This document shows, piece after piece, positions 1 through 61,906 of a stretch of DNA of 61,906 nucleotides. The position numbers were made by a program, and so were the translations under genes. How positions within the stretch are numbered: position 1 is the first letter of the stretch; each line of letters begins with the position of its first letter. The notes beneath the pieces are model-generated. The model saw only the letters and a program-made list of their open reading frames with translations, did not search any database and was not told the DNA's origin. Location: the IMG/VR virus record IMGVR_UViG_3300033994_001593, positions 1 to 61,906 of that record. One strand, written 5' to 3'. The DNA is from a virus.

Positions 1-95
1 CAGGAGCGGGCCATATAGACATACGGGGGTCTGGTGGGGGGTGACGGGGTGTGTGTGTTGTCGTAACTCGTTTGCCCGTCTGGGTTTCCGTCGTG

Positions 96-113
96 TCTGT
101 TGGAACCAACAGA
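96..113. repeat. 18-bp inverted repeat
   Basis: Arms TCTGTTGG and CCAACAGA (8 bp each) flank a central AA. It lies in the gene-free left end and could be a protein-binding site. No T-tract follows, so it is unlikely to be a terminator. The rest of 1-183 shows no gene I can support. Confidence 0.5.
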
Positions 114-183
114 CCAACAAGCACGGCAATCGCTAGGGTATGGGGTGCCGACCGCCACGGCGACAAGCGCGGCCGCCACCTTC

Positions 184-230
184 GAGTCAACTAAGTTGAG
201 AGAGTCAACTAAGTGGATCGGCTCAACTTA
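184..230. repeat. Iteron-like cluster of AGTCAACTAAGT repeats
   Basis: GAGTCAACTAAGT occurs at 184-196 and again at 202-214, and CTCAACTTA at 222-230 is the inverse of TAAGTTGAG at 192-200. Two direct copies plus one inverted copy within 47 bases, in a gene-free AT-richer patch, look like binding sites for a regulator or a replication initiator. Function is inferred only from the arrangement. Confidence 0.5.
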
Positions 231-251
231 TTTGATTGCCACGGCCAGCGC

Positions 252-290
252 AAAAAGAAAGCCGCGGCGCCGTTGCCAGCGCCGCGGCTT
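252..290 (-). terminator. Strong rho-independent terminator (leftward)
   Basis: Read on the minus strand, a perfect 12-bp stem (279-290 with 259-270, AAGCCGCGGCGC and its complement) with an 8-base loop is followed by TCTTTTT (252-258). It sits 17 bases beyond the stop codon of the leftward gene at 308-1171 and ends that transcript. Confidence 0.9.
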
Positions 291-307
291 GCGAGTGTCA
301 CCCGCGC

Positions 308-1171
308 CTAGTGTGCAGGGTAGACAACGTCGATATGAGCCAGGGCGCACGCCGTGCAGGAGCCACACTTCGCCCGCTGGCGCCACGCTTCAACGTCCGC
401 GGCCGACCGCCCCGCTTTCCCGGCTTTCGTGCGGGAGATGAAAGACACGCGAACCGCGGGGCATACGATCGTCTTTCGCCCGGTACGCTTCGCCCACGCG
501 GCCGCTGCCGCTGCCGCCGCTTCAAGAATGCGGCGGCGCTTGTGCGCCCCCTTCCCGACACGCTCGCCAGCGGTGAAAGAACACGCCCCCGCGGGGATAG
601 GATGCGCGGCGATGGTGTCGGGATTCATGTCGGGCGTCTGGATCGATTCGCGAACGACTACAAGCCCGTTCAACTGCTCACGATAGAAAGCCGCTTTCTC
701 TGCGCTCTCTACCGGAAGGTGGCAGGGAGTTCCGGCATTCTTCAAGAAAGAAAGCAGAGCGCGAACGCGCGGAATGAAAAGACGATCGGCCAGCGCGGCC
801 GCCGGTTTGGGCAGCGCGCCGTTGGTGGAGAATCGAAACCACGGGCGCGGCGGTCGGCCGTGCATTTTCTCGCGCTCTAGTTCGTGCAGCGCTTTCGCGA
901 CGATGGCAGAAGCGGGCGCGGCTTCGTGCCGATCTAGTTTGTCTTTCAACTGCACGCGATCATGTCGGTTTTCGACCACGATCGCATAGCAGATACCATC
1001 GCGATCGGCACCGGCCGGGAAGTGTGCAGGATGGTGTCGGCAGCCTAGGTCACAGTTCGCGCCGCCGCTGCGCCCCATGTTCAAGCTGGCGGCGCCGGGA
1101 ACTCCCTTGGAAAAACTCCCAAGTACTGGCGCCCCGAACTGCTCGAGCGGCTGGAATGTTTCGGTCTGCAT
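308..1171 (-). CDS. Cys-rich phage protein, GP88-like
   Basis: Product of 287 residues. Cys40, Cys44 and Cys61 (CDLGC and ICYA) near the N-terminus, and a late CPA plus a C-terminal CGSCTAC cluster, resemble the layout of small phage proteins of the GP88/DUF7227 type: an early C..C..CYA block, a central block and a final Cys cluster, possibly metal-binding. Function of that family is unsettled. The frame stays open to 1558, but GGGAGAG lies about 8 bases before the ATG at 1171; an ATG at 1177 is too close to it. The gene is monocistronic and ends at a strong terminator. The family call is by pattern only; the reading frame itself is secure. Confidence 0.7.
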   Translation of the reverse strand: MQTETFQPLEQFGAPVLGSFSKGVPGAASLNMGRSGGANCDLGCRHHPAHFPAGADRDGICYAIVVENRHDRVQLKDKLDRHEAAPASAIVAKALHELEREKMHGRPPRPWFRFSTNGALPKPAAALADRLFIPRVRALLSFLKNAGTPCHLPVESAEKAAFYREQLNGLVVVRESIQTPDMNPDTIAAHPIPAGACSFTAGERVGKGAHKRRRILEAAAAAAAAWAKRTGRKTIVCPAVRVSFISRTKAGKAGRSAADVEAWRQRAKCGSCTACALAHIDVVYPAH

Positions 1172-1226
1172 TGTCATCTCTCCCGATAGGTATGTCGGCC
1201 GGTCACAGTTGCCGATCGACAACAGA

Positions 1227-1255
1227 AGTATATTCGATATCGGCCAACGCAACAG
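1227..1255 (-). promoter_or_regulatory. Putative promoter and operator for the 308-1171 gene
   Basis: On the minus strand a -10 box TATACT (1227-1232) stands 17 bases from a weak -35 CTGTTG (1250-1255). The spacer holds GCCGATATCGAAT (1232-1244), found identically at 59955-59967 in another intergenic region, so this looks like an operator within the promoter. Confidence 0.5.
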
Positions 1256-1345
1256 CCGTACACAAGGGAAAACACACTCGCACCAGGCCACCGCCAGGGC
1301 GCCGTCTCGCGCACGACGAGCCGTCATGGTCGGAGTCGGGGTCGG

Positions 1346-1378
1346 GGTCGTGATGGAGTCGTGGTCGTGATGGAGTCG
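1346..1378. repeat. 17-bp-period tandem repeat
   Basis: GGTCGTGATGGAGTCG appears at 1346-1361 and 1363-1378, preceded by related GGAGTCGGGGTCGGGGTC. It lies between two leftward genes in a gap of about 220 bases with no convincing ORF. Confidence 0.6.
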
Positions 1379-1391
1379 GGCCGCGACACAC

Positions 1392-1595
1392 TCACGCGCG
1401 CTGCACAACCTGGGCGGCGATGTCGCCGGCGGTGTTGGTGATCGTGTCGCCCGACATGAAGCGAGCGATGGCGATTGCCGCGGCAGCGCTGCTCGCCTGC
1501 TCCCCTTGCGCAACCGCAAGCGCAGCCGCCGGATACTCCCGCTCCAAGTACCAGCCAACGGCCTTGGTGAATTCAGCGTAGGTCTGCGGTTTCAC
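1392..1595 (-). CDS. Small hypothetical protein (67 aa)
   Basis: No family recognised. GTG start at 1595 chosen because GGAGAAA lies 8 bases upstream; the frame is open to 1685, but that upstream part crosses the rightward promoter region and lacks a ribosome site. The protein starts with KPQTYAEFTKAVGWYLER and is rich in alanine, probably all helical. It is the first gene of the short leftward arm, divergent from the accessory operon at 1705, and the palindrome at 1637-1650 could control both directions. Confidence 0.6.
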   Translation of the reverse strand: MKPQTYAEFTKAVGWYLEREYPAAALAVAQGEQASSAAAAIAIARFMSGDTITNTAGDIAAQVVQRA

Positions 1596-1633
1596 GGGGG
1601 TTTCTCCGGTGTTTTGGAATAAGTGAACGGACG

Positions 1634-1662
1634 TTGATCGAATATTCGATAACGGGTATAAA
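1634..1662 (+). promoter_or_regulatory. Promoter with palindromic operator for the accessory operon
   Basis: TTGATC (1634-1639), a 17-base spacer and TATAAA (1657-1662) form a good sigma-70-type promoter 43 bases before the ATG at 1705. The spacer contains the perfect 14-bp palindrome ATCGAATATTCGAT (1637-1650). A repressor bound there would block RNA polymerase; the winged-helix protein at 5189 is a candidate, by inference. Confidence 0.75.
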
Positions 1663-1704
1663 TGAGGGGGTTCCTTTGAGTCCATCCCAAACAGGAGACA
1701 TGAG

Positions 1705-2169
1705 ATGACGTTTGAAGAGTGGAAGAGCGGCCGGACGAGCGATGTGAATCACGACGCGATCTTTGAGATTGGCGAGGCGCACCTTTGCGGTGACTTCGCC
1801 GCCGCCGAAGCGGTCGAAGTGTTCATCTACGATGACGCTGCCGTGTTCAAGTTGAGGGACGGCACCTACTACAACACCGCGGACGATGGACTCTCTCTCA
1901 CGCTGGAGGCTGCGGAGTGCGCGGCGTTCGCGGGGCTGGAGCGCGAGCGGGCGCGGAGGAGTCAGCCCAAGGCAAAGACCACCGACGCCTACACGGTCGG
2001 CAAGTACACGACCGAAGGGGGCGGCGTGACCGTGACGCTGCGGTTCAACGGCCACGGGGGCGTGTTGCTTCGCCACTTCTCAGGCAACCAGGGCGCAACC
2101 AAGGCAGAAGCGTATGCCGCCACGCTCCAGAGGGTGGCCGATGTTCTGAACGGCGCCAGCGAAGAGTGA
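1705..2169 (+). CDS. Hypothetical accessory protein, MTFEEW family
   Basis: First gene of the rightward operon (154 aa), start fixed by CAGGAGACATGAG before the ATG. It begins MTFEEW and carries a DGTYYNT segment around residue 52; the protein at 3164 begins the same way and has DGTYFTV, so the two are divergent paralogues within one operon. An acidic first half is followed by a C-terminal region (VTVTLRFNGHGGVLLRHF) that looks like beta strands. No known family recognised. Probably soluble and expressed early. Confidence 0.75.
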   Translation: MTFEEWKSGRTSDVNHDAIFEIGEAHLCGDFAAAEAVEVFIYDDAAVFKLRDGTYYNTADDGLSLTLEAAECAAFAGLERERARRSQPKAKTTDAYTVGKYTTEGGGVTVTLRFNGHGGVLLRHFSGNQGATKAEAYAATLQRVADVLNGASEE

Positions 2170-2240
2170 GATTGAGCGACCGCGGAATGGCCGCGGTCAG
2201 GATCGATACTACTAGACCTACCCAAAGGGAGAAGAAAGCA

Positions 2241-2885
2241 ATGACCACTGCAACGACAAGCGGCTGGAAGGTTCAAGAGGGATTCGGCCCGCTCACCGAT
2301 GACATCACGAAGTGCTGGGGGATGCGAAGCACAAAGCGCACGTTCACCTGCATGATCGAAGCCGAAGCGTACAGCGAGCAACTGTACGAGCGCCGCGTTC
2401 GACAGGTGATGAAGAGCGACCCCGACGATTGGCAATCCTACTGGACGCGCGTCATCCAGGTCGGGACGCCTACGCCCGAAGCGGTGATCTATTACGCGGT
2501 TTACGAGTCCGACAATGCGAAGGGATACGATGCGGATTACGAACCCTGCGAGTCGAAGGAGGAGGCCATTCGCGAGGCAACCGGCTACCTGAGTTTCGCG
2601 AGCGGCCGGAACGATGTCGTGTATGTGGTCGCCGTACCGGAGTCGATGTGCGTGACCGACAACGAGGAGTGGTCGCTCTGGGATTGCTTGGGTGAGATCG
2701 AAGCCGACCCCGCTTCGGAGTTCATCTACCTCCACCGCGGCCGCGAGCGACTGTCCGATATCCAAGACACCGACATCGTGGCCGACTTGCGGAGCCTGGC
2801 CGACGATGAAGATGACACGCTGGGGCTGCTGCTCAAGCGGGCGGCCGACGAGATTGAGCGGCTGCGTGGCACCACCAAGAAGTGA
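2241..2885 (+). CDS. Hypothetical acidic protein (214 aa)
   Basis: The frame is open from 1917, but the ATG at 2241 has AAGGGAGAAG about 8 bases upstream, as in its neighbours, so that start is used. The N-terminal half has scattered tyrosine and tryptophan (DDWQSYWTRVI), and the C-terminus is a helical acidic stretch ending ADEIERLRGTTKK. I do not recognise a family. Second gene of the accessory operon. Confidence 0.7.
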   Translation: MTTATTSGWKVQEGFGPLTDDITKCWGMRSTKRTFTCMIEAEAYSEQLYERRVRQVMKSDPDDWQSYWTRVIQVGTPTPEAVIYYAVYESDNAKGYDADYEPCESKEEAIREATGYLSFASGRNDVVYVVAVPESMCVTDNEEWSLWDCLGEIEADPASEFIYLHRGRERLSDIQDTDIVADLRSLADDEDDTLGLLLKRAADEIERLRGTTKK

Positions 2886-2904
2886 TGCTGGTGTGATCGA
2901 TAGA

Positions 2905-2926
2905 ACCAACCCGAAGGGAGACTGAC
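2905..2926 (+). repeat. Leader repeat, copy 1
   Basis: The 22-base sequence starting ACCAACCCGAAGGGAGACTG precedes the GTG at 2928 and recurs exactly at 3141-3162. It contains the Shine-Dalgarno AAGGGAG, so the repeat is a duplicated leader. Confidence 0.8.
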
Positions 2927-2927
2927 C

Positions 2928-3137
2928 GTGACTGAAAAGAAATTCCTGGTGCGCTGGGCCAATGGCGAGGCCACCACCCTAACCCTTACCCATATCCAAG
3001 AGCGATGGGATATGGACTACACCAACGACGAGGATGACGAATACGAAGAGACTCTGGGCGAGTGGCTCGACGCCGCCGATGTCGGTGACGAGTTCGTCCA
3101 CCAAGATGACCGTGAAGTTTTTATCCGAACTGAGTAG
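2928..3137 (+). CDS. Small very acidic protein (69 aa)
   Basis: GTG start, with AAGGGAG in a repeat shared with the next gene. The N-terminus KKFLVRWANGEATTLTLTHIQ looks like a small beta-rich unit; the rest is strongly acidic (DEDDEYEETLGEWLDAAD). Small acidic phage proteins of this kind are often DNA mimics or inhibitors of host enzymes, but nothing here proves that. Same operon as its neighbours. Confidence 0.7.
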   Translation: MTEKKFLVRWANGEATTLTLTHIQERWDMDYTNDEDDEYEETLGEWLDAADVGDEFVHQDDREVFIRTE

Positions 3138-3140
3138 ACC

Positions 3141-3162
3141 ACCAACCCGAAGGGAGACTGAC
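3141..3162 (+). repeat. Leader repeat, copy 2
   Basis: Exact copy of 2905-2926, placed directly before the ATG at 3164. It supplies the ribosome site. Confidence 0.8.
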
Positions 3163-3163
3163 G

Positions 3164-3643
3164 ATGACGTTTGAAGAATGGCAGAAGACGGCCCAGCGTA
3201 TTGTGAATGACTTTGATTTGAGCAATGCGTCTGAGGGTTTTGGATTGAGCAACGTGGTCGCCGTCGTGCGACACCAGCCCGGTGACATCGCGGAGCTGGC
3301 AGACGGCACCTACTTCACGGTGTTCGACCGCGACGAGGCGAGCGGCACCCTAGAGGAAGTGCAGCGCGCCCTATGGGCGGGGTGGGCTGAGTGGGAGACG
3401 CGAGTCCTGCTGGCGCCGCCGCCCATGCACGCGCGGGAGATGTATGCTCGCCTCGCGATGGCGCTGCAACGGATCGATGCCATCACCGATGGCAGCGAGT
3501 GGCTGGCACAGCGTCACATTCGCCGCGTGATGGATGCGATGGCCGACGAGTTCCTCGACCGGACGGGCGGCGACCTGGCGTTTCAGTCCAAGACCATCGA
3601 AATCCCTCGCGAGGTGTTCAACACGAAGGGGGAGGAGCGATGA
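3164..3643 (+). CDS. Hypothetical accessory protein, MTFEEW family (paralogue)
   Basis: 159 aa, start set by the leader repeat. MTFEEW at the N-terminus and DGTYFTV near residue 48 match the protein at 1705; the C-terminal half differs and is helical. Its stop overlaps the next start by four bases (ATGA), so the ASCH protein is translationally coupled to it. Function unknown. Confidence 0.75.
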   Translation: MTFEEWQKTAQRIVNDFDLSNASEGFGLSNVVAVVRHQPGDIAELADGTYFTVFDRDEASGTLEEVQRALWAGWAEWETRVLLAPPPMHAREMYARLAMALQRIDAITDGSEWLAQRHIRRVMDAMADEFLDRTGGDLAFQSKTIEIPREVFNTKGEER

Positions 3644-4008
3644 GGGCGACGATGGGCGTCAACATCAACGACGGCGAAGCCCCGTTCACCCAGATGATTC
3701 TGGACGGGGAGAAGACGGTGGAGACTCGCCGTTCGCGGTCGCTTGATAGCGTGGTCGGCAAGCGGGTGGGCCTGGTTCGCACGGGCTGCGGGCCGGCCAC
3801 GCTCGTCGGCTACGCCACGGTGGGCGAGCCGATCCGATACTCGAACACCGACGAGTTTCGCTCGGAGTACCACCGCCATCGTGTGCCGAAGGGCAGCAGC
3901 CACGACTGCGACGGCGCCGGGAAGTGGGGCTACCCGCTGCTCAACGTGGAGCGGGCCGAAGCGAGGGTCATTGAGAGTCGCGGCATCGTGCTGCGGCGGC
4001 TGCGGTAG
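3640..4008 (+). CDS. ASCH-domain protein
   Basis: 122 aa. The stretch FTQMILDGEKTVETRR at residues 16-31, followed by GKRVGLVRTG and ATLVGYATVGE, matches the opening of ASCH/PUA-like folds (a strand, ILDGEKTxExR, then a pocket). ASCH domains bind RNA or modified nucleotides; in phages the exact role is rarely known. It overlaps the previous gene by ATGA and has GGAGGAG just before the start. A role in recognising modified bases or RNA is inferred from family only. Confidence 0.75.
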   Translation: MRATMGVNINDGEAPFTQMILDGEKTVETRRSRSLDSVVGKRVGLVRTGCGPATLVGYATVGEPIRYSNTDEFRSEYHRHRVPKGSSHDCDGAGKWGYPLLNVERAEARVIESRGIVLRRLR

Positions 4009-4028
4009 TGTACGGTTGTTTGTGTGTC

Positions 4029-4037
4029 TGGTATACT
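4029..4037 (+). promoter_or_regulatory. Possible internal promoter (extended -10)
   Basis: TGGTATACT is an extended -10 element in the 79-base gap before the gene at 4088. The -35 region is weak, so activity is uncertain. Confidence 0.4.
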
Positions 4038-4087
4038 CGTTATCGATCTAGCCAATCGGGCTGGGTCACAACCCCGAAGGGAGAAGG

Positions 4088-4411
4088 ATGATGAAGAAGA
4101 GGCTCGACAAGTTGACCGCGCAGCGGCAGAAGAGGCAGAAGGAAGTGTTGACGAAGGTGGGCCATCGCGTGGCTTGGCTGGCCGCCATGCGGCTGAAGGA
4201 GCGTGGGTGGGAGGATGATGAGATCGGTGACTTGCTGGCCGATGCCATCCATGCAGCAATGACGGCGATCGTGAAAGACCTTGGCACCAAAGGGGAGGTC
4301 GATCCGGCCACCGGCTGGTGGACTGAGGGCAGCGTTCGTCGGGCTGTCAATGTGCGCGAGTACGCCGGTCACTTGGCAGACGCCTACGACGGCGAGCGGC
4401 AGACGGCCTGA
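4088..4411 (+). CDS. Hypothetical basic N-terminal protein (107 aa)
   Basis: ATG at 4088 (or 4091) follows AAGGGAGAAGG. The first 20 residues are lysine/arginine-rich (MMKKRLDKLTAQRQKRQKEV), then helices with RLKERGWEDDEIGDLLADAI. No family recognised; the basic start could contact nucleic acid. It begins the second part of the operon after a possible internal promoter. Confidence 0.7.
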   Translation: MMKKRLDKLTAQRQKRQKEVLTKVGHRVAWLAAMRLKERGWEDDEIGDLLADAIHAAMTAIVKDLGTKGEVDPATGWWTEGSVRRAVNVREYAGHLADAYDGERQTA

Positions 4412-4417
4412 CGCGAA

Positions 4418-4442
4418 CCCCCTGTCGCCCGCGGGCAGGGGG
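4418..4442 (+). other. GC-rich hairpin
   Basis: CCCCCTG (4418-4424) pairs with CAGGGGG (4436-4442), with CCCGCGGG inside the loop. An alternative pairing uses TGTCGC and GCGACA just beyond. No T-tract follows, so attenuation or transcript stabilisation is more likely than termination. Confidence 0.5.
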
Positions 4443-4492
4443 CTGCGACAGGCCGCCACGTTGGCGGCATTAACCACGAAGGGAGAAGGACG

Positions 4493-4768
4493 ATGACACC
4501 CGAAGACCTGTGCCAGCGATTCACTGGCGTTCATTACCGCGATTCAGCGTTTCGCCGCGCGGCCGACACGATGGATTGGAACAACCGCTGGCCGCTCATC
4601 GATCGCGATGGCTACCTGACAGGGGCCGTCACCGAGGGGGATGACTGCCTCAACGTCAACAACGAGGTGATGATCCTGCCGTGGGTGGCGAAGGCTGGAT
4701 GCTGGTCGATTGACTTTGAGGAAGGCACGGCCACCCCCACGCAGCCGGCAATTGCGGAGGGCGAGTGA
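4493..4768 (+). CDS. Hypothetical protein (91 aa)
   Basis: Start after GAAGGGAGAAGGACG. The sequence contains many aromatic residues (DTMDWNNRWPLIDRDG, WVAKAGCWSIDF) and reads like a small globular domain. No family recognised. Its TGA overlaps the ATG of a 24-residue membrane peptide, so the two are co-translated. Confidence 0.7.
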   Translation: MTPEDLCQRFTGVHYRDSAFRRAADTMDWNNRWPLIDRDGYLTGAVTEGDDCLNVNNEVMILPWVAKAGCWSIDFEEGTATPTQPAIAEGE

Positions 4769-4842
4769 TGACCGGACATGACTGGCTGATCGTGATGGTG
4801 ACGGGTTTGTTTTTCTTTTGGGCCGCAAGCCGCGGCGAGTGA
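4768..4842 (+). CDS. 24-residue membrane peptide
   Basis: A very short ORF in the ATGA overlap with the previous gene: MTGHDWLIVMVTGLFFFWAA and then SRGE. Residues 6-20 are one hydrophobic helix with a short charged end. Translational coupling and the sharp helix/charge pattern argue that it is real. Small phage membrane peptides often modulate host membrane proteins; the function here is unknown. Confidence 0.6.
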   Translation: MTGHDWLIVMVTGLFFFWAASRGE

Positions 4843-4866
4843 TCTTCAACACAGAAGGGATGCACG

Positions 4867-5121
4867 ATGAGAGCGAGTGACTCAATCAAGTTGGCGATGG
4901 TGAAGAAGGCGGCGAGCCGCCTGGTGGATGCGATCATGCAGGACGAGGGCGGCTTCAGCCTCGACACCCTGCACCGCATGACTGAGTTGGGCAAGGTCGC
5001 AAGCCTGCCCGATGACGAGTCGGTCGTGGCCGTGACCAAGTGGCACATGAAGTCCACGGGCGAGGAGCCGCGGTTCTGGGGCGGCGGCGTGGCTGAACAG
5101 ATCGGGATCAAGAGCGAGTGA
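4867..5121 (+). CDS. Hypothetical protein (84 aa)
   Basis: Start after AGAAGGGATGCACG. Mostly helical, with lysine-rich KLAMVKKAASRLVDAI and a later DDESVVAVTKWHMKS. No family recognised. It ends at the hairpin at 5122-5155, before the winged-helix gene. Confidence 0.7.
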   Translation: MRASDSIKLAMVKKAASRLVDAIMQDEGGFSLDTLHRMTELGKVASLPDDESVVAVTKWHMKSTGEEPRFWGGGVAEQIGIKSE

Positions 5122-5155
5122 TGCCAGGGTTCTCGCCCACCTGGGCGGGCTGGCA
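5122..5155 (+). other. Interrupted hairpin before the LexA-like gene
   Basis: TGCCAG (5122-5127) pairs with CTGGCA (5150-5155), and inner CGCCC/GGGCG pairs around ACCT. It begins right after the stop of the preceding gene and no T-tract follows. It may modulate readthrough into the regulator gene. Confidence 0.5.
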
Positions 5156-5188
5156 GGATCGATTGGTTTCTAGATGAAAGGGTTCGAC

Positions 5189-5440
5189 ATGAAGACGGTT
5201 GAGAAGACGGCGGCGAAGAAGCCGGAGCTGATTGAGACTGAGCGGAAGATGCTGGAGTTCATCGCCCAGACCATCGACCGCCACGGCTATCAACCCAGCA
5301 TGAGAGAGATCGCGAAGGAGTTGGGATACGCCAGCCCCGGCTACATCCCGAAGTTGGTCGAGTCGGTGGAGCGGAAGGGCTATGTGTCGGCACAGCGTGG
5401 CGCTCGAGCCATCGTCTTCAACTGGAGGGAGTTCGTATGA
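5189..5440 (+). CDS. LexA-type winged-helix DNA-binding protein
   Basis: 83 aa from the ATG at 5189, preferred over 5174 because AAAGGG lies 7 bases upstream of it. The segment ETERKMLEFIAQTIDRHGYQ, then PSMREIAKELGYASP and VESVERKGYV, follows the LexA N-terminal DNA-binding domain (wHTH) almost step by step. The LexA self-cleaving peptidase half is absent, so it would not respond to DNA damage by autolysis. It is a good candidate for the repressor acting on the palindrome at 1637-1650 or the CGATAT sites elsewhere; that link is inference. Confidence 0.8.
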   Translation: MKTVEKTAAKKPELIETERKMLEFIAQTIDRHGYQPSMREIAKELGYASPGYIPKLVESVERKGYVSAQRGARAIVFNWREFV

Positions 5441-5856
5441 TCCACGTTGCAGCACACAAGGACGGAGACGTTGAGGCGATTGTGCATCGACTCCATTTCC
5501 CCGGAAAGAACACCGGCTGGCTGGGGGTTGGTGAACACGACAACGTCTGGCTGGTCATCCGCGGATGGGGGTACTGGATCACGCATCTGCCGCGGCTAGC
5601 CGACGATCTCACTGATGGGCAGCGAAGAGCATCGCTCATTCGTGAGGTGCAGCAGATTGCCGATGGTGTGATGGCTACCGAAGGCTCAATGGATGAAGCG
5701 TTTCGTCATGCAGCCGATGGGCTGCGCGATGGAAGGGCGGGGTACAAGATCTTTTACATCGGCGGCCAGCCTGCCGGCGTGGACTTGGACTTGGCTAGAG
5801 AGGCGGCGAAGAACTGCGTGAGGAGACACCTGAGAACGGAGGGAGAAGAGCGATGA
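5437..5856 (+). CDS. Hypothetical protein (139 aa)
   Basis: ATGA overlap with the winged-helix gene upstream and with the recombinase gene downstream, so it belongs to a tightly coupled trio. The N-terminus has IVHRLHFPGKNTGWLGVGEH and a tryptophan-rich strand (VWLVIRGWGYWITHL); the second half is helical. No family recognised. It may be a partner of either neighbour. Confidence 0.7.
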   Translation: MIHVAAHKDGDVEAIVHRLHFPGKNTGWLGVGEHDNVWLVIRGWGYWITHLPRLADDLTDGQRRASLIREVQQIADGVMATEGSMDEAFRHAADGLRDGRAGYKIFYIGGQPAGVDLDLAREAAKNCVRRHLRTEGEER

Positions 5857-6626
5857 GCATCTGCTACGGATACGGCCGGCATTCCACGAAGAAGCAGAGC
5901 ATGACCCGTGAGGTGCAGGAGTCGAGGACTCACGACCACTGGCAGCGCGTGCTGCGGCCAGAGGGCGTGGCGTGGGGCGGGTTCATGTACGATCCCGCCA
6001 CCTCTGCGGGGAAGCCGTTCTCCGAGCGGGAGGCGGGCCGGCAGTTGTTCTTGATGGCACGGCCTGGTGATCACATCGTGGTGACCAAGTTGGATCGACT
6101 GTTCCGCAAGTTGCTCGACGGTGTCAGCACCATCGAACAACTGGAGAAGCGAGGCGTGAACGTCCACGCCCTCGACTATCCCATCGCAGCGAACGATGCT
6201 ATCGGCAGGCTGATCCGCAACCTGTTGATCAGCATGGCTGAACTGGAACGCGAGTTGGCGAAAGAGCGCACTGAAGCGGTGTACCAACACCGCTTGGAGC
6301 GTGGCCTGCCAGCGAGCAAGGGGTGTGCGGTCGGGTGGAAGGTGATGTCGCGGTCAGACGAGGGCGGCAAGGCTCATCGATACTACCGCGTGGACGAGGA
6401 CGAGAGAGCGATGGTCGAGAAGATGATTGAACTGCGGGATGCCGGTGAGTCCTACGATGACATCGCCCTCTGGACGATGCGTCAGCGTGGGGCGAAGCGG
6501 ACATTCCCGACAGGGATCATGGCGAAGTGGGCGATTGAGGCGGGCCTCGCCGGCTGGCCGAAGATCGGTGGGTATCGTTCGTTCTTTAGACTCCAGCAGA
6601 CCGGCGAGCTGCTGGCCTATTGCTAA
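5853..6626 (+). CDS. Serine recombinase (resolvase/invertase family)
   Basis: 257 aa. YGYGRHSTKKQS at residues 5-16 places the likely nucleophile at Ser11, with Arg9 in the expected YxRxS pattern. VVTKLDRLFRKLLDG (residues 76-90) is the conserved resolvase LDRLxR block, and LISMAELERELAKERT leads into the long E helix. The C-terminal part is a short helix-turn-helix-like region, not the large domain of serine integrases. It could invert or resolve a segment, or move the accessory operon. It coexists with a tyrosine integrase. AGGGAGAAGAGCG precedes the start. Confidence 0.88.
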   Translation: MSICYGYGRHSTKKQSMTREVQESRTHDHWQRVLRPEGVAWGGFMYDPATSAGKPFSEREAGRQLFLMARPGDHIVVTKLDRLFRKLLDGVSTIEQLEKRGVNVHALDYPIAANDAIGRLIRNLLISMAELERELAKERTEAVYQHRLERGLPASKGCAVGWKVMSRSDEGGKAHRYYRVDEDERAMVEKMIELRDAGESYDDIALWTMRQRGAKRTFPTGIMAKWAIEAGLAGWPKIGGYRSFFRLQQTGELLAYC

Positions 6627-6641
6627 GAAGGGGGATAAGTG

Positions 6642-6980
6642 ATGGCACGAAGGAAGAAGTACAAGCTCGACACCTGGGCGCCAGCGTTCGGGTGCTGGAA
6701 CGAAACGGAGAGCGAGGCGCCGCCGGCGGCGTCCACGTTCCTCGCAATGTGGACTGACAAGGGCAAGTTCGGAACCCTTGGTGATTGCTGCTGCTACTAC
6801 TACGATGCCGATGGCAAGAAGGTGGATCCCGACGAGAAGCCCCACGCCACCATCCGCTACTGGCAGTTGCGTGGGGATAGGTTCGTGGAGGTGCCGACTC
6901 CCGACCTCTGGTGCGAGGCGCGGTTCGTCATCCCCATTGGCAAGGCATGGGCGAAAGCCCACGGCCTCGACCACGCCTAG
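6642..6980 (+). CDS. Hypothetical protein (112 aa)
   Basis: Last gene of the rightward operon; ATG at 6642 has GAAGGGGG 8 bases upstream (a GTG at 6639 is directly before it). It contains a GDCCCYYYDADGKKV stretch and several tryptophans. No family recognised. It converges on the sigma-like gene with a 4-base overlap of stop codons and no terminator between them. Confidence 0.7.
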   Translation: MARRKKYKLDTWAPAFGCWNETESEAPPAASTFLAMWTDKGKFGTLGDCCCYYYDADGKKVDPDEKPHATIRYWQLRGDRFVEVPTPDLWCEARFVIPIGKAWAKAHGLDHA

Positions 6981-7498
6981 GGTAGATCACTCTCTGCCTG
7001 CCGCAGGGCAGCGACGGCCCGACGCACCCGTTTACTGATGGTGCGTGGATCGCAACGCTGCTCGAGGGCGAGCTGCTCGAGCGTCACTTGCTCGACTAGC
7101 CGATCCTCGAGCAGCGTTCGATCGTTTATGGAGAGCATCCGCAGCGCCTTGAGCGCCCGCATCTCCTGCCTGGTGCGGTGCAGTGCGGGCTGCGGGTCGA
7201 GGATGTTGGCGGTCGGGACATAGCGGCCGTCGATCCGCTGCTGCTTCAGCACCTCACGGTAGAGGGCATGGCGGATGGCGCTGCCGAAGTAGGTGGTGGG
7301 CAGCGACTTCTCTTTCTTATAGGTCAGAGCCGCAACGCACACGGCCTGCAAGGCCACGCTCTCCAGATCAATCCTGCGGGCAGACACCCGTAGGTCTGGG
7401 TTGCGACGAATGAACACGGCAATGGACGGCTGAACAAACCTCATGGCCTGCTCTGCTATCCGCTGCTGCCGCGCGTTGAGTTGCCGCTGCTTCTTCAT
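6977..7498 (-). CDS. Sigma-70-like transcription factor
   Basis: 173 aa. Residues 118-168 (LRMLSINDRTLLEDRL, then VTLEQLALEQRCDPRTISKR) form a sigma region 4 helix-turn-helix with the usual recognition-helix spacing. The N-terminal part (DLESVALQAVCVAALTYKK, TYFGSAIRHALYREVLKQ) fits a divergent region 2. Such phage factors redirect host RNA polymerase to phage promoters; no phage polymerase is present here. It is the last gene of the leftward recombination/lysis transcript, which would suit a delayed switch to late genes, by inference. Confidence 0.85.
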   Translation of the reverse strand: MKKQRQLNARQQRIAEQAMRFVQPSIAVFIRRNPDLRVSARRIDLESVALQAVCVAALTYKKEKSLPTTYFGSAIRHALYREVLKQQRIDGRYVPTANILDPQPALHRTRQEMRALKALRMLSINDRTLLEDRLVEQVTLEQLALEQRCDPRTISKRVRRAVAALRQAESDLP

Positions 7499-7779
7499 CT
7501 GGGGGAGGATTTCTCGAGGCTAATCAGCTCATCGAGTTTCCTCCCCAGATTCTCAATGGACTCGGTGTGCTTCTCTTGCCCATCCACAATGGCATGGATG
7601 GCTTGGAAGTGAGCCGTCATCAGCGGCGCCACGATGTCAGTCCTCGCCCACCATAGGACTAATAGCAGGATCACCACCGGAAGACCGAAGCGTTCGGCTA
7701 CCCGGTAGAGGAACTCACTGGTGTGTGGCGTGTCGGCTACCTTGACGGTATCGACTGCGACTTCTGCGGCGGGGGGCAT
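7495..7779 (-). CDS. Single-TM protein, possible holin or spanin
   Basis: 94 aa from the ATG at 7779 (the frame is open to 7932 but that part overlaps the neighbouring gene). A short N-terminal region, one membrane segment (residues about 30-48, GLPVVILLLVLWWAR) and a C-terminal helix likely to form a coiled coil (HAIVDGQEKHTESIENLGRK). That layout suits a small lysis membrane protein. It overlaps the exported protein at 7737-7964 by 43 bases in another frame and the sigma gene by ATGA. The start lacks a strong ribosome site. Confidence 0.6.
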   Translation of the reverse strand: MPPAAEVAVDTVKVADTPHTSEFLYRVAERFGLPVVILLLVLWWARTDIVAPLMTAHFQAIHAIVDGQEKHTESIENLGRKLDELISLEKSSPR

Positions 7780-7964
7780 CGGCCTGTCTCGCAACTGGGG
7801 AGGTGTGGCTGCTGGCGAATGATTACCTGACGAGCGTCCGGTGGAGTGGGGGCCGGCGGTGCGACAGGGCGAGCTGCTGCGGGGCGCTGGGATGTTGCGA
7901 TCCCGCACTGCACCGCCAGTTCGATCTGCCACAACGCAACCGCCACCATCACCAGGCGTCTCAT
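7737..7964 (-). CDS. Small exported proline-rich protein
   Basis: 75 aa. Start fixed by GGGAGGAG 4 bases before the ATG, overlapping the stop of the peptidase gene. Residues 1-20 (MRRLVMVAVALWQIELAVQC) look like a signal sequence, followed by a proline/alanine-rich tail with two cysteines. Nested or overlapping small secreted proteins next to a membrane protein recall Rz/Rz1 spanin pairs, but the residue before Cys20 (Gln) does not fit a lipobox well. Confidence 0.6.
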   Translation of the reverse strand: MRRLVMVAVALWQIELAVQCGIATSQRPAAARPVAPPAPTPPDARQVIIRQQPHLPSCETGRCPPPQKSQSIPSR

Positions 7965-8953
7965 ATCACTCCTCCCAATCCCCAATCGGGCAGCTTGGCC
8001 GCGGGCCATCCCTTGGATGGGCCGAGCGCCACGCAGTACCGATCCTTCACATCGTCCCACCTCGCCCAGAAACTCCCGACCGGGATCTTGAAGCCCGTCC
8101 CTTGGATGATGTCAGGGCCGACCAAGTAGCTTCCCCAGGAATTCTGGGTCAGCACCAAGCCGCAGCCGTACCGCTGATGGATGTCGGGGCGATCGTCCGC
8201 TGCGATGAATGCCATCGCGTGCGCCCACCCCTCGGGCGTTCGCTTGCACACACCGAACGCATCGCGCTGGCGAGAGAACGATTCGCCGCCGCACGTTGAG
8301 AGTGCGAAGCCGTTGGCGAGCATGTCTCGAACTTGCTCCCACCCCTTGGCTACCGTGGCCGATCCGACGAGATGCTGCGCGCAGATCTTTCGCACATCCT
8401 CGGGCGGGACAGTAAGCCCCCACTTCCCCTCGGTTGCGGCAGAGTATTCGGTGAGGTCGAGGTTCACCTCGGGATACTTCTGCCGCAGCAGCAGGCCGCA
8501 TTCCTTGATTGCCACCTCGGCCGCAGCAGAACATGTCCACCCGTCCATCGCCCGACGACGATGCCAGTAGATCCCTTCAGTCGAGAAGACCCCGTTAGCC
8601 TGGGCGACGGGCGACACCAAGGGCGGCCGATACTTCTCGGAGTTCGGCCCGTACATCAGATAGGCACAGTAACTGACGAGAGCTGCGTTGCGTGTAGACC
8701 ATGCCACGCATGAGCCGCGGCCCTGCGCCCCACCGGGCAGGCAGTTCGGATAGAAGGTCATCGCCGCTATGAACGGCAGCGACAGCTTCCCCTTGCCCGT
8801 GTCTTGGAGCGAGTAGTCATCGATGGCATCGCCGGCGCTGGCGTATCCGCCATGCTCCTTGAGGTATACCTCGAGGTCGGCGTCGGCCTGGGGATCCGGA
8901 ACGAATCCCTTGAACCCGCTCTCATAGCTCTTGATGATCTCTTCTGTGTTCAT
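7961..8953 (-). CDS. Papain-like (C1A-type) cysteine peptidase
   Basis: 330 aa. Cys82 in QGRGSCVAWS, His245 in GWAHAMAFIA and Asn271 in TQNSWGSY reproduce the papain triad and its order; the Gln of the oxyanion hole is probably Gln78. No signal peptide and no cell-wall-binding repeat is seen. It sits among four small membrane or exported proteins, which makes a lysis role attractive: a host-degrading peptidase in the place of an endolysin, since no lysozyme, amidase or transglycosylase is found in the window. A virion or host-takeover protease is the alternative. Confidence 0.85.
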   Translation of the reverse strand: MNTEEIIKSYESGFKGFVPDPQADADLEVYLKEHGGYASAGDAIDDYSLQDTGKGKLSLPFIAAMTFYPNCLPGGAQGRGSCVAWSTRNAALVSYCAYLMYGPNSEKYRPPLVSPVAQANGVFSTEGIYWHRRRAMDGWTCSAAAEVAIKECGLLLRQKYPEVNLDLTEYSAATEGKWGLTVPPEDVRKICAQHLVGSATVAKGWEQVRDMLANGFALSTCGGESFSRQRDAFGVCKRTPEGWAHAMAFIAADDRPDIHQRYGCGLVLTQNSWGSYLVGPDIIQGTGFKIPVGSFWARWDDVKDRYCVALGPSKGWPAAKLPDWGLGGVI

Positions 8954-9387
8954 CGCAGCGAGGCAGCTAGGTCAGCGAATGCCTGGGCCGTGTCGGCCTG
9001 AAGGGCGGGGTTGAGTGGCACATCTTCAGTGCCGATCCGGCTGGCGAGCGATTGCTCGAGCGCCTCCCGCAGCCCAGGCACATCACCGGCACGGTTGCCC
9101 AGGACGGCGGCCCAGACATAGAGGAGGGCGGCGCGGTGCGCCCGACGCACGGCGCCCGTGTCGGGGAACACTGGCTCGAGGGTCGGGTTGGCTGCGACCG
9201 ACCGGGAGAGGATGAGGTAGGCGTCAGCCAGGGCGGCGCGGTCGCTGGCCTGCATCTTGGCTGCGACGGCGGCCACCTCTGGGAACGTGGCGGTCGGGGC
9301 CGGGGTCGGGGATGGCAGGGCCAAGCCGCCCATGCGGAAGATCAGATAGGCGATACCGATCGCGGCGATGGCGAGGATGCGTTTCAT
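8950..9387 (-). CDS. N-terminally anchored protein
   Basis: 145 aa from the ATG at 9387, with GGGGGGAAG before it. Residues 1-24 (MKRILAIAAIGIAYLIFRMG) are a signal anchor; a proline-rich linker and a helical alanine-rich domain follow. ATGA-type overlaps tie it to the peptidase downstream and the membrane protein upstream. Probably part of the lysis group; no family recognised. Confidence 0.65.
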   Translation of the reverse strand: MKRILAIAAIGIAYLIFRMGGLALPSPTPAPTATFPEVAAVAAKMQASDRAALADAYLILSRSVAANPTLEPVFPDTGAVRRAHRAALLYVWAAVLGNRAGDVPGLREALEQSLASRIGTEDVPLNPALQADTAQAFADLAASLR

Positions 9388-9656
9388 TTCTTCCCCCCCT
9401 GGTCGCCGCCGAGGATCTCCCACATCAGCTCACGGCAGAGCGTGGCCCCCTGCTTCATGCCCCCCTTGTCGAGGTCGGCAAGCAGATCGATGAGGGTGTG
9501 CGTCCACCGCTGCTGCCACCGCTCCTTGGTCACCTCGGCCGGCGGCCGGGAGAACCAGGCCGACAGATTGCCAGCCACATGCAGGGTGGAAAGGATGGCT
9601 GGGTAGCAGATTGCTATCCCAATCGCACTAAGCACCAGGATATCGAGCTTGTTCAT
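9384..9656 (-). CDS. N-terminal membrane protein (90 aa)
   Basis: Start after GGAGTGATCGCGT. A membrane segment at residues 5-28 (DILVLSAIGIAICYPAILST) is followed by a charged helical domain with RWQQRWTHTLIDLLADLDKG. It could be a holin-like or spanin-like protein of the lysis cassette. Overlaps both neighbours. Confidence 0.65.
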   Translation of the reverse strand: MNKLDILVLSAIGIAICYPAILSTLHVAGNLSAWFSRPPAEVTKERWQQRWTHTLIDLLADLDKGGMKQGATLCRELMWEILGGDQGGKK

Positions 9657-9924
9657 ACGCGATCACTCCGCTGATGAGGCCCGCGATGTAGTCTGCCAGT
9701 TCAGTACCGGGCTTCGTCAGCAGGATTTCCCGCACCATCCGCAGGATCTCGTCATCGATCTGGACATCGCTCTTCGATGCCAAGAACTCGAGCAGCCGCA
9801 CGATCTCAACAGCCCGAGCCTGGCCGGCTGGGGCAGATGCGATGGCTGGGAGAATGTGCAGGGCTGGCGCCCACTCGAGGAGCAGGCGAATCTGACTTGG
9901 GAGTGACAGTACTGGGCCTGGCAT
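9628..9924 (-). CDS. Hypothetical helical protein (98 aa)
   Basis: Start at 9924 because GGAGAG lies 7 bases upstream (the frame is open to 9948). Leucine/isoleucine-rich helices throughout (QIRLLLEWAPALHILPAIA, EIVRLLEFLASK). No family recognised; possibly membrane-associated. Its 3' end overlaps the next membrane protein. Confidence 0.6.
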   Translation of the reverse strand: MPGPVLSLPSQIRLLLEWAPALHILPAIASAPAGQARAVEIVRLLEFLASKSDVQIDDEILRMVREILLTKPGTELADYIAGLISGVIAYEQARYPGA

Positions 9925-10279
9925 TTGCCGCTCTCCTGCCGAAGACATAGTGGTTCCGAGGCCGACGCCTCCTCCTGCTTATGGCTTCCTTGCTGTCCGG
10001 ATCGGCATACACCGCGATCCGCTTTCTGGCTGAGTCAGGGTCGAGGGAGACGGCCATGCAAGCCTCTGGGAAACTGATCACGCCCTGCTCGCCGGCCAGC
10101 CACTGCTTGGCTATGGCCTTGGCTTCGATCTCCTGACGCCGGGGCGGGGCCGGGGTGCTGGCGACCACGGCGGTGCGGCACAGCACCATCGCACAGATAG
10201 CCCGATACCCACCGGCCAACTCGCCGGGAGACAGAGCCTCAAGTTCGTCATCGACTATCCCGTCAAGTCCGCTTGCCAT
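9806..10279 (-). CDS. Hypothetical protein with long overlap (157 aa)
   Basis: ATG at 10279 has AAAGGAA about 7 bases upstream. The first 110 residues look genuine (DDELEALSPGELAGGYRAI, FPEACMAVSLDPDSARKRI, the latter with a helix-turn-helix look). The last 45 residues are basic and low-complexity and overlap the next gene by 119 bases, so they may be a by-product of a missing stop codon. A small DNA-binding role is possible. Confidence 0.5.
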   Translation of the reverse strand: MASGLDGIVDDELEALSPGELAGGYRAICAMVLCRTAVVASTPAPPRRQEIEAKAIAKQWLAGEQGVISFPEACMAVSLDPDSARKRIAVYADPDSKEAISRRRRRPRNHYVFGRRAANARPSTVTPKSDSPAPRVGASPAHSPSHRICPSRPGSGC

Positions 10280-10580
10280 TCGATTCCTTTCTGCGGGCGA
10301 TCTCACGGTCGATATACCAGCGAGCCTTCTCCAGATCCTCAATCGGCCGGCCCTTCAGTTCGCATCGTGCGATGTACTTGAGGGCGTTACCAAGGTGGAA
10401 GCCGAGGCCCCACGCTTCGATCACATCGATCGGCTCGACGGCCGTGGCGGTGTAGTGCGGAGGGTGGTTGATCGCGTCAGCCTTCTCAACCTTCATCGGC
10501 GGCAGATCCTTGATCGGTTCGTGCGGCGCCGTCACCAGATGCATTCTCAGCTTGTGCAACTTCTCCATCGACATTGACAT
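10263..10580 (-). CDS. DUF3310 family protein
   Basis: 105 aa. INHPPHYTATAVEPIDVIEA, then LGFHLGNALKYIARCELK and EDLEKARWYIDREI match the conserved body of DUF3310, a common phage family of unknown function sometimes linked to nucleotide kinases. Three ATGs (10580, 10574, 10568) follow GGGAGAGGGAG; the exact start is undecided. Confidence 0.85.
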   Translation of the reverse strand: MSMSMEKLHKLRMHLVTAPHEPIKDLPPMKVEKADAINHPPHYTATAVEPIDVIEAWGLGFHLGNALKYIARCELKGRPIEDLEKARWYIDREIARRKESNGKRT

Positions 10581-10899
10581 CTCCCTCTCCCTTCATGCTT
10601 GGGGCCGGCGGTATTGTGAACCACTGGTTGCCCGTTACTCCCATCGATACCTTGAGTCGTGACCGCAGCTCATTGATCTCCGCGGCCGCAGCCTGGGCAG
10701 ATGCGGCGTAGGATTGAATGATGATGTAGAGCCGCTCAATCTCGTCGGCACCACGCAGCAGCATCGCGCGGGTGGCCGCGGCGTGCGAGTCGGCCAGCAT
10801 CCGCATGTGTTCCACTACCGCTAGTCGGCATGACCCTTTGGCGGGTGCTTCCTCTTGCGGGGCGGGGCGACCGGCTTCCTGCTGCATATCGCTTTCCAT
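10486..10899 (-). CDS. Hypothetical protein, helical core (137 aa)
   Basis: Start at 10899 after GGGAGGTCGGGAG. A central helical region (RAMLLRGADEIERLYIIIQS, AAAEINELRSRLKVS) may form a coiled coil; the C-terminus is acidic and flexible and overlaps the DUF3310 gene. No family recognised. Confidence 0.55.
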   Translation of the reverse strand: MESDMQQEAGRPAPQEEAPAKGSCRLAVVEHMRMLADSHAAATRAMLLRGADEIERLYIIIQSYAASAQAAAAEINELRSRLKVSMGVTGNQWFTIPPAPSMKGEGDVNVDGEVAQAENASGDGAARTDQGSAADEG

Positions 10900-11009
10900 C
10901 TCCCGACCTCCCTGTCGAGTTCTTCTTTCGTGATTGGCTTGTAGGTTCCCATGCGGATGCATTCCTCCCGGTATCTCCGGTGAATGCGAGCCAGTGGATC
11001 CTCGGTCAT
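10821..11009 (-). CDS. Small basic protein (62 aa)
   Basis: The ATG at 11009 lies in an ATGA overlap with the stop of the small membrane protein, which supports coupling. The start MTEDPLARIHRRYREECIRM is helical and the end is a lysine/arginine/proline tail (RKPVAPPRKRKHPPKG). Possible nucleic-acid contact; no family recognised. Confidence 0.55.
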   Translation of the reverse strand: MTEDPLARIHRRYREECIRMGTYKPITKEELDREVGRWKAICSRKPVAPPRKRKHPPKGHAD

Positions 11010-11149
11010 TTGCTTGCCAAGCCCAGGCCCAGGTTGCCAATGCTGTATCCCACCCAAGCGATGCCCATGCCGACCTCACCCTTGCGGAACTGATCGATCG
11101 CCACGCACAGGTAGACCACGCCAACGCACCAGATCAGCGGTGTACTCAT
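11006..11149 (-). CDS. 47-residue two-TM protein
   Basis: Residues 4-20 (PLIWCVGVVYLCVAID) and 29-45 (GIAWVGYSIGNLGLGLA) are hydrophobic, joined by a short charged turn (QFRKGEVGM). This hairpin form is common among small phage membrane proteins. Coupled by ATGA overlaps on both sides. Confidence 0.6.
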   Translation of the reverse strand: MSTPLIWCVGVVYLCVAIDQFRKGEVGMGIAWVGYSIGNLGLGLASK

Positions 11150-11250
11150 TGATCGTATGGGTAACCATCCTCCGGATCCTCGGAGTACACACCCTCCGAC
11201 TCGTTGTCCCACCAGGCCGGCCCGACATCGGGCAGGCTTAGTCCTCCCAC
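11146..11250 (-). CDS. Small acidic ORF (34 aa)
   Basis: Ends NESEGVYSEDPEDGYPYDQ and its TGA overlaps the ATG of the next gene, which argues that ribosomes translate it. A GTG at 11250 is the only plausible own start and has no clear ribosome site. It overlaps the end of the 16-codon ORF at 11238-11288 in the -1 frame, so the two may really be one protein joined by a frameshift or split by a sequence error. Confidence 0.45.
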   Translation of the reverse strand: MGGLSLPDVGPAWWDNESEGVYSEDPEDGYPYDQ

Positions 11251-11288
11251 TCCACATCCCCGAAGAGGAAGTCGAACATGGAGTCCAT
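11238..11288 (-). CDS. 16-residue ORF, likely first half of a split gene
   Basis: MDSMFDFLFGDVEWED, starting in a TGATG overlap with the preceding gene. It is short, acidic and coupled, and the next frame continues in the same style. Best seen together with 11146-11250. Confidence 0.4.
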   Translation of the reverse strand: MDSMFDFLFGDVEWED

Positions 11289-11584
11289 CACTCACCTCGC
11301 CAAGTGGTGGTGACTTCTCCAAGGATGGCCCAGAACAGAGCATCGTGATCTTCCTTCGCCGGCAGCGGGCAGTCGTGTCGCAGAACGTGGCAGTATTCCT
11401 CGAGCAGCGTGTCGAGCATCATGCTCTCACTCGCCGCTGTGATTCGGATTAACGCTCGGCCCTCACCGAGGATGCACAGGCCGTGAAGCCCCGGCTGTCG
11501 CTTGACAACCCTGACCACGATCGGCGTCCTGGCTGGGTAGTGGCGACGAAGCCACCTCAACATTTTGCGCAGACTCGAAGGCAT
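11288..11584 (-). CDS. Zincin-like small protein with altered motif
   Basis: 98 aa. The C-terminal half (MLDTLLEEYCHVLRHDCP, then EDHDALFWAILGEVT) resembles small phage metallopeptidase-like proteins whose core is LLHEWAH and a downstream HDxxWG. Here the first His of HExxH is replaced by Glu (EEYCH), so activity is doubtful. The first 40 residues overlap the nuclease gene by 122 bases; an ATG at 11566 is an alternative start. Confidence 0.5.
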   Translation of the reverse strand: MPSSLRKMLRWLRRHYPARTPIVVRVVKRQPGLHGLCILGEGRALIRITAASESMMLDTLLEEYCHVLRHDCPLPAKEDHDALFWAILGEVTTTWRGE

Positions 11585-11903
11585 GGCAGAGGAGGGGTAG
11601 GTCGGTGAGTCGGATCGTGATCAGCCACCCGTGTGGGCTGCGGCTGGTGCGATGCATCACGACCGGGGTCTTGCGCCCAGCCTGCTTCACTGCCAGCCCC
11701 ATTGCTCTTGGTAGGTTGAGCCGCTCGACCCACTTCACCTCCCAAAAAAGGCTAGGCGTCTGGTCTACAAGGATGTCCGGTGAGTCCGGATGCCAGCCTG
11801 AGAACTGCTGCGACCGCCGGCAGGCCCAGCCAAACAGATCTCGGAGAGTCTGGCAGGCGGCCAACTCTGCGCGCTTGCCTTTGGCTCGGCTATTCAGGGC
11901 CAC
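11463..11903 (-). CDS. Hjc-like PD-(D/E)XK nuclease
   Basis: 146 aa, GTG start within the overlap with the HNH gene. KGKRAELAACQTLRDLFG supplies the first acidic residue, SPDILVD the Asp and LFWEVKWVE the ExK of the nuclease core, in the order found in Holliday-junction resolvase (Hjc) and related small nucleases. It would fit branched-DNA resolution in the recombination module. The last 40 residues overlap the next gene and may be unimportant. Confidence 0.7.
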   Translation of the reverse strand: MALNSRAKGKRAELAACQTLRDLFGWACRRSQQFSGWHPDSPDILVDQTPSLFWEVKWVERLNLPRAMGLAVKQAGRKTPVVMHRTSRSPHGWLITIRLTDLPLLCHAFESAQNVEVASSPLPSQDADRGQGCQATAGASRPVHPR

Positions 11904-12319
11904 GGGTCACCCCCTCTCCTGGTTCGATCCTCCAAGAATTTCTTGGGGATGGGTTCCTTTTCGTAGGGCAAAGCCTTTCGTCGCTTGAGGGCGGCGAGTT
12001 TCTCGACATCGACATATCCATCTTCTTCTTCCTTGGCCGCCAAGATTGAACCTTTCGGCAGCTCCCCGTACCCCGGCAACCTGTCATGCACCGCGTGGTG
12101 GCACCGGCAGCAGAGCGAGATCCACGACTCCCCGTTCGGAAGATCCTTCCGACCAGGGCCAGCAACGATGTGATGCAGCTCAAGCCATCGACCCTTTCGT
12201 TCAGCCGGCCAATGGCAGACGGCACAACGACCATGCATCATCATGTAGTCGTTGGCCGTCAGGCCCTTGTCCGCAGCTTCGCCTTTGAGTTTCTTCAAAA
12301 CGAGATGCTCGTCATTCAT
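11894..12319 (-). CDS. HNH endonuclease
   Basis: 141 aa. CAVC (Cys32, Cys35), LELHHI (His49, His50), Asn62 and CCRCHHAVHD (residues 70-79) make a zinc-bound HNH domain. The C-terminus is a charged helix. HNH proteins in phages can be homing, packaging or junction nucleases; this one lies in the recombination module rather than next to the terminase. The ribosome site is weak, and the 15-bp repeated motif at 12338 lies just upstream. Confidence 0.85.
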   Translation of the reverse strand: MNDEHLVLKKLKGEAADKGLTANDYMMMHGRCAVCHWPAERKGRWLELHHIVAGPGRKDLPNGESWISLCCRCHHAVHDRLPGYGELPKGSILAAKEEEDGYVDVEKLAALKRRKALPYEKEPIPKKFLEDRTRRGGDPWP

Positions 12320-12337
12320 GGATGGAGTTCATCGTAA

Positions 12338-12352
12338 GGGCGTGTCAAGCGC
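12338..12352. repeat. Dispersed 15-bp motif, copy 1
   Basis: GGGCGTGTCAAGCGC on the plus strand (minus: GCGCTTGACACGCCC). Near-identical copies are at 56528-56542 and 59984-59998, each at a boundary between leftward genes. Confidence 0.7.
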
Positions 12353-12355
12353 GAC

Positions 12356-12691
12356 CTAGATGAAGTCATCGGCGGCTTCCACCCGCTTGAACTTGACCCA
12401 GCCCGAACCGTCGAGCCAGTTGCCGTTCTTGTCCTTCCGCTTGGGGAACAGGGTGCCGTCGTTTTTCTTCTGGCCGAAGGCGAGGCAGGCGCCGCAGCTC
12501 TGGCACCGCATCTCGTAGAACGTGTTGCCTTGGTTCTCACGCACAACTGGTGCGGTGTTCTTCGAGCCGCAGGCTCCGCAGGTCGAGTGGCTGAAAACCT
12601 CGACGGCCCCGGCGAGCTGGCCGAACACATCCTTCACATCCTTGCCGTCCACCTCCACCTCAACCCGCTCATTCTTGAACCGTACCTTCAT
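12356..12691 (-). CDS. Zinc-ribbon protein
   Basis: 111 aa. Two CxxC knuckles (CGACGSKN and CQSCGACLAFGQ) 24 residues apart form a probable zinc ribbon; flanking strands are basic. Similar small ribbon proteins are common near phage annealing proteins, but their role is unproven. Start after AGGAGATGCTGCG. Confidence 0.75.
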   Translation of the reverse strand: MKVRFKNERVEVEVDGKDVKDVFGQLAGAVEVFSHSTCGACGSKNTAPVVRENQGNTFYEMRCQSCGACLAFGQKKNDGTLFPKRKDKNGNWLDGSGWVKFKRVEAADDFI

Positions 12692-12727
12692 CGCAGCATC
12701 TCCTAATTAAGGGAATCAACTCTGAAA

Positions 12728-12889
12728 TCAACGTCTTCTGAATGTCTTGGGTAGTGTCTGCCTCTTTAGGAAACGGAGAGTGAGTGCGCAGGGAGAGCCG
12801 ACATGGGGGATACCCATGTGACCCTCGCCTCCGCGATCTCCGTCTGCCTCTTTGAGGTAACCGTGTCGCTTCGTGCGGCCCAGGTTCAT
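12728..12889 (-). CDS. Small basic ORF (53 aa)
   Basis: ATG overlaps the stop of the preceding ORF (ATGA). Basic and glycine-rich, ending FLKRQTLPKTFRRR. The overlap and position in the operon argue for translation; nothing else supports it. Confidence 0.4.
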   Translation of the reverse strand: MNLGRTKRHGYLKEADGDRGGEGHMGIPHVGSPCALTLRFLKRQTLPKTFRRR

Positions 12890-13077
12890 GCGTGACCAGG
12901 GCTTGCAGCTTCTTTCGCGGACGCATCCGCTTCGGCTTGGGCTATCTGCTTTCGGGCTTGCCCTGCGTGTGTTTGCCGACCGCCACCATCCAGCTCGGCT
13001 TCGACCAGAGGGGGATTCCCTCGAGGCCGCCGATCAACTGGCTCCGCTAATGGAACACGCTCTGCCTCACGACCCAT
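12886..13077 (-). CDS. Small hypothetical protein (63 aa)
   Basis: Starts 5 bases after the helicase stop with AGGA close by. Contains GGGRQTHAGQARKQIAQAEADA, a likely helix. The frame is open further upstream, but that part overlaps the helicase. Weakly supported, mainly by spacing and by the coupled ORF after it. Confidence 0.4.
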   Translation of the reverse strand: MGREAERVPLAEPVDRRPRGNPPLVEAELDGGGRQTHAGQARKQIAQAEADASAKEAASPGHA

Positions 13078-13082
13078 CAGTC

Positions 13083-14663
13083 CTATCGTGAGCGTTGTTT
13101 CTGCAAATCTCTCCTTGCTACCTCTCTCCGTATTGCCTCGACATGAATGCGGTTCTTGCAGTTGGATTCGTTGACCACCCACCGGAGATATCCGGTATCG
13201 ACGGTGCGAATCTTCTGCCCTTTGAACTTGCCGAACAGCATGTGATTTTCTATGTACCAAGTGCGGCGTGGGTTCTCGGGCCGCTCCGCTTCGGCAAAGA
13301 CATCCCTTTCGTATATCGCGAACCGCCCCTGCGCTGTCAGCCGTTTTCTCTGCTCGACCTCGAGGGCGTGACGGGCGGCCTCCTCGCGGGCGATCGCAGC
13401 CCGCTCGGCTTCGATGACGGGATCGAGGGCGACGGCCTCCTTGCGGCCCTCGGTGGCCTTCTTGACCCGCTTCAGCAGCTCGCCCTCCAGCTCGGGGGCT
13501 AGGACATCCACGGCCGAGCGGAGGTCGCAGTGCCTCGAGGTGTCGGTAAAATCGAACACCTCGGTGAACGGCTTGGCCGACGCGGCGATCGCAGCTCGAC
13601 GCTCCTCGGCGGTGTGCAGGCCGTCGATCACACCAGGCAGGGTGCGGGTGCCGCGGCCGAACATCTGGATGTAGAGCGCCTTGCTCTTCGTCGGGCGGGC
13701 GATGAACAGCTTTGCCAGTGGCGGGAAATCCCAGCCCGTGGTCAAGCAGCCGACGTTCAAGATCACGTTGTTGTCGCCCTGCTCAAAGTCCCGCAGATGC
13801 TGGCGGCGCTCGAGCGGATCCATCCTTGAGTGGACGATCGAGGCGAAGATGCCCCATCGGGCCAGCACCTCGCGAAGCATTTCCGCATGCTTGATGCTTT
13901 GGCAGAAGACCACGCTCGGCTTGCCGTCATGGTGCTGCACGATCAGAGAAGCCACGGCCTGGACGTTCGACTCCGACCGAAGCAGGGCATCTACCTTGTC
14001 CTGGTCGAAGTCACCGAATCGCCCCTTGAATGCCGAGAGGTCGAAGTCCTCGAGCAGAACCGTCCAGAGCTTGGTCGGGTTCAGATAGCCGTCGCTCACC
14101 GCGGCCTGGTACGGGTAGTCAAAGGCCACGGGGCCGTACCACTTCGTGAGAGGATCTCCCGTCCCACGCTGCGGGCTGGCCGTCATCCCCACGATCTTCG
14201 TGCCTGCCTCGCGGAAGTAGCCCAGCATCTTGAGAGCGGCGGGCGTGTAGTTGAGGTGCGACTCATCGATGACCAGCAGCTTGGTCTTGCCAAGGAACTG
14301 CTCATATCGCTTGCGAGAGAGGAGGCTGGCGTAGCAGGCAGATGTCACCCGCTCACCGCTCTTCAGCGCCCCCTGCTCAATACCGCACGGGATCCCTCTC
14401 GATCTGAATCGGGCGGCCGTCTGCCCGACCAGATCGATAAAGGGGCCGCAGATGATCGCACCATCATGCGCGTCCATCGCATCGATGAGAGCGATCGCCA
14501 CCTCGGTCTTACCCGTCCCAGTAGCCTGGGTGATCAGACATGAATCGTGCGAACGAAGCATGTCCACCACCGCATCGACGGCCTGCCGCTGGTACGGGCG
14601 AAGGTGAAAGCCAGCCGTCTTGGCCGGCTCACCCTCCAACCGAAATAGCATGTTGTCATCCAT
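13083..14663 (-). CDS. Superfamily 2 DNA helicase
   Basis: 526 aa from the ATG at 14663, which has GGAG 9 bases upstream (another ATG at 14672 touches it). ATGTGKTE (Walker A, residues 47-54), DESH (motif II), MTASPQRG (III), VVFCQS (IV), TTGWDFP (V) and MFGRGTRT (VI) define an SF2 enzyme of the restriction-subunit/UvsW type. The C-terminal FGKFKGQKIRTVDTGYLRWV resembles the small domain seen at the end of exonuclease X-like and DUF3820 proteins. Likely remodels forks or recombination intermediates with ERF and the exonuclease. Confidence 0.9.
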   Translation of the reverse strand: MDDNMLFRLEGEPAKTAGFHLRPYQRQAVDAVVDMLRSHDSCLITQATGTGKTEVAIALIDAMDAHDGAIICGPFIDLVGQTAARFRSRGIPCGIEQGALKSGERVTSACYASLLSRKRYEQFLGKTKLLVIDESHLNYTPAALKMLGYFREAGTKIVGMTASPQRGTGDPLTKWYGPVAFDYPYQAAVSDGYLNPTKLWTVLLEDFDLSAFKGRFGDFDQDKVDALLRSESNVQAVASLIVQHHDGKPSVVFCQSIKHAEMLREVLARWGIFASIVHSRMDPLERRQHLRDFEQGDNNVILNVGCLTTGWDFPPLAKLFIARPTKSKALYIQMFGRGTRTLPGVIDGLHTAEERRAAIAASAKPFTEVFDFTDTSRHCDLRSAVDVLAPELEGELLKRVKKATEGRKEAVALDPVIEAERAAIAREEAARHALEVEQRKRLTAQGRFAIYERDVFAEAERPENPRRTWYIENHMLFGKFKGQKIRTVDTGYLRWVVNESNCKNRIHVEAIRREVARRDLQKQRSR

Positions 14664-14668
14664 GACGA

Positions 14669-14920
14669 TCATCTCCAGTGGTCGGCCCTACTCCCTACCC
14701 ACCGGGACTTCTCCGTCTCCTCGCTCCAACTCGACCGCAGCCTCTGCGTTGCTGCTGCTATCTCGTCGGGGCTTGGATCGTCGAGTTCGTTTCCGAGCAG
14801 GCGATGCTCGAAGAACAGGCCCAGGAGCGTCTGGTGGCTCATCCCGTGGCGCTTCGCCACGATCCCCACCTTCGTCTCCCGGCACTCTTGGAACAGCCTC
14901 TGCACCTCCTGTGCTTCCAT
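14669..14920 (-). CDS. Helix-turn-helix-like small protein (83 aa)
   Basis: ATG at 14920 has GGAGGGA upstream. ETKVGIVAKRHGMSHQTLLG has the spacing of a helix-turn-helix. The C-terminus is tryptophan-rich and polar. It overlaps the preceding gene by more than 230 bases in another frame; this frame looks the better of the two in that stretch. Confidence 0.6.
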   Translation of the reverse strand: MEAQEVQRLFQECRETKVGIVAKRHGMSHQTLLGLFFEHRLLGNELDDPSPDEIAAATQRLRSSWSEETEKSRWVGSRADHWR

Positions 14921-15161
14921 CTGCCAATCCCTCCATGAAGAAAGCGGACATCCTTTCCGCGAACATCCCACGCAGGATGTCGTGTTCTGCGAGCAACCGA
15001 CGAGCGTCTGCCTTGAGCGAAAGCAGGGCCGTCATCACCAGCTCGAACTGCTCTGGGTCATGCATCACGAACTGGTCGGCCGACGAGGCGATCTTGTAGG
15101 CCGCGTCACCAGCGATGAGCATCCTTTGCTTCAACGCCAAGAGTTCTTGTGGGGCGATCAA
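14688..15161 (-). CDS. Hypothetical protein, helical N-terminus (157 aa)
   Basis: A TTG start at 15161 overlaps the ERF stop (TTGA) and has GGGAGG 6 bases upstream. Residues 1-75 are a convincing helical domain (LALKQRMLIAGDAAYKIAS, TALLSLKADARRLLAEHD). The remaining 80 residues are charged, low-complexity and coincide with the next gene, so they may reflect a lost stop codon. It may assist ERF. Confidence 0.6.
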   Translation of the reverse strand: MIAPQELLALKQRMLIAGDAAYKIASSADQFVMHDPEQFELVMTALLSLKADARRLLAEHDILRGMFAERMSAFFMEGLADGSTGGAEAVPRVPGDEGGDRGEAPRDEPPDAPGPVLRASPARKRTRRSKPRRDSSSNAEAAVELERGDGEVPVGRE

Positions 15162-15850
15162 GCAGCACCTCCCGTCTTGGCGGGCTTCGCACCGGCCTTC
15201 TCCACCGCCGCCGTGATCTCTGCGATCCGCTTCTCTGCCAGCTCGACCAGCTCGGGAAGGTCGGCGGGGTTCAGCTCCCCGGCCTCCACCTTCTCACGAA
15301 CCTTCTCAAGCTTGGCCTCGACGGTCTTCACGTTGGCCGCCGCGGTGATGGCATCCTTCGCCATCCGCTTCATGTCGGCCCAGGCCACGGCCTTGGTGTT
15401 GTCCACCGCAGGCTCGGCCTCCATCGCCGGCCCATCGGTATCAGTCTCCGCGGCCAGCCCAAGCAGGGCTTCGATGGCGGCTCGACGCATCAGCGTCATC
15501 GCAGCCTTCCGCTTGTGGATGCTCTGGTACTGGGGGATCGGCAGCGTCGAGGTGACGAACTCCCCAGACCCATGCTCCAGCACCGCCACGGCGTAGACGC
15601 CCGTCTCGTCATAGCCGTAATCACAGTGCAGCCAGAGGCCGTTCTGCGACAGGGCCTCCTTGGTTGCCGTGTTGATTGCCGTGAGGCTGGCGTAGCGGTA
15701 CTTGCGGCCATCCTCATCGACGCCGGTGCTGTCCAGCTTTACCGTCTGGAACTCGGCCGTGGCTTTCGCCATAGCCTTCGTGATCTCGCCGGTTGTTGGA
15801 CTCTTCTCGCGATAGACGCACATATGCGTCGGCTTCTGGATTACTCCCAT
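15158..15850 (-). CDS. erf: ERF-family single-strand annealing protein
   Basis: 230 aa from the ATG at 15850, which shares bases with the exonuclease stop (TAATG). KYRYASLTAINTATKEALSQ, GLWLHCDY and the later RRAAIEALLGLAAETDTDG follow the ERF core, in which a YAxL segment, a GL.. segment and a final LLGI..DDDG block are conserved. ERF proteins anneal single strands produced by a 5'-3' exonuclease. The C-terminal third is a helical, lysine/glutamate-rich tail. Directly downstream of its expected exonuclease partner. Confidence 0.85.
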   Translation of the reverse strand: MGVIQKPTHMCVYREKSPTTGEITKAMAKATAEFQTVKLDSTGVDEDGRKYRYASLTAINTATKEALSQNGLWLHCDYGYDETGVYAVAVLEHGSGEFVTSTLPIPQYQSIHKRKAAMTLMRRAAIEALLGLAAETDTDGPAMEAEPAVDNTKAVAWADMKRMAKDAITAAANVKTVEAKLEKVREKVEAGELNPADLPELVELAEKRIAEITAAVEKAGAKPAKTGGAA

Positions 15851-16797
15851 TACCAATCACTCCCTTCTTCGAGCATGTAACGCGGACAATACAGCTCATG
15901 GATTTGCCCGTAGTCCTCGGGCGTCCAACAGTCCCACTCCTTGCGGCGTTGGATTTCGTTAAGCAGGGCGAGGCAGCGGCGCCGGCCCCTGGCGACGATA
16001 ACGTCGGGCAGTCGTGCCACATGGCAGTGGTACGGCTCGACCGTCGAGCAGATGATGAACACCATCGAGTGCGGTTCCCACCCAGCGGCAACCGCAGCCT
16101 CGCCGTAGAACGCGGCCTGGATGTCATAGCGCCACTTGCGGACGCTTGAGTGAAACGTCCACCGCGGATCTACATCGGAGGTGGTCTTGAAGTCATAGAT
16201 GAACTTCTCGGTCGCACCGTCGCACCGAACGCGACAGTCGTGGCCGTGCCACTTCCACGCGATGTTGAACTCGCGATCAACCGTGTCATCAAGGATGCGA
16301 CGAGCGGCGCCGTTGTTCAGAATCTGCCGCGTCTGATTCCACAATTTGTTGTGGTCAGAAGGCGAGATAGCCATCACGCCTGGAGGCAGAGTCTTTATGT
16401 ACTCCTTCGCCTCTTTGCCAACCTGTCCGGTGACCGTCAGCTTCTCGACGGGGATCGGCTTGACGTTTTGCCAGAACAGGCCGTCGCCAAGTTCACCCCA
16501 TTGGTGGAGCAGCGTCCCGAATGAGAGGGCTTCGCTACTTTTGGGGGGGGCTATCCCCTTAACGTACCTGCGGTAGAATGCCGCTGGAGAGAGCGCAAGC
16601 TCTTTGAGTTGGGAGGACGAGATTCCTGGTCGAGCGTGGTATTCCTCGTTCGAGCAGTGATCGATGACGCAATCAGAGTATTCAATAGCAGCGGCCGGAC
16701 TTGAACCGGCGACACCCGGCTTATGAAGCCGGGTGTCGATCTCGACTGCTATCGCTTCCTCTGTTGCGTCAGGCTGGGAAGCCCTGACGCTAGGCAT
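15850..16797 (-). CDS. PD-(D/E)XK exonuclease (RecE/DUF3799-like)
   Basis: 315 aa. EEYHARPGISSSQLKELALS, ALSFGTLLHQWGE (with His98), RCDG (Asp193), YDFKTT (Asp202, Lys204) and WRYDIQAAFYGEA (the QxxxY element) mark the single-strand-producing exonuclease family that pairs with annealing proteins. ATG at 16797 follows AAGGAGCGGATA, a perfect ribosome site. The conserved domain begins only near residue 47; residues 21-37 are encoded by a tRNA-like sequence (candidate attP) beside the integrase. Stop overlaps the ERF start as TAATG. Confidence 0.85.
   Translation of the reverse strand: MPSVRASQPDATEEAIAVEIDTRLHKPGVAGSSPAAAIEYSDCVIDHCSNEEYHARPGISSSQLKELALSPAAFYRRYVKGIAPPKSSEALSFGTLLHQWGELGDGLFWQNVKPIPVEKLTVTGQVGKEAKEYIKTLPPGVMAISPSDHNKLWNQTRQILNNGAARRILDDTVDREFNIAWKWHGHDCRVRCDGATEKFIYDFKTTSDVDPRWTFHSSVRKWRYDIQAAFYGEAAVAAGWEPHSMVFIICSTVEPYHCHVARLPDVIVARGRRRCLALLNEIQRRKEWDCWTPEDYGQIHELYCPRYMLEEGSDW
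16686..16737 (-). other. attP: Candidate attP core: 3' half of a tRNA with CAT anticodon
   Basis: Read on the minus strand, a 10-bp perfect hairpin (16737-16728 with 16720-16711) has the loop TTCATAA, i.e. a CAT anticodon. It is followed by a perfect T-arm, GCCGG TTCAAGT CCGGC (16710-16694), and CGCTGCTA (16693-16686), which fits an acceptor strand plus discriminator. No proper D-arm or matching 5' acceptor precedes it, so it is not a working tRNA. Tyrosine integrases commonly target such tRNA 3' halves, and the integrase gene starts 209 bases away. It lies inside the exonuclease reading frame. Confidence 0.7.
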
Positions 16798-16945
16798 TAT
16801 CCGCTCCTTACTGGGGTGGTTCTACTAGTGAGGGGGCGAACCGCTCGCCGTTATCCCCTCAAGGTGCCGGTGCTTTCCTGTGTGACCGACAGGATTGTCA
16901 GCCACGCTACCTAGTTGCATGGACGCCCACGCGGGAGTCGAAGAA
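16798..16945. other. Divergent gap between exonuclease and integrase
   Basis: Holds the exonuclease ribosome site (AAGGAG, minus strand) and the integrase ribosome site (GGGAG near 16932). A short inverted repeat GGCGAACCGCTCGCC is present around 16835-16850. I find no confident -10/-35 pair in either direction. Arm-type integrase sites could lie here. Confidence 0.4.
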
Positions 16946-17821
16946 ATGATCGCAACCAGAACGGCACAATCTTTTACCAACGAGATGACCCTCCTTGATT
17001 TACTAGACCGCTATATGGCGGCCGTCGAAGTCAGTCCGCGGTATCGAGAATCCCTTCTCCGGACGGTTCGACGGGCCAAAAATAGCGGCCTCAAAGAAAC
17101 CTGTCAACTAACGACAGAAGAAGTGAACAAGTTTCTCGCGGGCCTGAGTGTCGGCCAGACAACAAGGCACAATATCCGCCGGGAACTACTGACACTTTGG
17201 CGGTTCGCCCACGACCGGGGGTTCGTTGAGGAGTACCCGACCCGCATCCGGAAGATACGGGCGACGTTCGCCACCCCGGTGACATGGGAGCTGACGCGGC
17301 TCTCCCAAATCATTGAGGCGGCAGAGGGCGACGAGACGCCCATCAGCTCAAGGATTCGCCTTGGGCGGTGCGATGTGATCCCAGCCTGGGCTGGCTTGGC
17401 CTATGACTCTGGGATGAGATTCAGCGACATTCACAACCTGACGAAACGCAGCTTCCGAAATGACTGCGTTGCTGTCACAGCATCGAAGACCGGCAAGCCG
17501 CTGGTGCGTGTGCTTTCGGAGCGGACGCAGCATGACGTTGCCAAGCTCTTCATGCATAGTCCTGACGGGACGCTCTTCAAGTGGCTGCTGCCCAGGCGGC
17601 GAGCCTTCCACATGTGGCGGGCGTTCTTGGACGAGCATGGGTTCGGTGGATCCACGAAGTGGTTCAGACGAGCTGCCGCCACCGCGATCGAGCAGCTCAA
17701 GCCTGGAGCCGCCACCGACTTCCTTCAGCACTCGCATCCATCGTTAGTGAGGCGCCATTACCTTGACGCCACCCAGGCTGCGATCCCGATGTCGCCGCCC
17801 CCGATCCGGAAGCCGAGGTGA
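16946..17821 (+). CDS. int: Tyrosine recombinase (integrase)
   Basis: 291 aa from the ATG at 16946, which has GGGAG 9 bases upstream; an ATG at 16919 and a TTG at 16895 are in frame. An N-terminal SAM-like core-binding domain (residues 12-105) precedes the catalytic domain: Arg158 in AYDSGMRFSDIHNL, Lys181 in TASKTGK, Lys238/Arg241 in KWFRR (the HxxR box with the known Lys variant), His in LQHSHPS and Tyr272 in VRRHYLD. It opposes the genes on both sides and lies next to the tRNA-like candidate attP. Ends one base before the stop of the convergent gene. Confidence 0.92.
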   Translation: MIATRTAQSFTNEMTLLDLLDRYMAAVEVSPRYRESLLRTVRRAKNSGLKETCQLTTEEVNKFLAGLSVGQTTRHNIRRELLTLWRFAHDRGFVEEYPTRIRKIRATFATPVTWELTRLSQIIEAAEGDETPISSRIRLGRCDVIPAWAGLAYDSGMRFSDIHNLTKRSFRNDCVAVTASKTGKPLVRVLSERTQHDVAKLFMHSPDGTLFKWLLPRRRAFHMWRAFLDEHGFGGSTKWFRRAAATAIEQLKPGAATDFLQHSHPSLVRRHYLDATQAAIPMSPPPIRKPR

Positions 17822-18073
17822 CTACCGCTTGAGAACGGACTTCACCGGCTTGGGCGGGGCCGGCCGCGGCGGATGGGCCACTTGCCGTGGCTGGCCGGGG
17901 ATGATCGGGAAGTCAGCCTCGACAGGGCCAGCCGGCCTTTCGCGAGGGGCGAGCAGGCCGTCGAGCAGCTTCCGCGGAGGGAGCATCCCGTCGAGCCACT
18001 CAAGGTTCTCCATGTTCTGGTCGGTCGGCTCACGGCGAAGGCCGCTACGCATTGCTTCAATCGGGTCTTGCAT
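17822..18073 (-). CDS. Proline-rich small protein (83 aa)
   Basis: Last gene of the long leftward virion transcript, abutting the integrase stop. N-terminal MQDPIEAMRSGLRREPTDQN is followed by NLEWLDGMLPPRK and a proline/arginine tail. No family recognised; the position suggests a minor virion protein. Confidence 0.6.
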   Translation of the reverse strand: MQDPIEAMRSGLRREPTDQNMENLEWLDGMLPPRKLLDGLLAPRERPAGPVEADFPIIPGQPRQVAHPPRPAPPKPVKSVLKR

Positions 18074-18076
18074 GGT

Positions 18077-18343
18077 TCACCACTTGCTGCGCTGGCCCCA
18101 GTAGCGGGCCGTAAAGAAATCGGGGTTCGGGTTCACGGCGTTGTTTCGAGCGTAGTACGCTTTGCGCCGCTTCTGATCTTTGGTCGATATGGGATTCGGC
18201 CCAGCTCCCTCCGCACCCTGCTCACCAAAGCGGATGATCTTCTCCTGCCCGTCCTTGCAGGCTTTGACCACATGCGAGTACCGCTTGTGGTCGGGCGTCT
18301 TCTTCGGCTGGTTGCACACCAGCTCGCGGATGATGTCGCTCAT
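18077..18343 (-). CDS. Conserved small phage protein with DIIR start
   Basis: 88 aa. KACKDGQEKIIRFGEQGAEG, NPISTKDQKRRKAYYARN and a final FFTARYWGQRSKW follow a small phage protein family (FGQQGxxGAGxNP, then RRKSFKARH, then AAYWAxKVKW) found near structural genes. It starts MSDIIREL, the same opening as the next two proteins. GAGG lies 6 bases before the ATG. Function unknown. Confidence 0.75.
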   Translation of the reverse strand: MSDIIRELVCNQPKKTPDHKRYSHVVKACKDGQEKIIRFGEQGAEGAGPNPISTKDQKRRKAYYARNNAVNPNPDFFTARYWGQRSKW

Positions 18344-18546
18344 GGGAACCTCGGAGCGATGACCGATACCGTGACGCCAGCAGGGATATTGACGCTCGAG
18401 GTGGGAGAGACAGGGGAGGGGCGATACCCACCGACAGGAGCGAAGCTCTGCTCGCGAACCGCCCGCATCGTCCGGTTCATCTGACGCTGGACGGCGAACG
18501 ACTCACGCTCTGTGTCTCGCGAGAGTTTCCGGATGATGTCGCTCAT
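18340..18546 (-). CDS. Small DIIR-start protein (68 aa)
   Basis: MSDIIRKLSRDTERESFAVQ and then a helix and a proline/serine-rich tail. ATGA overlaps on both sides; AAGGTGATTCG before the start. The shared start suggests that it is handled together with its neighbours, perhaps as a virion cargo protein. Confidence 0.65.
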   Translation of the reverse strand: MSDIIRKLSRDTERESFAVQRQMNRTMRAVREQSFAPVGGYRPSPVSPTSSVNIPAGVTVSVIAPRFP

Positions 18547-18935
18547 CGAATCACCTTGACCACTTGGCCGGCAGGGTCGCGGCCGATTGCAAATCCCTTG
18601 CCGGTTTCGTTGTCTTTCCCGCTGCTGACGGTGTTGATCCCCTTGTTCATGGCCTCGGTGACCGCGGGAACCGCTCGGGGTTCAATGAGGCCAGCGGTCA
18701 AAGCCATCTCCGTTGGGACATACGGGCCTGCCACTGAGCCGTCGCCACGCTGGGAGGCTCCGTTCAAGGCATCCGGCCCCTGCTCGAACATGGCTGCGAT
18801 TCGCTCGGGGGAGTAGACATCCTCGGGGCGGCCGCCACCGGCCACATACTCGGCCTTGATCTGGCCGGCCTCCTCGAGCATCTGGTCATAGGCTGGGCCG
18901 TAGGTGGCGCGGGCCTGGCGGATGATGTCGGTCAT
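18543..18935 (-). CDS. DIIR-start protein (130 aa)
   Basis: MTDIIRQARATYGPAYDQML opens a helical N-terminal half; the C-terminal half is mixed. AAGGAGAAGCA before the ATG, which overlaps the stop of the giant internal protein. No family recognised beyond the shared opening. Confidence 0.7.
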   Translation of the reverse strand: MTDIIRQARATYGPAYDQMLEEAGQIKAEYVAGGGRPEDVYSPERIAAMFEQGPDALNGASQRGDGSVAGPYVPTEMALTAGLIEPRAVPAVTEAMNKGINTVSSGKDNETGKGFAIGRDPAGQVVKVIR

Positions 18936-21900
18936 TGCTTCTCCTTCTCCTTGTTGAGCAGCTTCTGCCGGCGGGCCAGCTCCTGCTCAAGGGCGAATGC
19001 CTTCTTGATATGCTCCGGTACGTTCTCACGCTGATCCTTGGGGAGGAAGAAGAAGCTGCCCTTCTTCGCATACCCCTTCATCCGTTCGGCATTCTTGCGG
19101 CGGGCCTCTGCGATCCAGTAGTTCGGGTCAACGTCTTGCAGCTTGACGCCAAGGGTGGCGTTGATGGCTTGCTTCCTCCATCGCTGATCCCACGGGATGC
19201 GCTGATCGGACAAGCCGCCGGCCAATCCGATGATTCGCTGCGGGCCGGGGATGTTGTTGATGACGGCCTTGAGTGTCGGGTTCACGCCGGTCTGCGATCC
19301 GGACATTCTCATCCAGAGCCTGTCGATCGGGGCCACGGCCTCATCCAGCGGACGCTTGGAGAAGAGGTCTTGATTGGTCGCCAGCTCTGCGAACGTGCGG
19401 ATGGCCGGGTGCATCTGGTTGGCGACGTTGCCGATAGTCCCGCGGAGATCGCCTGGCGAGAGCAATGAGAGAACGTCGATGCCTGGGAGATCGATGTCCT
19501 TCAAGTAGGTGTCGGTCTGCGAGTCTTCTGGAATCGCCAAGATGCGACGAACAATATCCGATACCGGGTCGCCTTGGCCGATGCGAATGCCGAGCTGCTG
19601 ACGCAACGCTTCGGGAACGTAGTGCTTCTCGTCCGACCGCTGGAGCGTGTTCATGCCGCGGATGGTCTGCGCGTAGCGACCACCGGGATTGTTGTAGAGA
19701 CTCTGCACTGCGTACTTGCCAATGCGTGACGAGTATGACCACCAAATAAACACATTGCGGATCGTGTGCCTCTCCACGGGAGTGAGGCTCGAGTAGTCCA
19801 CCAACGCATCACGCATCCGGCGGGCTGCTTCGCTTGGCGAGACGCCCTGCCGCAGGAGAGCGAGGTAGCCGCCCAGGCGGCCCACGCTGTCGTTCCAATC
19901 TCCGTACCTCTGCGAGGCATTGAGCAGCGGGTTCAGCGTCTTGTACTTATCGGTGACGTTGCGGATCGTGGCGAAGTCCTTCGCCATCTGCAAAGGATTG
20001 CGGCTTCCATCCGGCATCAAGTCCTTCCAGAAGAAGTCACTTCGACGCATCGGCGTGGAGCCGGGAACGAGCTGGTCGAGGTCGCCGGCCCTCGTCGTGG
20101 TGAGAAGGTCAGAGGTGGAGAGAGTGGTCAGCACACCCTCGCCGCCAACGTCCCGCATGAAGGCTTGCCTCAAAGCATCGCGATTGGCGATTCCTTGGTA
20201 CTGCGGCAGCTTGGCAATCTCGCCAGCCACCTCATCGAAGCCGCCGGCCACGATCTTCTTGGCGAGCTGGATTCCAGCCAGCGTGTCGGGGGCGCTTCCC
20301 GTTTCCAAGAAAATCGAAAAGACGTTTGAGTAGGCGTCCCTCAAATGCCTACTCGGCCAAGCCAAAAGGAAGCCTTTCGTGATAGAGGTGAACCTATTCC
20401 AAAGGTTGCCGACCTCGTCTAGTGCGGCTGGCTGAGAGTAGAAGTCTTGGAGTTTGGTGAGCCGGTTGTGTACGGCCTCGGGGATGGCGATCTTCGACAG
20501 GTCAATCGAGTCGGGAGACACGCCACGCTTGGCTGCGATCCTCTCAATCACGTTCCGCTGCACAGAGCCGGCCGCCTCGCCCCCGCTGACACGCAGGCCG
20601 GTCTTGCCAGCGATGTCGTTCAGTGCCGTATTGAGCGGGCGGAACCGGCCGCCAGCCAGCGTGTTAGCCTCGGCGTCGATGGCGGCATCAGCGAGCGACT
20701 CATAGATGAACTTCGCATTCGACCGCGCCATCTCTTGGTTGACGATGTTGCGGGCCTGGGCGTTGAGCGGGTGCTGTGCGAAGGCCGGGATGTCGGCTGG
20801 CAAATCCTTGTTGAGACGCATCATCGTGCGGGCGATGGCCTCGCCCTGCTCGTTCGTGATGGCGTCATAGCCATGCTTCGTGTTGAGGAACTGAGCGATC
20901 TCTTCACCGAGCTGCTTATTGGCGAGCGGCGAATCGATGCCAGACTTGGCGTGAGTGCGGACGTTCGGCAGCATGGAGATCTCGCGGAGGTCGGCCGTGC
21001 CGCCAGGCGTGATCAGATGCAGGCGGCGGCTATAGCCCTCGGCACTCGAGGTCGAGAACAGCGACCGGCTGATGCCCTGCTGGAAGTCCTCAAAGTCGAA
21101 CTCGGTTCCAGACCTGGGCGAGTAGAGGACACCGAACCGATCGCCATAGGGATTGATCCGCATGCCCAGCTTGCGGGCCTCATCGACGTTGAATTTCCGG
21201 ATGTCATCCCACGACTGATATGCCCTGTCCACGCCGGGGAGGAGCGACTTGAGTTGGAGGTCTTGCTTGGTCGGGACGTTCTCAAAGATGCGTGTCAGGA
21301 AGTCGTTGCCCTGCGGAGAGAGCAGTGTGTCCGATCCAAGGATGGCGGCGGCCTGCGGAGTGACCTCAATGTCCTTCAAGGTCAGGGCGTGATCGACGGC
21401 CTTCTGCCTGCCGACACGCTCTGCGGATTTCCGCATCTCAAAGTTGCGCATAGCCGAGAGCTGGTCTGCCGCTCCGGTCTGGCCGGCCACCCGCTGATCC
21501 ACGAACGAGGCGGCATACCGCATTGGTGCCGACCACTTCGTTGCCTGCCCCACCGCATCCAAGGCGTCGAGCGCCTTCAAACTCCCTGGCGGGGTGAACG
21601 TGGCCCAAGGTGACATGAAGCCGAACCCAACCGCACCGCCCAGCTTCTCGTGCTTGATGTCATCGTAGTTGATGCCGTACTTATTCAAGTACTTCACAAC
21701 ATCGTCCATCGCCCGAATCGGATCCTTGGACGACTTGATTGTTTCCTCGAGAGTGGTGGTGGCCTGCGAGTACCGTGGGCCGACGAGCGGTCGCATCCGG
21801 TACATGTCATCCGACCGAGCGATGCCCTGCTTCTCAAGTGCGGTGAATGCATTGTCGGCCATGCTGCCGGCGAGAGTCTTGGTGACATCCTGCCCCATAC

Positions 21901-22348
21901 GCTTCTGTGCGGCGAGCGGAGCGGAGTCGAGGATCCCGGCGGCCTTCGCAGCCTTGCCTGCCTTCCCCAAGGCAGATGCACCAAACGTGAACCAAGCGCT
22001 CGGATCCAAAGCGACCTCGGCGGCGAACCCGGCCCCTGCCCTCGCGTATGGGTTGTCATCTTTGTTGAGGATGCCGTAAGACTCAAGCAGCTCCTCGCCA
22101 GAGACACGCCGATCCCAATCCCATGAGAAGCCCGATGCTGGGTCGCCGGCCAAGACGCCTCGAGCTATGGCACCGGGGTAGTCGAGGATGCGGCCAGCGA
22201 CATCGACGGCGCCCCACGCCGACTTCCCCAGCTCATCCAGCATGGAGTCGGCTTCTTCGGGCGGAAGGTATTCCTTCTGCTTGCGGCCAGATTTCTTGGT
22301 GGCCGATGGCTGCTCGTTCAGCAGTGGCGGCATGAAGAAGTCAGCCAC
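18932..22348 (-). CDS. Large internal virion protein, LPD38-like
   Basis: 1138 aa, GTG start after GGAGG. Mostly helical with glycine-rich turns. A central stretch (FLLAWPSRHLRDAYSNVFS, residues about 670-690) and IRNVFIWWSYSSR further on resemble the large polyvalent protein-associated domain 38, which occurs in big injected phage proteins. A lysine-rich C-terminal helix ends the protein. Size and position after the fibre genes suit a podoviral ejection protein, like those forming the T7 core. It also contains PVSDIVRRILAI near residue 950, close to the DIIR motif of its satellites. Confidence 0.65.
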   Translation of the reverse strand: MADFFMPPLLNEQPSATKKSGRKQKEYLPPEEADSMLDELGKSAWGAVDVAGRILDYPGAIARGVLAGDPASGFSWDWDRRVSGEELLESYGILNKDDNPYARAGAGFAAEVALDPSAWFTFGASALGKAGKAAKAAGILDSAPLAAQKRMGQDVTKTLAGSMADNAFTALEKQGIARSDDMYRMRPLVGPRYSQATTTLEETIKSSKDPIRAMDDVVKYLNKYGINYDDIKHEKLGGAVGFGFMSPWATFTPPGSLKALDALDAVGQATKWSAPMRYAASFVDQRVAGQTGAADQLSAMRNFEMRKSAERVGRQKAVDHALTLKDIEVTPQAAAILGSDTLLSPQGNDFLTRIFENVPTKQDLQLKSLLPGVDRAYQSWDDIRKFNVDEARKLGMRINPYGDRFGVLYSPRSGTEFDFEDFQQGISRSLFSTSSAEGYSRRLHLITPGGTADLREISMLPNVRTHAKSGIDSPLANKQLGEEIAQFLNTKHGYDAITNEQGEAIARTMMRLNKDLPADIPAFAQHPLNAQARNIVNQEMARSNAKFIYESLADAAIDAEANTLAGGRFRPLNTALNDIAGKTGLRVSGGEAAGSVQRNVIERIAAKRGVSPDSIDLSKIAIPEAVHNRLTKLQDFYSQPAALDEVGNLWNRFTSITKGFLLAWPSRHLRDAYSNVFSIFLETGSAPDTLAGIQLAKKIVAGGFDEVAGEIAKLPQYQGIANRDALRQAFMRDVGGEGVLTTLSTSDLLTTTRAGDLDQLVPGSTPMRRSDFFWKDLMPDGSRNPLQMAKDFATIRNVTDKYKTLNPLLNASQRYGDWNDSVGRLGGYLALLRQGVSPSEAARRMRDALVDYSSLTPVERHTIRNVFIWWSYSSRIGKYAVQSLYNNPGGRYAQTIRGMNTLQRSDEKHYVPEALRQQLGIRIGQGDPVSDIVRRILAIPEDSQTDTYLKDIDLPGIDVLSLLSPGDLRGTIGNVANQMHPAIRTFAELATNQDLFSKRPLDEAVAPIDRLWMRMSGSQTGVNPTLKAVINNIPGPQRIIGLAGGLSDQRIPWDQRWRKQAINATLGVKLQDVDPNYWIAEARRKNAERMKGYAKKGSFFFLPKDQRENVPEHIKKAFALEQELARRQKLLNKEKEKQ

Positions 22349-22350
22349 GG

Positions 22351-23070
22351 CTACCTCCGAAGATAAGAGAACTGCGGGGCGGCGGCGGCTGGCGTGGTCA
22401 TACCCAAAGTGGAATAGCCTGGGCTGGCGTTATTGACCTTGGTCGAGGTATCGATGGGCTTCGACGGGTTAGCGTCTGGCGCGATGAACGTGGTTCTCGG
22501 GGGGAGCTGGCCGGTTCTGTTGGGCAGGAATGAGGCGGCCACGCCAGGAGAGTTGGGGAACGTATCACCGAGCGGCGTTGCCGTGGGCTGGGCGCCTTCG
22601 TCCTGAGACACGACAGACTGCGGCTCATCGATCTTGGTGCCTGCCACCGGCTGCGGCGGTGCCGGGGCCGCGGGCGTGTCGAGCAGCCCCTCCAGTGGCT
22701 TGATCGGCGTCGTGGGGTTGGAGGGCTGGGGGTTCTGATCTTGCAGCGTAGGACGCTCTTGGAGGCCCGCGGAAACCTGTTCGACCACGGGCTTGGCCTC
22801 GGGCTGCTGGGGCGTCTCGGGCTTCGCCTGGGCCTGTGCTTGGGCCGGGGCGGGAGCCTCTGCCTGCCCGCCCTCCTTGATGGTCATAGGCTGATCGGCT
22901 GGGCCTGGTGAGCTGGAGCCACCCACCGATCCACCAGGGGAGCCGCCGCCTCCACGCCTCGACATCAGACCGCCAAGCAGCGGGCGAGCCACCGCGCGAC
23001 GGGCTGCGGCGCCGGCCGCGGCACCGGCAGCCGCTCGCCCCATAAGACCACCGAGGAGAAGTCCGAACAC
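22351..23070 (-). CDS. Ala/Pro/Gln-rich virion-region protein (239 aa)
   Basis: GTG start with GAGGAG upstream. The N-terminus MFGLLLGGLMGRAAAGAAAG is hydrophobic and glycine/alanine-rich, a possible membrane insertion signal; the rest is disordered. Low-complexity proteins of this kind in ejection modules may help cross the cell envelope; that is inference. Confidence 0.6.
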   Translation of the reverse strand: MFGLLLGGLMGRAAAGAAAGAAARRAVARPLLGGLMSRRGGGGSPGGSVGGSSSPGPADQPMTIKEGGQAEAPAPAQAQAQAKPETPQQPEAKPVVEQVSAGLQERPTLQDQNPQPSNPTTPIKPLEGLLDTPAAPAPPQPVAGTKIDEPQSVVSQDEGAQPTATPLGDTFPNSPGVAASFLPNRTGQLPPRTTFIAPDANPSKPIDTSTKVNNASPGYSTLGMTTPAAAAPQFSYLRR

Positions 23071-23076
23071 TGGCTG

Positions 23077-23451
23077 CTACTCCTCTTCCTCGTCATAGAT
23101 ATCGTCTGGGATTTCCGGCTCTGGGTATTCCATCTCGCCGCCGAGTTGTCTGTAGATGCTGTTCCAAGACGCCTCGTCATCTCGCGAGTAAATCGCGCTT
23201 TCGTTGAACGGATTCTTGCCGCCGCCCACAAGGAATTGGCTGGCCTTCTTGTCGAGATCGGCTGCTGGGTCATACGGCTTTCGGCCGCCACCGCTGCGGC
23301 CGCTGCGGCCGCCGCCGCCGCGGCCATAGCCGCTGCGGCCACGACCACCACCGCCACCACCGCCGCCGCGCCGGCCGCCACCACCACCACCGCCACCACC
23401 GCCGCGGCCCGACATGAAGAGATTGATGAGTGCTGGGATCAGTGCTGACAT
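23077..23451 (-). CDS. Gly/Arg-rich protein with hydrophobic start (124 aa)
   Basis: ATG at 23451 shares TAATG with the preceding stop. Residues 1-13 (MSALIPALINLFM) are hydrophobic, followed by about 50 residues of G and R in runs (RGG-type) and an acidic end (DDIYDEEEE). The glycine tract is encoded by GGC-type repeats near 23290-23410. Like its neighbour it combines a membrane-active start with a flexible body. Possible ejection accessory protein. Confidence 0.6.
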   Translation of the reverse strand: MSALIPALINLFMSGRGGGGGGGGGGRRGGGGGGGGRGRSGYGRGGGGRSGRSGGGRKPYDPAADLDKKASQFLVGGGKNPFNESAIYSRDDEASWNSIYRQLGGEMEYPEPEIPDDIYDEEEE

Positions 23452-24926
23452 TATCCACCCCAAAGTGACGGCGAGTGTCCAAAGAAGCCGCCAGTGCCAC
23501 CAGCAGTTGGCCTCTGAGGTGCTGGCTGCGGCGGTGCCGGCGGCTGCTGCGGCGTAGGCTGCTCCATAGCCGGCGCCTCCTGCCCGAGGTTCGGGTCTTT
23601 TTCGTAGGCCAATTCGGAGTACAGAGCCTGCGAGTGAACCTGGGCATCGTTGCGCAATTGGCCTTCATCTCGCCGCTGATCTGGCGGCAGCGACTCGTTT
23701 CTCTCGACAAGCGCCTTGAGGTATGCGGGCTTGAAGTGCGACTCAATCTCCGCAGCAGCTTGGTCGATGCTCATCGATCCGTAGTAGTTTCGGGCAGCGC
23801 TCCACGCCGAGCTGGCGTTTTCTGCTCGGGATTCGTCCGTACCCCACGGGTAGCCGCTTTCTTCGCTGGCCGCAGCCAAGGCGGCCCCGTGTGCGATCTC
23901 GCCCGCGTGGGCAATGCGTCGGTAGTGGGCGTAGGCAGGCGAGGCTTCAATCTCCTCGGGTGTCATCTTGGGGTTTGCCAACCGAGCGAGGGCCGCGGCC
24001 CTGTCATCCGGTCGGATGCTCATGTTCGGCGTCGTGAGGAAGCGGTCGGCGTCCTCATACTGCGATTGGATCGACCCCTTGTTCATCGCCCGCTCTGCCA
24101 TCTGCTGGCGCGGGCCGAGGTTCTGGGCGAGAACGTGCGCCTTCACGGCACTGAAAGCCTCTCGATCCCAGTAGGCACCTTGGTTGCCGTAGAACACTTT
24201 CCATCGCAGATCCGGATTTGTGTCACGCAGCTTGTTAAATGAATCCGCCTTCGCCTTGGCGGCTTGCGCTGCCGCAAGCCAATCGACACTCCTTGGGTTC
24301 GCGGCTCCGCGGGAAAGTAAATCACCCCAAGCGTCAAAGTCGGAGGCGGGAGCTGCCTGTCCCGCAGGCAGGCCGGCCGCTTGCTGTTGCGGAGCCGCCT
24401 GCCCCATCGGCTGCGGTGAGCTGGGCATGGCTTGGGCCGGGACACCCGCGGAGCGGCTGACCTCTGGGCCTACACTGAGCAGCGTCTGCCCAGGCTCAAG
24501 AGTGATGCCGTATCGGGCAGCGTCCAAGCCCTGCGACGGCCCCACCCCGCACCCACCAGGCCCGCACTGGCTGCTGCTGACGGGATCGGGCCTCGCATTG
24601 CTGCCGGCCGCCGTCATAAACGGCCCGCGGCGTTCGGGCTGCGGGAGCTGGGCCTCGGGGGAGGCGACGGTCGAGGTGGCCGCCGGCTGCGGGAGCTGGG
24701 AGGTGACGAACGACTCGGCCATCGGCTCCGAGATCCGCGTCTCGAGCCTGGTGGAGGGCATGGCCGAGCTGATGTCCACGCCCTGCGCCCGGTCGGCCAT
24801 GTCCTGGGAGTCGAGCGGATTGATGATGTTTCGCATGCCTGGGGCTTCGCCGCCGCCCCAGCCGGAAAGCCGACGCTGCCGCCTCGAGCGCAGCCCCTGC
24901 AACATTTGGATAAGTGGCCCTGCCAT
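23451..24926 (-). CDS. Virion-region protein with Pro/Gln linkers (491 aa)
   Basis: Start after GTAGGAGAACAGAC. A disordered first 190 residues with CGPGGCG, then a helical domain (about 200-430) including YKALVER-type helices, then a proline/glutamine tail. No enzyme motif seen. Probably an internal or ejection protein, upstream of the giant LPD38-like protein in the same transcript. Confidence 0.6.
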   Translation of the reverse strand: MAGPLIQMLQGLRSRRQRRLSGWGGGEAPGMRNIINPLDSQDMADRAQGVDISSAMPSTRLETRISEPMAESFVTSQLPQPAATSTVASPEAQLPQPERRGPFMTAAGSNARPDPVSSSQCGPGGCGVGPSQGLDAARYGITLEPGQTLLSVGPEVSRSAGVPAQAMPSSPQPMGQAAPQQQAAGLPAGQAAPASDFDAWGDLLSRGAANPRSVDWLAAAQAAKAKADSFNKLRDTNPDLRWKVFYGNQGAYWDREAFSAVKAHVLAQNLGPRQQMAERAMNKGSIQSQYEDADRFLTTPNMSIRPDDRAAALARLANPKMTPEEIEASPAYAHYRRIAHAGEIAHGAALAAASEESGYPWGTDESRAENASSAWSAARNYYGSMSIDQAAAEIESHFKPAYLKALVERNESLPPDQRRDEGQLRNDAQVHSQALYSELAYEKDPNLGQEAPAMEQPTPQQPPAPPQPAPQRPTAGGTGGFFGHSPSLWGG

Positions 24927-24974
24927 GTCTGTTCTCCTACCCCGATTTATGGTGCCTTTGCCCCCGGAAGCGGC

Positions 24975-25853
24975 CTAGCGGAAGACGGCAGCCTGCACGA
25001 TGCCGGAGTCATAGGTTGCGGAGCCGGGGCCATTTACTGCCAGAACGCGAAGCTGGCCGACTGCCCATGGCACGCACTCCAGGCGACCGCCAAAGGTGGT
25101 GCCAGCGATGCCGGAGCAACCGCCGACCCCGGCGAAATTCGTATCCGGCATTGCTGTCGAAAAGTTGATCATGTAGTCGCCTGTCGCCACGCGAGAGACA
25201 GAAGTGACGTTTCCGCTCGCGCGAATAGCAGGAGTCCCGGTTCCGTTGAAATTCACCCAAGCCCTGCACTGAAACTGCGGCAGGAGCGTCGAGCCGCCGG
25301 GGATCACCGACTGCGTTGCCCCGTCCGCACCAACCCGCCAACGCTCAACGCCGTTGGTCGCCACGCTCAAGGTGTTCGGGCTACTCGCCGCCTGCATGAT
25401 GCCGGTGTCAGTGTCGCCAGAGATCGCCACCCCCGGCGCACCGGCATTGCCTGCAAGTGCAACCAACTGCCCGGTCATCGTACCGCCCGCCCGCGCGAGG
25501 TAGTCGGTGGCAGTGGCCTGCGCCATCGTGCCAAGGCCCAGCGAGGTGCGCTGTGCTGCGGCATCCGCCCCCGTCATCAGCGCGCGCCCCGCACTGGTGG
25601 AGTCGCTGATCTCTGCCGATGGGTGGGCGTGGCTGGCCGGGGCCGCACCAATGTCCGCTGGCGCAAGCGCGACCTTCGATGCGGTCACGGCACCGCTGGC
25701 GATCTTGGAGGTCGTGACGCTTGAGTCCGCGAGGTCTGCCTCGACCACGGCACCGGGAGCGATCTTCGCCGTGGTGATAGACGAGTCAGCGATCTTCGGC
25801 GTCGTGACGCTGGAGTCGGCAAGCCCGTCAGTCGTGATGCGTGTGCGTGTCAT
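24975..25853 (-). CDS. Tail fibre protein A
   Basis: 292 aa. The N-terminal 60 residues are a repeat of DSSVTTxKIA units (a slender shaft), then HAHPSAEISDST, and a C-terminal domain with QCRAWVNFNGTGTPAIRASG and GDYMINFSTAMPD. That C-terminal domain is also present in the fibre at 30942 (CRAWVQAESNFM, GVYLMNFIVPM). Last fibre of the cassette; the ribosome site is weak. Confidence 0.75.
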   Translation of the reverse strand: MTRTRITTDGLADSSVTTPKIADSSITTAKIAPGAVVEADLADSSVTTSKIASGAVTASKVALAPADIGAAPASHAHPSAEISDSTSAGRALMTGADAAAQRTSLGLGTMAQATATDYLARAGGTMTGQLVALAGNAGAPGVAISGDTDTGIMQAASSPNTLSVATNGVERWRVGADGATQSVIPGGSTLLPQFQCRAWVNFNGTGTPAIRASGNVTSVSRVATGDYMINFSTAMPDTNFAGVGGCSGIAGTTFGGRLECVPWAVGQLRVLAVNGPGSATYDSGIVQAAVFR

Positions 25854-25866
25854 GTGTCTGTCGCTT

Positions 25867-26055
25867 TCATTCGGCGGGCGGCGTCAGCCCCAGCCGCTCG
25901 CATTCCGCCTGCCATTCCGCCTTGTTTATGGTCTGCAACAGGAGAGTCCACTGCGGCCCAGCCGAAGTCACCTCGTCGGGCATGGTCACGCCAGCGACCG
26001 GCTGACCGCCCGCCGTGATGATCCAATAGGTCGGCTTTGCCGGATACTCAATCAC
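25867..26055 (-). CDS. Small fibre-associated protein (62 aa)
   Basis: GTG start in a GTGA overlap with the adhesin gene. PAKPTYWIITAGGQPVAGVT is a short strand-rich unit and the C-terminus AEWQAECERLGLTPPAE is a helix. Size and place fit a fibre assembly chaperone; no family proven. Confidence 0.55.
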   Translation of the reverse strand: MIEYPAKPTYWIITAGGQPVAGVTMPDEVTSAGPQWTLLLQTINKAEWQAECERLGLTPPAE

Positions 26056-27404
26056 GCTGGCCCCCCGTCCGTAATCACCCAGCCGTAGGTGTTGATGAGC
26101 GTGTCGCGGGCCGCAGCCGCTTCGGGCAAATATTTCACGCTCGCGCCGGGATCAAGAACGACGTTCCGGCTGCGTCGGTGCCGCATGGTTCCGGTGGCTT
26201 CGTTTGCCACAAACGGAACGGCGATGTCAAAGACGTTGGTGGCGGCAACAGCCAGCACGTTGTAATCGCCGTTGTAGTTTGTTGTGCCGTCGATACGCAC
26301 GCGCGAGCCGACTGCGAGTCCGTGCGCAGAAACGGTAACGCGAGTATTCGCCCCTTGCGCCGAGTAGGCCAAGATCGGCAGATTGCGCAGGTCTTCGTCG
26401 GGAAGCGCGGCCCACGCAATCAGTGCTGCACTGTAGTTCGCGTTGCCCCACTGCGACGTAAATGACGAGGAGAGTGTAATCACGCGGCGAATGTCCCAGT
26501 TGGAAACGTCTTGGTTGTAATTACTGTTGACGAACATCTGATCCATCGAAACGACGTTCGATAGGTTCCAGCCGTGAAGCGTCTGGCGGAATGATGTTGC
26601 GCCGGAAAACATGGTGCGCATATTGGTGGCGCTAGAAGTGTTCCAGCCGCCGATCTGCTGATTAAATGAAGTGGCGCTGACGAACACCCCGTTCAACAAT
26701 GCCACGCCTTTCGTGTCCCAGTTGCCGATAGGTTGATTAAAGGCGGTGCAGCCTTGGAATACGTTTTGCAAAGAGCCGACGCGGCTTATATTCCAGTTGC
26801 CGATTGGTTGATTGAACGCAGTGCAACCAAGGAAAATGCCGTTTATCGCGTTTAGGTTCGATGTGTCCCAAAGGCAAACATTTGGGTCGTTGAACGCGGC
26901 GCAGCCTCCAAACGCAAAGGCTAGAGAGGAAACACTGGGCGGGAGTGTGGGTGGGCATTCCACAAAATTCACGCAATTTCGGAAGGCATCCTGACAACTG
27001 ACTAAACCAATGACGCCAAACGACAGGCATCGCACCAACTTTGATCGGTTGTTGGTGGTGCTTGCGCTGTTGCCATAGTTCAGTGTTCCCATATTTCCGC
27101 TAATCTGCACCACATAGATGCCCGGCGCAGCGTAGGTGTGCGTCTTGAATCCAGTGGTGGTGTGAGCCTCGCTGGAACCGTCGCCCCAATCGATGACTAC
27201 GTTTGGCGAGGTGCCAGAGATTGGCACTGAAATCTGTAGGCTCGCCGGTTCAAGCGAAGTGTCATAGACCAGCGTGAGATTGCTGGGGTCGTAACTGAAC
27301 CGCTGCTTCTTCCCTCGCGGCGTCGTAACGGGCGCGGGCTTTCCCAGCAATCCTCGCGGCATTGCGGGCGGCGCGTATTGCGATGATTGAATGCCGTTGT
27401 TCAC
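26052..27404 (-). CDS. Fibre adhesin with PKD-like and DUF285 repeats
   Basis: 450 aa, GTG start in a GTGA overlap with the upstream gene. Residues about 35-100 (SVPISGTSPNVVIDWGDGSS, HTYAAPGIYVVQISG) look like a PKD domain. Residues about 120-330 carry repeats such as CTAFNQPIGNWNISRVGSLQ and TSFNQQIGGWNTSSATNM, the DUF285/BspA-type surface repeats (about 24-25 residues, at least six units). This repeat is typical of bacterial surface proteins, so the gene probably supplies the receptor-binding part of a fibre. Confidence 0.8.
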   Translation of the reverse strand: MNNGIQSSQYAPPAMPRGLLGKPAPVTTPRGKKQRFSYDPSNLTLVYDTSLEPASLQISVPISGTSPNVVIDWGDGSSEAHTTTGFKTHTYAAPGIYVVQISGNMGTLNYGNSASTTNNRSKLVRCLSFGVIGLVSCQDAFRNCVNFVECPPTLPPSVSSLAFAFGGCAAFNDPNVCLWDTSNLNAINGIFLGCTAFNQPIGNWNISRVGSLQNVFQGCTAFNQPIGNWDTKGVALLNGVFVSATSFNQQIGGWNTSSATNMRTMFSGATSFRQTLHGWNLSNVVSMDQMFVNSNYNQDVSNWDIRRVITLSSSFTSQWGNANYSAALIAWAALPDEDLRNLPILAYSAQGANTRVTVSAHGLAVGSRVRIDGTTNYNGDYNVLAVAATNVFDIAVPFVANEATGTMRHRRSRNVVLDPGASVKYLPEAAAARDTLINTYGWVITDGGPA

Positions 27405-27784
27405 AGGTCGGCGGCGAGTGCCGTTACATGCGTGGCCTGCGCGATGGATGTGGTCACGCGAACAGACCATGACGAGGATGGAAGGATCAGATTGTCATAG
27501 GTGCGGGTGACGCGAGTAGTCGCGACCGTATTTGACGAGGTGGCAGCGGAGATCGTCACCTCGTCAAACAGGAATGTGCTGGTGCCGTCATGCAGAAAGA
27601 CGCGCACGATTGCGGCAACAGAGGTGGCGGCGCACTTCACGACCAATTCCGCCACGCGAGTTCCGGCGGCAACTCCGGTGATGACGGTTCCGAAGTTGGT
27701 CGGGGCCGTGAGGCTTGTGTCCTGAGTGCTGATTGAAACGCTGCCGATACGCGGCGTGACTGCAAACGAAGGGGAGGTAGCCAT
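27401..27784 (-). CDS. Fibre-cassette protein (127 aa)
   Basis: All-beta protein rich in Thr, Ser and Val (SVSISTQDTSLTAPTNFGTV, VVKCAATSVAAIVRVFLHDG). It resembles a single beta domain of a fibre or a fibre cap. TAATG overlap with the long fibre, GTGA overlap with the adhesin. Confidence 0.6.
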   Translation of the reverse strand: MATSPSFAVTPRIGSVSISTQDTSLTAPTNFGTVITGVAAGTRVAELVVKCAATSVAAIVRVFLHDGTSTFLFDEVTISAATSSNTVATTRVTRTYDNLILPSSSWSVRVTTSIAQATHVTALAADL

Positions 27785-29757
27785 TAGCGGAAGGTACTCC
27801 AGAGATAGAGGTTGACGGCGGCGCGTGCGTTGTCCGAAAGGCGCGAATCAGAGAGTGTGCCAGAGGTCAGATCGCTGGCGTTGGTGCTTCCGCTGGTGAC
27901 GGTTTTCCAAGTTTGATCGCCAGCGAGGAACGTGGTGGAGGTGGCCGAGCCGCTGCCGAGCCGGGCCGTGGCGATTACACCGCTCTGAATCGCACTTGCG
28001 TCATGCGTATGAGAGAGAGGCGTGCGAGCATCCGACAGGCGGGCATCATTGCCGATGCAGACGCTACTGGCATCGCTGCCAGTTGGAATTCGGGAAATGT
28101 CTAACTCCCCCGAAACAATGTCCATCGCGTTATGCGCATGTCCGGAGGCGGCTTTCTCTGACAGTTGCACCTCCAAGCCCGTCACTTCGCTGATCATGTG
28201 ACCGTGGACGGCGGCGGCGTATGAGCCGCTTGGCTGCTTGGAATTCAGCGCGGCCTGCAAGCCAGTGGTGTCGGCAATCACATGCTGATGCGAGGTCGCG
28301 GCCTTGGCATCGAGCAACGATTGCACCGCAGACACGGCGCGGGTGTTCGTGAAATAGAGATTGGTGCTGCCTTCGGCAATCGCGTCGGTCGAGCCGGGGG
28401 AGGCGACGATCTCGACATACTGCGTTCCTGCCCACCGATAAATCTTGCCGTTGTTGATCGTGAGGTACAGTTTCCCCTCTTCACCGCTTGTGGGCAGAAG
28501 GGATGCGTTGTCCACTTCGATCACATCATCAACGTAGGACGGCAGTTGCGTGGCTGGCACCTTGCCGCCGACGAGCGTGGCGTAATCACCAGCGGTCTGC
28601 TTGTTGTCGAGGGCCGCTTGCAAGCCAATGATCGCGGAGATGCCGTGATTGTGGACTGACTGTGCGTAGGAACCGGAGGGCTGCTTGGAATCTAAAGCCG
28701 CCTGCAACCCAGTGGTGTCGGCAATCACATGGGAATGGACGGTCGCAGCGTAGGAACCGGCGACTTGCTTCCCGTCCAACGCTGCCTGCAAGCCATCGAC
28801 GGCACTGATTATGTGGGTGTGTACCGCATTAGCGTATGAGCCAGTGGGCTGCTTGCCGTCGAGTGCGGTCTGTAGCCCGTTGACCGTCGAGATCGCTTGC
28901 TGCCCAGTGTGCGTTGCGCGATCCCGCAGTTGAGCGTCGGTCGCGTTGGCCGTCGCCCCGCTCGCGATGCCGTCGAGTTTCGTCTTGTCGGAAGACGCAC
29001 CCCACCATGCCTCGATTGCGGATCGCACCACCGCATAGGCCAGCCACCGCGAGGCGGTTGGATCGTAAGTGATCTGGATCGCGCTGTTGACCGGGATCAC
29101 AACATCGCCCCCGGTGGGCGAGATCACGCGATTGGGTGCCGCCGACAGGGTGGATTGGTGTGCGATGGTGATGGGGAACGAGCCGACGTTATGCAGCGTG
29201 ACCGACGAGCCTGCCGATGCGACGAAGCCGGTGATCGTGCGCGGCGCATCCGACGAGAGGCGGGCGTTGTTCGCGCCCACCGACAGAGCGTAGTTGTTCT
29301 GGTCGGAAGTGATCGTGGTCGGTGAGTGGAAGGCCGCAGCGGAACCCGCGAGGTACACACCGAAGAATGCGTCAGTCGCCGCCGGGGCCGCGGCAAACGT
29401 GATCTGCGAGCCACTCACCGTGTAGGCCACTTCCGGCTGTTGCGTCACGCCGTTGAGCATGACGAGCAGCGAGGCTGCGGTGGCGGGCGTGACCGAAGTT
29501 GTGCCGATGACGAGATCAAACGTCGTGGTCGAGCCATTGAACGTGAGCGAGTTGAGAGTTCGGTTGAGGGCCGACGCGCCGCCAGAGCCGCCCACGCCAC
29601 CCACGATGTACGGCAGCGAGTTGTATGCAGTGGTGCCGTCACCAACCTTCAACTTGTTCGTGTCCGTTTCAAATACGATCTGCCCCGCCAACGGGACTTC
29701 GTTGGCTGCGGTCAGGGCGGCAAGGGTGCCGCGTCGTTGTTGGACAATGGGGGGCAT
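27784..29757 (-). CDS. Long tail fibre with phage-tail repeats
   Basis: 657 aa. The N-terminal QQRRGTLAALTAANEVPLAG through KLKVGDGTTAYNSLPYI is the attachment domain found on many fibres. Residues about 290-400 and 480-580 hold repeats of LQAALDGKQPTGSYANAVHT type (phage-tail-repeat-like, HTH or HSH every 32 residues or so), which trimerise into a shaft. The C-terminus is short. TAATG overlaps with both neighbours. It is the main shaft component of the cassette. Confidence 0.85.
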   Translation of the reverse strand: MPPIVQQRRGTLAALTAANEVPLAGQIVFETDTNKLKVGDGTTAYNSLPYIVGGVGGSGGASALNRTLNSLTFNGSTTTFDLVIGTTSVTPATAASLLVMLNGVTQQPEVAYTVSGSQITFAAAPAATDAFFGVYLAGSAAAFHSPTTITSDQNNYALSVGANNARLSSDAPRTITGFVASAGSSVTLHNVGSFPITIAHQSTLSAAPNRVISPTGGDVVIPVNSAIQITYDPTASRWLAYAVVRSAIEAWWGASSDKTKLDGIASGATANATDAQLRDRATHTGQQAISTVNGLQTALDGKQPTGSYANAVHTHIISAVDGLQAALDGKQVAGSYAATVHSHVIADTTGLQAALDSKQPSGSYAQSVHNHGISAIIGLQAALDNKQTAGDYATLVGGKVPATQLPSYVDDVIEVDNASLLPTSGEEGKLYLTINNGKIYRWAGTQYVEIVASPGSTDAIAEGSTNLYFTNTRAVSAVQSLLDAKAATSHQHVIADTTGLQAALNSKQPSGSYAAAVHGHMISEVTGLEVQLSEKAASGHAHNAMDIVSGELDISRIPTGSDASSVCIGNDARLSDARTPLSHTHDASAIQSGVIATARLGSGSATSTTFLAGDQTWKTVTSGSTNASDLTSGTLSDSRLSDNARAAVNLYLWSTFR

Positions 29758-30326
29758 TAGAGCGAGCCGCAGTCGATGACGATGTTGCTGTTGAGTTTCG
29801 CCGCCGTAACGCTGCCGTCAGTCGGGGTGCGTTGATCGGAGAGCCGCGTGTCCGATCCGATCACCACCTGTGTGCTTGTGGCATTGCCCACCGCAGGAAC
29901 GTCACGGGTGGCGGCGGTGCCAGCGTCGGTGATCGCTGAAACGGTGTGCTGGTGAACGAGAGCCGCCTTGCCGTCGAGGGCCGACTGCAATCCATCGACC
30001 GCGCTGATCGTGTGCTGATGGACGAGCGGGGCGTAAGCGGCAGCGAGGGTGCTGTTGAGATCAGTGATCGCGGCGACGGTGTGGGTGTGGACGAGTTGAG
30101 CGTATGACCCAGCCGACTGCTTCCCTGCGAGTGCTTCGGTCAAGCCCGCCACATCCGCGATGGCGATGTCGTTGTTGATGTACCCCAGTGAATTCCACGG
30201 GGTAATGCCGTCGCCAACCTTCAATCGGCTGGTGTCGGTTTCAAAGACAATCTGCCCAGCCGCTGGCGTCTCGTTCGCAGCGGCGAGGGCGGCGGCGGTG
30301 CCGCGGCGCTGCTTAAAGACGGCCAT
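29757..30326 (-). CDS. Short tail fibre, paralogue of the long fibre
   Basis: 189 aa. KQRRGTAAALAAANETPAAG and RLKVGDGITPWNSLGYI match the N-terminal domain of the 657-residue fibre, followed by VHTHTVAAI and VHQHTISAV repeats. It looks like a shortened duplicate. GGAGTAGCC precedes the ATG. Confidence 0.8.
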   Translation of the reverse strand: MAVFKQRRGTAAALAAANETPAAGQIVFETDTSRLKVGDGITPWNSLGYINNDIAIADVAGLTEALAGKQSAGSYAQLVHTHTVAAITDLNSTLAAAYAPLVHQHTISAVDGLQSALDGKAALVHQHTVSAITDAGTAATRDVPAVGNATSTQVVIGSDTRLSDQRTPTDGSVTAAKLNSNIVIDCGSL

Positions 30327-30329
30327 TGG

Positions 30330-30677
30330 CTACTCCTCGATGGCGGCTTTCCGCACGGCGTATTCGGTCGAAAGGGCGGCTCGATGCGCACCGTATGCCA
30401 GCATCAACGCGGTCAGCTCCGCGAGCGTAAGCGTGTGAGGAACGCCGGCCGTGTCGATCACGGGCGGGAGCGGTAGGTCGGCGGCAGAGGCTTCCTTGGC
30501 GAGAACGAACTGCCCGGTGAGCAGCGTCACATCGCTCTCTGCGAGGCCCATCTTCCACCCGCTCGCTGTCGTGAAGCCCTTGGCGACTTCACTTCGGAAC
30601 CACGCATCCACGGCTGCAAGTGCCTTAACGCGGTCGATAGCGGCCTTCTTGGCGGGGTCAACGGTGACAAGTCCCAT
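30330..30677 (-). CDS. DUF4376-like fibre-associated protein
   Basis: 115 aa; ATG at 30677 shares TAATG with the previous stop. AVDAWFRSEVAKGFTTASG, then DVTLLTGQFVLAKEA, follows the helical DUF4376 pattern, a family that lies beside fibre genes. Probably a fibre chaperone or minor component. Confidence 0.65.
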   Translation of the reverse strand: MGLVTVDPAKKAAIDRVKALAAVDAWFRSEVAKGFTTASGWKMGLAESDVTLLTGQFVLAKEASAADLPLPPVIDTAGVPHTLTLAELTALMLAYGAHRAALSTEYAVRKAAIEE

Positions 30678-30940
30678 TACTGATTCTCCTGTGCGGCGCG
30701 TTCTGCAAACCAAGCGTCCGGCCCGATTCCGTAGCCATCCGGCTCGGAGAAGTCAGCAACCCATGCGTCGATATAGGCACGGTCTGCGGGAAGGTCGGCG
30801 TTGTTCGCGATGATGTATGGCTTGCCAGCCGGAACGTCCTTGCGAGCAATCTCTTCGACGGGGATGCCGCAGTCGGCGGGAATGACCATCACCAAGCCGC
30901 CATTGTCGTTCGGGTAGAAGATCGTCTTGTCCACTGTCAC
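30677..30940 (-). CDS. Small fibre-associated protein (87 aa)
   Basis: GTG start at 30940 (or 30934, with GAGG 5 bases upstream). IPVEEIARKDVPAGKPYII and AYIDAWVADFSEPDG resemble small proteins accompanying phage fibres. No function established. Confidence 0.6.
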   Translation of the reverse strand: MTVDKTIFYPNDNGGLVMVIPADCGIPVEEIARKDVPAGKPYIIANNADLPADRAYIDAWVADFSEPDGYGIGPDAWFAERAAQENQ

Positions 30941-30941
30941 C

Positions 30942-31889
30942 TCACATGAAGACTGCGGCAGTCCATCGGTAAGCGTCTAGGAAATCGCCGCCAGCGAGGA
31001 AATTTCCGCCAGCATTGAACGAGTAGGTGGTGCATTGCACCCAGTTGGCATCTAGGCTGCCGAATCGGAAAATAAGGTCTGCCTGACTGTTAGTGCTTCC
31101 CACTACAGAGTAGGCAGTGGTAGGGGAGCCGCCTCGCTGCATCGGAACGATAAAGTTCATTAAATAAACGCCAGCGGACTGCCGTGTAATTGACGTTACG
31201 TTGGCAGACGCATGCATGAAGTTGGACTCGGCCTGCACCCACGCCCTGCACATGAAGGCAGGCAGCAATCCAGAGTTCGCGTAACTCGACGCGATGACGG
31301 CAGTGGTCTGAGGCTGCGACCCTATGTGACCATCCGCGAGAACGCGAAGCCGCTCCGTTCCGTTGGTCACCAGCGACAGTGTGTCGGCACCACCCAGCCT
31401 CGCGATGCCGGTGTTCGTGTCGCCGCTAAACGAATAAGAGGGCGCGGTCGCCGTGCCGTCGCCCGTCAGCACTTGACCGGCAGCGGTCACGGTGCCGGTG
31501 ACAACCACGTTGCCATTCGCCGTGACGGTGCCGGTGAACGTCGGCGTGTCGTTGATCAAGCCACGGGCAGCGTTGCCGTCAGCCGCCGCCAGAAGGCTGC
31601 GAGCAAACGAGGTGCAGGGGATTTCCTGCACCGTGCCGCTTGAGCCTGACGAGCGACCTAGCACCCGGTCGCCTGTGACGTTTTGGATTTTGGGATAGGT
31701 GACCGCACCGGACGCGATCTTCCCCTCGGTGACAGTCCCGTCGCCGGGAGGCCCGCCCCCAATCGCCGCGATCTGCGCGGCGGTGGCCTTGCTCGTCTGC
31801 GTCAGCGCCGCATCCACGATCGGGATGATGTCGTTCGGCTGGACGCTCGAGATCGCGGGCAGCTCGGAAATCTTGACGGGATCGGCCAT
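30942..31889 (-). CDS. Tail fibre protein B
   Basis: 315 aa. The N-terminus (VKISELPAISSVQPNDIIPI) is a typical fibre attachment segment, the middle is strand-rich (TPTFTGTVTANGNVVVTGTV), and the C-terminal domain (CRAWVQAESNFMHASANVTS) is shared with fibre A at 24975. First gene of the fibre cassette after the internal proteins. Confidence 0.75.
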   Translation of the reverse strand: MADPVKISELPAISSVQPNDIIPIVDAALTQTSKATAAQIAAIGGGPPGDGTVTEGKIASGAVTYPKIQNVTGDRVLGRSSGSSGTVQEIPCTSFARSLLAAADGNAARGLINDTPTFTGTVTANGNVVVTGTVTAAGQVLTGDGTATAPSYSFSGDTNTGIARLGGADTLSLVTNGTERLRVLADGHIGSQPQTTAVIASSYANSGLLPAFMCRAWVQAESNFMHASANVTSITRQSAGVYLMNFIVPMQRGGSPTTAYSVVGSTNSQADLIFRFGSLDANWVQCTTYSFNAGGNFLAGGDFLDAYRWTAAVFM

Positions 31890-31961
31890 CAGCTCACCTT
31901 GTGAAGGGACATTGTGTCGCCGGCACCCCTGCCTTCGTCAGCAGGATTTGGGGCGGTAGGG

Positions 31962-33290
31962 TTACGCCATTCTCCCGGCGAGCTGGCGGATGATGTCAGT
32001 CGTTTGACCAGGCTGCGCCTGCGGCTGGGGCTGCTGCATCGGGGGCTGGGCGGGGGGCATTGGGGCGGGCTGCTGCACCGGCGGCCGCTGCAACTCACGC
32101 AGCCTCTCGCGGGAGAGGATGTTGATCTGGACGGGCTGGCCGCCTTGGCCCTGCTGAGAAGGCTGGCTTGGTGCCGGCTGCTGCGGCTGGGCCTCACCAA
32201 AGGCGGCCCCATACAGATTAGATAGGCCCCGGTAGGCCATCGGAATGCCGTAGCGAGCCGTGAGGCCAGCAACCGGAAGGCCGACAACAGTAGCAGCCGT
32301 TGACACTCCTGGGTACTTCCGGAAGGCTCCCGCCACGGCAGAAGGCGCCGCTGCGACCGCCCTGACGATTGGATCTGTCTTGGACACAGAAGCCGCCCAG
32401 TTCTGGGCCTTCTGGTCTGCCGCGCCATCCACCTTTTGTGCGACCTCATCCTTAGTGGCTGGCTGAATGCCAGGGCTGGCTGGCTTCGCTGGCTCGGCCG
32501 GCTGCGACTTAAAGACCGGCCCCCGCTCGCCTGTCATGTCTTCGGCGGTGAGTTTCGACCAATCGCCCTTGCTGGCGTCCTTGCCAACGATCATCGGATC
32601 GCGGTTCGCCCCATTCCACTCAATGCCCTCCAGGCTGCCGGTTTCCTTGACCTTCGCGACGTTGGCCTTGGACGCCTCCGAAGCTTTGAGGCGGGCGGCC
32701 TTCTCTGCGGAGATCTTCCTCTGTGAGGGCTGCGGCACGACCGGAGGCACCTCCCCAGGCGTGGCTCCCATCGGAGCGTCAGCCCTGGCGGTTTCTTCGC
32801 CTGGGACTCGAGACTCGACGGCATCGCTGGCATTGGGATCCTTGCCGCGGATTCGGCTCGGCCTGCTGGCGCCTTCCTTGATGCTCGAGTCAGTCTCTCG
32901 GAGCTGCTTGAGGCTCATCCCCAGCATCTGATCCGGCGTGTAGCCGTAGTTCGACGCGCCGATGGACTCCATCAGCTTCAGTTTTTCGTCATCGATGAAC
33001 TGCTTTGCGGTCGAGTGCGGGTCTTCGGCAAGAAAGATCGACTTGATCTGGCTGTTGGAGTAGCCGGCATCTTGGAGCTGCGGGATGTACTCTTCATCCA
33101 GTTGCCTTGCGGCAACGGAATCGACGCCGAGCTGGTTGCCACGCTCCACCCAATCGACCGCTTTGGCCTTGTCTGGAGCGCCACCACCGCCGACCGAACG
33201 AGCCTTTGGCGCGTCGGCCTTGGAGGCGGCCTTACCTGCGTTGGCTGCTGCCTTTTGCGCGTTCTTCGCTGCTGCACCGGGATTAGCCAC
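31962..33290 (-). CDS. Virion-region protein with PNP-like start and DIIR end (442 aa)
   Basis: GTG start after GGAGG. Begins MANPGAAAKNAQKAAANAGK, comparable to the starts of the methyltransferase at 55583 and the polyvalent protein at 54672. A helical middle, a membrane-like stretch (VSTAATVVGLPVAGLTARYG, residues about 340-360) and a proline/glutamine linker lead to a final TTDIIRQLAGRMA. Having both end motifs, it may be central to how proteins are loaded into the head; that is inference. Confidence 0.65.
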   Translation of the reverse strand: MANPGAAAKNAQKAAANAGKAASKADAPKARSVGGGGAPDKAKAVDWVERGNQLGVDSVAARQLDEEYIPQLQDAGYSNSQIKSIFLAEDPHSTAKQFIDDEKLKLMESIGASNYGYTPDQMLGMSLKQLRETDSSIKEGASRPSRIRGKDPNASDAVESRVPGEETARADAPMGATPGEVPPVVPQPSQRKISAEKAARLKASEASKANVAKVKETGSLEGIEWNGANRDPMIVGKDASKGDWSKLTAEDMTGERGPVFKSQPAEPAKPASPGIQPATKDEVAQKVDGAADQKAQNWAASVSKTDPIVRAVAAAPSAVAGAFRKYPGVSTAATVVGLPVAGLTARYGIPMAYRGLSNLYGAAFGEAQPQQPAPSQPSQQGQGGQPVQINILSRERLRELQRPPVQQPAPMPPAQPPMQQPQPQAQPGQTTDIIRQLAGRMA

Positions 33291-33300
33291 TGAATACCTC

Positions 33301-33894
33301 CTAGCCCATCAAGCCGCCGAGAAAACGCTGGCCGCTCTCCATGTTCATGGACTGCTGCGGCATGTTCCCTCCACCGAGGAGGGCCATCAGATCGACGTTT
33401 TGCTGCTGCCCCATCGGCATGTCCTGCTGCCGAGCCATGTAGGCCGGGATGCTGTCGGACTGCCCGTTGGGGAGCTGGCCGTCAGGAATCGCCTCGGGCA
33501 TTTCATTGGGCATTCCCTGCGACGGTGGTTCGTACCGCGAGCCGTCATCGGGCATCGGCTCGTCGCCCATGAGCATGGGGAGGCCGCCGGCCATCTGCAT
33601 GTACTCGTCGCGAGCCTCGGCCGGGAGCTGCGAGAGGGCGTCCATGAACGGCTGCGTCATGGTCGGGTCGGCACCAGGCTTGGTTGGATCGGCCTCGGAG
33701 TTGACCCTAGAGAGCAGTTCGGCAATCTGGGCCTTCTCCTCTGGAGAGGCAGACTGCATCCGCATGAGCAGCTCCTGTGTGATCTGCTCGACCTCCTTGG
33801 CATTGCGGGCCGGGATCATGTCTGCCGGCGGATCCTCGAGGAGCTGGCCCTCAAGGTCTTCGGTCGGCATGGCGGGCTTGCGGGGAGGAAGCAT
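33301..33894 (-). CDS. Met/Pro/Gln-rich virion-region protein (197 aa)
   Basis: ATG at 33894 has GAGG 6 bases upstream. N-terminal helical part (NAKEVEQITQELLMRMQSAS), then a methionine/glutamine/proline-rich flexible part ending QRFLGGLMG. Possibly a minor internal protein or assembly factor. No family recognised. Confidence 0.65.
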   Translation of the reverse strand: MLPPRKPAMPTEDLEGQLLEDPPADMIPARNAKEVEQITQELLMRMQSASPEEKAQIAELLSRVNSEADPTKPGADPTMTQPFMDALSQLPAEARDEYMQMAGGLPMLMGDEPMPDDGSRYEPPSQGMPNEMPEAIPDGQLPNGQSDSIPAYMARQQDMPMGQQQNVDLMALLGGGNMPQQSMNMESGQRFLGGLMG

Positions 33895-33901
33895 TGGAAC
33901 C

Positions 33902-34234
33902 TCAAGAAGGGGTGTAGGGCTTACCGAGCTTGCCAGCCACCTTCTTGGCGGCGGGCTTCTTTGGCGGGGCAAGCTTGTCGCCGGCCTCCTCCGAAACGTC
34001 TTCGTTGGTCATGGGGATGTCGGCCGGCTTGCCATTCTCCTCGGCCAGCTCAACGAGTTTCTGGTTCTCGTCATCGGCATCCTCGGTCGCCTCGTCCTCG
34101 GCTTCCACCTCGAGTTGCTTCTTGCCACGCCGGTGCATCGGCAGCGACCGCTCATGCTCGGTGGTGATGGCATCGCGGAGCATCCGCCGCACCGCCGACT
34201 CCTTGAGATCCGAAAGGTCAATCTTCCATTCCAT
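33902..34234 (-). CDS. Acidic/basic helical protein (110 aa)
   Basis: ATG at 34234 follows AGGAGAACTGCG; the longer open frame upstream is a shadow of the next gene. Starts MEWKIDLSDLKESAVRRMLR, has an acidic middle (EAEDEATEDADDENQK) and a lysine/alanine/proline tail (PPKKPAAKKVAGKLGK). No family recognised. Confidence 0.65.
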   Translation of the reverse strand: MEWKIDLSDLKESAVRRMLRDAITTEHERSLPMHRRGKKQLEVEAEDEATEDADDENQKLVELAEENGKPADIPMTNEDVSEEAGDKLAPPKKPAAKKVAGKLGKPYTPS

Positions 34235-34244
34235 CGCAGTTCTC

Positions 34245-34757
34245 CTACATGAGGGCGCCGGCAATAGTCGCGGCATTTTCCCAGCTCTGCTGGGCATCGA
34301 GCATCGTCCGGTCATAACGCTGCATATCCACATCGGCCTTCCGCTTGTAGGCCGCCATCCGCTCGCGGTTGCGAACATCGTCGCGGTCGAGCAGGAGGTC
34401 GCGGAGCCAGCCCTGCTCGCCCGAGAGCCGTTCTTGGAACTCCAGCTCGGGAGCCTTCTGGCCGGCATACATATTGAGCATGTCTTGCTGGGCTTGGGCG
34501 TAGCCCTTCCCGGCTTCCGCATCTGCAAGCAGACCCGCGCGGAAGTCAGACATCTTGGAGCCAGCCTGGACTCCCTTGCCCATCTGGCCGCTGTACTGCC
34601 GCATATCGCCGCCGAATGCGGCCTTCGCCATCGACTCATTGCGAGCCGACCGTGCGTAGTCTTGATTAGGCTTGATCGGCCCAGAGAACGTAGTGGCGTA
34701 GTTCTGCTGCGTTTGGAACTTGGTCGGCAGAAACCCGGCACCTGACTGCGAGAACAT
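34245..34757 (-). CDS. Helical virion-region protein (170 aa)
   Basis: Start after AGGCTTGATCTAGT. Glutamine-rich helices (SGQMGKGVQAGSKMSDFRAG, AQAQQDMLNMYAGQKAPE) end in a predicted coiled coil. It resembles the helical core proteins that line podoviral ejection channels, but this is only a shape argument. Confidence 0.65.
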   Translation of the reverse strand: MFSQSGAGFLPTKFQTQQNYATTFSGPIKPNQDYARSARNESMAKAAFGGDMRQYSGQMGKGVQAGSKMSDFRAGLLADAEAGKGYAQAQQDMLNMYAGQKAPELEFQERLSGEQGWLRDLLLDRDDVRNRERMAAYKRKADVDMQRYDRTMLDAQQSWENAATIAGALM

Positions 34758-34758
34758 A

Positions 34759-35289
34759 CTAGATCAAGCCTCCTAGCATGCGGAGCGCCGCGGCCGTGAT
34801 CTGGGCTTGGGCAGCAGACCTCGCTCGCTTGCCGCGGGCGTAGATGTCCTCGATGCCCTCCGAGAAACGGATGTTCGTGTCCGTATCGAAGGTGGCCTTG
34901 GAGGAGTCCATACGGAAACGATCCTGTGCGTTCTGCCGCTGCGACAGGATGTCCTGCGCGCGGGCCTGCTCGGCTTGGGAGCGGTACTTGGTGTTGAACT
35001 CGTCCGCAGACCGCAGCATCGCGTTGCGGCTGGTGTTGGCCGTGGCCTGTGCAAACGCAGTTCGCGACCTATCCCCCGATGAGCGAGACAGTGAGAGGTC
35101 TGATAGTCGTGGAGTCTTGACCGCGGCGATGGTGTTTCGGACTGACTGCCCCAGCGGCTCCTTGGTGTCGATGTGCGACCGGAAAAATCCGGTAGCCTCG
35201 GTTGGGCCTATGACCGGGAAACGCCCGCTGTCAAACCCAGGCTGCGGGGCGCGGCCGATCGGAGGTGGTCTTTTTGGTACTGGACGCAT
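34759..35289 (-). CDS. Helical virion-region protein (176 aa)
   Basis: A proline/arginine-rich start and then a long helix with regular arginine and glutamine (YRSQAEQARAQDILSQRQNA), ending AAALRMLGGLI. Its C-terminus has the same style as the end of its neighbour (AATIAGALM), suggesting related folds. Confidence 0.65.
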   Translation of the reverse strand: MRPVPKRPPPIGRAPQPGFDSGRFPVIGPTEATGFFRSHIDTKEPLGQSVRNTIAAVKTPRLSDLSLSRSSGDRSRTAFAQATANTSRNAMLRSADEFNTKYRSQAEQARAQDILSQRQNAQDRFRMDSSKATFDTDTNIRFSEGIEDIYARGKRARSAAQAQITAAALRMLGGLI

Positions 35290-35291
35290 GG

Positions 35292-35849
35292 CTACATCAA
35301 GCCGCGGAGGGCGTTGCTGATGGCACGGATCTTGATCACAGTCCTGCCGGCCTCTTCGACAACCTCGGCCTCTAACAATCCTTTTGGTTCAAACTCGACA
35401 GAAATCGGCACGGCCTCAATCGCCCCCGTGGCATGGTTGAGCCGCGCGTGCTGCCCTCCCATCTGCTTGACGTTGAGGGAAACCGTCGCCTGGGCCACCG
35501 CGTTCTCGGCTCCGGTGTCTACGGAAACGAACGATCCGGCCTTCACGCCGGGGGTATTGATCGTGGGATTGGCCGAGGCTGGCTGGCTGTTGTCATACGG
35601 ATGCCGACCGCCCTTGGGGGCAGGAACACCCAAGGGATCCTTCTTGGATGGGTAGTCCAGATTGGTCAGGACATATCGCCTGGTGTCGCCGTCGATCATC
35701 CGCATGGCCTTAGTCGGGGTGGCGTCCGCGAGCTGGCGTCCGATGTTCGTCCTGCCAGTGGCGACGTTGCCAATGGCGTTGCTGATCACCTTCGCTGCGG
35801 CGGGGGAGATTCCGCCCTCAACCAGACTCCCCTCTAGGTCACTCGGCAT
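35292..35849 (-). CDS. Tail-region protein (185 aa)
   Basis: ATG overlaps the end of the tail-nozzle gene. First part helical (GGISPAAAKVISNAIGNVAT), second part strand-rich (SVSLNVKQ-type, ISVEFEPKGLLEAEVVEEAG). No family recognised. Position suggests a tail or connector component. Confidence 0.65.
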   Translation of the reverse strand: MPSDLEGSLVEGGISPAAAKVISNAIGNVATGRTNIGRQLADATPTKAMRMIDGDTRRYVLTNLDYPSKKDPLGVPAPKGGRHPYDNSQPASANPTINTPGVKAGSFVSVDTGAENAVAQATVSLNVKQMGGQHARLNHATGAIEAVPISVEFEPKGLLEAEVVEEAGRTVIKIRAISNALRGLM

Positions 35850-38800
35850 TTTCTGCCACTCCGTTGACGGTCAGGCTATGCAGGACGAACGGCTGCTCGG
35901 TCTTGATGCCGGGATCCGGAACCCAAAAGTTTGACCGCTTCCACGGGCTGGACTGCTCAGGGCGGGCATACAGCTCCACTTGGAGGTGCTGGTCTTCCCC
36001 TGTCAGGTCGGTGTGGACGCGGCTGGCGAACTTGGCCTTGGCAACGCCCGTCGCGAAGCCGAGGGCCGACGCGAGCCGGTTGGTATTGAGGACGGTGCTG
36101 GCGCTGTCCTGGCGGTGGGAAAATCCCCCTGGCCCACCAACTGATCGGCGGGCCACGTTGGGCCGCATCTCGACGCGGCCATTGAACCGCTCGATCAGCT
36201 CGACATCCTTGTCGCCAGCGGTCGGGGTGTAGACCACCGTAACCGAGCGGTCGATGAGCATGTCGCCGCCCTTTACGTTCTCCTCGTTGGCGAGCTGCAT
36301 GTATCCCGTCGCCATCCGGAACGGGATGTGGATGCGGTAGGGCTTGCGGAACGTGACATCCATCACGGTGCCGCCCAGCTCAAGGTAGTTCGTGGACGTT
36401 CCAGGCTCGTTGGTACGGGCCGCGCCGAAGAGCATCGACACCGGGGTGCCATCGGGATGCTCGAGGTGGATGTCCTTGCCGTCGATGCGGGACACGAATG
36501 CGTTGAGCGGGATGAAGTCGCCAATGGCCTCCATGCCGATCTCGACCGGGGGCGGCTCGTTGGTGATCGGGCGAAGGCTCTGAGTAAACAGGGAACCGCC
36601 GGCCTCGGTCATCAGCGGGGAGTTGGCCTCTCGCTGGAGCTGTGCCGTGCGAGCCGGGTCGAGCCGCACAAACGATTCACCCTGCGATACGGTGCAACCG
36701 CGAACCACCCGCGGCGTCACCGAGAAGTTCGCGAAGGCCACCGCTTGAACGCCACCAGGCTCGGGCGGGCCGATGGTCAGCTTGATCGGGTAGTACTCGA
36801 CGCCGCCGAGAACACGGCCGTCGTGCGATGCGAGAAGCAGGCCGCTTTCCGTGGTCAGCTCCAGACCGCCCCTGGCCCGCCAGCCGGGGTTCTGGATTAC
36901 CACATCCACCAGCCGACCCTCGCTCACGACGCCCTGGACGGTGGCCCCCTCGCAATTTGGAACCGTGATGGTCGGAGCCTCGCGGTATCCCGACCCGCCT
37001 TCGGTCACAAAGCAATCGGTGATCGTGTCGTTCGCGTGGTCGCTGTCGCCCGAGATTTCGTAGAGGTTGCCGTCCACCGCCCCGAGCAGGATGGTGTTGA
37101 TCCGCGAGTCACCGGGGCGGCCCGTGCAGGCGGCCGCGAGGGAATTGGGGTAGCTCTCTGTCCACCATGTCTTCGCTTGGATGTCGAAGCACATGGCGAT
37201 CGAGGGCGTGTCGGTGGGGTTGGACTTCAAGCAGCAGAAGAACCGCAGGATGTGTGTCCGCGGATCAGACTGAAGGAAGAAGGTTTCCCGCTTTCCGAAG
37301 TCGATCAGCTCGCTCACGAAGAAATCGCGGATCGGGGTGCTGATGTCTGCGACCTCACCGTTGCGACTCATCGCATAGATGCCAGACTCGTCGGCTGCGT
37401 AGAGGACATTCTCATGGATGTCCCAGCACCTTTGATGCAGGCACCCGCGGTGCGACATCATCTGAATGGAGGCGTCGATGGCTGGGTCGGTGTTGTAGGC
37501 GACTGCATAGGTGTGCGTGTGTTGCATCGCCAGCAGCATTGAGCCGAACGGAACAAGCGAGGTGAGAACGTCGGTCGATTTTTGATTGTTCTGGATCGGC
37601 AGCTCGTTCACATCCGGCATCGACTCAAACTCATCGAACTCGGAGTAGTAGAGAGTGTTGGCTCCCTCGCCGCTGGTGGATACGCCCATCCACAAGCGAT
37701 CTTGGAACGCCACGGCTACCGACATATCACTCCGCGGCTTGCCGAACCGATAGGCATTGACGCTGCCGTTGGGCAGGACAATCGGCATCGCGGCGTAGTT
37801 AGCCCGCTCTGGATCAAACAGCGACTCATCTGTAAGCGTATCGGTGCCAACGATCTGCACTCCGTTGCTGGACGGCAGGCCATAGGCTTCGAGTCGATAA
37901 AAGATGAGCGACTGATCGGCGCTCGTCCTCCATAGCTCCACCATGTCTGCCCGAGCAGGGGGCGTTACGCCGGGGAGCGACCACTCCATCTTGGAGGAGT
38001 GTGAGCGGTCATCATTGGGGCCGGCATCCACATCGGTGATGGGCGAGAGATCGCTGTAGGAGATCGGCTTCGACATGTCCCGCACCAAGGCGGTCGTGGA
38101 CTGCCCCTGCGTGAGCGCCGTGATCTCCCGGTCGATCTCCACTTGAGTGTTCGCGATGCTCTTTACCCTTGAGCCGAAGGGAAGGGCTGACGAGTCCAGC
38201 ACCATCCCAGGCTCAATGCCCGAAACGTCGGAGAGCGTAAGCGTTGTGGCCGACTCTCCACGGGTTGCCGTGACCGTCTTGATCACAGTTTCCGAGCGAT
38301 CTACGAACCGATACGCGCACCGATACTTGCCCCGCATGGTCGGCCGCATGACGGGCGTGAGCTGGGCGGCGCGGGCCGGGGTGAACAGCTCGGGGGCCAC
38401 CGTGTAGCCCAGGCCGGGGTCGATGATACGCACCGACTCAATGCGGCCGTTCTCCACCCGCGGCTCGACCGACAGGCCGTACCCCTGCCCACCACCTCGC
38501 ACCTCAATGGTGGGCGGCGAGAAGTAGTTCCTGCCCTTGTTGCGGATGACCACCTGAGAGATGTGGCCCTGCGCGGTGGCCGAGAGCGTTTGAAGGGTGG
38601 TTGCCGTCCACGTTATCGTCTGGGCCGGCGTGGCCTGGGCGACCGTCTGGGTGAGTCCACGCCTATAGAGCGTGAGCGAACCCGTCTGTCCGTTGGAGTA
38701 CCCGTCGCCGGGGATGGTGACTTGAACGGGAGTGATCAGCGTGTTCGGCGGCCCATGCGGCGTCAGGTTGTCGGGCGTGTTCGCCGTGAGGCGATACTCA

Positions 38801-40866
38801 ATGAAGCGGCCATTGGGGTTGTACGGGCCATGCCCCACCCGCACCGTATCCCTGACGGTGGACGTGTTGTAGTCCACATGCTGGGCATACGGATTGGCTT
38901 GATAGATGCGGAACGCGAACAAGGCGCCGTTCTGCCACCCGCGGCCGGCGTCGGTGATCGTGATTGAGCTGGCGGTGGCCGCTGCCCCGTCTGGCGTGAT
39001 GCCAACGATCGGTCGGCTGGCTGGCGTTGCGGGCGACCACCACGACAGTCGATTGGTCTGGGCCTCCTTCACGCTTGTCGGACGGCATTGACCGTCGCTG
39101 ACCACCCACGACTCGGGGCATTCGGTGAGCGGGATCCTGACCTCGGGAGCCACGGCATCCGGAAACTCATCAAAGGCTTCGAGCCTGGTGGCGATGGCCG
39201 CACCGCCCAGGCTCTTGATCGACTTTGCTCGAGCAGAAGGCCGAAGGCGAAACCGCAGATACTTGGCAGTGACGCCGCCAATTGTTTCCTGCGTGACATC
39301 GACATCGGCCCGCGTCCACTGACTCAAGTTATTGGAGTAGACTCCGGTGCAGAACCAGACGCTTATCTTGCTGTAGTCGGGGAAGTACACATCAGCTCGC
39401 CGGCCGTTCACCGATCCGGAGAAGCCGCGGACGAACTGACTCCCGCTGGCCTGCAAGCCGCCGTATCGCGAGTTCTCGGCGCTATTGGCACGATCCTCCA
39501 AGGAACCTTCCCAGTACTCTCCATAGAGGTAGCGGGCAAACGTGTCTGTGACCGCGACCGATGAGGTGCTGGCGGTGCTGAGTCCGTACCCCAATGCCTG
39601 GGGCGAGAACTCGACCGTCGCGTGCGCACCCTCGCCCGTCGTGGAAGACGAGGTCAGCGGGATGGTGGCGTAGAACCGGCGGAGGTCGGCATCGTACTCG
39701 GCCTTCGCTTCACTGATCTGCGTCGGCCGCGAGAAGGATGCCTCATAGGCCGTACCAGCCACCGGCGCCCACGTTGAATTGGAAATCGTGACCGTCGAGT
39801 TAGCGGTGTTTATCGCCGTGACCGTCACCGTCGAGGAGTTAAACGGGGCCATCGCGGGGTACATTCGCACGATGTCACCGACCGCGATGCCAGCCACGCT
39901 GTTCAGCGTCAGCACCGCACCACTGTTCGCCCGCACTTTCTCGGTGGCAACCCGCGGCGCCGACAGGTAGAGAATGCTGTTGCCGTCTGTGCCGTTGGTT
40001 GATCCGTAGGTTTCGGTTGAGGTGGCAGCGGTGCCGGTGACCGTGCCAGCCGCCGTCTCGCTGAACCCAGCCATCACGCGAGCCGTGGTGGAGATTTCGC
40101 CGTAGGCCCGGAAGCCCGTTCCGATCTTGTCGATGGCCGCCTTCAGCTCGGGCTGGCCCTGGTAGTTGGCGCCGCCGTCGAGGATATCGACTCCCACCAC
40201 GTTGCCGTTCTGGACAACCGACTTCAGCTTGGCTGGCCGGTCGGGGGTGCCGCCGATGATGGTGATCTCTGGCGGATCGTAGTAGGCACCACCGCCCTCC
40301 TTCACATCGATGCTTTCGATGTAGTAGCCCGACCCCGATGCCGTGACCGAGGGAGCTGAGAGCGGTGCGTCCAGCCCCATGTCGAGGGCCACGTTCCCCA
40401 GGTCGAACGGCCGGTACATCTTGGGCCTGGCACCGTGGCCGTAGACGATGAACATCCTGCCGTGGCGGTCTTCTGCTACACAGAAGTTGGCGATATTCGT
40501 CAGGTTGTTGGGAGAGAGCGGCTGGGTATCGATGACGCGAGCCTGGTTGCCATCGACCCGGCGGATCATCCAGACATACTCAAACGGATCCTCCAGGGCG
40601 TTCATCTGGGAGATCGTGAGTGATCGACGCACCCGAACCTTCTGAAACCAGAGGAAGTCAGATGGGCTTCCGAGGATGGACGCACGGCGGTAGAGGCCGT
40701 AGATAGTCTCATCGTCATACTTGCCGTAGATCTTCCGCAGCCCCTTGCGAGCGATCAGCATCCCCGGCCGGCGCGACTGAAGGTTGTTGAGGACGCGCAG
40801 CTCCCCCGGCCGCAGCAGATACTGCGAGGCGTCCTCGTTGTACCCAAGCCACTGCCTTATCTTCAT
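35839..40866 (-). CDS. Giant tail protein, nozzle-like
   Basis: 1675 aa. The N-terminus MKIRQWLGYNEDASQYLLRP followed by RVLNNLQSRRPGMLIARKGL resembles the start of podoviral nozzle proteins (tail tubular B type). Several internal copies of a strand-rich unit carry GGGAYYDPPEITIIGG, GRNYFSPPTIEVRGGG and GGSGYREAPTITVPNC. A central part with EYYSEFDEFESMPDVNELPI-type residues is typical of the propeller of such nozzles. About twice the usual length, probably through the repeated inserts. ATGA overlap with the adaptor-like gene. Confidence 0.6.
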   Translation of the reverse strand: MKIRQWLGYNEDASQYLLRPGELRVLNNLQSRRPGMLIARKGLRKIYGKYDDETIYGLYRRASILGSPSDFLWFQKVRVRRSLTISQMNALEDPFEYVWMIRRVDGNQARVIDTQPLSPNNLTNIANFCVAEDRHGRMFIVYGHGARPKMYRPFDLGNVALDMGLDAPLSAPSVTASGSGYYIESIDVKEGGGAYYDPPEITIIGGTPDRPAKLKSVVQNGNVVGVDILDGGANYQGQPELKAAIDKIGTGFRAYGEISTTARVMAGFSETAAGTVTGTAATSTETYGSTNGTDGNSILYLSAPRVATEKVRANSGAVLTLNSVAGIAVGDIVRMYPAMAPFNSSTVTVTAINTANSTVTISNSTWAPVAGTAYEASFSRPTQISEAKAEYDADLRRFYATIPLTSSSTTGEGAHATVEFSPQALGYGLSTASTSSVAVTDTFARYLYGEYWEGSLEDRANSAENSRYGGLQASGSQFVRGFSGSVNGRRADVYFPDYSKISVWFCTGVYSNNLSQWTRADVDVTQETIGGVTAKYLRFRLRPSARAKSIKSLGGAAIATRLEAFDEFPDAVAPEVRIPLTECPESWVVSDGQCRPTSVKEAQTNRLSWWSPATPASRPIVGITPDGAAATASSITITDAGRGWQNGALFAFRIYQANPYAQHVDYNTSTVRDTVRVGHGPYNPNGRFIEYRLTANTPDNLTPHGPPNTLITPVQVTIPGDGYSNGQTGSLTLYRRGLTQTVAQATPAQTITWTATTLQTLSATAQGHISQVVIRNKGRNYFSPPTIEVRGGGQGYGLSVEPRVENGRIESVRIIDPGLGYTVAPELFTPARAAQLTPVMRPTMRGKYRCAYRFVDRSETVIKTVTATRGESATTLTLSDVSGIEPGMVLDSSALPFGSRVKSIANTQVEIDREITALTQGQSTTALVRDMSKPISYSDLSPITDVDAGPNDDRSHSSKMEWSLPGVTPPARADMVELWRTSADQSLIFYRLEAYGLPSSNGVQIVGTDTLTDESLFDPERANYAAMPIVLPNGSVNAYRFGKPRSDMSVAVAFQDRLWMGVSTSGEGANTLYYSEFDEFESMPDVNELPIQNNQKSTDVLTSLVPFGSMLLAMQHTHTYAVAYNTDPAIDASIQMMSHRGCLHQRCWDIHENVLYAADESGIYAMSRNGEVADISTPIRDFFVSELIDFGKRETFFLQSDPRTHILRFFCCLKSNPTDTPSIAMCFDIQAKTWWTESYPNSLAAACTGRPGDSRINTILLGAVDGNLYEISGDSDHANDTITDCFVTEGGSGYREAPTITVPNCEGATVQGVVSEGRLVDVVIQNPGWRARGGLELTTESGLLLASHDGRVLGGVEYYPIKLTIGPPEPGGVQAVAFANFSVTPRVVRGCTVSQGESFVRLDPARTAQLQREANSPLMTEAGGSLFTQSLRPITNEPPPVEIGMEAIGDFIPLNAFVSRIDGKDIHLEHPDGTPVSMLFGAARTNEPGTSTNYLELGGTVMDVTFRKPYRIHIPFRMATGYMQLANEENVKGGDMLIDRSVTVVYTPTAGDKDVELIERFNGRVEMRPNVARRSVGGPGGFSHRQDSASTVLNTNRLASALGFATGVAKAKFASRVHTDLTGEDQHLQVELYARPEQSSPWKRSNFWVPDPGIKTEQPFVLHSLTVNGVAENAE

Positions 40867-42116
40867 GTCACATCCGGCTGGATGGATGAGTACCAGCCCG
40901 CCGATCGGGCCGTTGAGAACGTGTAGCCGCTGGGCCGACCAGAGAGCGGGGCCACGTTGTCGAACTCCATTGCGAGGCGAAGGTCGCGGGTGAACACCAC
41001 CATCGCCTCATTGAACGGCTTGCCGGCCATGCGGGCATACCACATCTCGCAGGCACTCAAGATCGCCGTGTACATCTGCGGGCTGGCATCAATCACATCA
41101 GTGATCGAATACTTCGTGTTGGCCGGCAGCGTCACCGCTTCGCTCGAGTACAGAATGCTGGGGGATGGGGTGGTGTTGCCGACCACGCCGCCGTCATACT
41201 CGTCGGGGTTCGGGATCCCATACGGGCCTGGGCGGTTGTAGACCGTCTCGCTGCTCACATAGAGGCTGGTTGCGGAGTTCCATTTCTCGATCCGCCGCTC
41301 CATCACGAACGGCATGGTGGAGCCAGATGGGTCTGCCTCCATGCCCGCGGAGCCGAAGCGGATGTATGCCCCCGCACAATCCTGCGGAAATGCCGTACCC
41401 ACCCCGGTGACGGTCGGGACATTGATGGAGTTCGGGAGCGTCAGGCTCACGGTTCCCTGCCGGCAGAGCCTCTCATAGCCCATGTATTTGATTGGCTTGG
41501 GGGCAGCTCGGTAGGTGTAATGCACCACCGTTCCGGCCGCCGGGACGCCAACAAACCGCACTTGGTAGCGATCTGGTTCACTATCTGACCGCATTACGGT
41601 GTAGTAGTAGGGTTCACCGGAGCCGCGGGTGTTGACCTCGAGCCGCTGCCACTCTTGGGGAGTCAGGTAGCAGTGCAGCGTCCCGACCGTATTGGTCACC
41701 AGGGAGTCGATGTCTTTGAGGTCGGGCGGCAAATCGTAGTAGGTCTGCGGGTTGACCGTGACGCCGCTGCCCGTCTTGCTGGCCGCCACATCCACCGTGA
41801 CGATGTTGCCGTTGACGCCTTGGATGCGGATGGGGGTCGGGAAGTACTCGGCACTGACTTCCACCATCCGGCCGGGGATGAATCCCTTGGGGTCGGCCAC
41901 CGTGATGGTCTTGCTGCCTTGAGTGATCACCGCGGTGGTGGTGATCTGCTCGGTCGTGAACGATCCCGTGCGGGTGTGCCAGAGCCAGTTGCGGCACTGC
42001 ATCACCTCTCGAACACCGTGCGTGACGGCCTGCCGGATGGTCGCATGCTCCCCGTCCTGGGCGCCGCCGCCAGCACTGGAGAGCAGGAAGTAGACGAGGT
42101 CTTGGGCGGTGTTCAT
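40863..42116 (-). CDS. Tail-tube/adaptor-like protein (gatekeeper type)
   Basis: 417 aa. GVREVMQCRNWLWHTRTGSF near residue 35 and LTPQEWQRLEV resemble the connector/gatekeeper (T7 gp11-like) group of podoviruses, in which an A-R-x-W-x-F motif is common. Between portal and nozzle in gene order, as expected. Long relative to T7 gp11, with an inserted strand domain. ATGA overlaps on both sides. Placement is stronger evidence than sequence. Confidence 0.55.
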   Translation of the reverse strand: MNTAQDLVYFLLSSAGGGAQDGEHATIRQAVTHGVREVMQCRNWLWHTRTGSFTTEQITTTAVITQGSKTITVADPKGFIPGRMVEVSAEYFPTPIRIQGVNGNIVTVDVAASKTGSGVTVNPQTYYDLPPDLKDIDSLVTNTVGTLHCYLTPQEWQRLEVNTRGSGEPYYYTVMRSDSEPDRYQVRFVGVPAAGTVVHYTYRAAPKPIKYMGYERLCRQGTVSLTLPNSINVPTVTGVGTAFPQDCAGAYIRFGSAGMEADPSGSTMPFVMERRIEKWNSATSLYVSSETVYNRPGPYGIPNPDEYDGGVVGNTTPSPSILYSSEAVTLPANTKYSITDVIDASPQMYTAILSACEMWYARMAGKPFNEAMVVFTRDLRLAMEFDNVAPLSGRPSGYTFSTARSAGWYSSIQPDVT

Positions 42117-42685
42117 TCCTTAACCTTCCTGCCGTACTTCTCCACGACCATCGCCCGAAGATCGCTGGTCTTCATTGAGGGATGGTTCTGCCGCTCGTGC
42201 CGCATCATCTCCTTGGTGAGACGCTCGCTGAGAGGCTTCGACTTGGGGCGATCGACCGGAGTTCCCTTATGCTCAACGGAACCCGACACGGTCAGATTCC
42301 GCTCCATCGCCACGCGGCGGATGTCATCCACCGAGGACACCCATGCCTTGGGGTCGGCCACGCCACGACTGTCAGCCAGCCCGCCTGCGTAGTACTTGCC
42401 GCTGACGCTGATCCCCGCTCGCTTTGCCAGAGTCACGATGTTTCGGGCGTGATCCTCTGGCATCTGGTCGAGCTGCTGGTTGTTCATCCGGCCCTCCATG
42501 AAGGCGCGGTCGGTTCCCTTCACCCCCGGCGGCCTCTGAAGGGCGCACATCTCGGCCCACCTTTCGGTCGCCCCTTCGGATCGCAACCTCACGAAGAACT
42601 CCTCCACGCTGCGGCCGGCGGCTCGGACTTCCGGAGGAACGTCGATCATGCCTTTTGAGGTAGGCGAGGGCTTTCCCAACTCCAT
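42113..42685 (-). CDS. Conserved-looking connector-region protein (190 aa)
   Basis: Start after GGGAGACGATTCTG. EEFFVRLRSEGATERWAEMC, then KGTDRAFMEGRMNNQQLDQM, PEDHARNIVTLAKRAGISVS and a basic C-terminus. I do not know the family; the gene sits between portal and adaptor, so a head-tail joining or packaging role is possible. Confidence 0.65.
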   Translation of the reverse strand: MELGKPSPTSKGMIDVPPEVRAAGRSVEEFFVRLRSEGATERWAEMCALQRPPGVKGTDRAFMEGRMNNQQLDQMPEDHARNIVTLAKRAGISVSGKYYAGGLADSRGVADPKAWVSSVDDIRRVAMERNLTVSGSVEHKGTPVDRPKSKPLSERLTKEMMRHERQNHPSMKTSDLRAMVVEKYGRKVKE

Positions 42686-42905
42686 CAGAATCGTCTCCCA
42701 AGAGGGCTATGGCAGAGTTGCAGGCTTTGCACAGCAGCCCGCGGATGACATTCGTTTCATGGCAGTGATCTACGCACAGCAACTTTGCCTGGTCGCAGAT
42801 TTCGCACCTCCCCTTGTTTCTGGCCTCGAGGCGGCTAAATGCTGCCAGGGTGATTCCGTACCTCACCCATAGATTGGATTGGCGCTTTCGCAGAGCCTTG
42901 TCCAT
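42372..42905 (-). CDS. Endonuclease VII-type HNH nuclease
   Basis: 177 codons, but only the first 88 look functional. CEICDQAKLLCVDHCHETNV (Cys34, Cys37, Asp46, His47, Cys48, His49), RGLLCKACN (Cys59, Cys62, Asn63) match recombination endonuclease VII. Such enzymes cut branched DNA before packaging. From residue 89 the frame runs 314 bases into the next gene and encodes arginine-rich shadow sequence, so the real protein may extend by accident or the stop may be lost. Lies next to the portal gene. Confidence 0.8.
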   Translation of the reverse strand: MDKALRKRQSNLWVRYGITLAAFSRLEARNKGRCEICDQAKLLCVDHCHETNVIRGLLCKACNSAIALLGDDSDGVGKALAYLKRHDRRSSGSPSRRPQRGGVLREVAIRRGDRKVGRDVRPSEAAGGEGNRPRLHGGPDEQPAARPDARGSRPKHRDSGKASGDQRQRQVLRRRAG

Positions 42906-42913
42906 CAGCTCAC

Positions 42914-44941
42914 TTAGGGCTGGAGTTCCTGCGGAATCTGAGGAGGCTCCTCCGGTGCCGGGAGGCCAGGAGGAGGATCCCCTGCCGCCGCAGCTCGGCC
43001 GTCAGTGGGAGGGAGTGGCGGCGGCGCGGCGGCAGGGGGGGCGGGTTGCGGAACCAGATACGGAGATGGGTCGATGTCGAGACTGTCGGCCCAATCCTTG
43101 ATGAGTGCGTTGAACGGATCCACCACGCCAGCCCCCACCAGGCCAGAGAGGATCGGCCCGAGCGTCTGCACGGCGAGCTGCATCTGCTCGACGCGGGTGG
43201 CCTTGTTCGGCTTCCTCGCACTGCCGGCCTCGACGCGATAGAGGAAGTCGCGAGTCAGGGCGACGATGTCACGCTGCATGACATGCTGCCCCCACGCCGC
43301 GGCCCCAAGCGGGCCAAGCACCGGCACGACATCCTGCGGCTCAAGCAGCCAGCGGGCGGCAAGGGCTTCGCGGCGAGACAGGAGGGACATGGTGTCCTCG
43401 AGTTCGTTCGCCATGTTGTCGGGCCGAACCGAGATGTTTTCGTTTTTGATGTTCGCTTCCGCAGCCGACCGGAACTGGTTTCTGGTGTAACCGTAGGCCA
43501 GCTCGGTGAGGCCGGTGCGCTGTGCGAACAGATCCGAAACCGCGCTGATGATATCCCAGAGATCCTTGGTGACTTGCGGGAACTGGAACACCGACATCAC
43601 ATCCTCAATGCGTCGGCCCAGCAACTCCGACAGTTCCACAATCTTGAAGCCACCCTCTGATGGAGAAAGGATCTGATCCTTGAGATCCTGGTCGGCCGCC
43701 TTCTGGACGGCCACCATCGTTTCGCATGACGTTGCGATGCGGGTTGCGAGGAACGACATCGCCCAGTTGAGCAGCCGCAGCTCACCGATCGCCGGCCGGA
43801 TGTGGCTGATGGGCCAGGCGTAACCAGGCTTCCAGTGGAAGGCCAGCGGCGTGAAGGGCCAGCCGTTCGGATCTGCATAGAAGGGGATAGGCCAAGAGGT
43901 GCGGGCCACCAGGCTCTGCGGGATGCCGAGCTGCGGATCGACTTCCTCGTCCATGACAGACGGCGGGATGTTCAAGGGGTATTGCACACCCTCGCACACC
44001 ACCAGATAGACATACTTGCCCAGGCTGTCGAAGACGCCCTTGTTTTCCTTGGGGGCGTCCTTGAAGCGGTCGCCCATCCCGCACTTGCTCCAGATCTTGT
44101 AGAAGGTCACCAGCTCGTTGGTGTTCTCGACCTTCTTCCTGCCCCGCGGCTCCCGGCCCAGCTTGGCTTCGTCCTTCTCGAGGTGCTTCTTCAGATCCTC
44201 GACGGGGATGCCGTAGGTGGCTGCGACCTCGAGCATCGGCCTGACGCACTTCTTGGCACACCAGAGCATGTCATCGGAGTTGTCGAAGTCGGGGTCGATT
44301 AGGAGGTTGTCCACCGAATCGTAGAACGAACCGACCATCCTCATGGGCGGCCGGCTGGAGTCGCCGCTGGTGTCGATGATGGTCATCTCTGTCCAGAAGA
44401 CGCCCATCCCCTTGACCATCGCCTCGTTGACCACGCGGCGGGCCTGCTTCTTCAAGTCCAGCTCAACCGGCGACCAGTTCAAATACGCTTCGATGAGCTT
44501 CGACGCGATGTCCCGCCCCTTCCGCTCCTGCTGTTCATGCATCGCGACTTGCATGACCTGTTGCTGCTCGGGCGTCAGGCCCATCGGGCCGGCCGGGGCG
44601 CTCATGCCGAACGCTTCTGGCGTGAGCTGCGGATGCCCCATCACCGTCACCGTTCGCACGGGATTGCGGTGATAGATGACTGAGCAAAAAATCTCCACCA
44701 GCTCGAACACCCGATTGAGCTGCATGCGGAAACTGGGCGGGGCGATGGACGAGTTGTACCCCCGCTCGCCGCGGGCGTAGCTGTCCTTCCACATCCAGTT
44801 ATGCTCGCCGTCGAAGAAGTTAGACGCTTCTTTCGCGTCATCATCGAACGGCTTCTTGTAGTCCTTCGCCGCCTTGAGCTTCTTCGTCCAAGTGCTGACG
44901 ATCTGGCGAAGCGGACTACTTGTTGGCAGCTTCTCGGCCAC
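42914..44941 (-). CDS. Portal protein
   Basis: 675 aa, GTG start. A long protein between terminase and adaptor. KKPFDDDAKEASNFFDGEHN and the core NLAWAMSFLATRIATSCETM-type helices, EYTRNQFRSAAEANIKNEN with a following long helix, and a C-terminal proline-rich tail are all typical of podoviral/siphoviral portals. It forms the ring through which DNA is packaged and ejected. Its size agrees with portals carrying a long C-terminal barrel. Confidence 0.85.
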   Translation of the reverse strand: MAEKLPTSSPLRQIVSTWTKKLKAAKDYKKPFDDDAKEASNFFDGEHNWMWKDSYARGERGYNSSIAPPSFRMQLNRVFELVEIFCSVIYHRNPVRTVTVMGHPQLTPEAFGMSAPAGPMGLTPEQQQVMQVAMHEQQERKGRDIASKLIEAYLNWSPVELDLKKQARRVVNEAMVKGMGVFWTEMTIIDTSGDSSRPPMRMVGSFYDSVDNLLIDPDFDNSDDMLWCAKKCVRPMLEVAATYGIPVEDLKKHLEKDEAKLGREPRGRKKVENTNELVTFYKIWSKCGMGDRFKDAPKENKGVFDSLGKYVYLVVCEGVQYPLNIPPSVMDEEVDPQLGIPQSLVARTSWPIPFYADPNGWPFTPLAFHWKPGYAWPISHIRPAIGELRLLNWAMSFLATRIATSCETMVAVQKAADQDLKDQILSPSEGGFKIVELSELLGRRIEDVMSVFQFPQVTKDLWDIISAVSDLFAQRTGLTELAYGYTRNQFRSAAEANIKNENISVRPDNMANELEDTMSLLSRREALAARWLLEPQDVVPVLGPLGAAAWGQHVMQRDIVALTRDFLYRVEAGSARKPNKATRVEQMQLAVQTLGPILSGLVGAGVVDPFNALIKDWADSLDIDPSPYLVPQPAPPAAAPPPLPPTDGRAAAAGDPPPGLPAPEEPPQIPQELQP

Positions 44942-45245
44942 GTTGCTTCTCGCTCTTTTCTGGTGGTGCCATCAGCTCGCGAATCGCCTTGGCGCTGGAA
45001 GTGAAGTCCCAGACACCCAAGTCCTGCCAGCCGTGGTCGCCGTGGAGCGCCGGATCGTCCTTGTGATGGACGCTATTCCGCACCACGACATAGCCGGTTG
45101 GCGTGAACGTCAGGATGCTTATGGTCGAGTCGCCCGGTTCTGAGGCGACGAATCCCACGGTCGGGTCAGAAAAGGTGCGGTAGTCAGTGCTGAACAGCAC
45201 AAGGTCACCGATGTTCGGGATCGGCATCTGCCATTGATCACTCAT
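44916..45245 (-). CDS. Hypothetical protein between terminase and portal (109 aa)
   Basis: ATG at 45245 is inside the end of the terminase gene, with GAGGACGA before it. Strand-rich first half (IPNIGDLVLFSTDYRTFSDP, DSTISILTFTPTGYVVVRNS), helix and charged tail at the end. No family recognised. It overlaps the portal start by 26 bases, so it is coupled to both. Confidence 0.7.
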   Translation of the reverse strand: MSDQWQMPIPNIGDLVLFSTDYRTFSDPTVGFVASEPGDSTISILTFTPTGYVVVRNSVHHKDDPALHGDHGWQDLGVWDFTSSAKAIRELMAPPEKSEKQRGREAANK

Positions 45246-46959
45246 TTCGTCCTCCGGATTGAGGCCCCAAGTAGACATAGGAACCCTCTTCGCTTGTCAG
45301 CCGTTTTTTTCGCTGGGCCAGCCACCTCACCCACCACGGGTCTGGCTCGGTCGATCGCTGCGGGGGCCGGTGGTAATGGGGGCGGTATGCGCAGATGTAC
45401 TCCAAGCACTGACAAAGATGTACTTCACCCTTGGTGTTGGGCCTGTCGGTGACGATGGCCGCGCCGGCAACGTGATTGACCTGTTTCCGGTAACGCTTGA
45501 TCTCCCGCTCGAGGTCGGGAACGGCACCCTCCAAGACCCGCAGGATCGGGGTTCCGATCGGCCGGATGTGGAGTGAGTTTCGGGTGGACTCGCAGCGGGC
45601 AAGGATGTCATCGCAGCCGGCCAGGAACGACGCCCCGGTGATCTGGCTGCGGATGTTTCGTTTGACGAGCTGCTCGGTGTACTGCTCGACCGGGAGGCGG
45701 CCCGAGCCGATGTCGCGAAGCCGACCACCGTGGGCGTCGATGATGAAGGCGTGGAAATGCCACCCCCGCACCTTCTTCTCGAAGTTCTCCCCGAAGATCT
45801 GGGCGTTGCATTGCCGCATGTAGAGCTGGTCATAGACCAGCCAGAACTCCTCGGTGGGAGGCACTGCCACGAAGAGGCAGGCAGTCACGGCGTGGCCTGG
45901 GTCGATCACGGCATAGCGGCACCAATCGTAGGGGATCTGCCCATCCTTCAGCTCCTCCCGCTTCATCCCGTGGATCCGCATATCAAAATTGGGATAGACG
46001 AGAACGGAGTCGGTGATGAAGTCACCCTCGGCTCGCATTCGCAGCACATCCTCGCCGGCCGCAGCCCACCGCTCGATGCTCTTCTTTTTCTCCTCATCAT
46101 CGATATGGGGGTTGTCCAAAAACCGCAGCTTGAACTGCCGGATCGGAGACTCTTCGCCTAGAGCTTGCTCGCTGGCATCAGCTCGCTCCTTGAGATTCAA
46201 GAGAGCGTTATTCGTGGAGTGCGGCATGGCCGACCAGCAAAAGACACCCTTGCGATCCGCGAGTCGTGCCTGGGCCTCGGGGATGTGCCGCTCGTCGTTT
46301 AAGTCCTCGTCAACGTGTATGCGTGTGGCACTGTACCCTTGCGCAGGCTCGCCTTCACTACTGAAGAAGTGAATAACCCAGCCATTAGTAAGGGTGCATT
46401 GCTGCATGTAGTTCGCACTCTTCAGCACCCAACTCGAGGCTTTGATCATGCGAGGAGGGATTAGCGGCGGCGCCGGCCTCGCCTCGGCCTTGCGATGAGC
46501 ATCAGCGACGGGGTTGTATGCCCGCCACTCACCCGTCGCCTCGTCCTTGATGATCTTGAAAGCGCCTGGGCCGAAGAGGTACGGCACCACGACCAATCCG
46601 ATGTGTTTCCAATCGCGGCCGATGATGACGAGGATCCCGTCCTTCTTGGGATACTTGTTGTAGGGATCCTGCCCCGTCACAGCTCGAGCATCTTCCACGA
46701 ACGTGCAAAGCGACTTGCCAGAGCGATTGCCGCCGATGACGAGGACTTCACTCGCTCGGCACTTGTGGATCTCCTCCTGCTGCGGGTTCGCCTTGTAGAG
46801 GCGCAGGGCCTCTGTCCTCCGCTCTCGCAGCTCGCTTTGCAGCTCTTTGAGGCTTTCTCGCTGGTACTCCGAGATCGTCGGGATGCTCGGCACTTGGGGC
46901 GGATTCACCTTCGGGTGCTTCTTCCTCCGGTTCGGGGAGGGCTTCTGCGGGTCGGACAT
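45238..46959 (-). CDS. terL: Terminase large subunit
   Basis: 573 aa from the ATG at 46959 (AAGGGAGAACCATCG upstream). GGNRSGKS (residues 76-83) is the Walker A motif, RIHVDED the Walker B, and the nuclease half shows YAVIDPGH and FIIDAHGGR. ATP-driven packaging motor and headful or site-specific cutter. The C-terminus is arginine-rich. Overlaps the small-terminase-like gene by 212 bases in another frame, an unusually long overlap. Confidence 0.93.
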   Translation of the reverse strand: MSDPQKPSPNRRKKHPKVNPPQVPSIPTISEYQRESLKELQSELRERRTEALRLYKANPQQEEIHKCRASEVLVIGGNRSGKSLCTFVEDARAVTGQDPYNKYPKKDGILVIIGRDWKHIGLVVVPYLFGPGAFKIIKDEATGEWRAYNPVADAHRKAEARPAPPLIPPRMIKASSWVLKSANYMQQCTLTNGWVIHFFSSEGEPAQGYSATRIHVDEDLNDERHIPEAQARLADRKGVFCWSAMPHSTNNALLNLKERADASEQALGEESPIRQFKLRFLDNPHIDDEEKKKSIERWAAAGEDVLRMRAEGDFITDSVLVYPNFDMRIHGMKREELKDGQIPYDWCRYAVIDPGHAVTACLFVAVPPTEEFWLVYDQLYMRQCNAQIFGENFEKKVRGWHFHAFIIDAHGGRLRDIGSGRLPVEQYTEQLVKRNIRSQITGASFLAGCDDILARCESTRNSLHIRPIGTPILRVLEGAVPDLEREIKRYRKQVNHVAGAAIVTDRPNTKGEVHLCQCLEYICAYRPHYHRPPQRSTEPDPWWVRWLAQRKKRLTSEEGSYVYLGPQSGGRNE

Positions 46960-47464
46960 CGATGGTTCTCCCTTGGAAGGCAGACAGGGCCTGCTCAAAT
47001 CTCTTGTTCAGCTCTTCCTCCAGCTCCTCCTCTGTCCAGAGCGTGAGAGGCTTCTTGGCGCCGCCGGAATCGACGTTCTTTGTGACCATCCGGCAGATCG
47101 TCTCGAGCAGCCGGTTGCGGGCTGACGAGCCAGGAGCAGAGTCCCAGTACTGCTTGACCAGCACGGCCGCCATGCCGCCCGTGCCGCCGAAGTACTGGAA
47201 GATCCGCTCAATCACCTCGGCGGTGTGCGGGATGTTGGAGCCGCCCTTGGAGGCAGAGCGAAGGAACAGATCGACGCCCGCCTCTTCGATCGCCTTGAGC
47301 GTTTCCTCCCGCTTGAGGGCCGCCCGATCCTTGCTCTCCTTCCGCTGCCTCGCCCGACAGTGGAGGCACTCGGCCGTGAAGATCTCGAGATCCTTCCGCC
47401 AACGGAAGTGCTGCTTATCCAGCGGGAAGGTGTTGCCGCAGACGTTGCACGTTCGCTCTTCCAT
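46748..47464 (-). CDS. Small terminase-like protein with zinc ribbon
   Basis: 238 aa from the ATG at 47464. CNVCGNTF and CLHCRARQ form an N-terminal zinc ribbon, followed by helices (LKAIEEAGVDLFLRSASKGG, RLLETICRMVTKNVDS) in which small terminases usually bind DNA and oligomerise. Directly upstream of terL, where a small subunit is expected. The final 70 residues overlap terL and are low-complexity. DNA recognition is inferred. Confidence 0.6.
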   Translation of the reverse strand: MEERTCNVCGNTFPLDKQHFRWRKDLEIFTAECLHCRARQRKESKDRAALKREETLKAIEEAGVDLFLRSASKGGSNIPHTAEVIERIFQYFGGTGGMAAVLVKQYWDSAPGSSARNRLLETICRMVTKNVDSGGAKKPLTLWTEEELEEELNKRFEQALSAFQGRTIDVRPAEALPEPEEEAPEGESAPSAEHPDDLGVPARKPQRAAKRAARAEDRGPAPLQGEPAAGGDPQVPSE

Positions 47465-47486
47465 GACCGGATGATAAGCGGGGCTT

Positions 47487-47503
47487 TGCACGGTATGTCA
47501 TCA
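47487..47503 (-). promoter_or_regulatory. Shared GACATACC element upstream of terminase
   Basis: On the minus strand TGATGACATACCGTGCA. A closely similar 17-mer (3 differences) is at 50437-50453 before the scaffold gene, and GACATACC also occurs before the gene at 1171. May be a late-promoter element. Confidence 0.35.
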
Positions 47504-47507
47504 AACG

Positions 47508-47542
47508 AAGCCGGCCCGAAGGTTCACCCCTCGGGCCGGCTT
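47508..47542 (-). terminator. Terminator-like hairpin after the decoration gene
   Basis: Minus strand stem AAGCCGGCCCGA/TCGGGCCGGCTT (12 bp, 11-base loop), followed by CGTTTG. The T-tract is short, so it probably attenuates transcription between the capsid and terminase genes. Confidence 0.65.
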
Positions 47543-47567
47543 ACTGGTTCTTGATGACCTCCAGCGG

Positions 47568-48143
47568 TCAGATCTGGCTGCTGTGGAGGTTGACGCGGGT
47601 CAGGCCGACCGAGGCGGCACTGTTCGCACCAGCGATCTGCTGGCCGATGACCGTGCCGGTCGTGGCGGCGACCGCCGAGCCAGCCGTCGAAGAAGCCTGG
47701 ACGGCGGCACCGGCGTTGATCGCGGCGGCCGTCTGCTTCACCTGCGTCGGCCCCTTGACCACCAGCCAGACGATGTCGTTCTGCCGCAGTTCGCCGGTCA
47801 GGTACTCATCGAGGACGCCGACAGAAGCCCCGGCCGCATGGGTCGAGGTGGTCAGCTTGCTGGTGACCTCCGACAGGGGCTTGCCCGCGTCGAAGAGGTA
47901 CAGCTCGCCAGCCACCGTCGAACCGTCCGACACGCTGGCACCCTTGTAGCGGGCGGCCACGCAGTAGACGAGCCGGTTGCTGTACCGCTCACCCGTCGAG
48001 GGGTGAACGTCTTGAAAGACCTTGACCTGACCGACGATCTCGCCACCGGCCACCGGGAGGCCAGCCGGATCGGTTTCGATGGCCTCACCGCCCAGGAGCG
48101 TCGTGCCACGACGGAAACTCGGATCGCTGAAGATGCTCGACAT
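47568..48143 (-). CDS. Putative head decoration or stabilising protein (191 aa)
   Basis: Directly downstream of the capsid gene. Strand-rich, low in charge, with GASVSDGSTVAGELYLFDAG and IVWLVVKGPTQVKQTAAAIN; the C-terminal third is alanine/threonine-rich (NAGAAVQASSTAGSAVAATT). The style fits a capsid-decorating or head-stabilising protein. No family is certain. Start after GGAGAAAACGAAGTC. Confidence 0.6.
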   Translation of the reverse strand: MSSIFSDPSFRRGTTLLGGEAIETDPAGLPVAGGEIVGQVKVFQDVHPSTGERYSNRLVYCVAARYKGASVSDGSTVAGELYLFDAGKPLSEVTSKLTTSTHAAGASVGVLDEYLTGELRQNDIVWLVVKGPTQVKQTAAAINAGAAVQASSTAGSAVAATTGTVIGQQIAGANSAASVGLTRVNLHSSQI

Positions 48144-48167
48144 GACTTCGTTTTCTCCGGAGAGGGA

Positions 48168-49316
48168 TTAAGCAGCCGCCGTGACCGGGGCGAGGAGGAA
48201 GAAATTCCGCGGCGAACGGAAACGGAGGTTGCCGAGAGATGAACAGGCGTACCTATATGCCTGCGTCTCCTCGTCGAAGAAGGGGCCTTCAGCCACGAAG
48301 AGCTGATTCTCAAGGCACCGCAGCTCCATGTTGCCGATCGACAGACCGTAGCCGCGTCCTGCTGGACAAGCGTACTCCGAGCAGACCTCGACGCCGTCGA
48401 GCTGGGTGACATCGGTGAAGCCCATCGACTTCAGACCGTTCTCCTTGCTCACAGCGATCCGTTCCTTGTCAGCGAACGTGTTGAGAAACTGGATGTAGAG
48501 CTGACGGTCGAGAACGACCATGTCGATCTGCGACTCCTTCGTGTCGTTCCGCTTGCACTGGTGGATGCCCTCGCGGATCGCGAACACGCAGTTCGACCGC
48601 CAGTTGCGGTTGCCCTGCGGGTTGAACGAACTCGCGTTGTAGTTGATGACCACAGGCGCGTAGAAGTCGAGTTCGCTGTCAACCGGCACGTTCGGCCAGG
48701 TGCCGGTCGGAGCATTGATCCGACCACCACCGTAGAAGCCGAGACGAGTCGAAAGACCCGCATAATTGTCATCCGGATAGCCGTAGCGGTCGGCCGTGTT
48801 GCCGGTCGTGCGCTTCGTCGCGACACCCGACGCGCTCTCATCGATGGTGCCGTCGTAGTGAAGAAACGAGTCCATGCCGTGGAAGTCGTTCTCTGCGCCG
48901 GCCGCATTGCCGTCCTTGTACGGCTGATACGAAAGGTGCATCTCGAGCGACTCTTGCAGACGGCTCGCCATCTTGCCGGCGACATCGACCAGAGCCTGCT
49001 GGCCGCGGTTCTCGAGCAGCTCTCGGCGGTACACCGCGTCAGTACTCGTAAAGCCACGCCAGGGCAGCTCGGCGCGCTTCCACATGTTGACGCGCGAGAA
49101 CGTCCGCGGAGTGTCGCCCGTGTTCCCGGTGACCGGGGCGTTGCGAAAACGGATGTTCCAATCGAAACCTCGGCCCGATTGGTTCATCACGACGTTGCCC
49201 GACTGCTCGAGCATGGCGAAGATCTTGAACTTCCGGAACGTCGCCAGCTCTTCTTCCCGAAGGTGCTGTACAATTGTCGTTCCGATGACCCGCGCCCAAT
49301 CAGTGGGACTCGCCAT
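48168..49316 (-). CDS. Major capsid protein
   Basis: 382 aa, start after AGGAAACAGAGAC. Follows the scaffold gene and precedes the decoration gene. FRKFKIFAMLEQSGNVVMNQ and WNIRFRNAPVTGNTGDTPRT at the N-terminus, MVVLDRQLYIQFLNTFADKE and CSSLGNLRFRSPRNFFLLAP at the end fit the HK97-type fold with an N-arm, spine and A-domain. No N-terminal pro-domain is evident, consistent with a separate scaffold. Confidence 0.85.
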   Translation of the reverse strand: MASPTDWARVIGTTIVQHLREEELATFRKFKIFAMLEQSGNVVMNQSGRGFDWNIRFRNAPVTGNTGDTPRTFSRVNMWKRAELPWRGFTSTDAVYRRELLENRGQQALVDVAGKMASRLQESLEMHLSYQPYKDGNAAGAENDFHGMDSFLHYDGTIDESASGVATKRTTGNTADRYGYPDDNYAGLSTRLGFYGGGRINAPTGTWPNVPVDSELDFYAPVVINYNASSFNPQGNRNWRSNCVFAIREGIHQCKRNDTKESQIDMVVLDRQLYIQFLNTFADKERIAVSKENGLKSMGFTDVTQLDGVEVCSEYACPAGRGYGLSIGNMELRCLENQLFVAEGPFFDEETQAYRYACSSLGNLRFRSPRNFFLLAPVTAAA

Positions 49317-49340
49317 GTCTCTGTTTCCTCGTTAGGAGTG

Positions 49341-50399
49341 TCAGGCCAGACCTTGCTCTTGCAGTTGTGCCGCAAGTTTTTCAGCAAAGGTCATCGGCTT
49401 GGATGGAACTCTCGCGTCGGTTGTTGCCGCAGTCCGCTGGCTCGCAGTTCGCATGGCCTGCTGTCGCAGGAATTCCATGTTCTTTTGAGCAGCGGCATTG
49501 GCAGGATTCACGGGCTGCTGCGGTGCAGGCCGGGGGGCCTGTGCCGCAAGCTGCTGAACCTGTTGCGATCTCTGCATGTTCGCGAGGAGTAAATCTCTCT
49601 CGACCATGCGAGTCGCATACTCCCAACGGGCTTTCGCCCCTTGGATGCCCAGCGACCGTGCGTCCTGTATGTATTTTTGGGCGAGCAGACCCTCCGCAGA
49701 TGCATTGCCATTTTGATCGTAGAGCCAATCTGCGTTCTGCTGCTCTAAAGAGGACACAAACTGCTCCTCTTGCATCCTCCCCAATCGCTCTTGGACGATG
49801 CTTTCTGCCCGCTCGACGGCGACTTTCTCGACCATCGGGCCGAGGGCAGCCTGCGGATCCTCGAGGAACCTCTGAGCGAAGTTGGCCTTGTAAGCCTGGT
49901 ACTCGGAGAGGGCGTGGCGGGCGTCGAGCGGGGCATCGGGCGAGATCATCTCGCGACCGTTCTCGTCGCGGGTGAGGTACTGCTTGTAGGCATCCCGCAC
50001 CTTGGGCGGATTCCACCAGGGGGATTCCTGCGGCTGCGGAGCCTGGGGCTGGGCCGCCGGCTGGGCCTGCTGCTGCCGCGACTGCATCCACTCCTGGAAC
50101 GGCTCCTTGTACTGGAGATATTCCGACGCGACCGGGATGATGCTCTGGTACTGCTGGAGGGCGTGGGTCGCGGACTGCTCACGCTGGAGGGCTTCGTATA
50201 GCCGGGAGGCTATGGCCCGATCGTCCGACCCCTGGAACTGCGGGAGCTGGCGGAATGCGCCCCAGACTTCTCCGGTTCCTGCGGAGGACGCCGATCCCTC
50301 TGACGGCGACGGCGACGAATCAACCTCTGGTGACGAGGTGGACTCGACTGCGGATTCTTCGGAGCCAATGTCGGAGATTTCTTCTTCGGCCATGTTCAT
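49341..50399 (-). CDS. Scaffold protein
   Basis: 352 aa (a second ATG at 50393 has the better spacing to GGAGG). An acidic disordered N-terminus (EEEISDIGSEESAVESTSSP), a helical glutamine-rich centre and a C-terminus MTFAEKLAAQLQEQGLA. Scaffold proteins are acidic, helical and coiled-coil-rich, and this gene is immediately upstream of the capsid gene. No protease motif found. Confidence 0.75.
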   Translation of the reverse strand: MNMAEEEISDIGSEESAVESTSSPEVDSSPSPSEGSASSAGTGEVWGAFRQLPQFQGSDDRAIASRLYEALQREQSATHALQQYQSIIPVASEYLQYKEPFQEWMQSRQQQAQPAAQPQAPQPQESPWWNPPKVRDAYKQYLTRDENGREMISPDAPLDARHALSEYQAYKANFAQRFLEDPQAALGPMVEKVAVERAESIVQERLGRMQEEQFVSSLEQQNADWLYDQNGNASAEGLLAQKYIQDARSLGIQGAKARWEYATRMVERDLLLANMQRSQQVQQLAAQAPRPAPQQPVNPANAAAQKNMEFLRQQAMRTASQRTAATTDARVPSKPMTFAEKLAAQLQEQGLA

Positions 50400-50436
50400 G
50401 CCCTCCTGGGGATGAGGCCGATTCTGCGGGCAGTGG

Positions 50437-50453
50437 TGCGGGGTATGTCAGCA
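50437..50453 (-). promoter_or_regulatory. Shared GACATACC element upstream of the scaffold gene
   Basis: On the minus strand TGCTGACATACCCCGCA, in the gap after the polyvalent gene stop. See the copy at 47487-47503. AAAACTGCTGACAT from this site is also present at 56258-56275. Confidence 0.35.
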
Positions 50454-50457
50454 GTTT

Positions 50458-53400
50458 TTATTGACCCTGAGACTTCCTCCAGCGACTGTACTCTCGCTCT
50501 TGGGGCGTCATGTTCCAATCCGTCATGCCGCTAAACCACTCATCCTGCCGCTGCTGCTCGGCCTCTTCACGCTTCTGGTCAAGGTTCGGATCGTCTGGCT
50601 GGACATCGCCCATGAAAGCGTTGTCTGCATACGGAGTGGTCATCGCTCGCCAGTAGTCCGACCCGAGGATGCCAGCAGTCACGCCTTGGTCTGTGACAAG
50701 GTCGGACGGGATGTCACCGAACTGAACCTTGGCGGCACTTGCCGCCCCCTTCCCCAGCCCCTTGCCTGCCTCCTTCAAGGCTCCGATCAGACTCTTGGAG
50801 GTGGCGGCGGCCCCCAGCCCTCGGGCGATGTTGGCCCCGGCGAACGGAACAGATGCGGCCACGGCGATGGGGCTATCGACCGACTTTCGCGGGAATTGGG
50901 CCAGCATCTCAAATGCCGGCGTTCCCCAAGTGCGAGGCGTCTTGTCGCCCGTCACCCGATCCCACGCCCCCTGGAACTGCGGATAGAACGAAGACTCATA
51001 GGACTCCCGCTTCTCGGCGTCGGCCCTGTTGAGGGCGATGTGCTGGCGAAACTCCTCGGGCGTCATCCCGTCCTTGATGACTTGCTGCGTCCGCTCGATG
51101 TGCTGGTCGCGATCTTGGGTCGTGTTCCACGGCTCCATCAAGGCTTGGTAGTGGGCCGACAGGCTCCACGGCTTTCCGCCCGTTGCCTTGGCCCATTCAC
51201 TGTCGCTGTCGAGCTGGCCGACCATGCCAATGGGATTGCGGTTCCATTCCGAAGCGAAGCGATACATCGGCATCGTCATCTGCCCCTGCCACGACGAGGT
51301 GTCGCCGCCGGCCTTCATCAGACCAGTGAGGGTGCGGGCGTCCCAATCGGAGTAGAGCGGTTTGCCGTCCGCGTCTCGGAACGCTGGTGGGCGGTCGGCT
51401 GGCTGGGAGGTAGCGGCCGACCAGAACTGATTCGCCCGCTTTGCTCGAGTGGAGATCGCATCACCACCAAGAAGCTCGTCGGCACCGGCTGCGCCTCCAC
51501 CCGAGAGGAAGTTTGTAGCCACTGACATGGAGTTGGCGTAGGACGGGGCGTGTTCACCGTCCTGCATCGTGCGGAGCAGCTCATAGCCCGCCTGGGCTTG
51601 GAAGTCTTCGGCGCTGCCTGGGGAGAGCATCCAATCGGCCTGGTCGCCGTACTGCTGCCGCCACTCCGCGAGCTGCTGCTCGCTGATCGGCTCGGCCTTG
51701 GCGTACTTGCCGCCGGGGGCGCTGGCCTTGAGCGATGCCATCATCCTGCCGATCGCCTGCTCGGCCACTTGGCTGACCTGTCCAGTGCTGCCCTCAAGCC
51801 GAGCCACGACCTCGCCCATCACCTTGGCTCTCCCTTCCTCTGGGAGCCGCGGGGCAAACACATCGAGGTACTCACCGACGAACTGTGCAGGCGTGATCCG
51901 AGCGTTTCCATCGCCATCTCCAGCAAAGAGTCCGCGCTGGCCGTCGCCAGCAAGCGAGCCGTCGTTCGCCGCGCCGACGCGGATGATCGGCTGGTTCATC
52001 ACATCGGCCACGTTCTGCCTGAACTGCTGGTGGTCGGGGGAAACATCGCCGGCCTGCTGCCGCTGCTGATGGGCCTCCCACTCTGCTGGACTGATTGCCA
52101 TTGAGAAGTCGAAGTCACCCAACACCGGCCTGACGAGATCCGCAGTGGTTCCGCCGCTGCCGGTGGGGAGCTGGCGGGATTCATTGACGCTCTGGGCCTG
52201 GCCCATGATCGGGGCCGCCATGAGGCCGGCGGGCATGTCGCGGAGGCTGGCCTGCATGTCGCGAACACCGTCCTCGGGGGATCGCGATCGAACCTTGGCG
52301 AGGTGGGCCTGACGCTGGTCGAAGGCGGCCTTGGCCTCTTGGATGAGGTCTGCGTCGGAAGCGTGGCTGGCCTTCTCTGTGTCTGGGCCGACACCACGCA
52401 GGGCAGCAGCAAGCTCGGCCTCCGTCTCGAAGTGTGGGCCGCCGGCAACATAGCTGCCGTAGATGTCTCGAATCTGCTCTTCGTAGTTCTTGGCGGCCCC
52501 CTCATAGTCGTTCGGTTCCATGTCATCATCAACGGAACCCTGCGGATCGTCATCCTCAAAATCCACGTTCCCGTCGCCATCGTCCATCTGCTCAAACTTG
52601 TTGTCCCAATCTTCAACGAGCTGCTCCCGCTGGGCGTCGAGCTTCTCGGCCGTCTTGAAATCGCCGCTTTCGTAGGCCGCGTCCACTTGCTTCGTGAGGC
52701 GGGCGATCTTCCGCTGCGTCTGCCACGGCATGGCAGCTCGGAGAACATCGTCGGACAGGGGGAGGCGCGGGGCGGCGTTTGCCTCCCTATTGCTCCCGGG
52801 AGCGATGCCGGTTGCGGTGCCGAGCGTGATCGCGGCCGGGATGCCCTTGGTGATGATGTTCTTTCGCATCTCGTCGGAGATGACGCCTCGCCAGCCGGAT
52901 GAAGTGGCTTCCTTTTGGGTCGCCGCGACCTTGTCTTGCAGGGCCTGCAACCGCTCCATCGACTGCCGCATCTGGCCGTATTGCTCAATATCTCCCATGA
53001 TCTGCGGAATCAACTGCCCCGCGCGTTCTCTGCCAATCAATGGCTCTAGACGGTCATACAGCTCTTTGCCGGATGCTCGCTCTGCAACAATGGAGCGGGG
53101 GGCGATTTCTTGCGGGTTCCTGAGCCTCGCCGCCGCGGTGTTTTGCAATGTATGGGCAATGCCCCAGAGTCTGTCCGAAACATCCTTTTGTCGCTGGCTG
53201 GCAGCGAGAGGGGCTTTGCTGTTGGGGGCCGTTGCCTCCCAGACCGTGCGATCAGTGCCGTCCACCTCCTTCATAATCCTGCGCTGGATGCTGTTCAGAA
53301 TTTCTTCTGAAGAGTCGTCTAAGTTCCGCAGGGCAACCTCTGCGCTACCCATCTCGCCGCGCATGTTCGGATCAAACCCTGCACCGCCTTCAAGTCCAAG

Positions 53401-54672
53401 TTGGCCGCGAAGCCTCCCCACCCTAGCCGCATCCAGCGGGCTAAACCCGTGCTGCTGCCGCCAGTTAGGGTCTTGCAGCGCCTCTCTGGCGGAATAGAAA
53501 TCCTCCGCGCCGGTGTTATCCCAGATTGTGCCACGATGTTCGGCATAGGCTAAGTATTGCCGAATCTCTTGCTTTGCTTCGACTGGAAGCGAAGAAGTAT
53601 CAAGGATACTTGGGTTGGCTTGGAGCATCTCCTCTGCAATATGAATGTCATCCGTGCCGGCGATGCCTAAAATCCGGTCTTCGAGCGCTGCGGCCTTTTC
53701 TTGGTTTTCTCTGGAATTCAAGCCAGAGTAGTCTGGTGTGCTTTGCTCTGGTGTGCTTTGCGCGAGTGCCTCATCGTAGATGGCATCGTTTCTCGGCCGG
53801 CTGGTAGATTCCCATCCGCCCAGCTTCTTGCCTTGCCGCTCCAGCAACTGCGGGATCATGTTGCCGTAGAATTTTTCTGATTTTTCTAACGGGAAGCCTA
53901 CGGCCCGAGAGATGTCCTCGGGGTATGCGACTTCTACTGCGCGGTAGCCACCGCGAGCCGCATCGAGCAACGCTGATTTCAGTTGCAGCTCTTGCCAGAA
54001 ATCGCGTGCTGCAAAAGGAATTGACGATGGGTCTGCCATGCGTTGCGATTGATTTTGAACATCTGATTGCAGCTCAACGATCCGCAAGGCATCGTCGTTG
54101 CGATCGGTTCGCAGATGGGCAACGACGTTCCCGCCGCGATTTCCCGTGAAGTGGTTGCGGAGTCTATCGTCCTGCCAATTCTTGTTGGATTCTGGAAACG
54201 GATCCAATGGCTGGGTGAGAAGTCGCTCGCGGTAGTCCGGCCCGCCAAGCCCATGCTGATCCCATTTTGGCTGGACGCTATAGCCGCTCTGGCCCTCGCC
54301 GCCTATTGCCACTGGCGATGGGGTGGCCCCACCTTCGCCCAAGATCACATTCTTGTGCGTGAACACTGGACTGTTCTCACGCACGGCGGCCAGCAGCTCG
54401 TCGCGAGTGACGGTCGTGCGTCCATCCACGACAGAGTCGAGATCCACGGCCTTCAGCTCCCAGCCGGGGATCCCGTCCTTGTACCGCTTGAGCAGGCCGG
54501 GGAGTTCCTGCACCCTGACGTTCTCGGGGAGTCCCTGCACGGCTCGCTCAAGGCGGGAGTAGATCCCAGGCCCAGGCTTGTACTCGAGGTAGCCGGCGAC
54601 GTTGTCGCCCTGCTTGAGGGTTCGGATGAGGTTTTCGCCAGCCTTGGCTGCGACCTTGGGATTCGGTGCCAT
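50458..54672 (-). CDS. Giant polyvalent internal virion protein
   Basis: 1404 aa from the ATG at 54672, which shares TAATG with the methyltransferase stop. Residues about 180-270 (NHFTGNRGGNVVAHLRTDRN, RIVELQSDVQNQSQRM, then DFWQELQLKSALLDAARGGY) match the NVLAHLR...EIQSD...LALK pattern of large polyvalent protein domains carried on injected phage proteins. The remainder has long helices, a D/E-rich region (DDGDGNVDFEDDDPQGSVDD) and a C-terminal WFSGMTDWNMTPQEREYSRW. It starts MAPNPKVAAKAGENL, like the methyltransferase before it. Probably packaged and delivered with the DNA. Confidence 0.7.
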   Translation of the reverse strand: MAPNPKVAAKAGENLIRTLKQGDNVAGYLEYKPGPGIYSRLERAVQGLPENVRVQELPGLLKRYKDGIPGWELKAVDLDSVVDGRTTVTRDELLAAVRENSPVFTHKNVILGEGGATPSPVAIGGEGQSGYSVQPKWDQHGLGGPDYRERLLTQPLDPFPESNKNWQDDRLRNHFTGNRGGNVVAHLRTDRNDDALRIVELQSDVQNQSQRMADPSSIPFAARDFWQELQLKSALLDAARGGYRAVEVAYPEDISRAVGFPLEKSEKFYGNMIPQLLERQGKKLGGWESTSRPRNDAIYDEALAQSTPEQSTPDYSGLNSRENQEKAAALEDRILGIAGTDDIHIAEEMLQANPSILDTSSLPVEAKQEIRQYLAYAEHRGTIWDNTGAEDFYSAREALQDPNWRQQHGFSPLDAARVGRLRGQLGLEGGAGFDPNMRGEMGSAEVALRNLDDSSEEILNSIQRRIMKEVDGTDRTVWEATAPNSKAPLAASQRQKDVSDRLWGIAHTLQNTAAARLRNPQEIAPRSIVAERASGKELYDRLEPLIGRERAGQLIPQIMGDIEQYGQMRQSMERLQALQDKVAATQKEATSSGWRGVISDEMRKNIITKGIPAAITLGTATGIAPGSNREANAAPRLPLSDDVLRAAMPWQTQRKIARLTKQVDAAYESGDFKTAEKLDAQREQLVEDWDNKFEQMDDGDGNVDFEDDDPQGSVDDDMEPNDYEGAAKNYEEQIRDIYGSYVAGGPHFETEAELAAALRGVGPDTEKASHASDADLIQEAKAAFDQRQAHLAKVRSRSPEDGVRDMQASLRDMPAGLMAAPIMGQAQSVNESRQLPTGSGGTTADLVRPVLGDFDFSMAISPAEWEAHQQRQQAGDVSPDHQQFRQNVADVMNQPIIRVGAANDGSLAGDGQRGLFAGDGDGNARITPAQFVGEYLDVFAPRLPEEGRAKVMGEVVARLEGSTGQVSQVAEQAIGRMMASLKASAPGGKYAKAEPISEQQLAEWRQQYGDQADWMLSPGSAEDFQAQAGYELLRTMQDGEHAPSYANSMSVATNFLSGGGAAGADELLGGDAISTRAKRANQFWSAATSQPADRPPAFRDADGKPLYSDWDARTLTGLMKAGGDTSSWQGQMTMPMYRFASEWNRNPIGMVGQLDSDSEWAKATGGKPWSLSAHYQALMEPWNTTQDRDQHIERTQQVIKDGMTPEEFRQHIALNRADAEKRESYESSFYPQFQGAWDRVTGDKTPRTWGTPAFEMLAQFPRKSVDSPIAVAASVPFAGANIARGLGAAATSKSLIGALKEAGKGLGKGAASAAKVQFGDIPSDLVTDQGVTAGILGSDYWRAMTTPYADNAFMGDVQPDDPNLDQKREEAEQQRQDEWFSGMTDWNMTPQEREYSRWRKSQGQ

Positions 54673-55583
54673 TACTGCGTGAGTCCTTTGAGGATGTGGC
54701 TGACGGTTGGGACGCTCCACGAATTGCCGAGCGCCTTATATCGCTGGTAGTCGGACACGCCTTCGGTGTACCCCTGCGGGAAGCCGAACAGGCCCTCAAT
54801 CTCCTGCGGCGTCATCCTGCGGAATGAGCCGTCCTCCAGTTGCAGGGCGTTGTACGGGACTCCCTTGCGAATCACGCTCGGGATGGTGCGGGCCTTGGGG
54901 TCATTGATGTGGAAGCCGTGCTTCTCAAAGTGCGTTCGGCCGTCTGGCGCTTGTCGGTTGAGGTAGGCCACGCCCTTCGGGGAGATCTGGTACTTGTCGG
55001 GTACGGAGCTGAGCAGGGCATCGCGGAAAATCGCCTGCGACGGCGAGTACTCACCAACCGGGATGTTCGTCCAGAACGCCCGCGGCCTCGCCATCGCCCC
55101 GAAGTCCTTGGCGTCGAGAAACACCGGATCGACACCGAGAGCCTTGGAGATGACCTCAATGTTCTTGTCGCCCTTCGACCCTCGCGGCACCACGTTCTCA
55201 ACTAGGAAGTGCTTGGGCTGGAATTCGTCCAGCATCCGCGGCACCTCCCAGAACAGGCTCGACCGCTCACCATCCAGACCCTTGCCCGTGACGTTCGCCC
55301 TGGAGAGGTCTTGGCAGGGAAAGCCAGCACAGAGCAAATCTGCGGATCCATCCGCTCGAGACGCCGACCGCACGTCGCCCAGGTGCTGAATGTCGGGATA
55401 GTTCTTGGCTGCGATGGCGGCGGCCTTGGGGTCGTTTTCGTAGGCGATGTACGAACCAACCGGGATGCCAGCCCCATCCAAGGCGGCCCTGGCACCGGCA
55501 ATTCCATCAAACCCAGATACAACCTTGATCGGCCGCTGGGCGTTCTTGGCCGCCTTGGCAATGCTATTCGGATTCGGAGCCAT
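54672..55583 (-). CDS. C5 cytosine methyltransferase, Dnmt3-like
   Basis: 303 aa. FDGIAGARAAL (motif I), GFPCQDLS (catalytic Cys90), LVENV (motif VI), PRAFWTNIPV (motif VIII), MTPQEIEGLFGFP (IX) and YKALGNSWSVPTVS (X). The spacing and the WEVPRMLDEFQPKHFLVENV segment are closer to the Dnmt3-like phage enzymes than to M.HhaI type. It begins MAPNPNSIAKAAKNA, nearly the same as the following virion protein, and is joined to it by TAATG. Two roles fit: self-methylation of phage DNA, or delivery into the host as anti-restriction cargo. Confidence 0.9.
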   Translation of the reverse strand: MAPNPNSIAKAAKNAQRPIKVVSGFDGIAGARAALDGAGIPVGSYIAYENDPKAAAIAAKNYPDIQHLGDVRSASRADGSADLLCAGFPCQDLSRANVTGKGLDGERSSLFWEVPRMLDEFQPKHFLVENVVPRGSKGDKNIEVISKALGVDPVFLDAKDFGAMARPRAFWTNIPVGEYSPSQAIFRDALLSSVPDKYQISPKGVAYLNRQAPDGRTHFEKHGFHINDPKARTIPSVIRKGVPYNALQLEDGSFRRMTPQEIEGLFGFPQGYTEGVSDYQRYKALGNSWSVPTVSHILKGLTQ

Positions 55584-55950
55584 TAACCCACTTCCTTCTC
55601 CACATGCGGATCCGCGCGCGGTGTTCCTTGCGGCGGCGCCACCACTTCAAAATCAAGTCCACGATGAGGGGCAGGAGGATCTGGAGGGCGACGATCCAGA
55701 TGGAGCCGAATTGCTTTTCGCCATAGACGAGGGCCATGTGCCGCCTGACGCTCTTGCTGAGATCGAGCATCGCGGCCATCTCGCCGTCGCTGCCGGCCGG
55801 CGAAGCGGAGAGCAACTCATCGGGCCACTCATGGACGGCGGCTGAGACGGCATCGAATACCGCCTCCTTGCCGGCCAAGTTCTTGCGAACTGGTAGCTCC
55901 GACCAGACCCATTCCTGCAATTGCCCGAGCGTCCTGGTTGGCGATGGCAT
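55564..55950 (-). CDS. Membrane protein (128 aa)
   Basis: A soluble helical domain (LQEWVWSELPVRKNLAGKEA) is followed by a membrane segment at residues 84-104 (GSIWIVALQILLPLIVDLIL) and a strongly basic tail. It overlaps the methyltransferase start by 20 bases. Could be a holin or an envelope-associated protein. No family recognised. Confidence 0.65.
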   Translation of the reverse strand: MPSPTRTLGQLQEWVWSELPVRKNLAGKEAVFDAVSAAVHEWPDELLSASPAGSDGEMAAMLDLSKSVRRHMALVYGEKQFGSIWIVALQILLPLIVDLILKWWRRRKEHRARIRMWRRKWVNGSESE

Positions 55951-55953
55951 TGG

Positions 55954-56085
55954 TCATCGCTCGCAGTTGCATCCGTTCTTGCAGGACTTGCCCGCCTTCT
56001 CTTTCATGCGGCCGAGCTGCATCTTTTCGTAGCCGGCGTTGAGCCTGTCCTTGATGCTCTTTGAGGGTGCCTTCTTCTTCGCCAT
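55954..56085 (-). CDS. Small basic Cys-containing protein (43 aa)
   Basis: ATG at 56085 has GGGAGGTGATC before it. MAKKKAPSKSIKDRLNAGYE is basic; the C-terminus is KSCKNGCNC with three Cys, possibly metal-binding. First gene after the terminator at 56156. Confidence 0.6.
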   Translation of the reverse strand: MAKKKAPSKSIKDRLNAGYEKMQLGRMKEKAGKSCKNGCNCER

Positions 56086-56155
56086 AGATGTGATCACCTC
56101 CCTTCCATTGGTTAGGGGCCACCGAACGTCTGCTGTGTTTATGGACACAAAAGAA

Positions 56156-56190
56156 CGCGGCCCGACGCGAAGGGAGAGCGTCGGGCCGCG
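56156..56190 (-). terminator. Rho-independent terminator (leftward)
   Basis: Minus strand stem of 13 bp (CGCGGCCCGACGC and its complement) with a 9-base loop, followed by GTTCTTTTG. It ends the transcript of 56262-56513 and separates the early small genes from the virion module. Confidence 0.85.
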
Positions 56191-56261
56191 TGGAGGTCGC
56201 ACTAGCTAGGTGCAACCGGCAAGGAGAGGCGAACAGTCTCGCGCGGCGAGACGCCTCAATG

Positions 56262-56513
56262 TCAGCAGTTTTCTTTGAACATCCGCCTGGGCGGGAGAAG
56301 AGTCGGCGGCGTGTCTGGGTCGAGCATCGTCCCGGCGTAGTGCCAGAACTTCGCCACGCGATTCAGCTCGTCGCGGACGATGCAAAGCCGGTAGTAGTGG
56401 GCCTCGCCGTCACGGCCAATCGTGCCGAATGCCTGAGACGCAGAGAGTCCAGGGAAGAGCGGGTACTTCTCTCCGCAGAGTGGGCCGCCGATGCATTCGT
56501 AGCGTCTTCGCAT
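56262..56513 (-). CDS. Hypothetical protein (83 aa)
   Basis: MRRRYECIGGPLCGEKYPLF with two Cys and later FWHYAGTMLDPDTPPTLLPP. Small, probably globular. The dispersed 15-bp motif at 56528 lies just upstream, and a terminator follows. No family recognised. Confidence 0.65.
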   Translation of the reverse strand: MRRRYECIGGPLCGEKYPLFPGLSASQAFGTIGRDGEAHYYRLCIVRDELNRVAKFWHYAGTMLDPDTPPTLLPPRRMFKENC

Positions 56514-56527
56514 GACGCCCAGTTTAT

Positions 56528-56542
56528 GGGCGCGTCAAGCGC
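56528..56542. repeat. Dispersed 15-bp motif, copy 2
   Basis: GGGCGCGTCAAGCGC (one difference from the copies at 12338 and 59984), between the stop of the helix-turn-helix gene and the start of the next. Confidence 0.7.
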
Positions 56543-56549
56543 AACAAGG

Positions 56550-56774
56550 CTACTTCCTGACCTTGGGCCTTCCGCAGCCGGGAGACTTCTCAAAAGCGAG
56601 GGCCGACCGCTTGTTGACCAAGTAGTTTCGGCCGAACTTGAAGCCCGCGATCCTGCCCTTGCGGACGAGTTGGCGAACGTATGGCTCTGCGAAGTCAAGC
56701 AGCTTGGCTGCTTCGGGGAGGGTGATCATCTCCTCCAAGTCGATCGGCATCATCTTTCGCTTCTTCTTTGCCAT
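56550..56774 (-). CDS. Helix-turn-helix protein, excisionase-like
   Basis: 74 aa. MITLPEAAKLLDFAEPYVRQLVRKG, with FGRNYLVNKRSALAF and a basic tail, follows the MerR-type HTH_17/excisionase fold (strand, helix-turn-helix, wing). It could be the excisionase or a directionality factor for the integrase, although it lies 40 kb away on this linear map. A regulator of the early genes is the alternative. Confidence 0.8.
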   Translation of the reverse strand: MAKKKRKMMPIDLEEMITLPEAAKLLDFAEPYVRQLVRKGRIAGFKFGRNYLVNKRSALAFEKSPGCGRPKVRK

Positions 56775-56794
56775 GCGGCAAGTATAGGGAACGG

Positions 56795-57295
56795 CTAAAA
56801 CTCGCTGTCAATGTCTGCTTCTTTCAGCGTAGAAATCGGCCGCAAGTCCGACTGCGGGATGTAGTAGGCAGGCCCACGGCCAGACATGTCCCGCCAGTAC
56901 TTCCGCTGCTTCCCCTCCCTGGCGTAGAGCCAGCCGCGGATCTTGCCCACTCCATTGTTCACGCACACCAAGATGTACTTCTTGCTGTCATCGTCGTTGT
57001 TGTTCAGCACCAAATGCCCAGAGTCGTGGGTGGTGGTGCGGACTTGGTAGTCATCGACATCGCCGCCGCGGAACAAGCCTGCCCCGGCCCAGAACTTGTT
57101 GAGGTACTTCGCGACCACGCACTCCCCGACCGAGCCGACTATGTCGAGCTTCTCCGCATCGGCAGACTGCGCCCCGTAGAAGTTCTGCCGCCCCTTCGCT
57201 CGAGCGCTGGCCCGCCTCAAGCTGCCGGCTATGAGGGCGTGGAGGTACTCGGAGTTGTCGAGGGTGACGGTAATGGTGGTGGATGCGGCTTCCAT
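56795..57295 (-). CDS. PD-(D/E)XK-like phage protein
   Basis: 166 aa from the ATG at 57295, with AGGGAAGC before it. GSVGECVVAKYLNKFWAGAG supplies the first Glu, DVDDYQVRTTTHDSGHLVLN the Asp and the QxRT strand, and ILVCVNNGVGKIRGWLYARE follows. This layout recurs in phage proteins related to VRR/Hjc-type nucleases, often with RGW and PAYFVPQ segments (here PAYYIPQSDL). Nuclease activity is inferred. Confidence 0.65.
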   Translation of the reverse strand: MEAASTTITVTLDNSEYLHALIAGSLRRASARAKGRQNFYGAQSADAEKLDIVGSVGECVVAKYLNKFWAGAGLFRGGDVDDYQVRTTTHDSGHLVLNNNDDDSKKYILVCVNNGVGKIRGWLYAREGKQRKYWRDMSGRGPAYYIPQSDLRPISTLKEADIDSEF

Positions 57296-57431
57296 GCTTC
57301 CCTGCATTCGCTCAGTAGTGCCGTCCTACGCAATTCACTACGCAGTTCAGGCGACCCTACGCAGTTCCGTCCCTCTCTGCGGCGTGTTGTGCAACTATCC
57401 GGAAATTCCTCTGAGTTGCCGTAGAGCGACT

Positions 57432-57549
57432 TTCGCGATTCGCGATTCGCGAATCTCTCGCACCGTGCCGGATCGTATTGGCAATCCAACAAAAAGCGCG
57501 TTGTTCCCGATATGTCGCGGGGCGAAACATATCGGAATTGATATGTTTC
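57432..57549. repeat. Control region: TTCGCGA and CCGATATGT repeats
   Basis: Three overlapping TTCGCGA units at 57432-57454 (one is part of a palindrome), and the perfect inverted repeat CCGATATGT (57507-57515)/ACATATCGG (57527-57535) with an 11-base spacer, then a further GATATGTTTC at 57540-57549. It lies in the gene-poor gap 57296-57559 before the nuclease-like gene. It looks like the operator zone of an early promoter. Confidence 0.65.
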
Positions 57550-57559
57550 CAGAACGATC

Positions 57560-57778
57560 TCATTGCAACAGGTTGATCAATTCGTAAGGAATAAGATTGC
57601 GAATTTCTTCAACAATCCTCTCTGTCTCGGGCGACGGTTCGCCGTGCTTCAAGATCGCGCGGCAGCGATTGCCGATTAGCTCTAGCGAGATCAGAGCCTC
57701 TTTGGCGGCGAGGGCATATCGATGCTCTCGCTCGTCATCCGGATCGGAGAGGTTGAATTTCAGTGTGGCGTAGGCCAT
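57560..57778 (-). CDS. Hypothetical protein (72 aa)
   Basis: Helical, acidic: MAYATLKFNLSDPDDEREHR, then ALAAKEALISLELIGNRCRA and IVEEIRNLIPYELINLLQ. No clear ribosome site; a TATAC lies just before the ATG. No family recognised. Confidence 0.6.
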   Translation of the reverse strand: MAYATLKFNLSDPDDEREHRYALAAKEALISLELIGNRCRAILKHGEPSPETERIVEEIRNLIPYELINLLQ

Positions 57779-57789
57779 GTATAGCGAAG

Positions 57790-57972
57790 TTACTGCGGTT
57801 TATCGGAAATCGATAAACCTGAGATGTGGATGAGAAACAGGATCCCGGCCATGAGGGCGACGAGCAGGATCATGCCCGTCTGCACCTTGGCCGCCCGCTC
57901 GAGCATCTCCCGCATGGCGGCCCGACGCTCCTCAATGTCGGCCAGCATCCTTGCCAGCTCACTGCTGTCCAT
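57790..57972 (-). CDS. Single-TM protein (60 aa)
   Basis: A helical, charged N-terminus (ELARMLADIEERRAAMREML) and one membrane segment (residues 32-52, TGMILLVALMAGILFLIHIS). Similar to small phage inner-membrane proteins. The 3' end contains the inverted repeat at 57797-57819. Confidence 0.65.
   Translation of the reverse strand: MDSSELARMLADIEERRAAMREMLERAAKVQTGMILLVALMAGILFLIHISGLSISDKPQ
57797..57819. repeat. Inverted repeat GGTTTATCG/CGATAAACC
   Basis: Perfect 9-bp arms with GAAAT between, inside the end of the single-TM gene. Contains the CGATAA core seen in other candidate operators of this window. No T-tract. Confidence 0.55.
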
Positions 57973-57975
57973 GAC

Positions 57976-58155
57976 TCAACGCTCCTGGTAGTACCGCCGC
58001 AGCCTATAGTCGAGTGGCGACCATGCCTTCTTGATTCGCCGGCAGGCGATTCTGATCTGCAACCCTGTCGGATCGGGGGCGCGAACAGACACGCCGCCAC
58101 GCTTGCCAAGGTTTTCTGCCAGCGAGCTAGTTCCCGCAGTAGCCTTCACACTCAT
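57976..58155 (-). CDS. Small basic ORF (59 aa)
   Basis: ATG at 58155 inside the end of the PP-loop gene; the frame is open to 58257 but that part overlaps that gene. AENLGKRGGVSVRAPDPTG and IACRRIKKAWSPLDYRLRRY look like a small helical basic protein. Weakly supported. Confidence 0.45.
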   Translation of the reverse strand: MSVKATAGTSSLAENLGKRGGVSVRAPDPTGLQIRIACRRIKKAWSPLDYRLRRYYQER

Positions 58156-58981
58156 CTTGAAATCCACGAAATAGCATTTGGCCGGTACGTTCATGCTCGG
58201 GCCGAAGATCCACTTGCTCGAGCGGGACACACTGACGGTGGAGGAAACGCTGGGCATCTAGGCCGGTGCCGGTGCGGCACACATGGTCGATCTCCACGGC
58301 CCTGGCCCAGCCCTTGGGGTCGTGGTCGCGGAGCAGCCGCCACTCCTCGTCCTTCTTGAATGGGCAGAAGACGCAGGCCGACCGCGGCACGGGGTGCGGC
58401 ACTCGCTCTTTGAGGTAGGCCATGCAGTCGCCGCGGGTCATCTGCATGTCCCAGAGCGGGAATTCGACCTTCCAGTTCTTGGGTTTTGCCAGGAACCGCT
58501 CCTTGACTCGGATCACCCGCTTCGGCTCGTCAAACGACAGGCCCATGTACTGGACGCACACATCGTCCTTGGGGATGCCCTTGCCGGGGGCCGCGCCGAA
58601 GACCATCTGCCGGATAGCCTGCTCAATAGGAACGACCTTGAAGTCCTTCGTGCATTGCCGCTGCACCGCCCCCATTCGACCGTCAGGGTGCTTGGTGAAC
58701 GCCGGGATGGAGATGTAGTGACCGCCGTCACGGCGGGAATTGCCGCTGGCGTCCGTTCCCTTGTCGAGGGCATCGCCCAGCCTGCCGGCCGTCACTCGCA
58801 GGATCGGCGGGCCACCCAGCGAGTCCAGCCAATCAAGGTGCTTGTAAACGTCATCCGGCTCCTCCTGCGTGTCCGCGAAGATAGCCACATCGAACTTGTG
58901 AACCTCACCCTCAAGGGCCATGAGGAACAGGGTGGTCGATTGGACGCCAGCCCCCAGGTTTAAAACGTGCTTTTCAGTCAT
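58127..58981 (-). CDS. PP-loop ATPase (PAPS-reductase-like)
   Basis: 284 aa. LNLGAGVQSTTL (residues 7-18) is the PP-loop of the adenine nucleotide alpha-hydrolase fold, and CTKDFKVVP, CVFCPFKKDEEW and the following DHDPKGW are typical of phage phosphoadenosine phosphosulfate reductase-like proteins. Related proteins (DndC, TtcA, TilS) activate a base or phosphate with ATP. Here a DNA or tRNA modification role is plausible because two cytosine methyltransferases are nearby. Exact substrate unknown. Confidence 0.8.
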   Translation of the reverse strand: MTEKHVLNLGAGVQSTTLFLMALEGEVHKFDVAIFADTQEEPDDVYKHLDWLDSLGGPPILRVTAGRLGDALDKGTDASGNSRRDGGHYISIPAFTKHPDGRMGAVQRQCTKDFKVVPIEQAIRQMVFGAAPGKGIPKDDVCVQYMGLSFDEPKRVIRVKERFLAKPKNWKVEFPLWDMQMTRGDCMAYLKERVPHPVPRSACVFCPFKKDEEWRLLRDHDPKGWARAVEIDHVCRTGTGLDAQRFLHRQCVPLEQVDLRPEHERTGQMLFRGFQDECEGYCGN

Positions 58982-59400
58982 TCCGGCACCCGCAGAGAAT
59001 TGAGCATCGTTCCCATCGGAGAGACAACCATGAACGAGTCTTGCCCCAGCTCGTCCCGCAAGACCATTCCCAAGTGGCGGCCTTGCTCCTCAAGCGACGG
59101 GCCTTCGCTCGGGTGCTTGGGGTAGTTCCGGAAGGTCACCACAAACCCGTCCTCGGCGCCGCCGCGGTAGATGTAGGCCGTGGGCGTCACCGTCACGCAG
59201 CACGGCTGCGAACTGCAATACCGGCGAATGACTTGCTTGGCGTGTTCGATGTCGCCGGCCATGTAGACCGACACCTCAAACGTGTCGCAAAACATCCGCT
59301 GGGTCTTCGCAACCTTGGTGGCCTCGCCATAGACGGCTGGGCCTTTGCCATCGGCCGGTGGCGACTTGCCAACAGTGATGATCCGAGGTTCGTCGTCCAT
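58978..59400 (-). CDS. Hypothetical protein (140 aa)
   Basis: ATGA overlap with the PP-loop gene. Strand-rich with RYCSSQPCCVTVTPTAYIYR and DGFVVTFRNYPKHPSEGPSL; looks like a small globular enzyme or binding protein. No family recognised. The coupling suggests a shared pathway with the PP-loop protein. Confidence 0.65.
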   Translation of the reverse strand: MDDEPRIITVGKSPPADGKGPAVYGEATKVAKTQRMFCDTFEVSVYMAGDIEHAKQVIRRYCSSQPCCVTVTPTAYIYRGGAEDGFVVTFRNYPKHPSEGPSLEEQGRHLGMVLRDELGQDSFMVVSPMGTMLNSLRVPE

Positions 59401-59402
59401 GC

Positions 59403-59606
59403 TTACCTCTCGAAAGTCATGGTGATTTCTGCCCCCCGGTGCATGAGCCGATCGGCGTCGAGGGTGGCATTGCAGTTCCTCAACGCTCGGATCAGCTCAT
59501 GCTGGACGGCAATGATCCGCTGAAGCCGGGACACCTCGAGCTGGAGCGGGTGGGGCTTCTTGGGCTTGGCCTTCCGGCGGGCCGGCTTCTTGGGAGGCTT
59601 CTTCAT
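59403..59606 (-). CDS. Basic coiled-coil protein (67 aa)
   Basis: ATG at 59606 lies in an ATGA overlap with the previous stop. The start MKKPPKKPARRKAKPKKPHP is strongly basic, then a helix (SRLQRIIAVQHELIRALRNC). Probably binds nucleic acid. No family recognised. Confidence 0.6.
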   Translation of the reverse strand: MKKPPKKPARRKAKPKKPHPLQLEVSRLQRIIAVQHELIRALRNCNATLDADRLMHRGAEITMTFER

Positions 59607-59926
59607 CGGTATCTGACATCCATCCAGAACGTCGGGGCCATGCACCTCTTGCCGCGGAGCTTCAGCCCATTCTTGCCGCTCTTGTAGGAGTCAATGCGGT
59701 GCCACCCGTCATCCTCCGCATCCTCGTCAGTTTTCTCCCTATACGGCGGGGTCACTTCTGAGTACTCGCACAGATGGACTGTGCCGTGCATCATGCGGTT
59801 GACCGGATCCCAGTGCTGCCACAAGCCCAGCACTGTCGTGTTCGTTTCCGGCTTGGTGATCGATGGAATCCACTTGCCATCAAAAATCGGAATTTCAAAA
59901 TCGACCGAAAACTCATAGTCCTCCAT
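59603..59926 (-). CDS. Hypothetical protein (107 aa)
   Basis: Start after AAGAAGGGAGAAGGGT, the same ribosome site as the rightward operon. Strand-rich first half (SVDFEIPIFDGKWIPSITKP, TTVLGLWQHWDPVNRMMHGT) and a final WHRIDSYKSGKNGLKLRGKR. No family recognised. Confidence 0.65.
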   Translation of the reverse strand: MEDYEFSVDFEIPIFDGKWIPSITKPETNTTVLGLWQHWDPVNRMMHGTVHLCEYSEVTPPYREKTDEDAEDDGWHRIDSYKSGKNGLKLRGKRCMAPTFWMDVRYR

Positions 59927-59954
59927 ACCCTTCTCCCTTCTTGAGAATAAACCG

Positions 59955-59967
59955 ATTCGATATCGGC
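59955..59967. promoter_or_regulatory. Operator-like site ATTCGATATCGGC
   Basis: Identical to 1232-1244 and sharing ATTCGATA with the palindrome at 1637-1650. It lies 28 bases upstream of the leftward start at 59926. Confidence 0.5.
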
Positions 59968-59971
59968 TTTC

Positions 59972-61543
59972 CTACCGTTTTACGGGCGTGTCAAGCGCAG
60001 CCACCAGATTTATCCGTTCACCGATCCACCGCATGACAGGAACCGCCATTGAATTGCCCAGAGCCTTGTACCGCGGCCCGTCTGCGGCGGGCTTCTTCCG
60101 GTACTCCACCAGCGTGTAATCGTCGGGGAAGCCCTGGAGACGCTCGCACTCGCGGGGCGTGAGGCGGCGAACGGCCATTGAGGACTCTATTGCGTGAACG
60201 TCGTGGCCGTGCATGGAGTTCAGCGTGTATGACGGCCCGCCAGCCTGGGCAACGGAGTTGCTCTTGCTGCCCTGCATATTGACCATTGGCACCTCGGCGC
60301 CGCAGGCCACCACCGTTGTGGCCCGAGTGTCGCCAGAGTCGAAGCAGCTCATCGTCGGGCTGACCTCACCAGGCACCCATGTCTCGTCATCGGTGTTGCT
60401 CTGGGCGCGTTTGGACTTAGTGAATGCGACCGCCGGAGGGGAGGGAATCCCCAAGCCGCTGCCCACTCGCACCGTTGGCGATGTGCCGTCCTCGAAAACG
60501 TCACCCCCGTGAGAGCCGAGATTGGACTGAAAGGCCACGGCGTCCTGTGCTGGCTGGGCCACCACGTTCGACGGCCTGCTGGGCCTGTTCTCGCCCTCTG
60601 CCCGCAGCGTCCCGGCGATATCGTCTTTCATCCAGAAGCCTGGGCCGCTCTCTCGCATTGAGAGAACCTCTGGGGCCGGCTGGGCCACCACGTTCCTCAA
60701 CTGGAACACGCTGCCCTCGTTGGTGTATGTCCGCTGCTCGTTGTGGCAGATGGCGTGGGCCGGATCGTTGCTGAGAATCAGATGGCCCGCATCTAGATCT
60801 GCGTTGCTCGACCCGCCGTTCTGGCCGGCTCGAGCGACCACCGCCCCGACTACTTCGCCGTTTTGGCCGAGGGCGTTGAGCGGCTGTCCATCGCCGCCGA
60901 CGAAGGTGTATTGCTGCTCCTTCGCACTTGCCCCTCCAGTGCTTGCGCTAAGCGCTCGGGCAACTTGCGCCCCCGGCGTTCCGCGCGACGGAGGATCCCC
61001 GAACACGCTTTCGCGCTCAAAAAGTACCGCTGCTGCACGGCGCCAGTCTCCAAGGTGTGCGACAACGAACACACGACGGCGTCTTTGGGCGACTCCAAAC
61101 CATTGAGCGTCAAGCGTCCGGTAGGCCCACCCGTACCCGAGTTGCTCCAACGCCCCGAGGAAGGTGCCAAAATCCCGTCCTTTTCCACTACTAAGGACGC
61201 CCGGCACGTTTTCCCATACGATCCATTGGGGGCGCATGACTGAAGCAAGCTGAACGAATCGGAGGGCCAAGTTACCACGCGGGTCATCCAAGCCCCCTCG
61301 GAGTCCTGCGACTGAGAAGGATTGGCAGGGCGTTCCTCCGACCAGAAGTTCAACTGCTCCCCGGCCATTGAGCATTTCCTCCGTGATCTTGGTCATGTCG
61401 CCAAGGTTGGGATACCCAAAGTGGTGATCCACAACAGCGATCGGGAACGGCTCGACCTCACTCGTCCATGCACATTCCCAGCCCAGGGGCTTCCAAGCCA
61501 CATGGGCGGCACCGATTCCATCGCATACGCTGGCGTACCTCAC
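59972..61543 (-). CDS. dcm: C5 cytosine methyltransferase with repeated target region
   Basis: 523 aa from the GTG at 61543, so that it starts VRYASVCDGIGAAHVAW as this phage family usually does (the frame runs on to a TTG at 61603 with GGAGG). GGTPCQSFS (catalytic Cys73), ENVPG, AQRRRRVFVVA, RRLTPRECERLQGFP and YKALGNSMAVPVMRW are motifs IV, VI, VIII, IX and X. Between VIII and IX about 300 residues contain repeated units (RNVVAQPAPEV and SNVVAQPAQDAVAF), so several target-recognition units may be present. Likely protects phage DNA from restriction. First gene of the long leftward module. Confidence 0.92.
   Translation of the reverse strand: MRYASVCDGIGAAHVAWKPLGWECAWTSEVEPFPIAVVDHHFGYPNLGDMTKITEEMLNGRGAVELLVGGTPCQSFSVAGLRGGLDDPRGNLALRFVQLASVMRPQWIVWENVPGVLSSGKGRDFGTFLGALEQLGYGWAYRTLDAQWFGVAQRRRRVFVVAHLGDWRRAAAVLFERESVFGDPPSRGTPGAQVARALSASTGGASAKEQQYTFVGGDGQPLNALGQNGEVVGAVVARAGQNGGSSNADLDAGHLILSNDPAHAICHNEQRTYTNEGSVFQLRNVVAQPAPEVLSMRESGPGFWMKDDIAGTLRAEGENRPSRPSNVVAQPAQDAVAFQSNLGSHGGDVFEDGTSPTVRVGSGLGIPSPPAVAFTKSKRAQSNTDDETWVPGEVSPTMSCFDSGDTRATTVVACGAEVPMVNMQGSKSNSVAQAGGPSYTLNSMHGHDVHAIESSMAVRRLTPRECERLQGFPDDYTLVEYRKKPAADGPRYKALGNSMAVPVMRWIGERINLVAALDTPVKR
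59984..59998. repeat. Dispersed 15-bp motif, copy 3
   Basis: GGGCGTGTCAAGCGC, identical to 12338-12352, inside the last codons of the methyltransferase gene and 58 bases upstream of the next start. Confidence 0.7.
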
Positions 61544-61906
61544 GCCTGTCCAGTATCCGGCTCTGTCAAATGCAACAACGAAAAAACTGGGTGGGCCGGC
61601 CAAAGCCTCCCCGCAGCTCGAGACTGAAGGGGAGGGAACCCGCGGAGATGGCGAGCCGGTTTATCAGTCCGGTGCCGGCCACGGGTACGGTCGCAAGCAT
61701 CCGACCGCAGCTCGCACCGAGGTAGCGATCCCCGGTGTGCCTACACCTACCAGCGGGCCTTGCATTGCCCAGAGTGGGTCTGCCGCAGGGGGTGCCTGTT
61801 CAAGCGTATAGGCTCGCCTCTGACGGGTCAACCGCGGCGGGGGTGTCGAGATAGCCTCGGGGGCCGAACGGGCGGCAGAGGGCCAGCCAGGAGGCCCATT
61901 TGCAAA
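61544..61906. other. Right-end region without a supported gene
   Basis: No ORF with a start and ribosome site is convincing on either strand. A plus-strand frame is open over much of it but is antisense to the methyltransferase start and has no start codon of its own. It carries the probable promoter for the long leftward module at 61805-61831. Whether this is a physical end or an arbitrary cut cannot be told. Confidence 0.6.
61805..61831 (-). promoter_or_regulatory. Putative promoter of the right-arm leftward module
   Basis: Minus strand TTGACC (61831-61826), 15-base spacer, TATACG (61810-61805). Spacing is two short of ideal. It would give a leader of about 260 bases before the methyltransferase. 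Confidence 0.45.

Follow-up and report, generated by a model that had tools for sequence, protein, structure and literature searches.

A tRNA-targeting attP within the start of a RecE-like exonuclease gene of planctomycete phages and its possible role as an integration-dependent switch

Known systems in which integration alters a phage gene

Integration-dependent gene control is known mainly for repressors that become active on integration, and the position of attP can also make the expression of other genes differ between integrated and free DNA. In phage lambda int/sib, integration separates int from an mRNA 3' element, without breaking any coding sequence. Mycobacteriophage BPs and its relatives possess an integration-dependent immunity in which attP lies in the repressor gene (PMC4557955; for Mycobacterium abscessus prophages, PMC9934374); attP is placed near the repressor 3' end, and integration drops a C-terminal degradation tag, which leaves the prophage form active. 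Inovirus XacF1 has attP inside ORF12 (PMC5666396), a possible regulator; when the 5' part of ORF12 is deleted, the integrated state becomes unstable. This filamentous phage has no phage integrase and relies on host XerC/D acting at dif. A search of literature that included few subscription papers turned up no account of an attP within an exonuclease gene.

The locus studied here belongs to a stretch of viral DNA of 61,906 nucleotides (positions 1 to 61,906 of IMG/VR record IMGVR_UViG_3300033994_001593), referred to as the window. It resembles the BPs type in that the attP core lies in phage coding sequence beside the integrase and may coincide in part with a host tRNA gene, and in that integration would alter the product and excision restore it. 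However, the interrupted gene is a lytic, RecE-like exonuclease and not a repressor, attP sits at its 5' end, and the start is lost, so the prophage form should be off; instead of a shorter active protein minus a C-terminal tag, the prophage form of a relative has no start codon. The likeness to mycobacteriophage immunity drawn in the first-pass annotation of this DNA, therefore, holds for attP in coding sequence beside an integrase and fails for the gene and the direction of the effect. The locus would work like integration-dependent immunity and is yet not a member, because gene, gene end and direction of effect differ: the control known from repressors is reversed, and a potentially host-damaging nuclease loses its start codon. 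With XacF1 ORF12 it shares an ORF that is split in two on integration and re-formed on excision, and with lambda an attP position that would set an expression difference, although, unlike in lambda, the coding sequence is broken in the planctomycete phages. The exonuclease and its ERF neighbour are otherwise an ordinary phage recombination pair of RecE/exonuclease VIII and ERF (PHROG 412, 3h4r), from which they differ by a tRNA-coded N-terminal tail and by the attP inside the gene.

The attP core and the genes around it

On the minus strand, the core reads CCGGCTTCATAAGCCGGGTGTCGCCGGTTCAAGTCCGGCCGCTGCTA from 16732 to 16686 and spans a tRNA-Met from the anticodon stem-loop (CAT) through the variable loop and T-arm to the 3' acceptor strand, its codons being read in frame with the RecE-like exonuclease (Table 1). 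The first-pass annotation had recognised an anticodon arm (CAT), T-arm and acceptor end there, a description borne out by ARAGORN, which reported a degenerate tRNA-Met (CAT) at 16686-16759(-), and by the host tRNA match; its placement within exonuclease codons 21-37 is refined slightly, to codons 22-38, and the core reaches 5 bp further on the 5' side than the 42-mer given there. Since the D-arm is absent, as expected of a 3'-half tRNA, and the Rfam tRNA score (27.5 bits) lies under the gathering score of 29, the element is the 3' part of a tRNA and not a tRNA gene.

Table 1. Features of the window around the attP core and along the leftward gene run
Feature	Position	Strand	Remarks
RusA-like Holliday junction resolvase	11463..11903	-	phrog_244 5.6e-13
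HNH endonuclease-like ORF	11894..12319	-	
DEAD/ResIII helicase, same leftward run	13083..14672	-	Pfam and PHROG profile matches
ERF-type single-strand annealing protein	15158..15850	-	Pfam ERF 3.8e-9; phrog_2324 2.1e-19
RecE/exonuclease VIII-like PD-(D/E)XK nuclease ORF, 315 aa	15850..16797	-	attP in 5' end; residues 1-39 predicted disordered
Inverted-repeat arm TGACGCAA, exonuclease-body side of core	16665..16672	.	candidate integrase/excisionase arm site
attP core	16686..16732	-	47 bp exact match to 3' part of planctomycete tRNA-Met(CAT); doubles as exonuclease codons 22-38
Exonuclease start stub, codons 1-20	16738..16797	-	expected on integrase side after integration; equivalent junction in another element, L017
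Inverted-repeat arm TTGCGTCA, start-stub side of core	16764..16771	.	partner of TGACGCAA
Exonuclease ribosome binding site AAGGAG	16804..16809	-	duplex energy -8.8 kcal/mol
Tyrosine integrase	16946..17821	+	divergent from exonuclease; ORF open from TTG 16895

The 42-mer is single-copy in the record of the window and was found exactly in 10 other IMG/VR contigs, each time (10/10) at the 5' end of an exonuclease frame; a broadened T-stem pattern search of IMG/VR added no new contigs. It was also present exactly in 21 contigs of planctomycete metagenome-assembled genomes (MAGs), and the search for bacterial tRNA genes ending in it, which had been proposed as a check, was answered by 20 of these, where it forms the 3' end of a complete tRNA-Met composed of GGCAGCGTAGCTCAGTTGGTTAGAGCACCGGC followed by the 42-mer; the one remaining contig is an integration junction. 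Within the 72-genome host family, the core was detected with at most 2 mismatches in 45 genomes. Phage and host tRNA are identical over 47 bp in the window and over 48-51 bp in related phages, with an unrelated tRNA 5' half, and by sequence comparison such an identity goes far beyond chance. Moreover, host tRNA 3' variants (..CTGCTA, ..CCGCTA, GGTTCGAG; TTCGAGT) turn up again in phage attP cores. Together with the adjoining tyrosine recombinase and with junctions that rebuild the tRNA, the latter seen in relatives only (a rebuilt tRNA followed by phage DNA in L080, the other end in L017), this identity characterises the element, judged on its sequence, as a tRNA-targeting tyrosine-integrase attP aimed at planctomycete tRNA-Met.

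The gene that contains attP is, by profile and predicted fold, a lytic RecE-like exonuclease of the RecE/exonuclease VIII group and a predicted nuclease, matching Pfam DUF3799 (2.6e-15) and phrog_412 (4.5e-49), with E. coli RecE (3h4r, E 6e-11) as the top Foldseek match of its AlphaFold2 model. As had been suggested, the nuclease domain sets in past the tRNA-like part, at residue 59-60 by Pfam and residue 35 by PHROG, and the modelled exonuclease fold starts at residue 40, residues 1-39 having a pLDDT <50. The ribosome site claimed for the exonuclease start at 16797 is likewise present, as AAGGAG before the ATG. The neighbouring gene was also correctly taken for a tyrosine integrase: it matches phrog_1 (3.9e-15) and Pfam Phage_integrase (2.9e-4, under its gathering score), and its R, K and Y residues are invariant in the alignment with relatives.

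The TGACGCAA/TTGCGTCA repeat, found in L013/L083/L084 as well, is clear in the clade of the window, and core-flanking inverted repeats of all members taken together are barely above shuffles. Scans of the attP region for sigma-70 promoters and terminators found nothing. Another inverted repeat, GTCAGG...CCTGAC, covers the first exonuclease codons in the integrase-core interval (window 16766-16790; also L083, L084 and L085) and is a possible operator or integrase site. A stem-loop at the exonuclease YH codons right after attP (window 16625-16690; equivalents in L085, L091, L112, L118 and others) could be an arm site, an operator or a transcription barrier; it was left out as evidence because it is partly present in relatives without attP too.

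Downstream, an operon running exonuclease-ERF-helicase-lysis-sigma had been proposed, of which the first three genes were recovered by profile and the "lysis" and "sigma" assignments were not confirmed. The ATG of the ERF gene overlaps the stop of the exonuclease gene (TAATG), and the two are, therefore, probably translated in a coupled manner. A non-exhaustive search identified no repressor in the window. Elsewhere, window 27784-29757 (-) encodes a tail protein with an Mtd N-terminal domain and phage tail repeats.

Relatives and integrated junctions

Profile searches widened the set to about 20 distinct phages, with exonuclease identity down to about 30%. Every distinct phage with the core in the exonuclease gene has the same order, namely divergent integrase (in contigs that extend that far), exonuclease ribosome binding site and start, tRNA 3' end and exonuclease domain, and the reading frame is open throughout attP in about 20 phages. 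Two tRNAs (Met and Gly) and different frames are in use: most members read tRNA-Met as RLHKPGVAGSSPAAA, a peptide invariant in many of them, in L110, L112 and L126 a different frame gives FISRVSPVQVRPPL, a tRNA-Gly core (LPKLDV..) is found in L103, L108 and L109, and tRNA-Gly is used in yet another frame in L100. On the exonuclease tree the tRNA/frame state changed at least nine times, and the ORF is open nonetheless. Start codons upstream of attP have good ribosome binding sites, the best values averaging -8.1 kcal/mol against -4.7 kcal/mol for randomly chosen positions (P 5e-8, uncorrected for relatedness). In the stretch from the T-arm to the first conserved motif of the domain, ATG and GTG are absent from all phages whose exonuclease contains the core, and TTG occurs in three. 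In relatives with no integrase nearby (L088, L098 and L099), the exonuclease starts right before the domain, its upstream neighbour in L088 being a 927-aa ORF. The changes of frame and tRNA, the strong upstream ribosome sites with no later ATG or GTG, and these integrase-less controls suggest that translation through attP is kept and not merely inherited. In the frame-2 phages, a GTG inside the tRNA core, which has no ribosome binding site, could restart translation weakly. A scarcity of start codons over the 100 codons that follow attP was set aside as evidence of selection, as it differs only weakly from the controls, which show part of it.

The layout is not universal, because L121 and L087 have an integrase adjoining the exonuclease and no recognisable tRNA core; the same arrangement is seen in L097, and L087 carries a long N-terminal extension and perhaps a non-tRNA attP. 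In L003/L004/L008, the start codons of integrase and exonuclease, some 93-144 nt away from the core, overlap each other on opposite strands. Cultured phages gave matches of about 25-29% identity for the exonuclease and no match for the integrase.

Natural variants also bear on which gene is targeted. The exonucleases of L100, L101, L102 and L103 are 88-99% identical, and L101 and L102 carry an additional ORF between attP and the exonuclease (about 2150-2917 (+)) that has no Pfam match and is HNH-like by eye. The attP stub MDNSSCAEAAVSHGPQLPK occurs in both L100 and L101; in L101/L102, the stub is fused in frame to the additional ORF, whose stop overlaps a separate ATG of the exonuclease. Whichever gene comes first in the operon thus carries the attP leader.

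One integrated junction of each kind was found, in different MAGs and from two different elements, both relatives of the window phage; no integrated copy of the window phage turned up in the planctomycete genomes examined. In L080 (contig C271 of G417), 6.9 kb of host chromosome, encoding MutS and a molybdopterin oxidoreductase and matching the uninterrupted loci L033 and L024 at 87-89% identity, is followed by an intact tRNA-Met and then by an exonuclease body 46% identical to that of the window, with ERF and further genes co-linear with the window operon. The L080 exonuclease frame opens just past the TAG of the tRNA itself, its first 162 codons include no ATG, GTG or TTG, and a 16-bp hairpin lies directly behind the tRNA (-38 kcal/mol, z -4.5). 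The opposite junction, L017 (G002), consists of integrase, short stub, core and a host 3' flank that is, beside the tRNA, 93-94% identical to L030/L020/L022; this element is known only as far as its integrases, two related genes in tandem at L017 1600-3666. For both junctions, and especially L080, the approximately 49-bp core common to attP and attB could mislead an assembler into a false join. Further lysogens were sought in sets of planctomycete genomes, about 400 per set, and among the 72 genomes of the host family, and G417 was the single addition to G002; other exonucleases in those genomes are distant and have neither a same-family integrase beside them nor a fused tRNA core.

The proposed check for prophages with matching attL and attR thus yielded both kinds of junction in planctomycete MAGs, from relatives only. 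The claimed separation of the operon from its start codon and upstream region is upheld by both junction kinds, with the correction that the target is the first gene of the operon (L101/L102) and not the exonuclease as such. It had also been reasoned that an exonuclease frame and promoter identical in the excised and integrated forms would speak against a switch; in the relative examined, the two forms are not the same.

Other elements use the same tRNA-Met as a hotspot (L037, G006:C45; L192, G214:C1; L164; L170); a toxin-antitoxin-like cassette and an island of 9 kb are bordered there by incomplete copies of the tRNA. Among L016-L036, MAGs with Candidatus Kuenenia or Planctomicrobium in their titles have the tRNA and highly identical chromosomal loci in common with Planctomycetaceae MAGs of one family, and these titles look unreliable.

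A proposed switch and its alternatives

The reading preferred here, with a probability of roughly three in four, is that attP lies in frame at the start of the first gene of a lytic recombination operon, such that integration turns the exonuclease off and excision restores it. In free phage DNA, the promoter region, ribosome binding site and ATG would sit between integrase and attP, and ribosomes would cross the tRNA-like DNA, making a disordered protein tail, into the nuclease and then, by the stop-start overlap, into ERF. Crossover within the common tRNA segment would leave the start stub with the integrase at one prophage end; at the opposite end, the host tRNA gene would be rebuilt with the nuclease body attached to it, and the exonuclease could not be made there because its frame opens past the TAG of the tRNA without a start codon. 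In relatives, integration strips the exonuclease of promoter region, ribosome binding site and start codon, and excision should rebuild the gene. We infer from the sequences that the prophage yields no exonuclease and, via the overlap, perhaps no ERF or further products; exonuclease silence in lysogens, downstream coupling and a selected purpose are, likewise, deductions. That purpose might be a lock under which a nuclease that degrades DNA, perhaps together with its operon, stays silent until the phage has excised.

Whether this is a widespread lock on lytic operons in planctomycete phages, with attP as a translated leader, the operon translatable only from non-integrated DNA and silence there imposed by tRNA integration without a repressor, is an evenly balanced proposition. 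The recurrence of the arrangement in diverse phages of a little-studied phylum, with two tRNAs and changing frames, makes it testable as a general solution, and the natural variants (no integrase, an extra ORF, or frame 2 with a GTG in the tRNA) are ready comparisons.

The main rival, clearly less probable than the switch yet a serious contender, is that the same structure arose as a by-product of compactness with no selected switch: a compact first ORF runs through attP, and loss of its start is harmless since a repressor already silences the operon. Phage genomes are compact, as the overlapping integrase and exonuclease starts of L003/L004/L008 illustrate, and in L101/L102 the stub was taken over by another ORF, as expected if position alone matters. 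On the other hand, a start after attP, of the kind used by the attP-less relatives, would be simple, but across at least nine tRNA/frame changes no core-bearing exonuclease has an ATG or GTG there, and the non-exhaustive search of the window identified no repressor. The sequence data, therefore, favour a selected switch without proving one.

The opposite effect, in which integration would switch the exonuclease operon on through the host tRNA-Met promoter and an unusual start codon, is improbable; the L080 nuclease body does lie directly behind the host tRNA gene, and the frame-2 phages do have a GTG inside the tRNA, but translation from the nearest in-frame ATG, GTG or TTG of L080 would lose the N-terminal half of the nuclease, and the tRNA is immediately followed by the stable hairpin. 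That the element is a phage tRNA gene, intact or in decay, or a hairpin formed by chance, with no tie to integration, would fit the ARAGORN report; this reading was ruled out, with next to no probability left to it, by the absent D-arm, the sub-threshold Rfam score, the identity to the host tRNA confined to the 3' 47-51 bp beside an unrelated 5' half, the adjoining integrase in relatives and the integrated junctions. Slightly less improbable than that, though still very unlikely, is a tRNA-coded N-terminal peptide kept for the function of the protein; the invariance of RLHKPGVAGSSPAAA in many members fits it, but others read the same tRNA as FISRVSPVQVRPPL or a different tRNA as LPKLDVEGSSPFAR, the residues concerned are predicted to be disordered, and some relatives have an exonuclease without the peptide.
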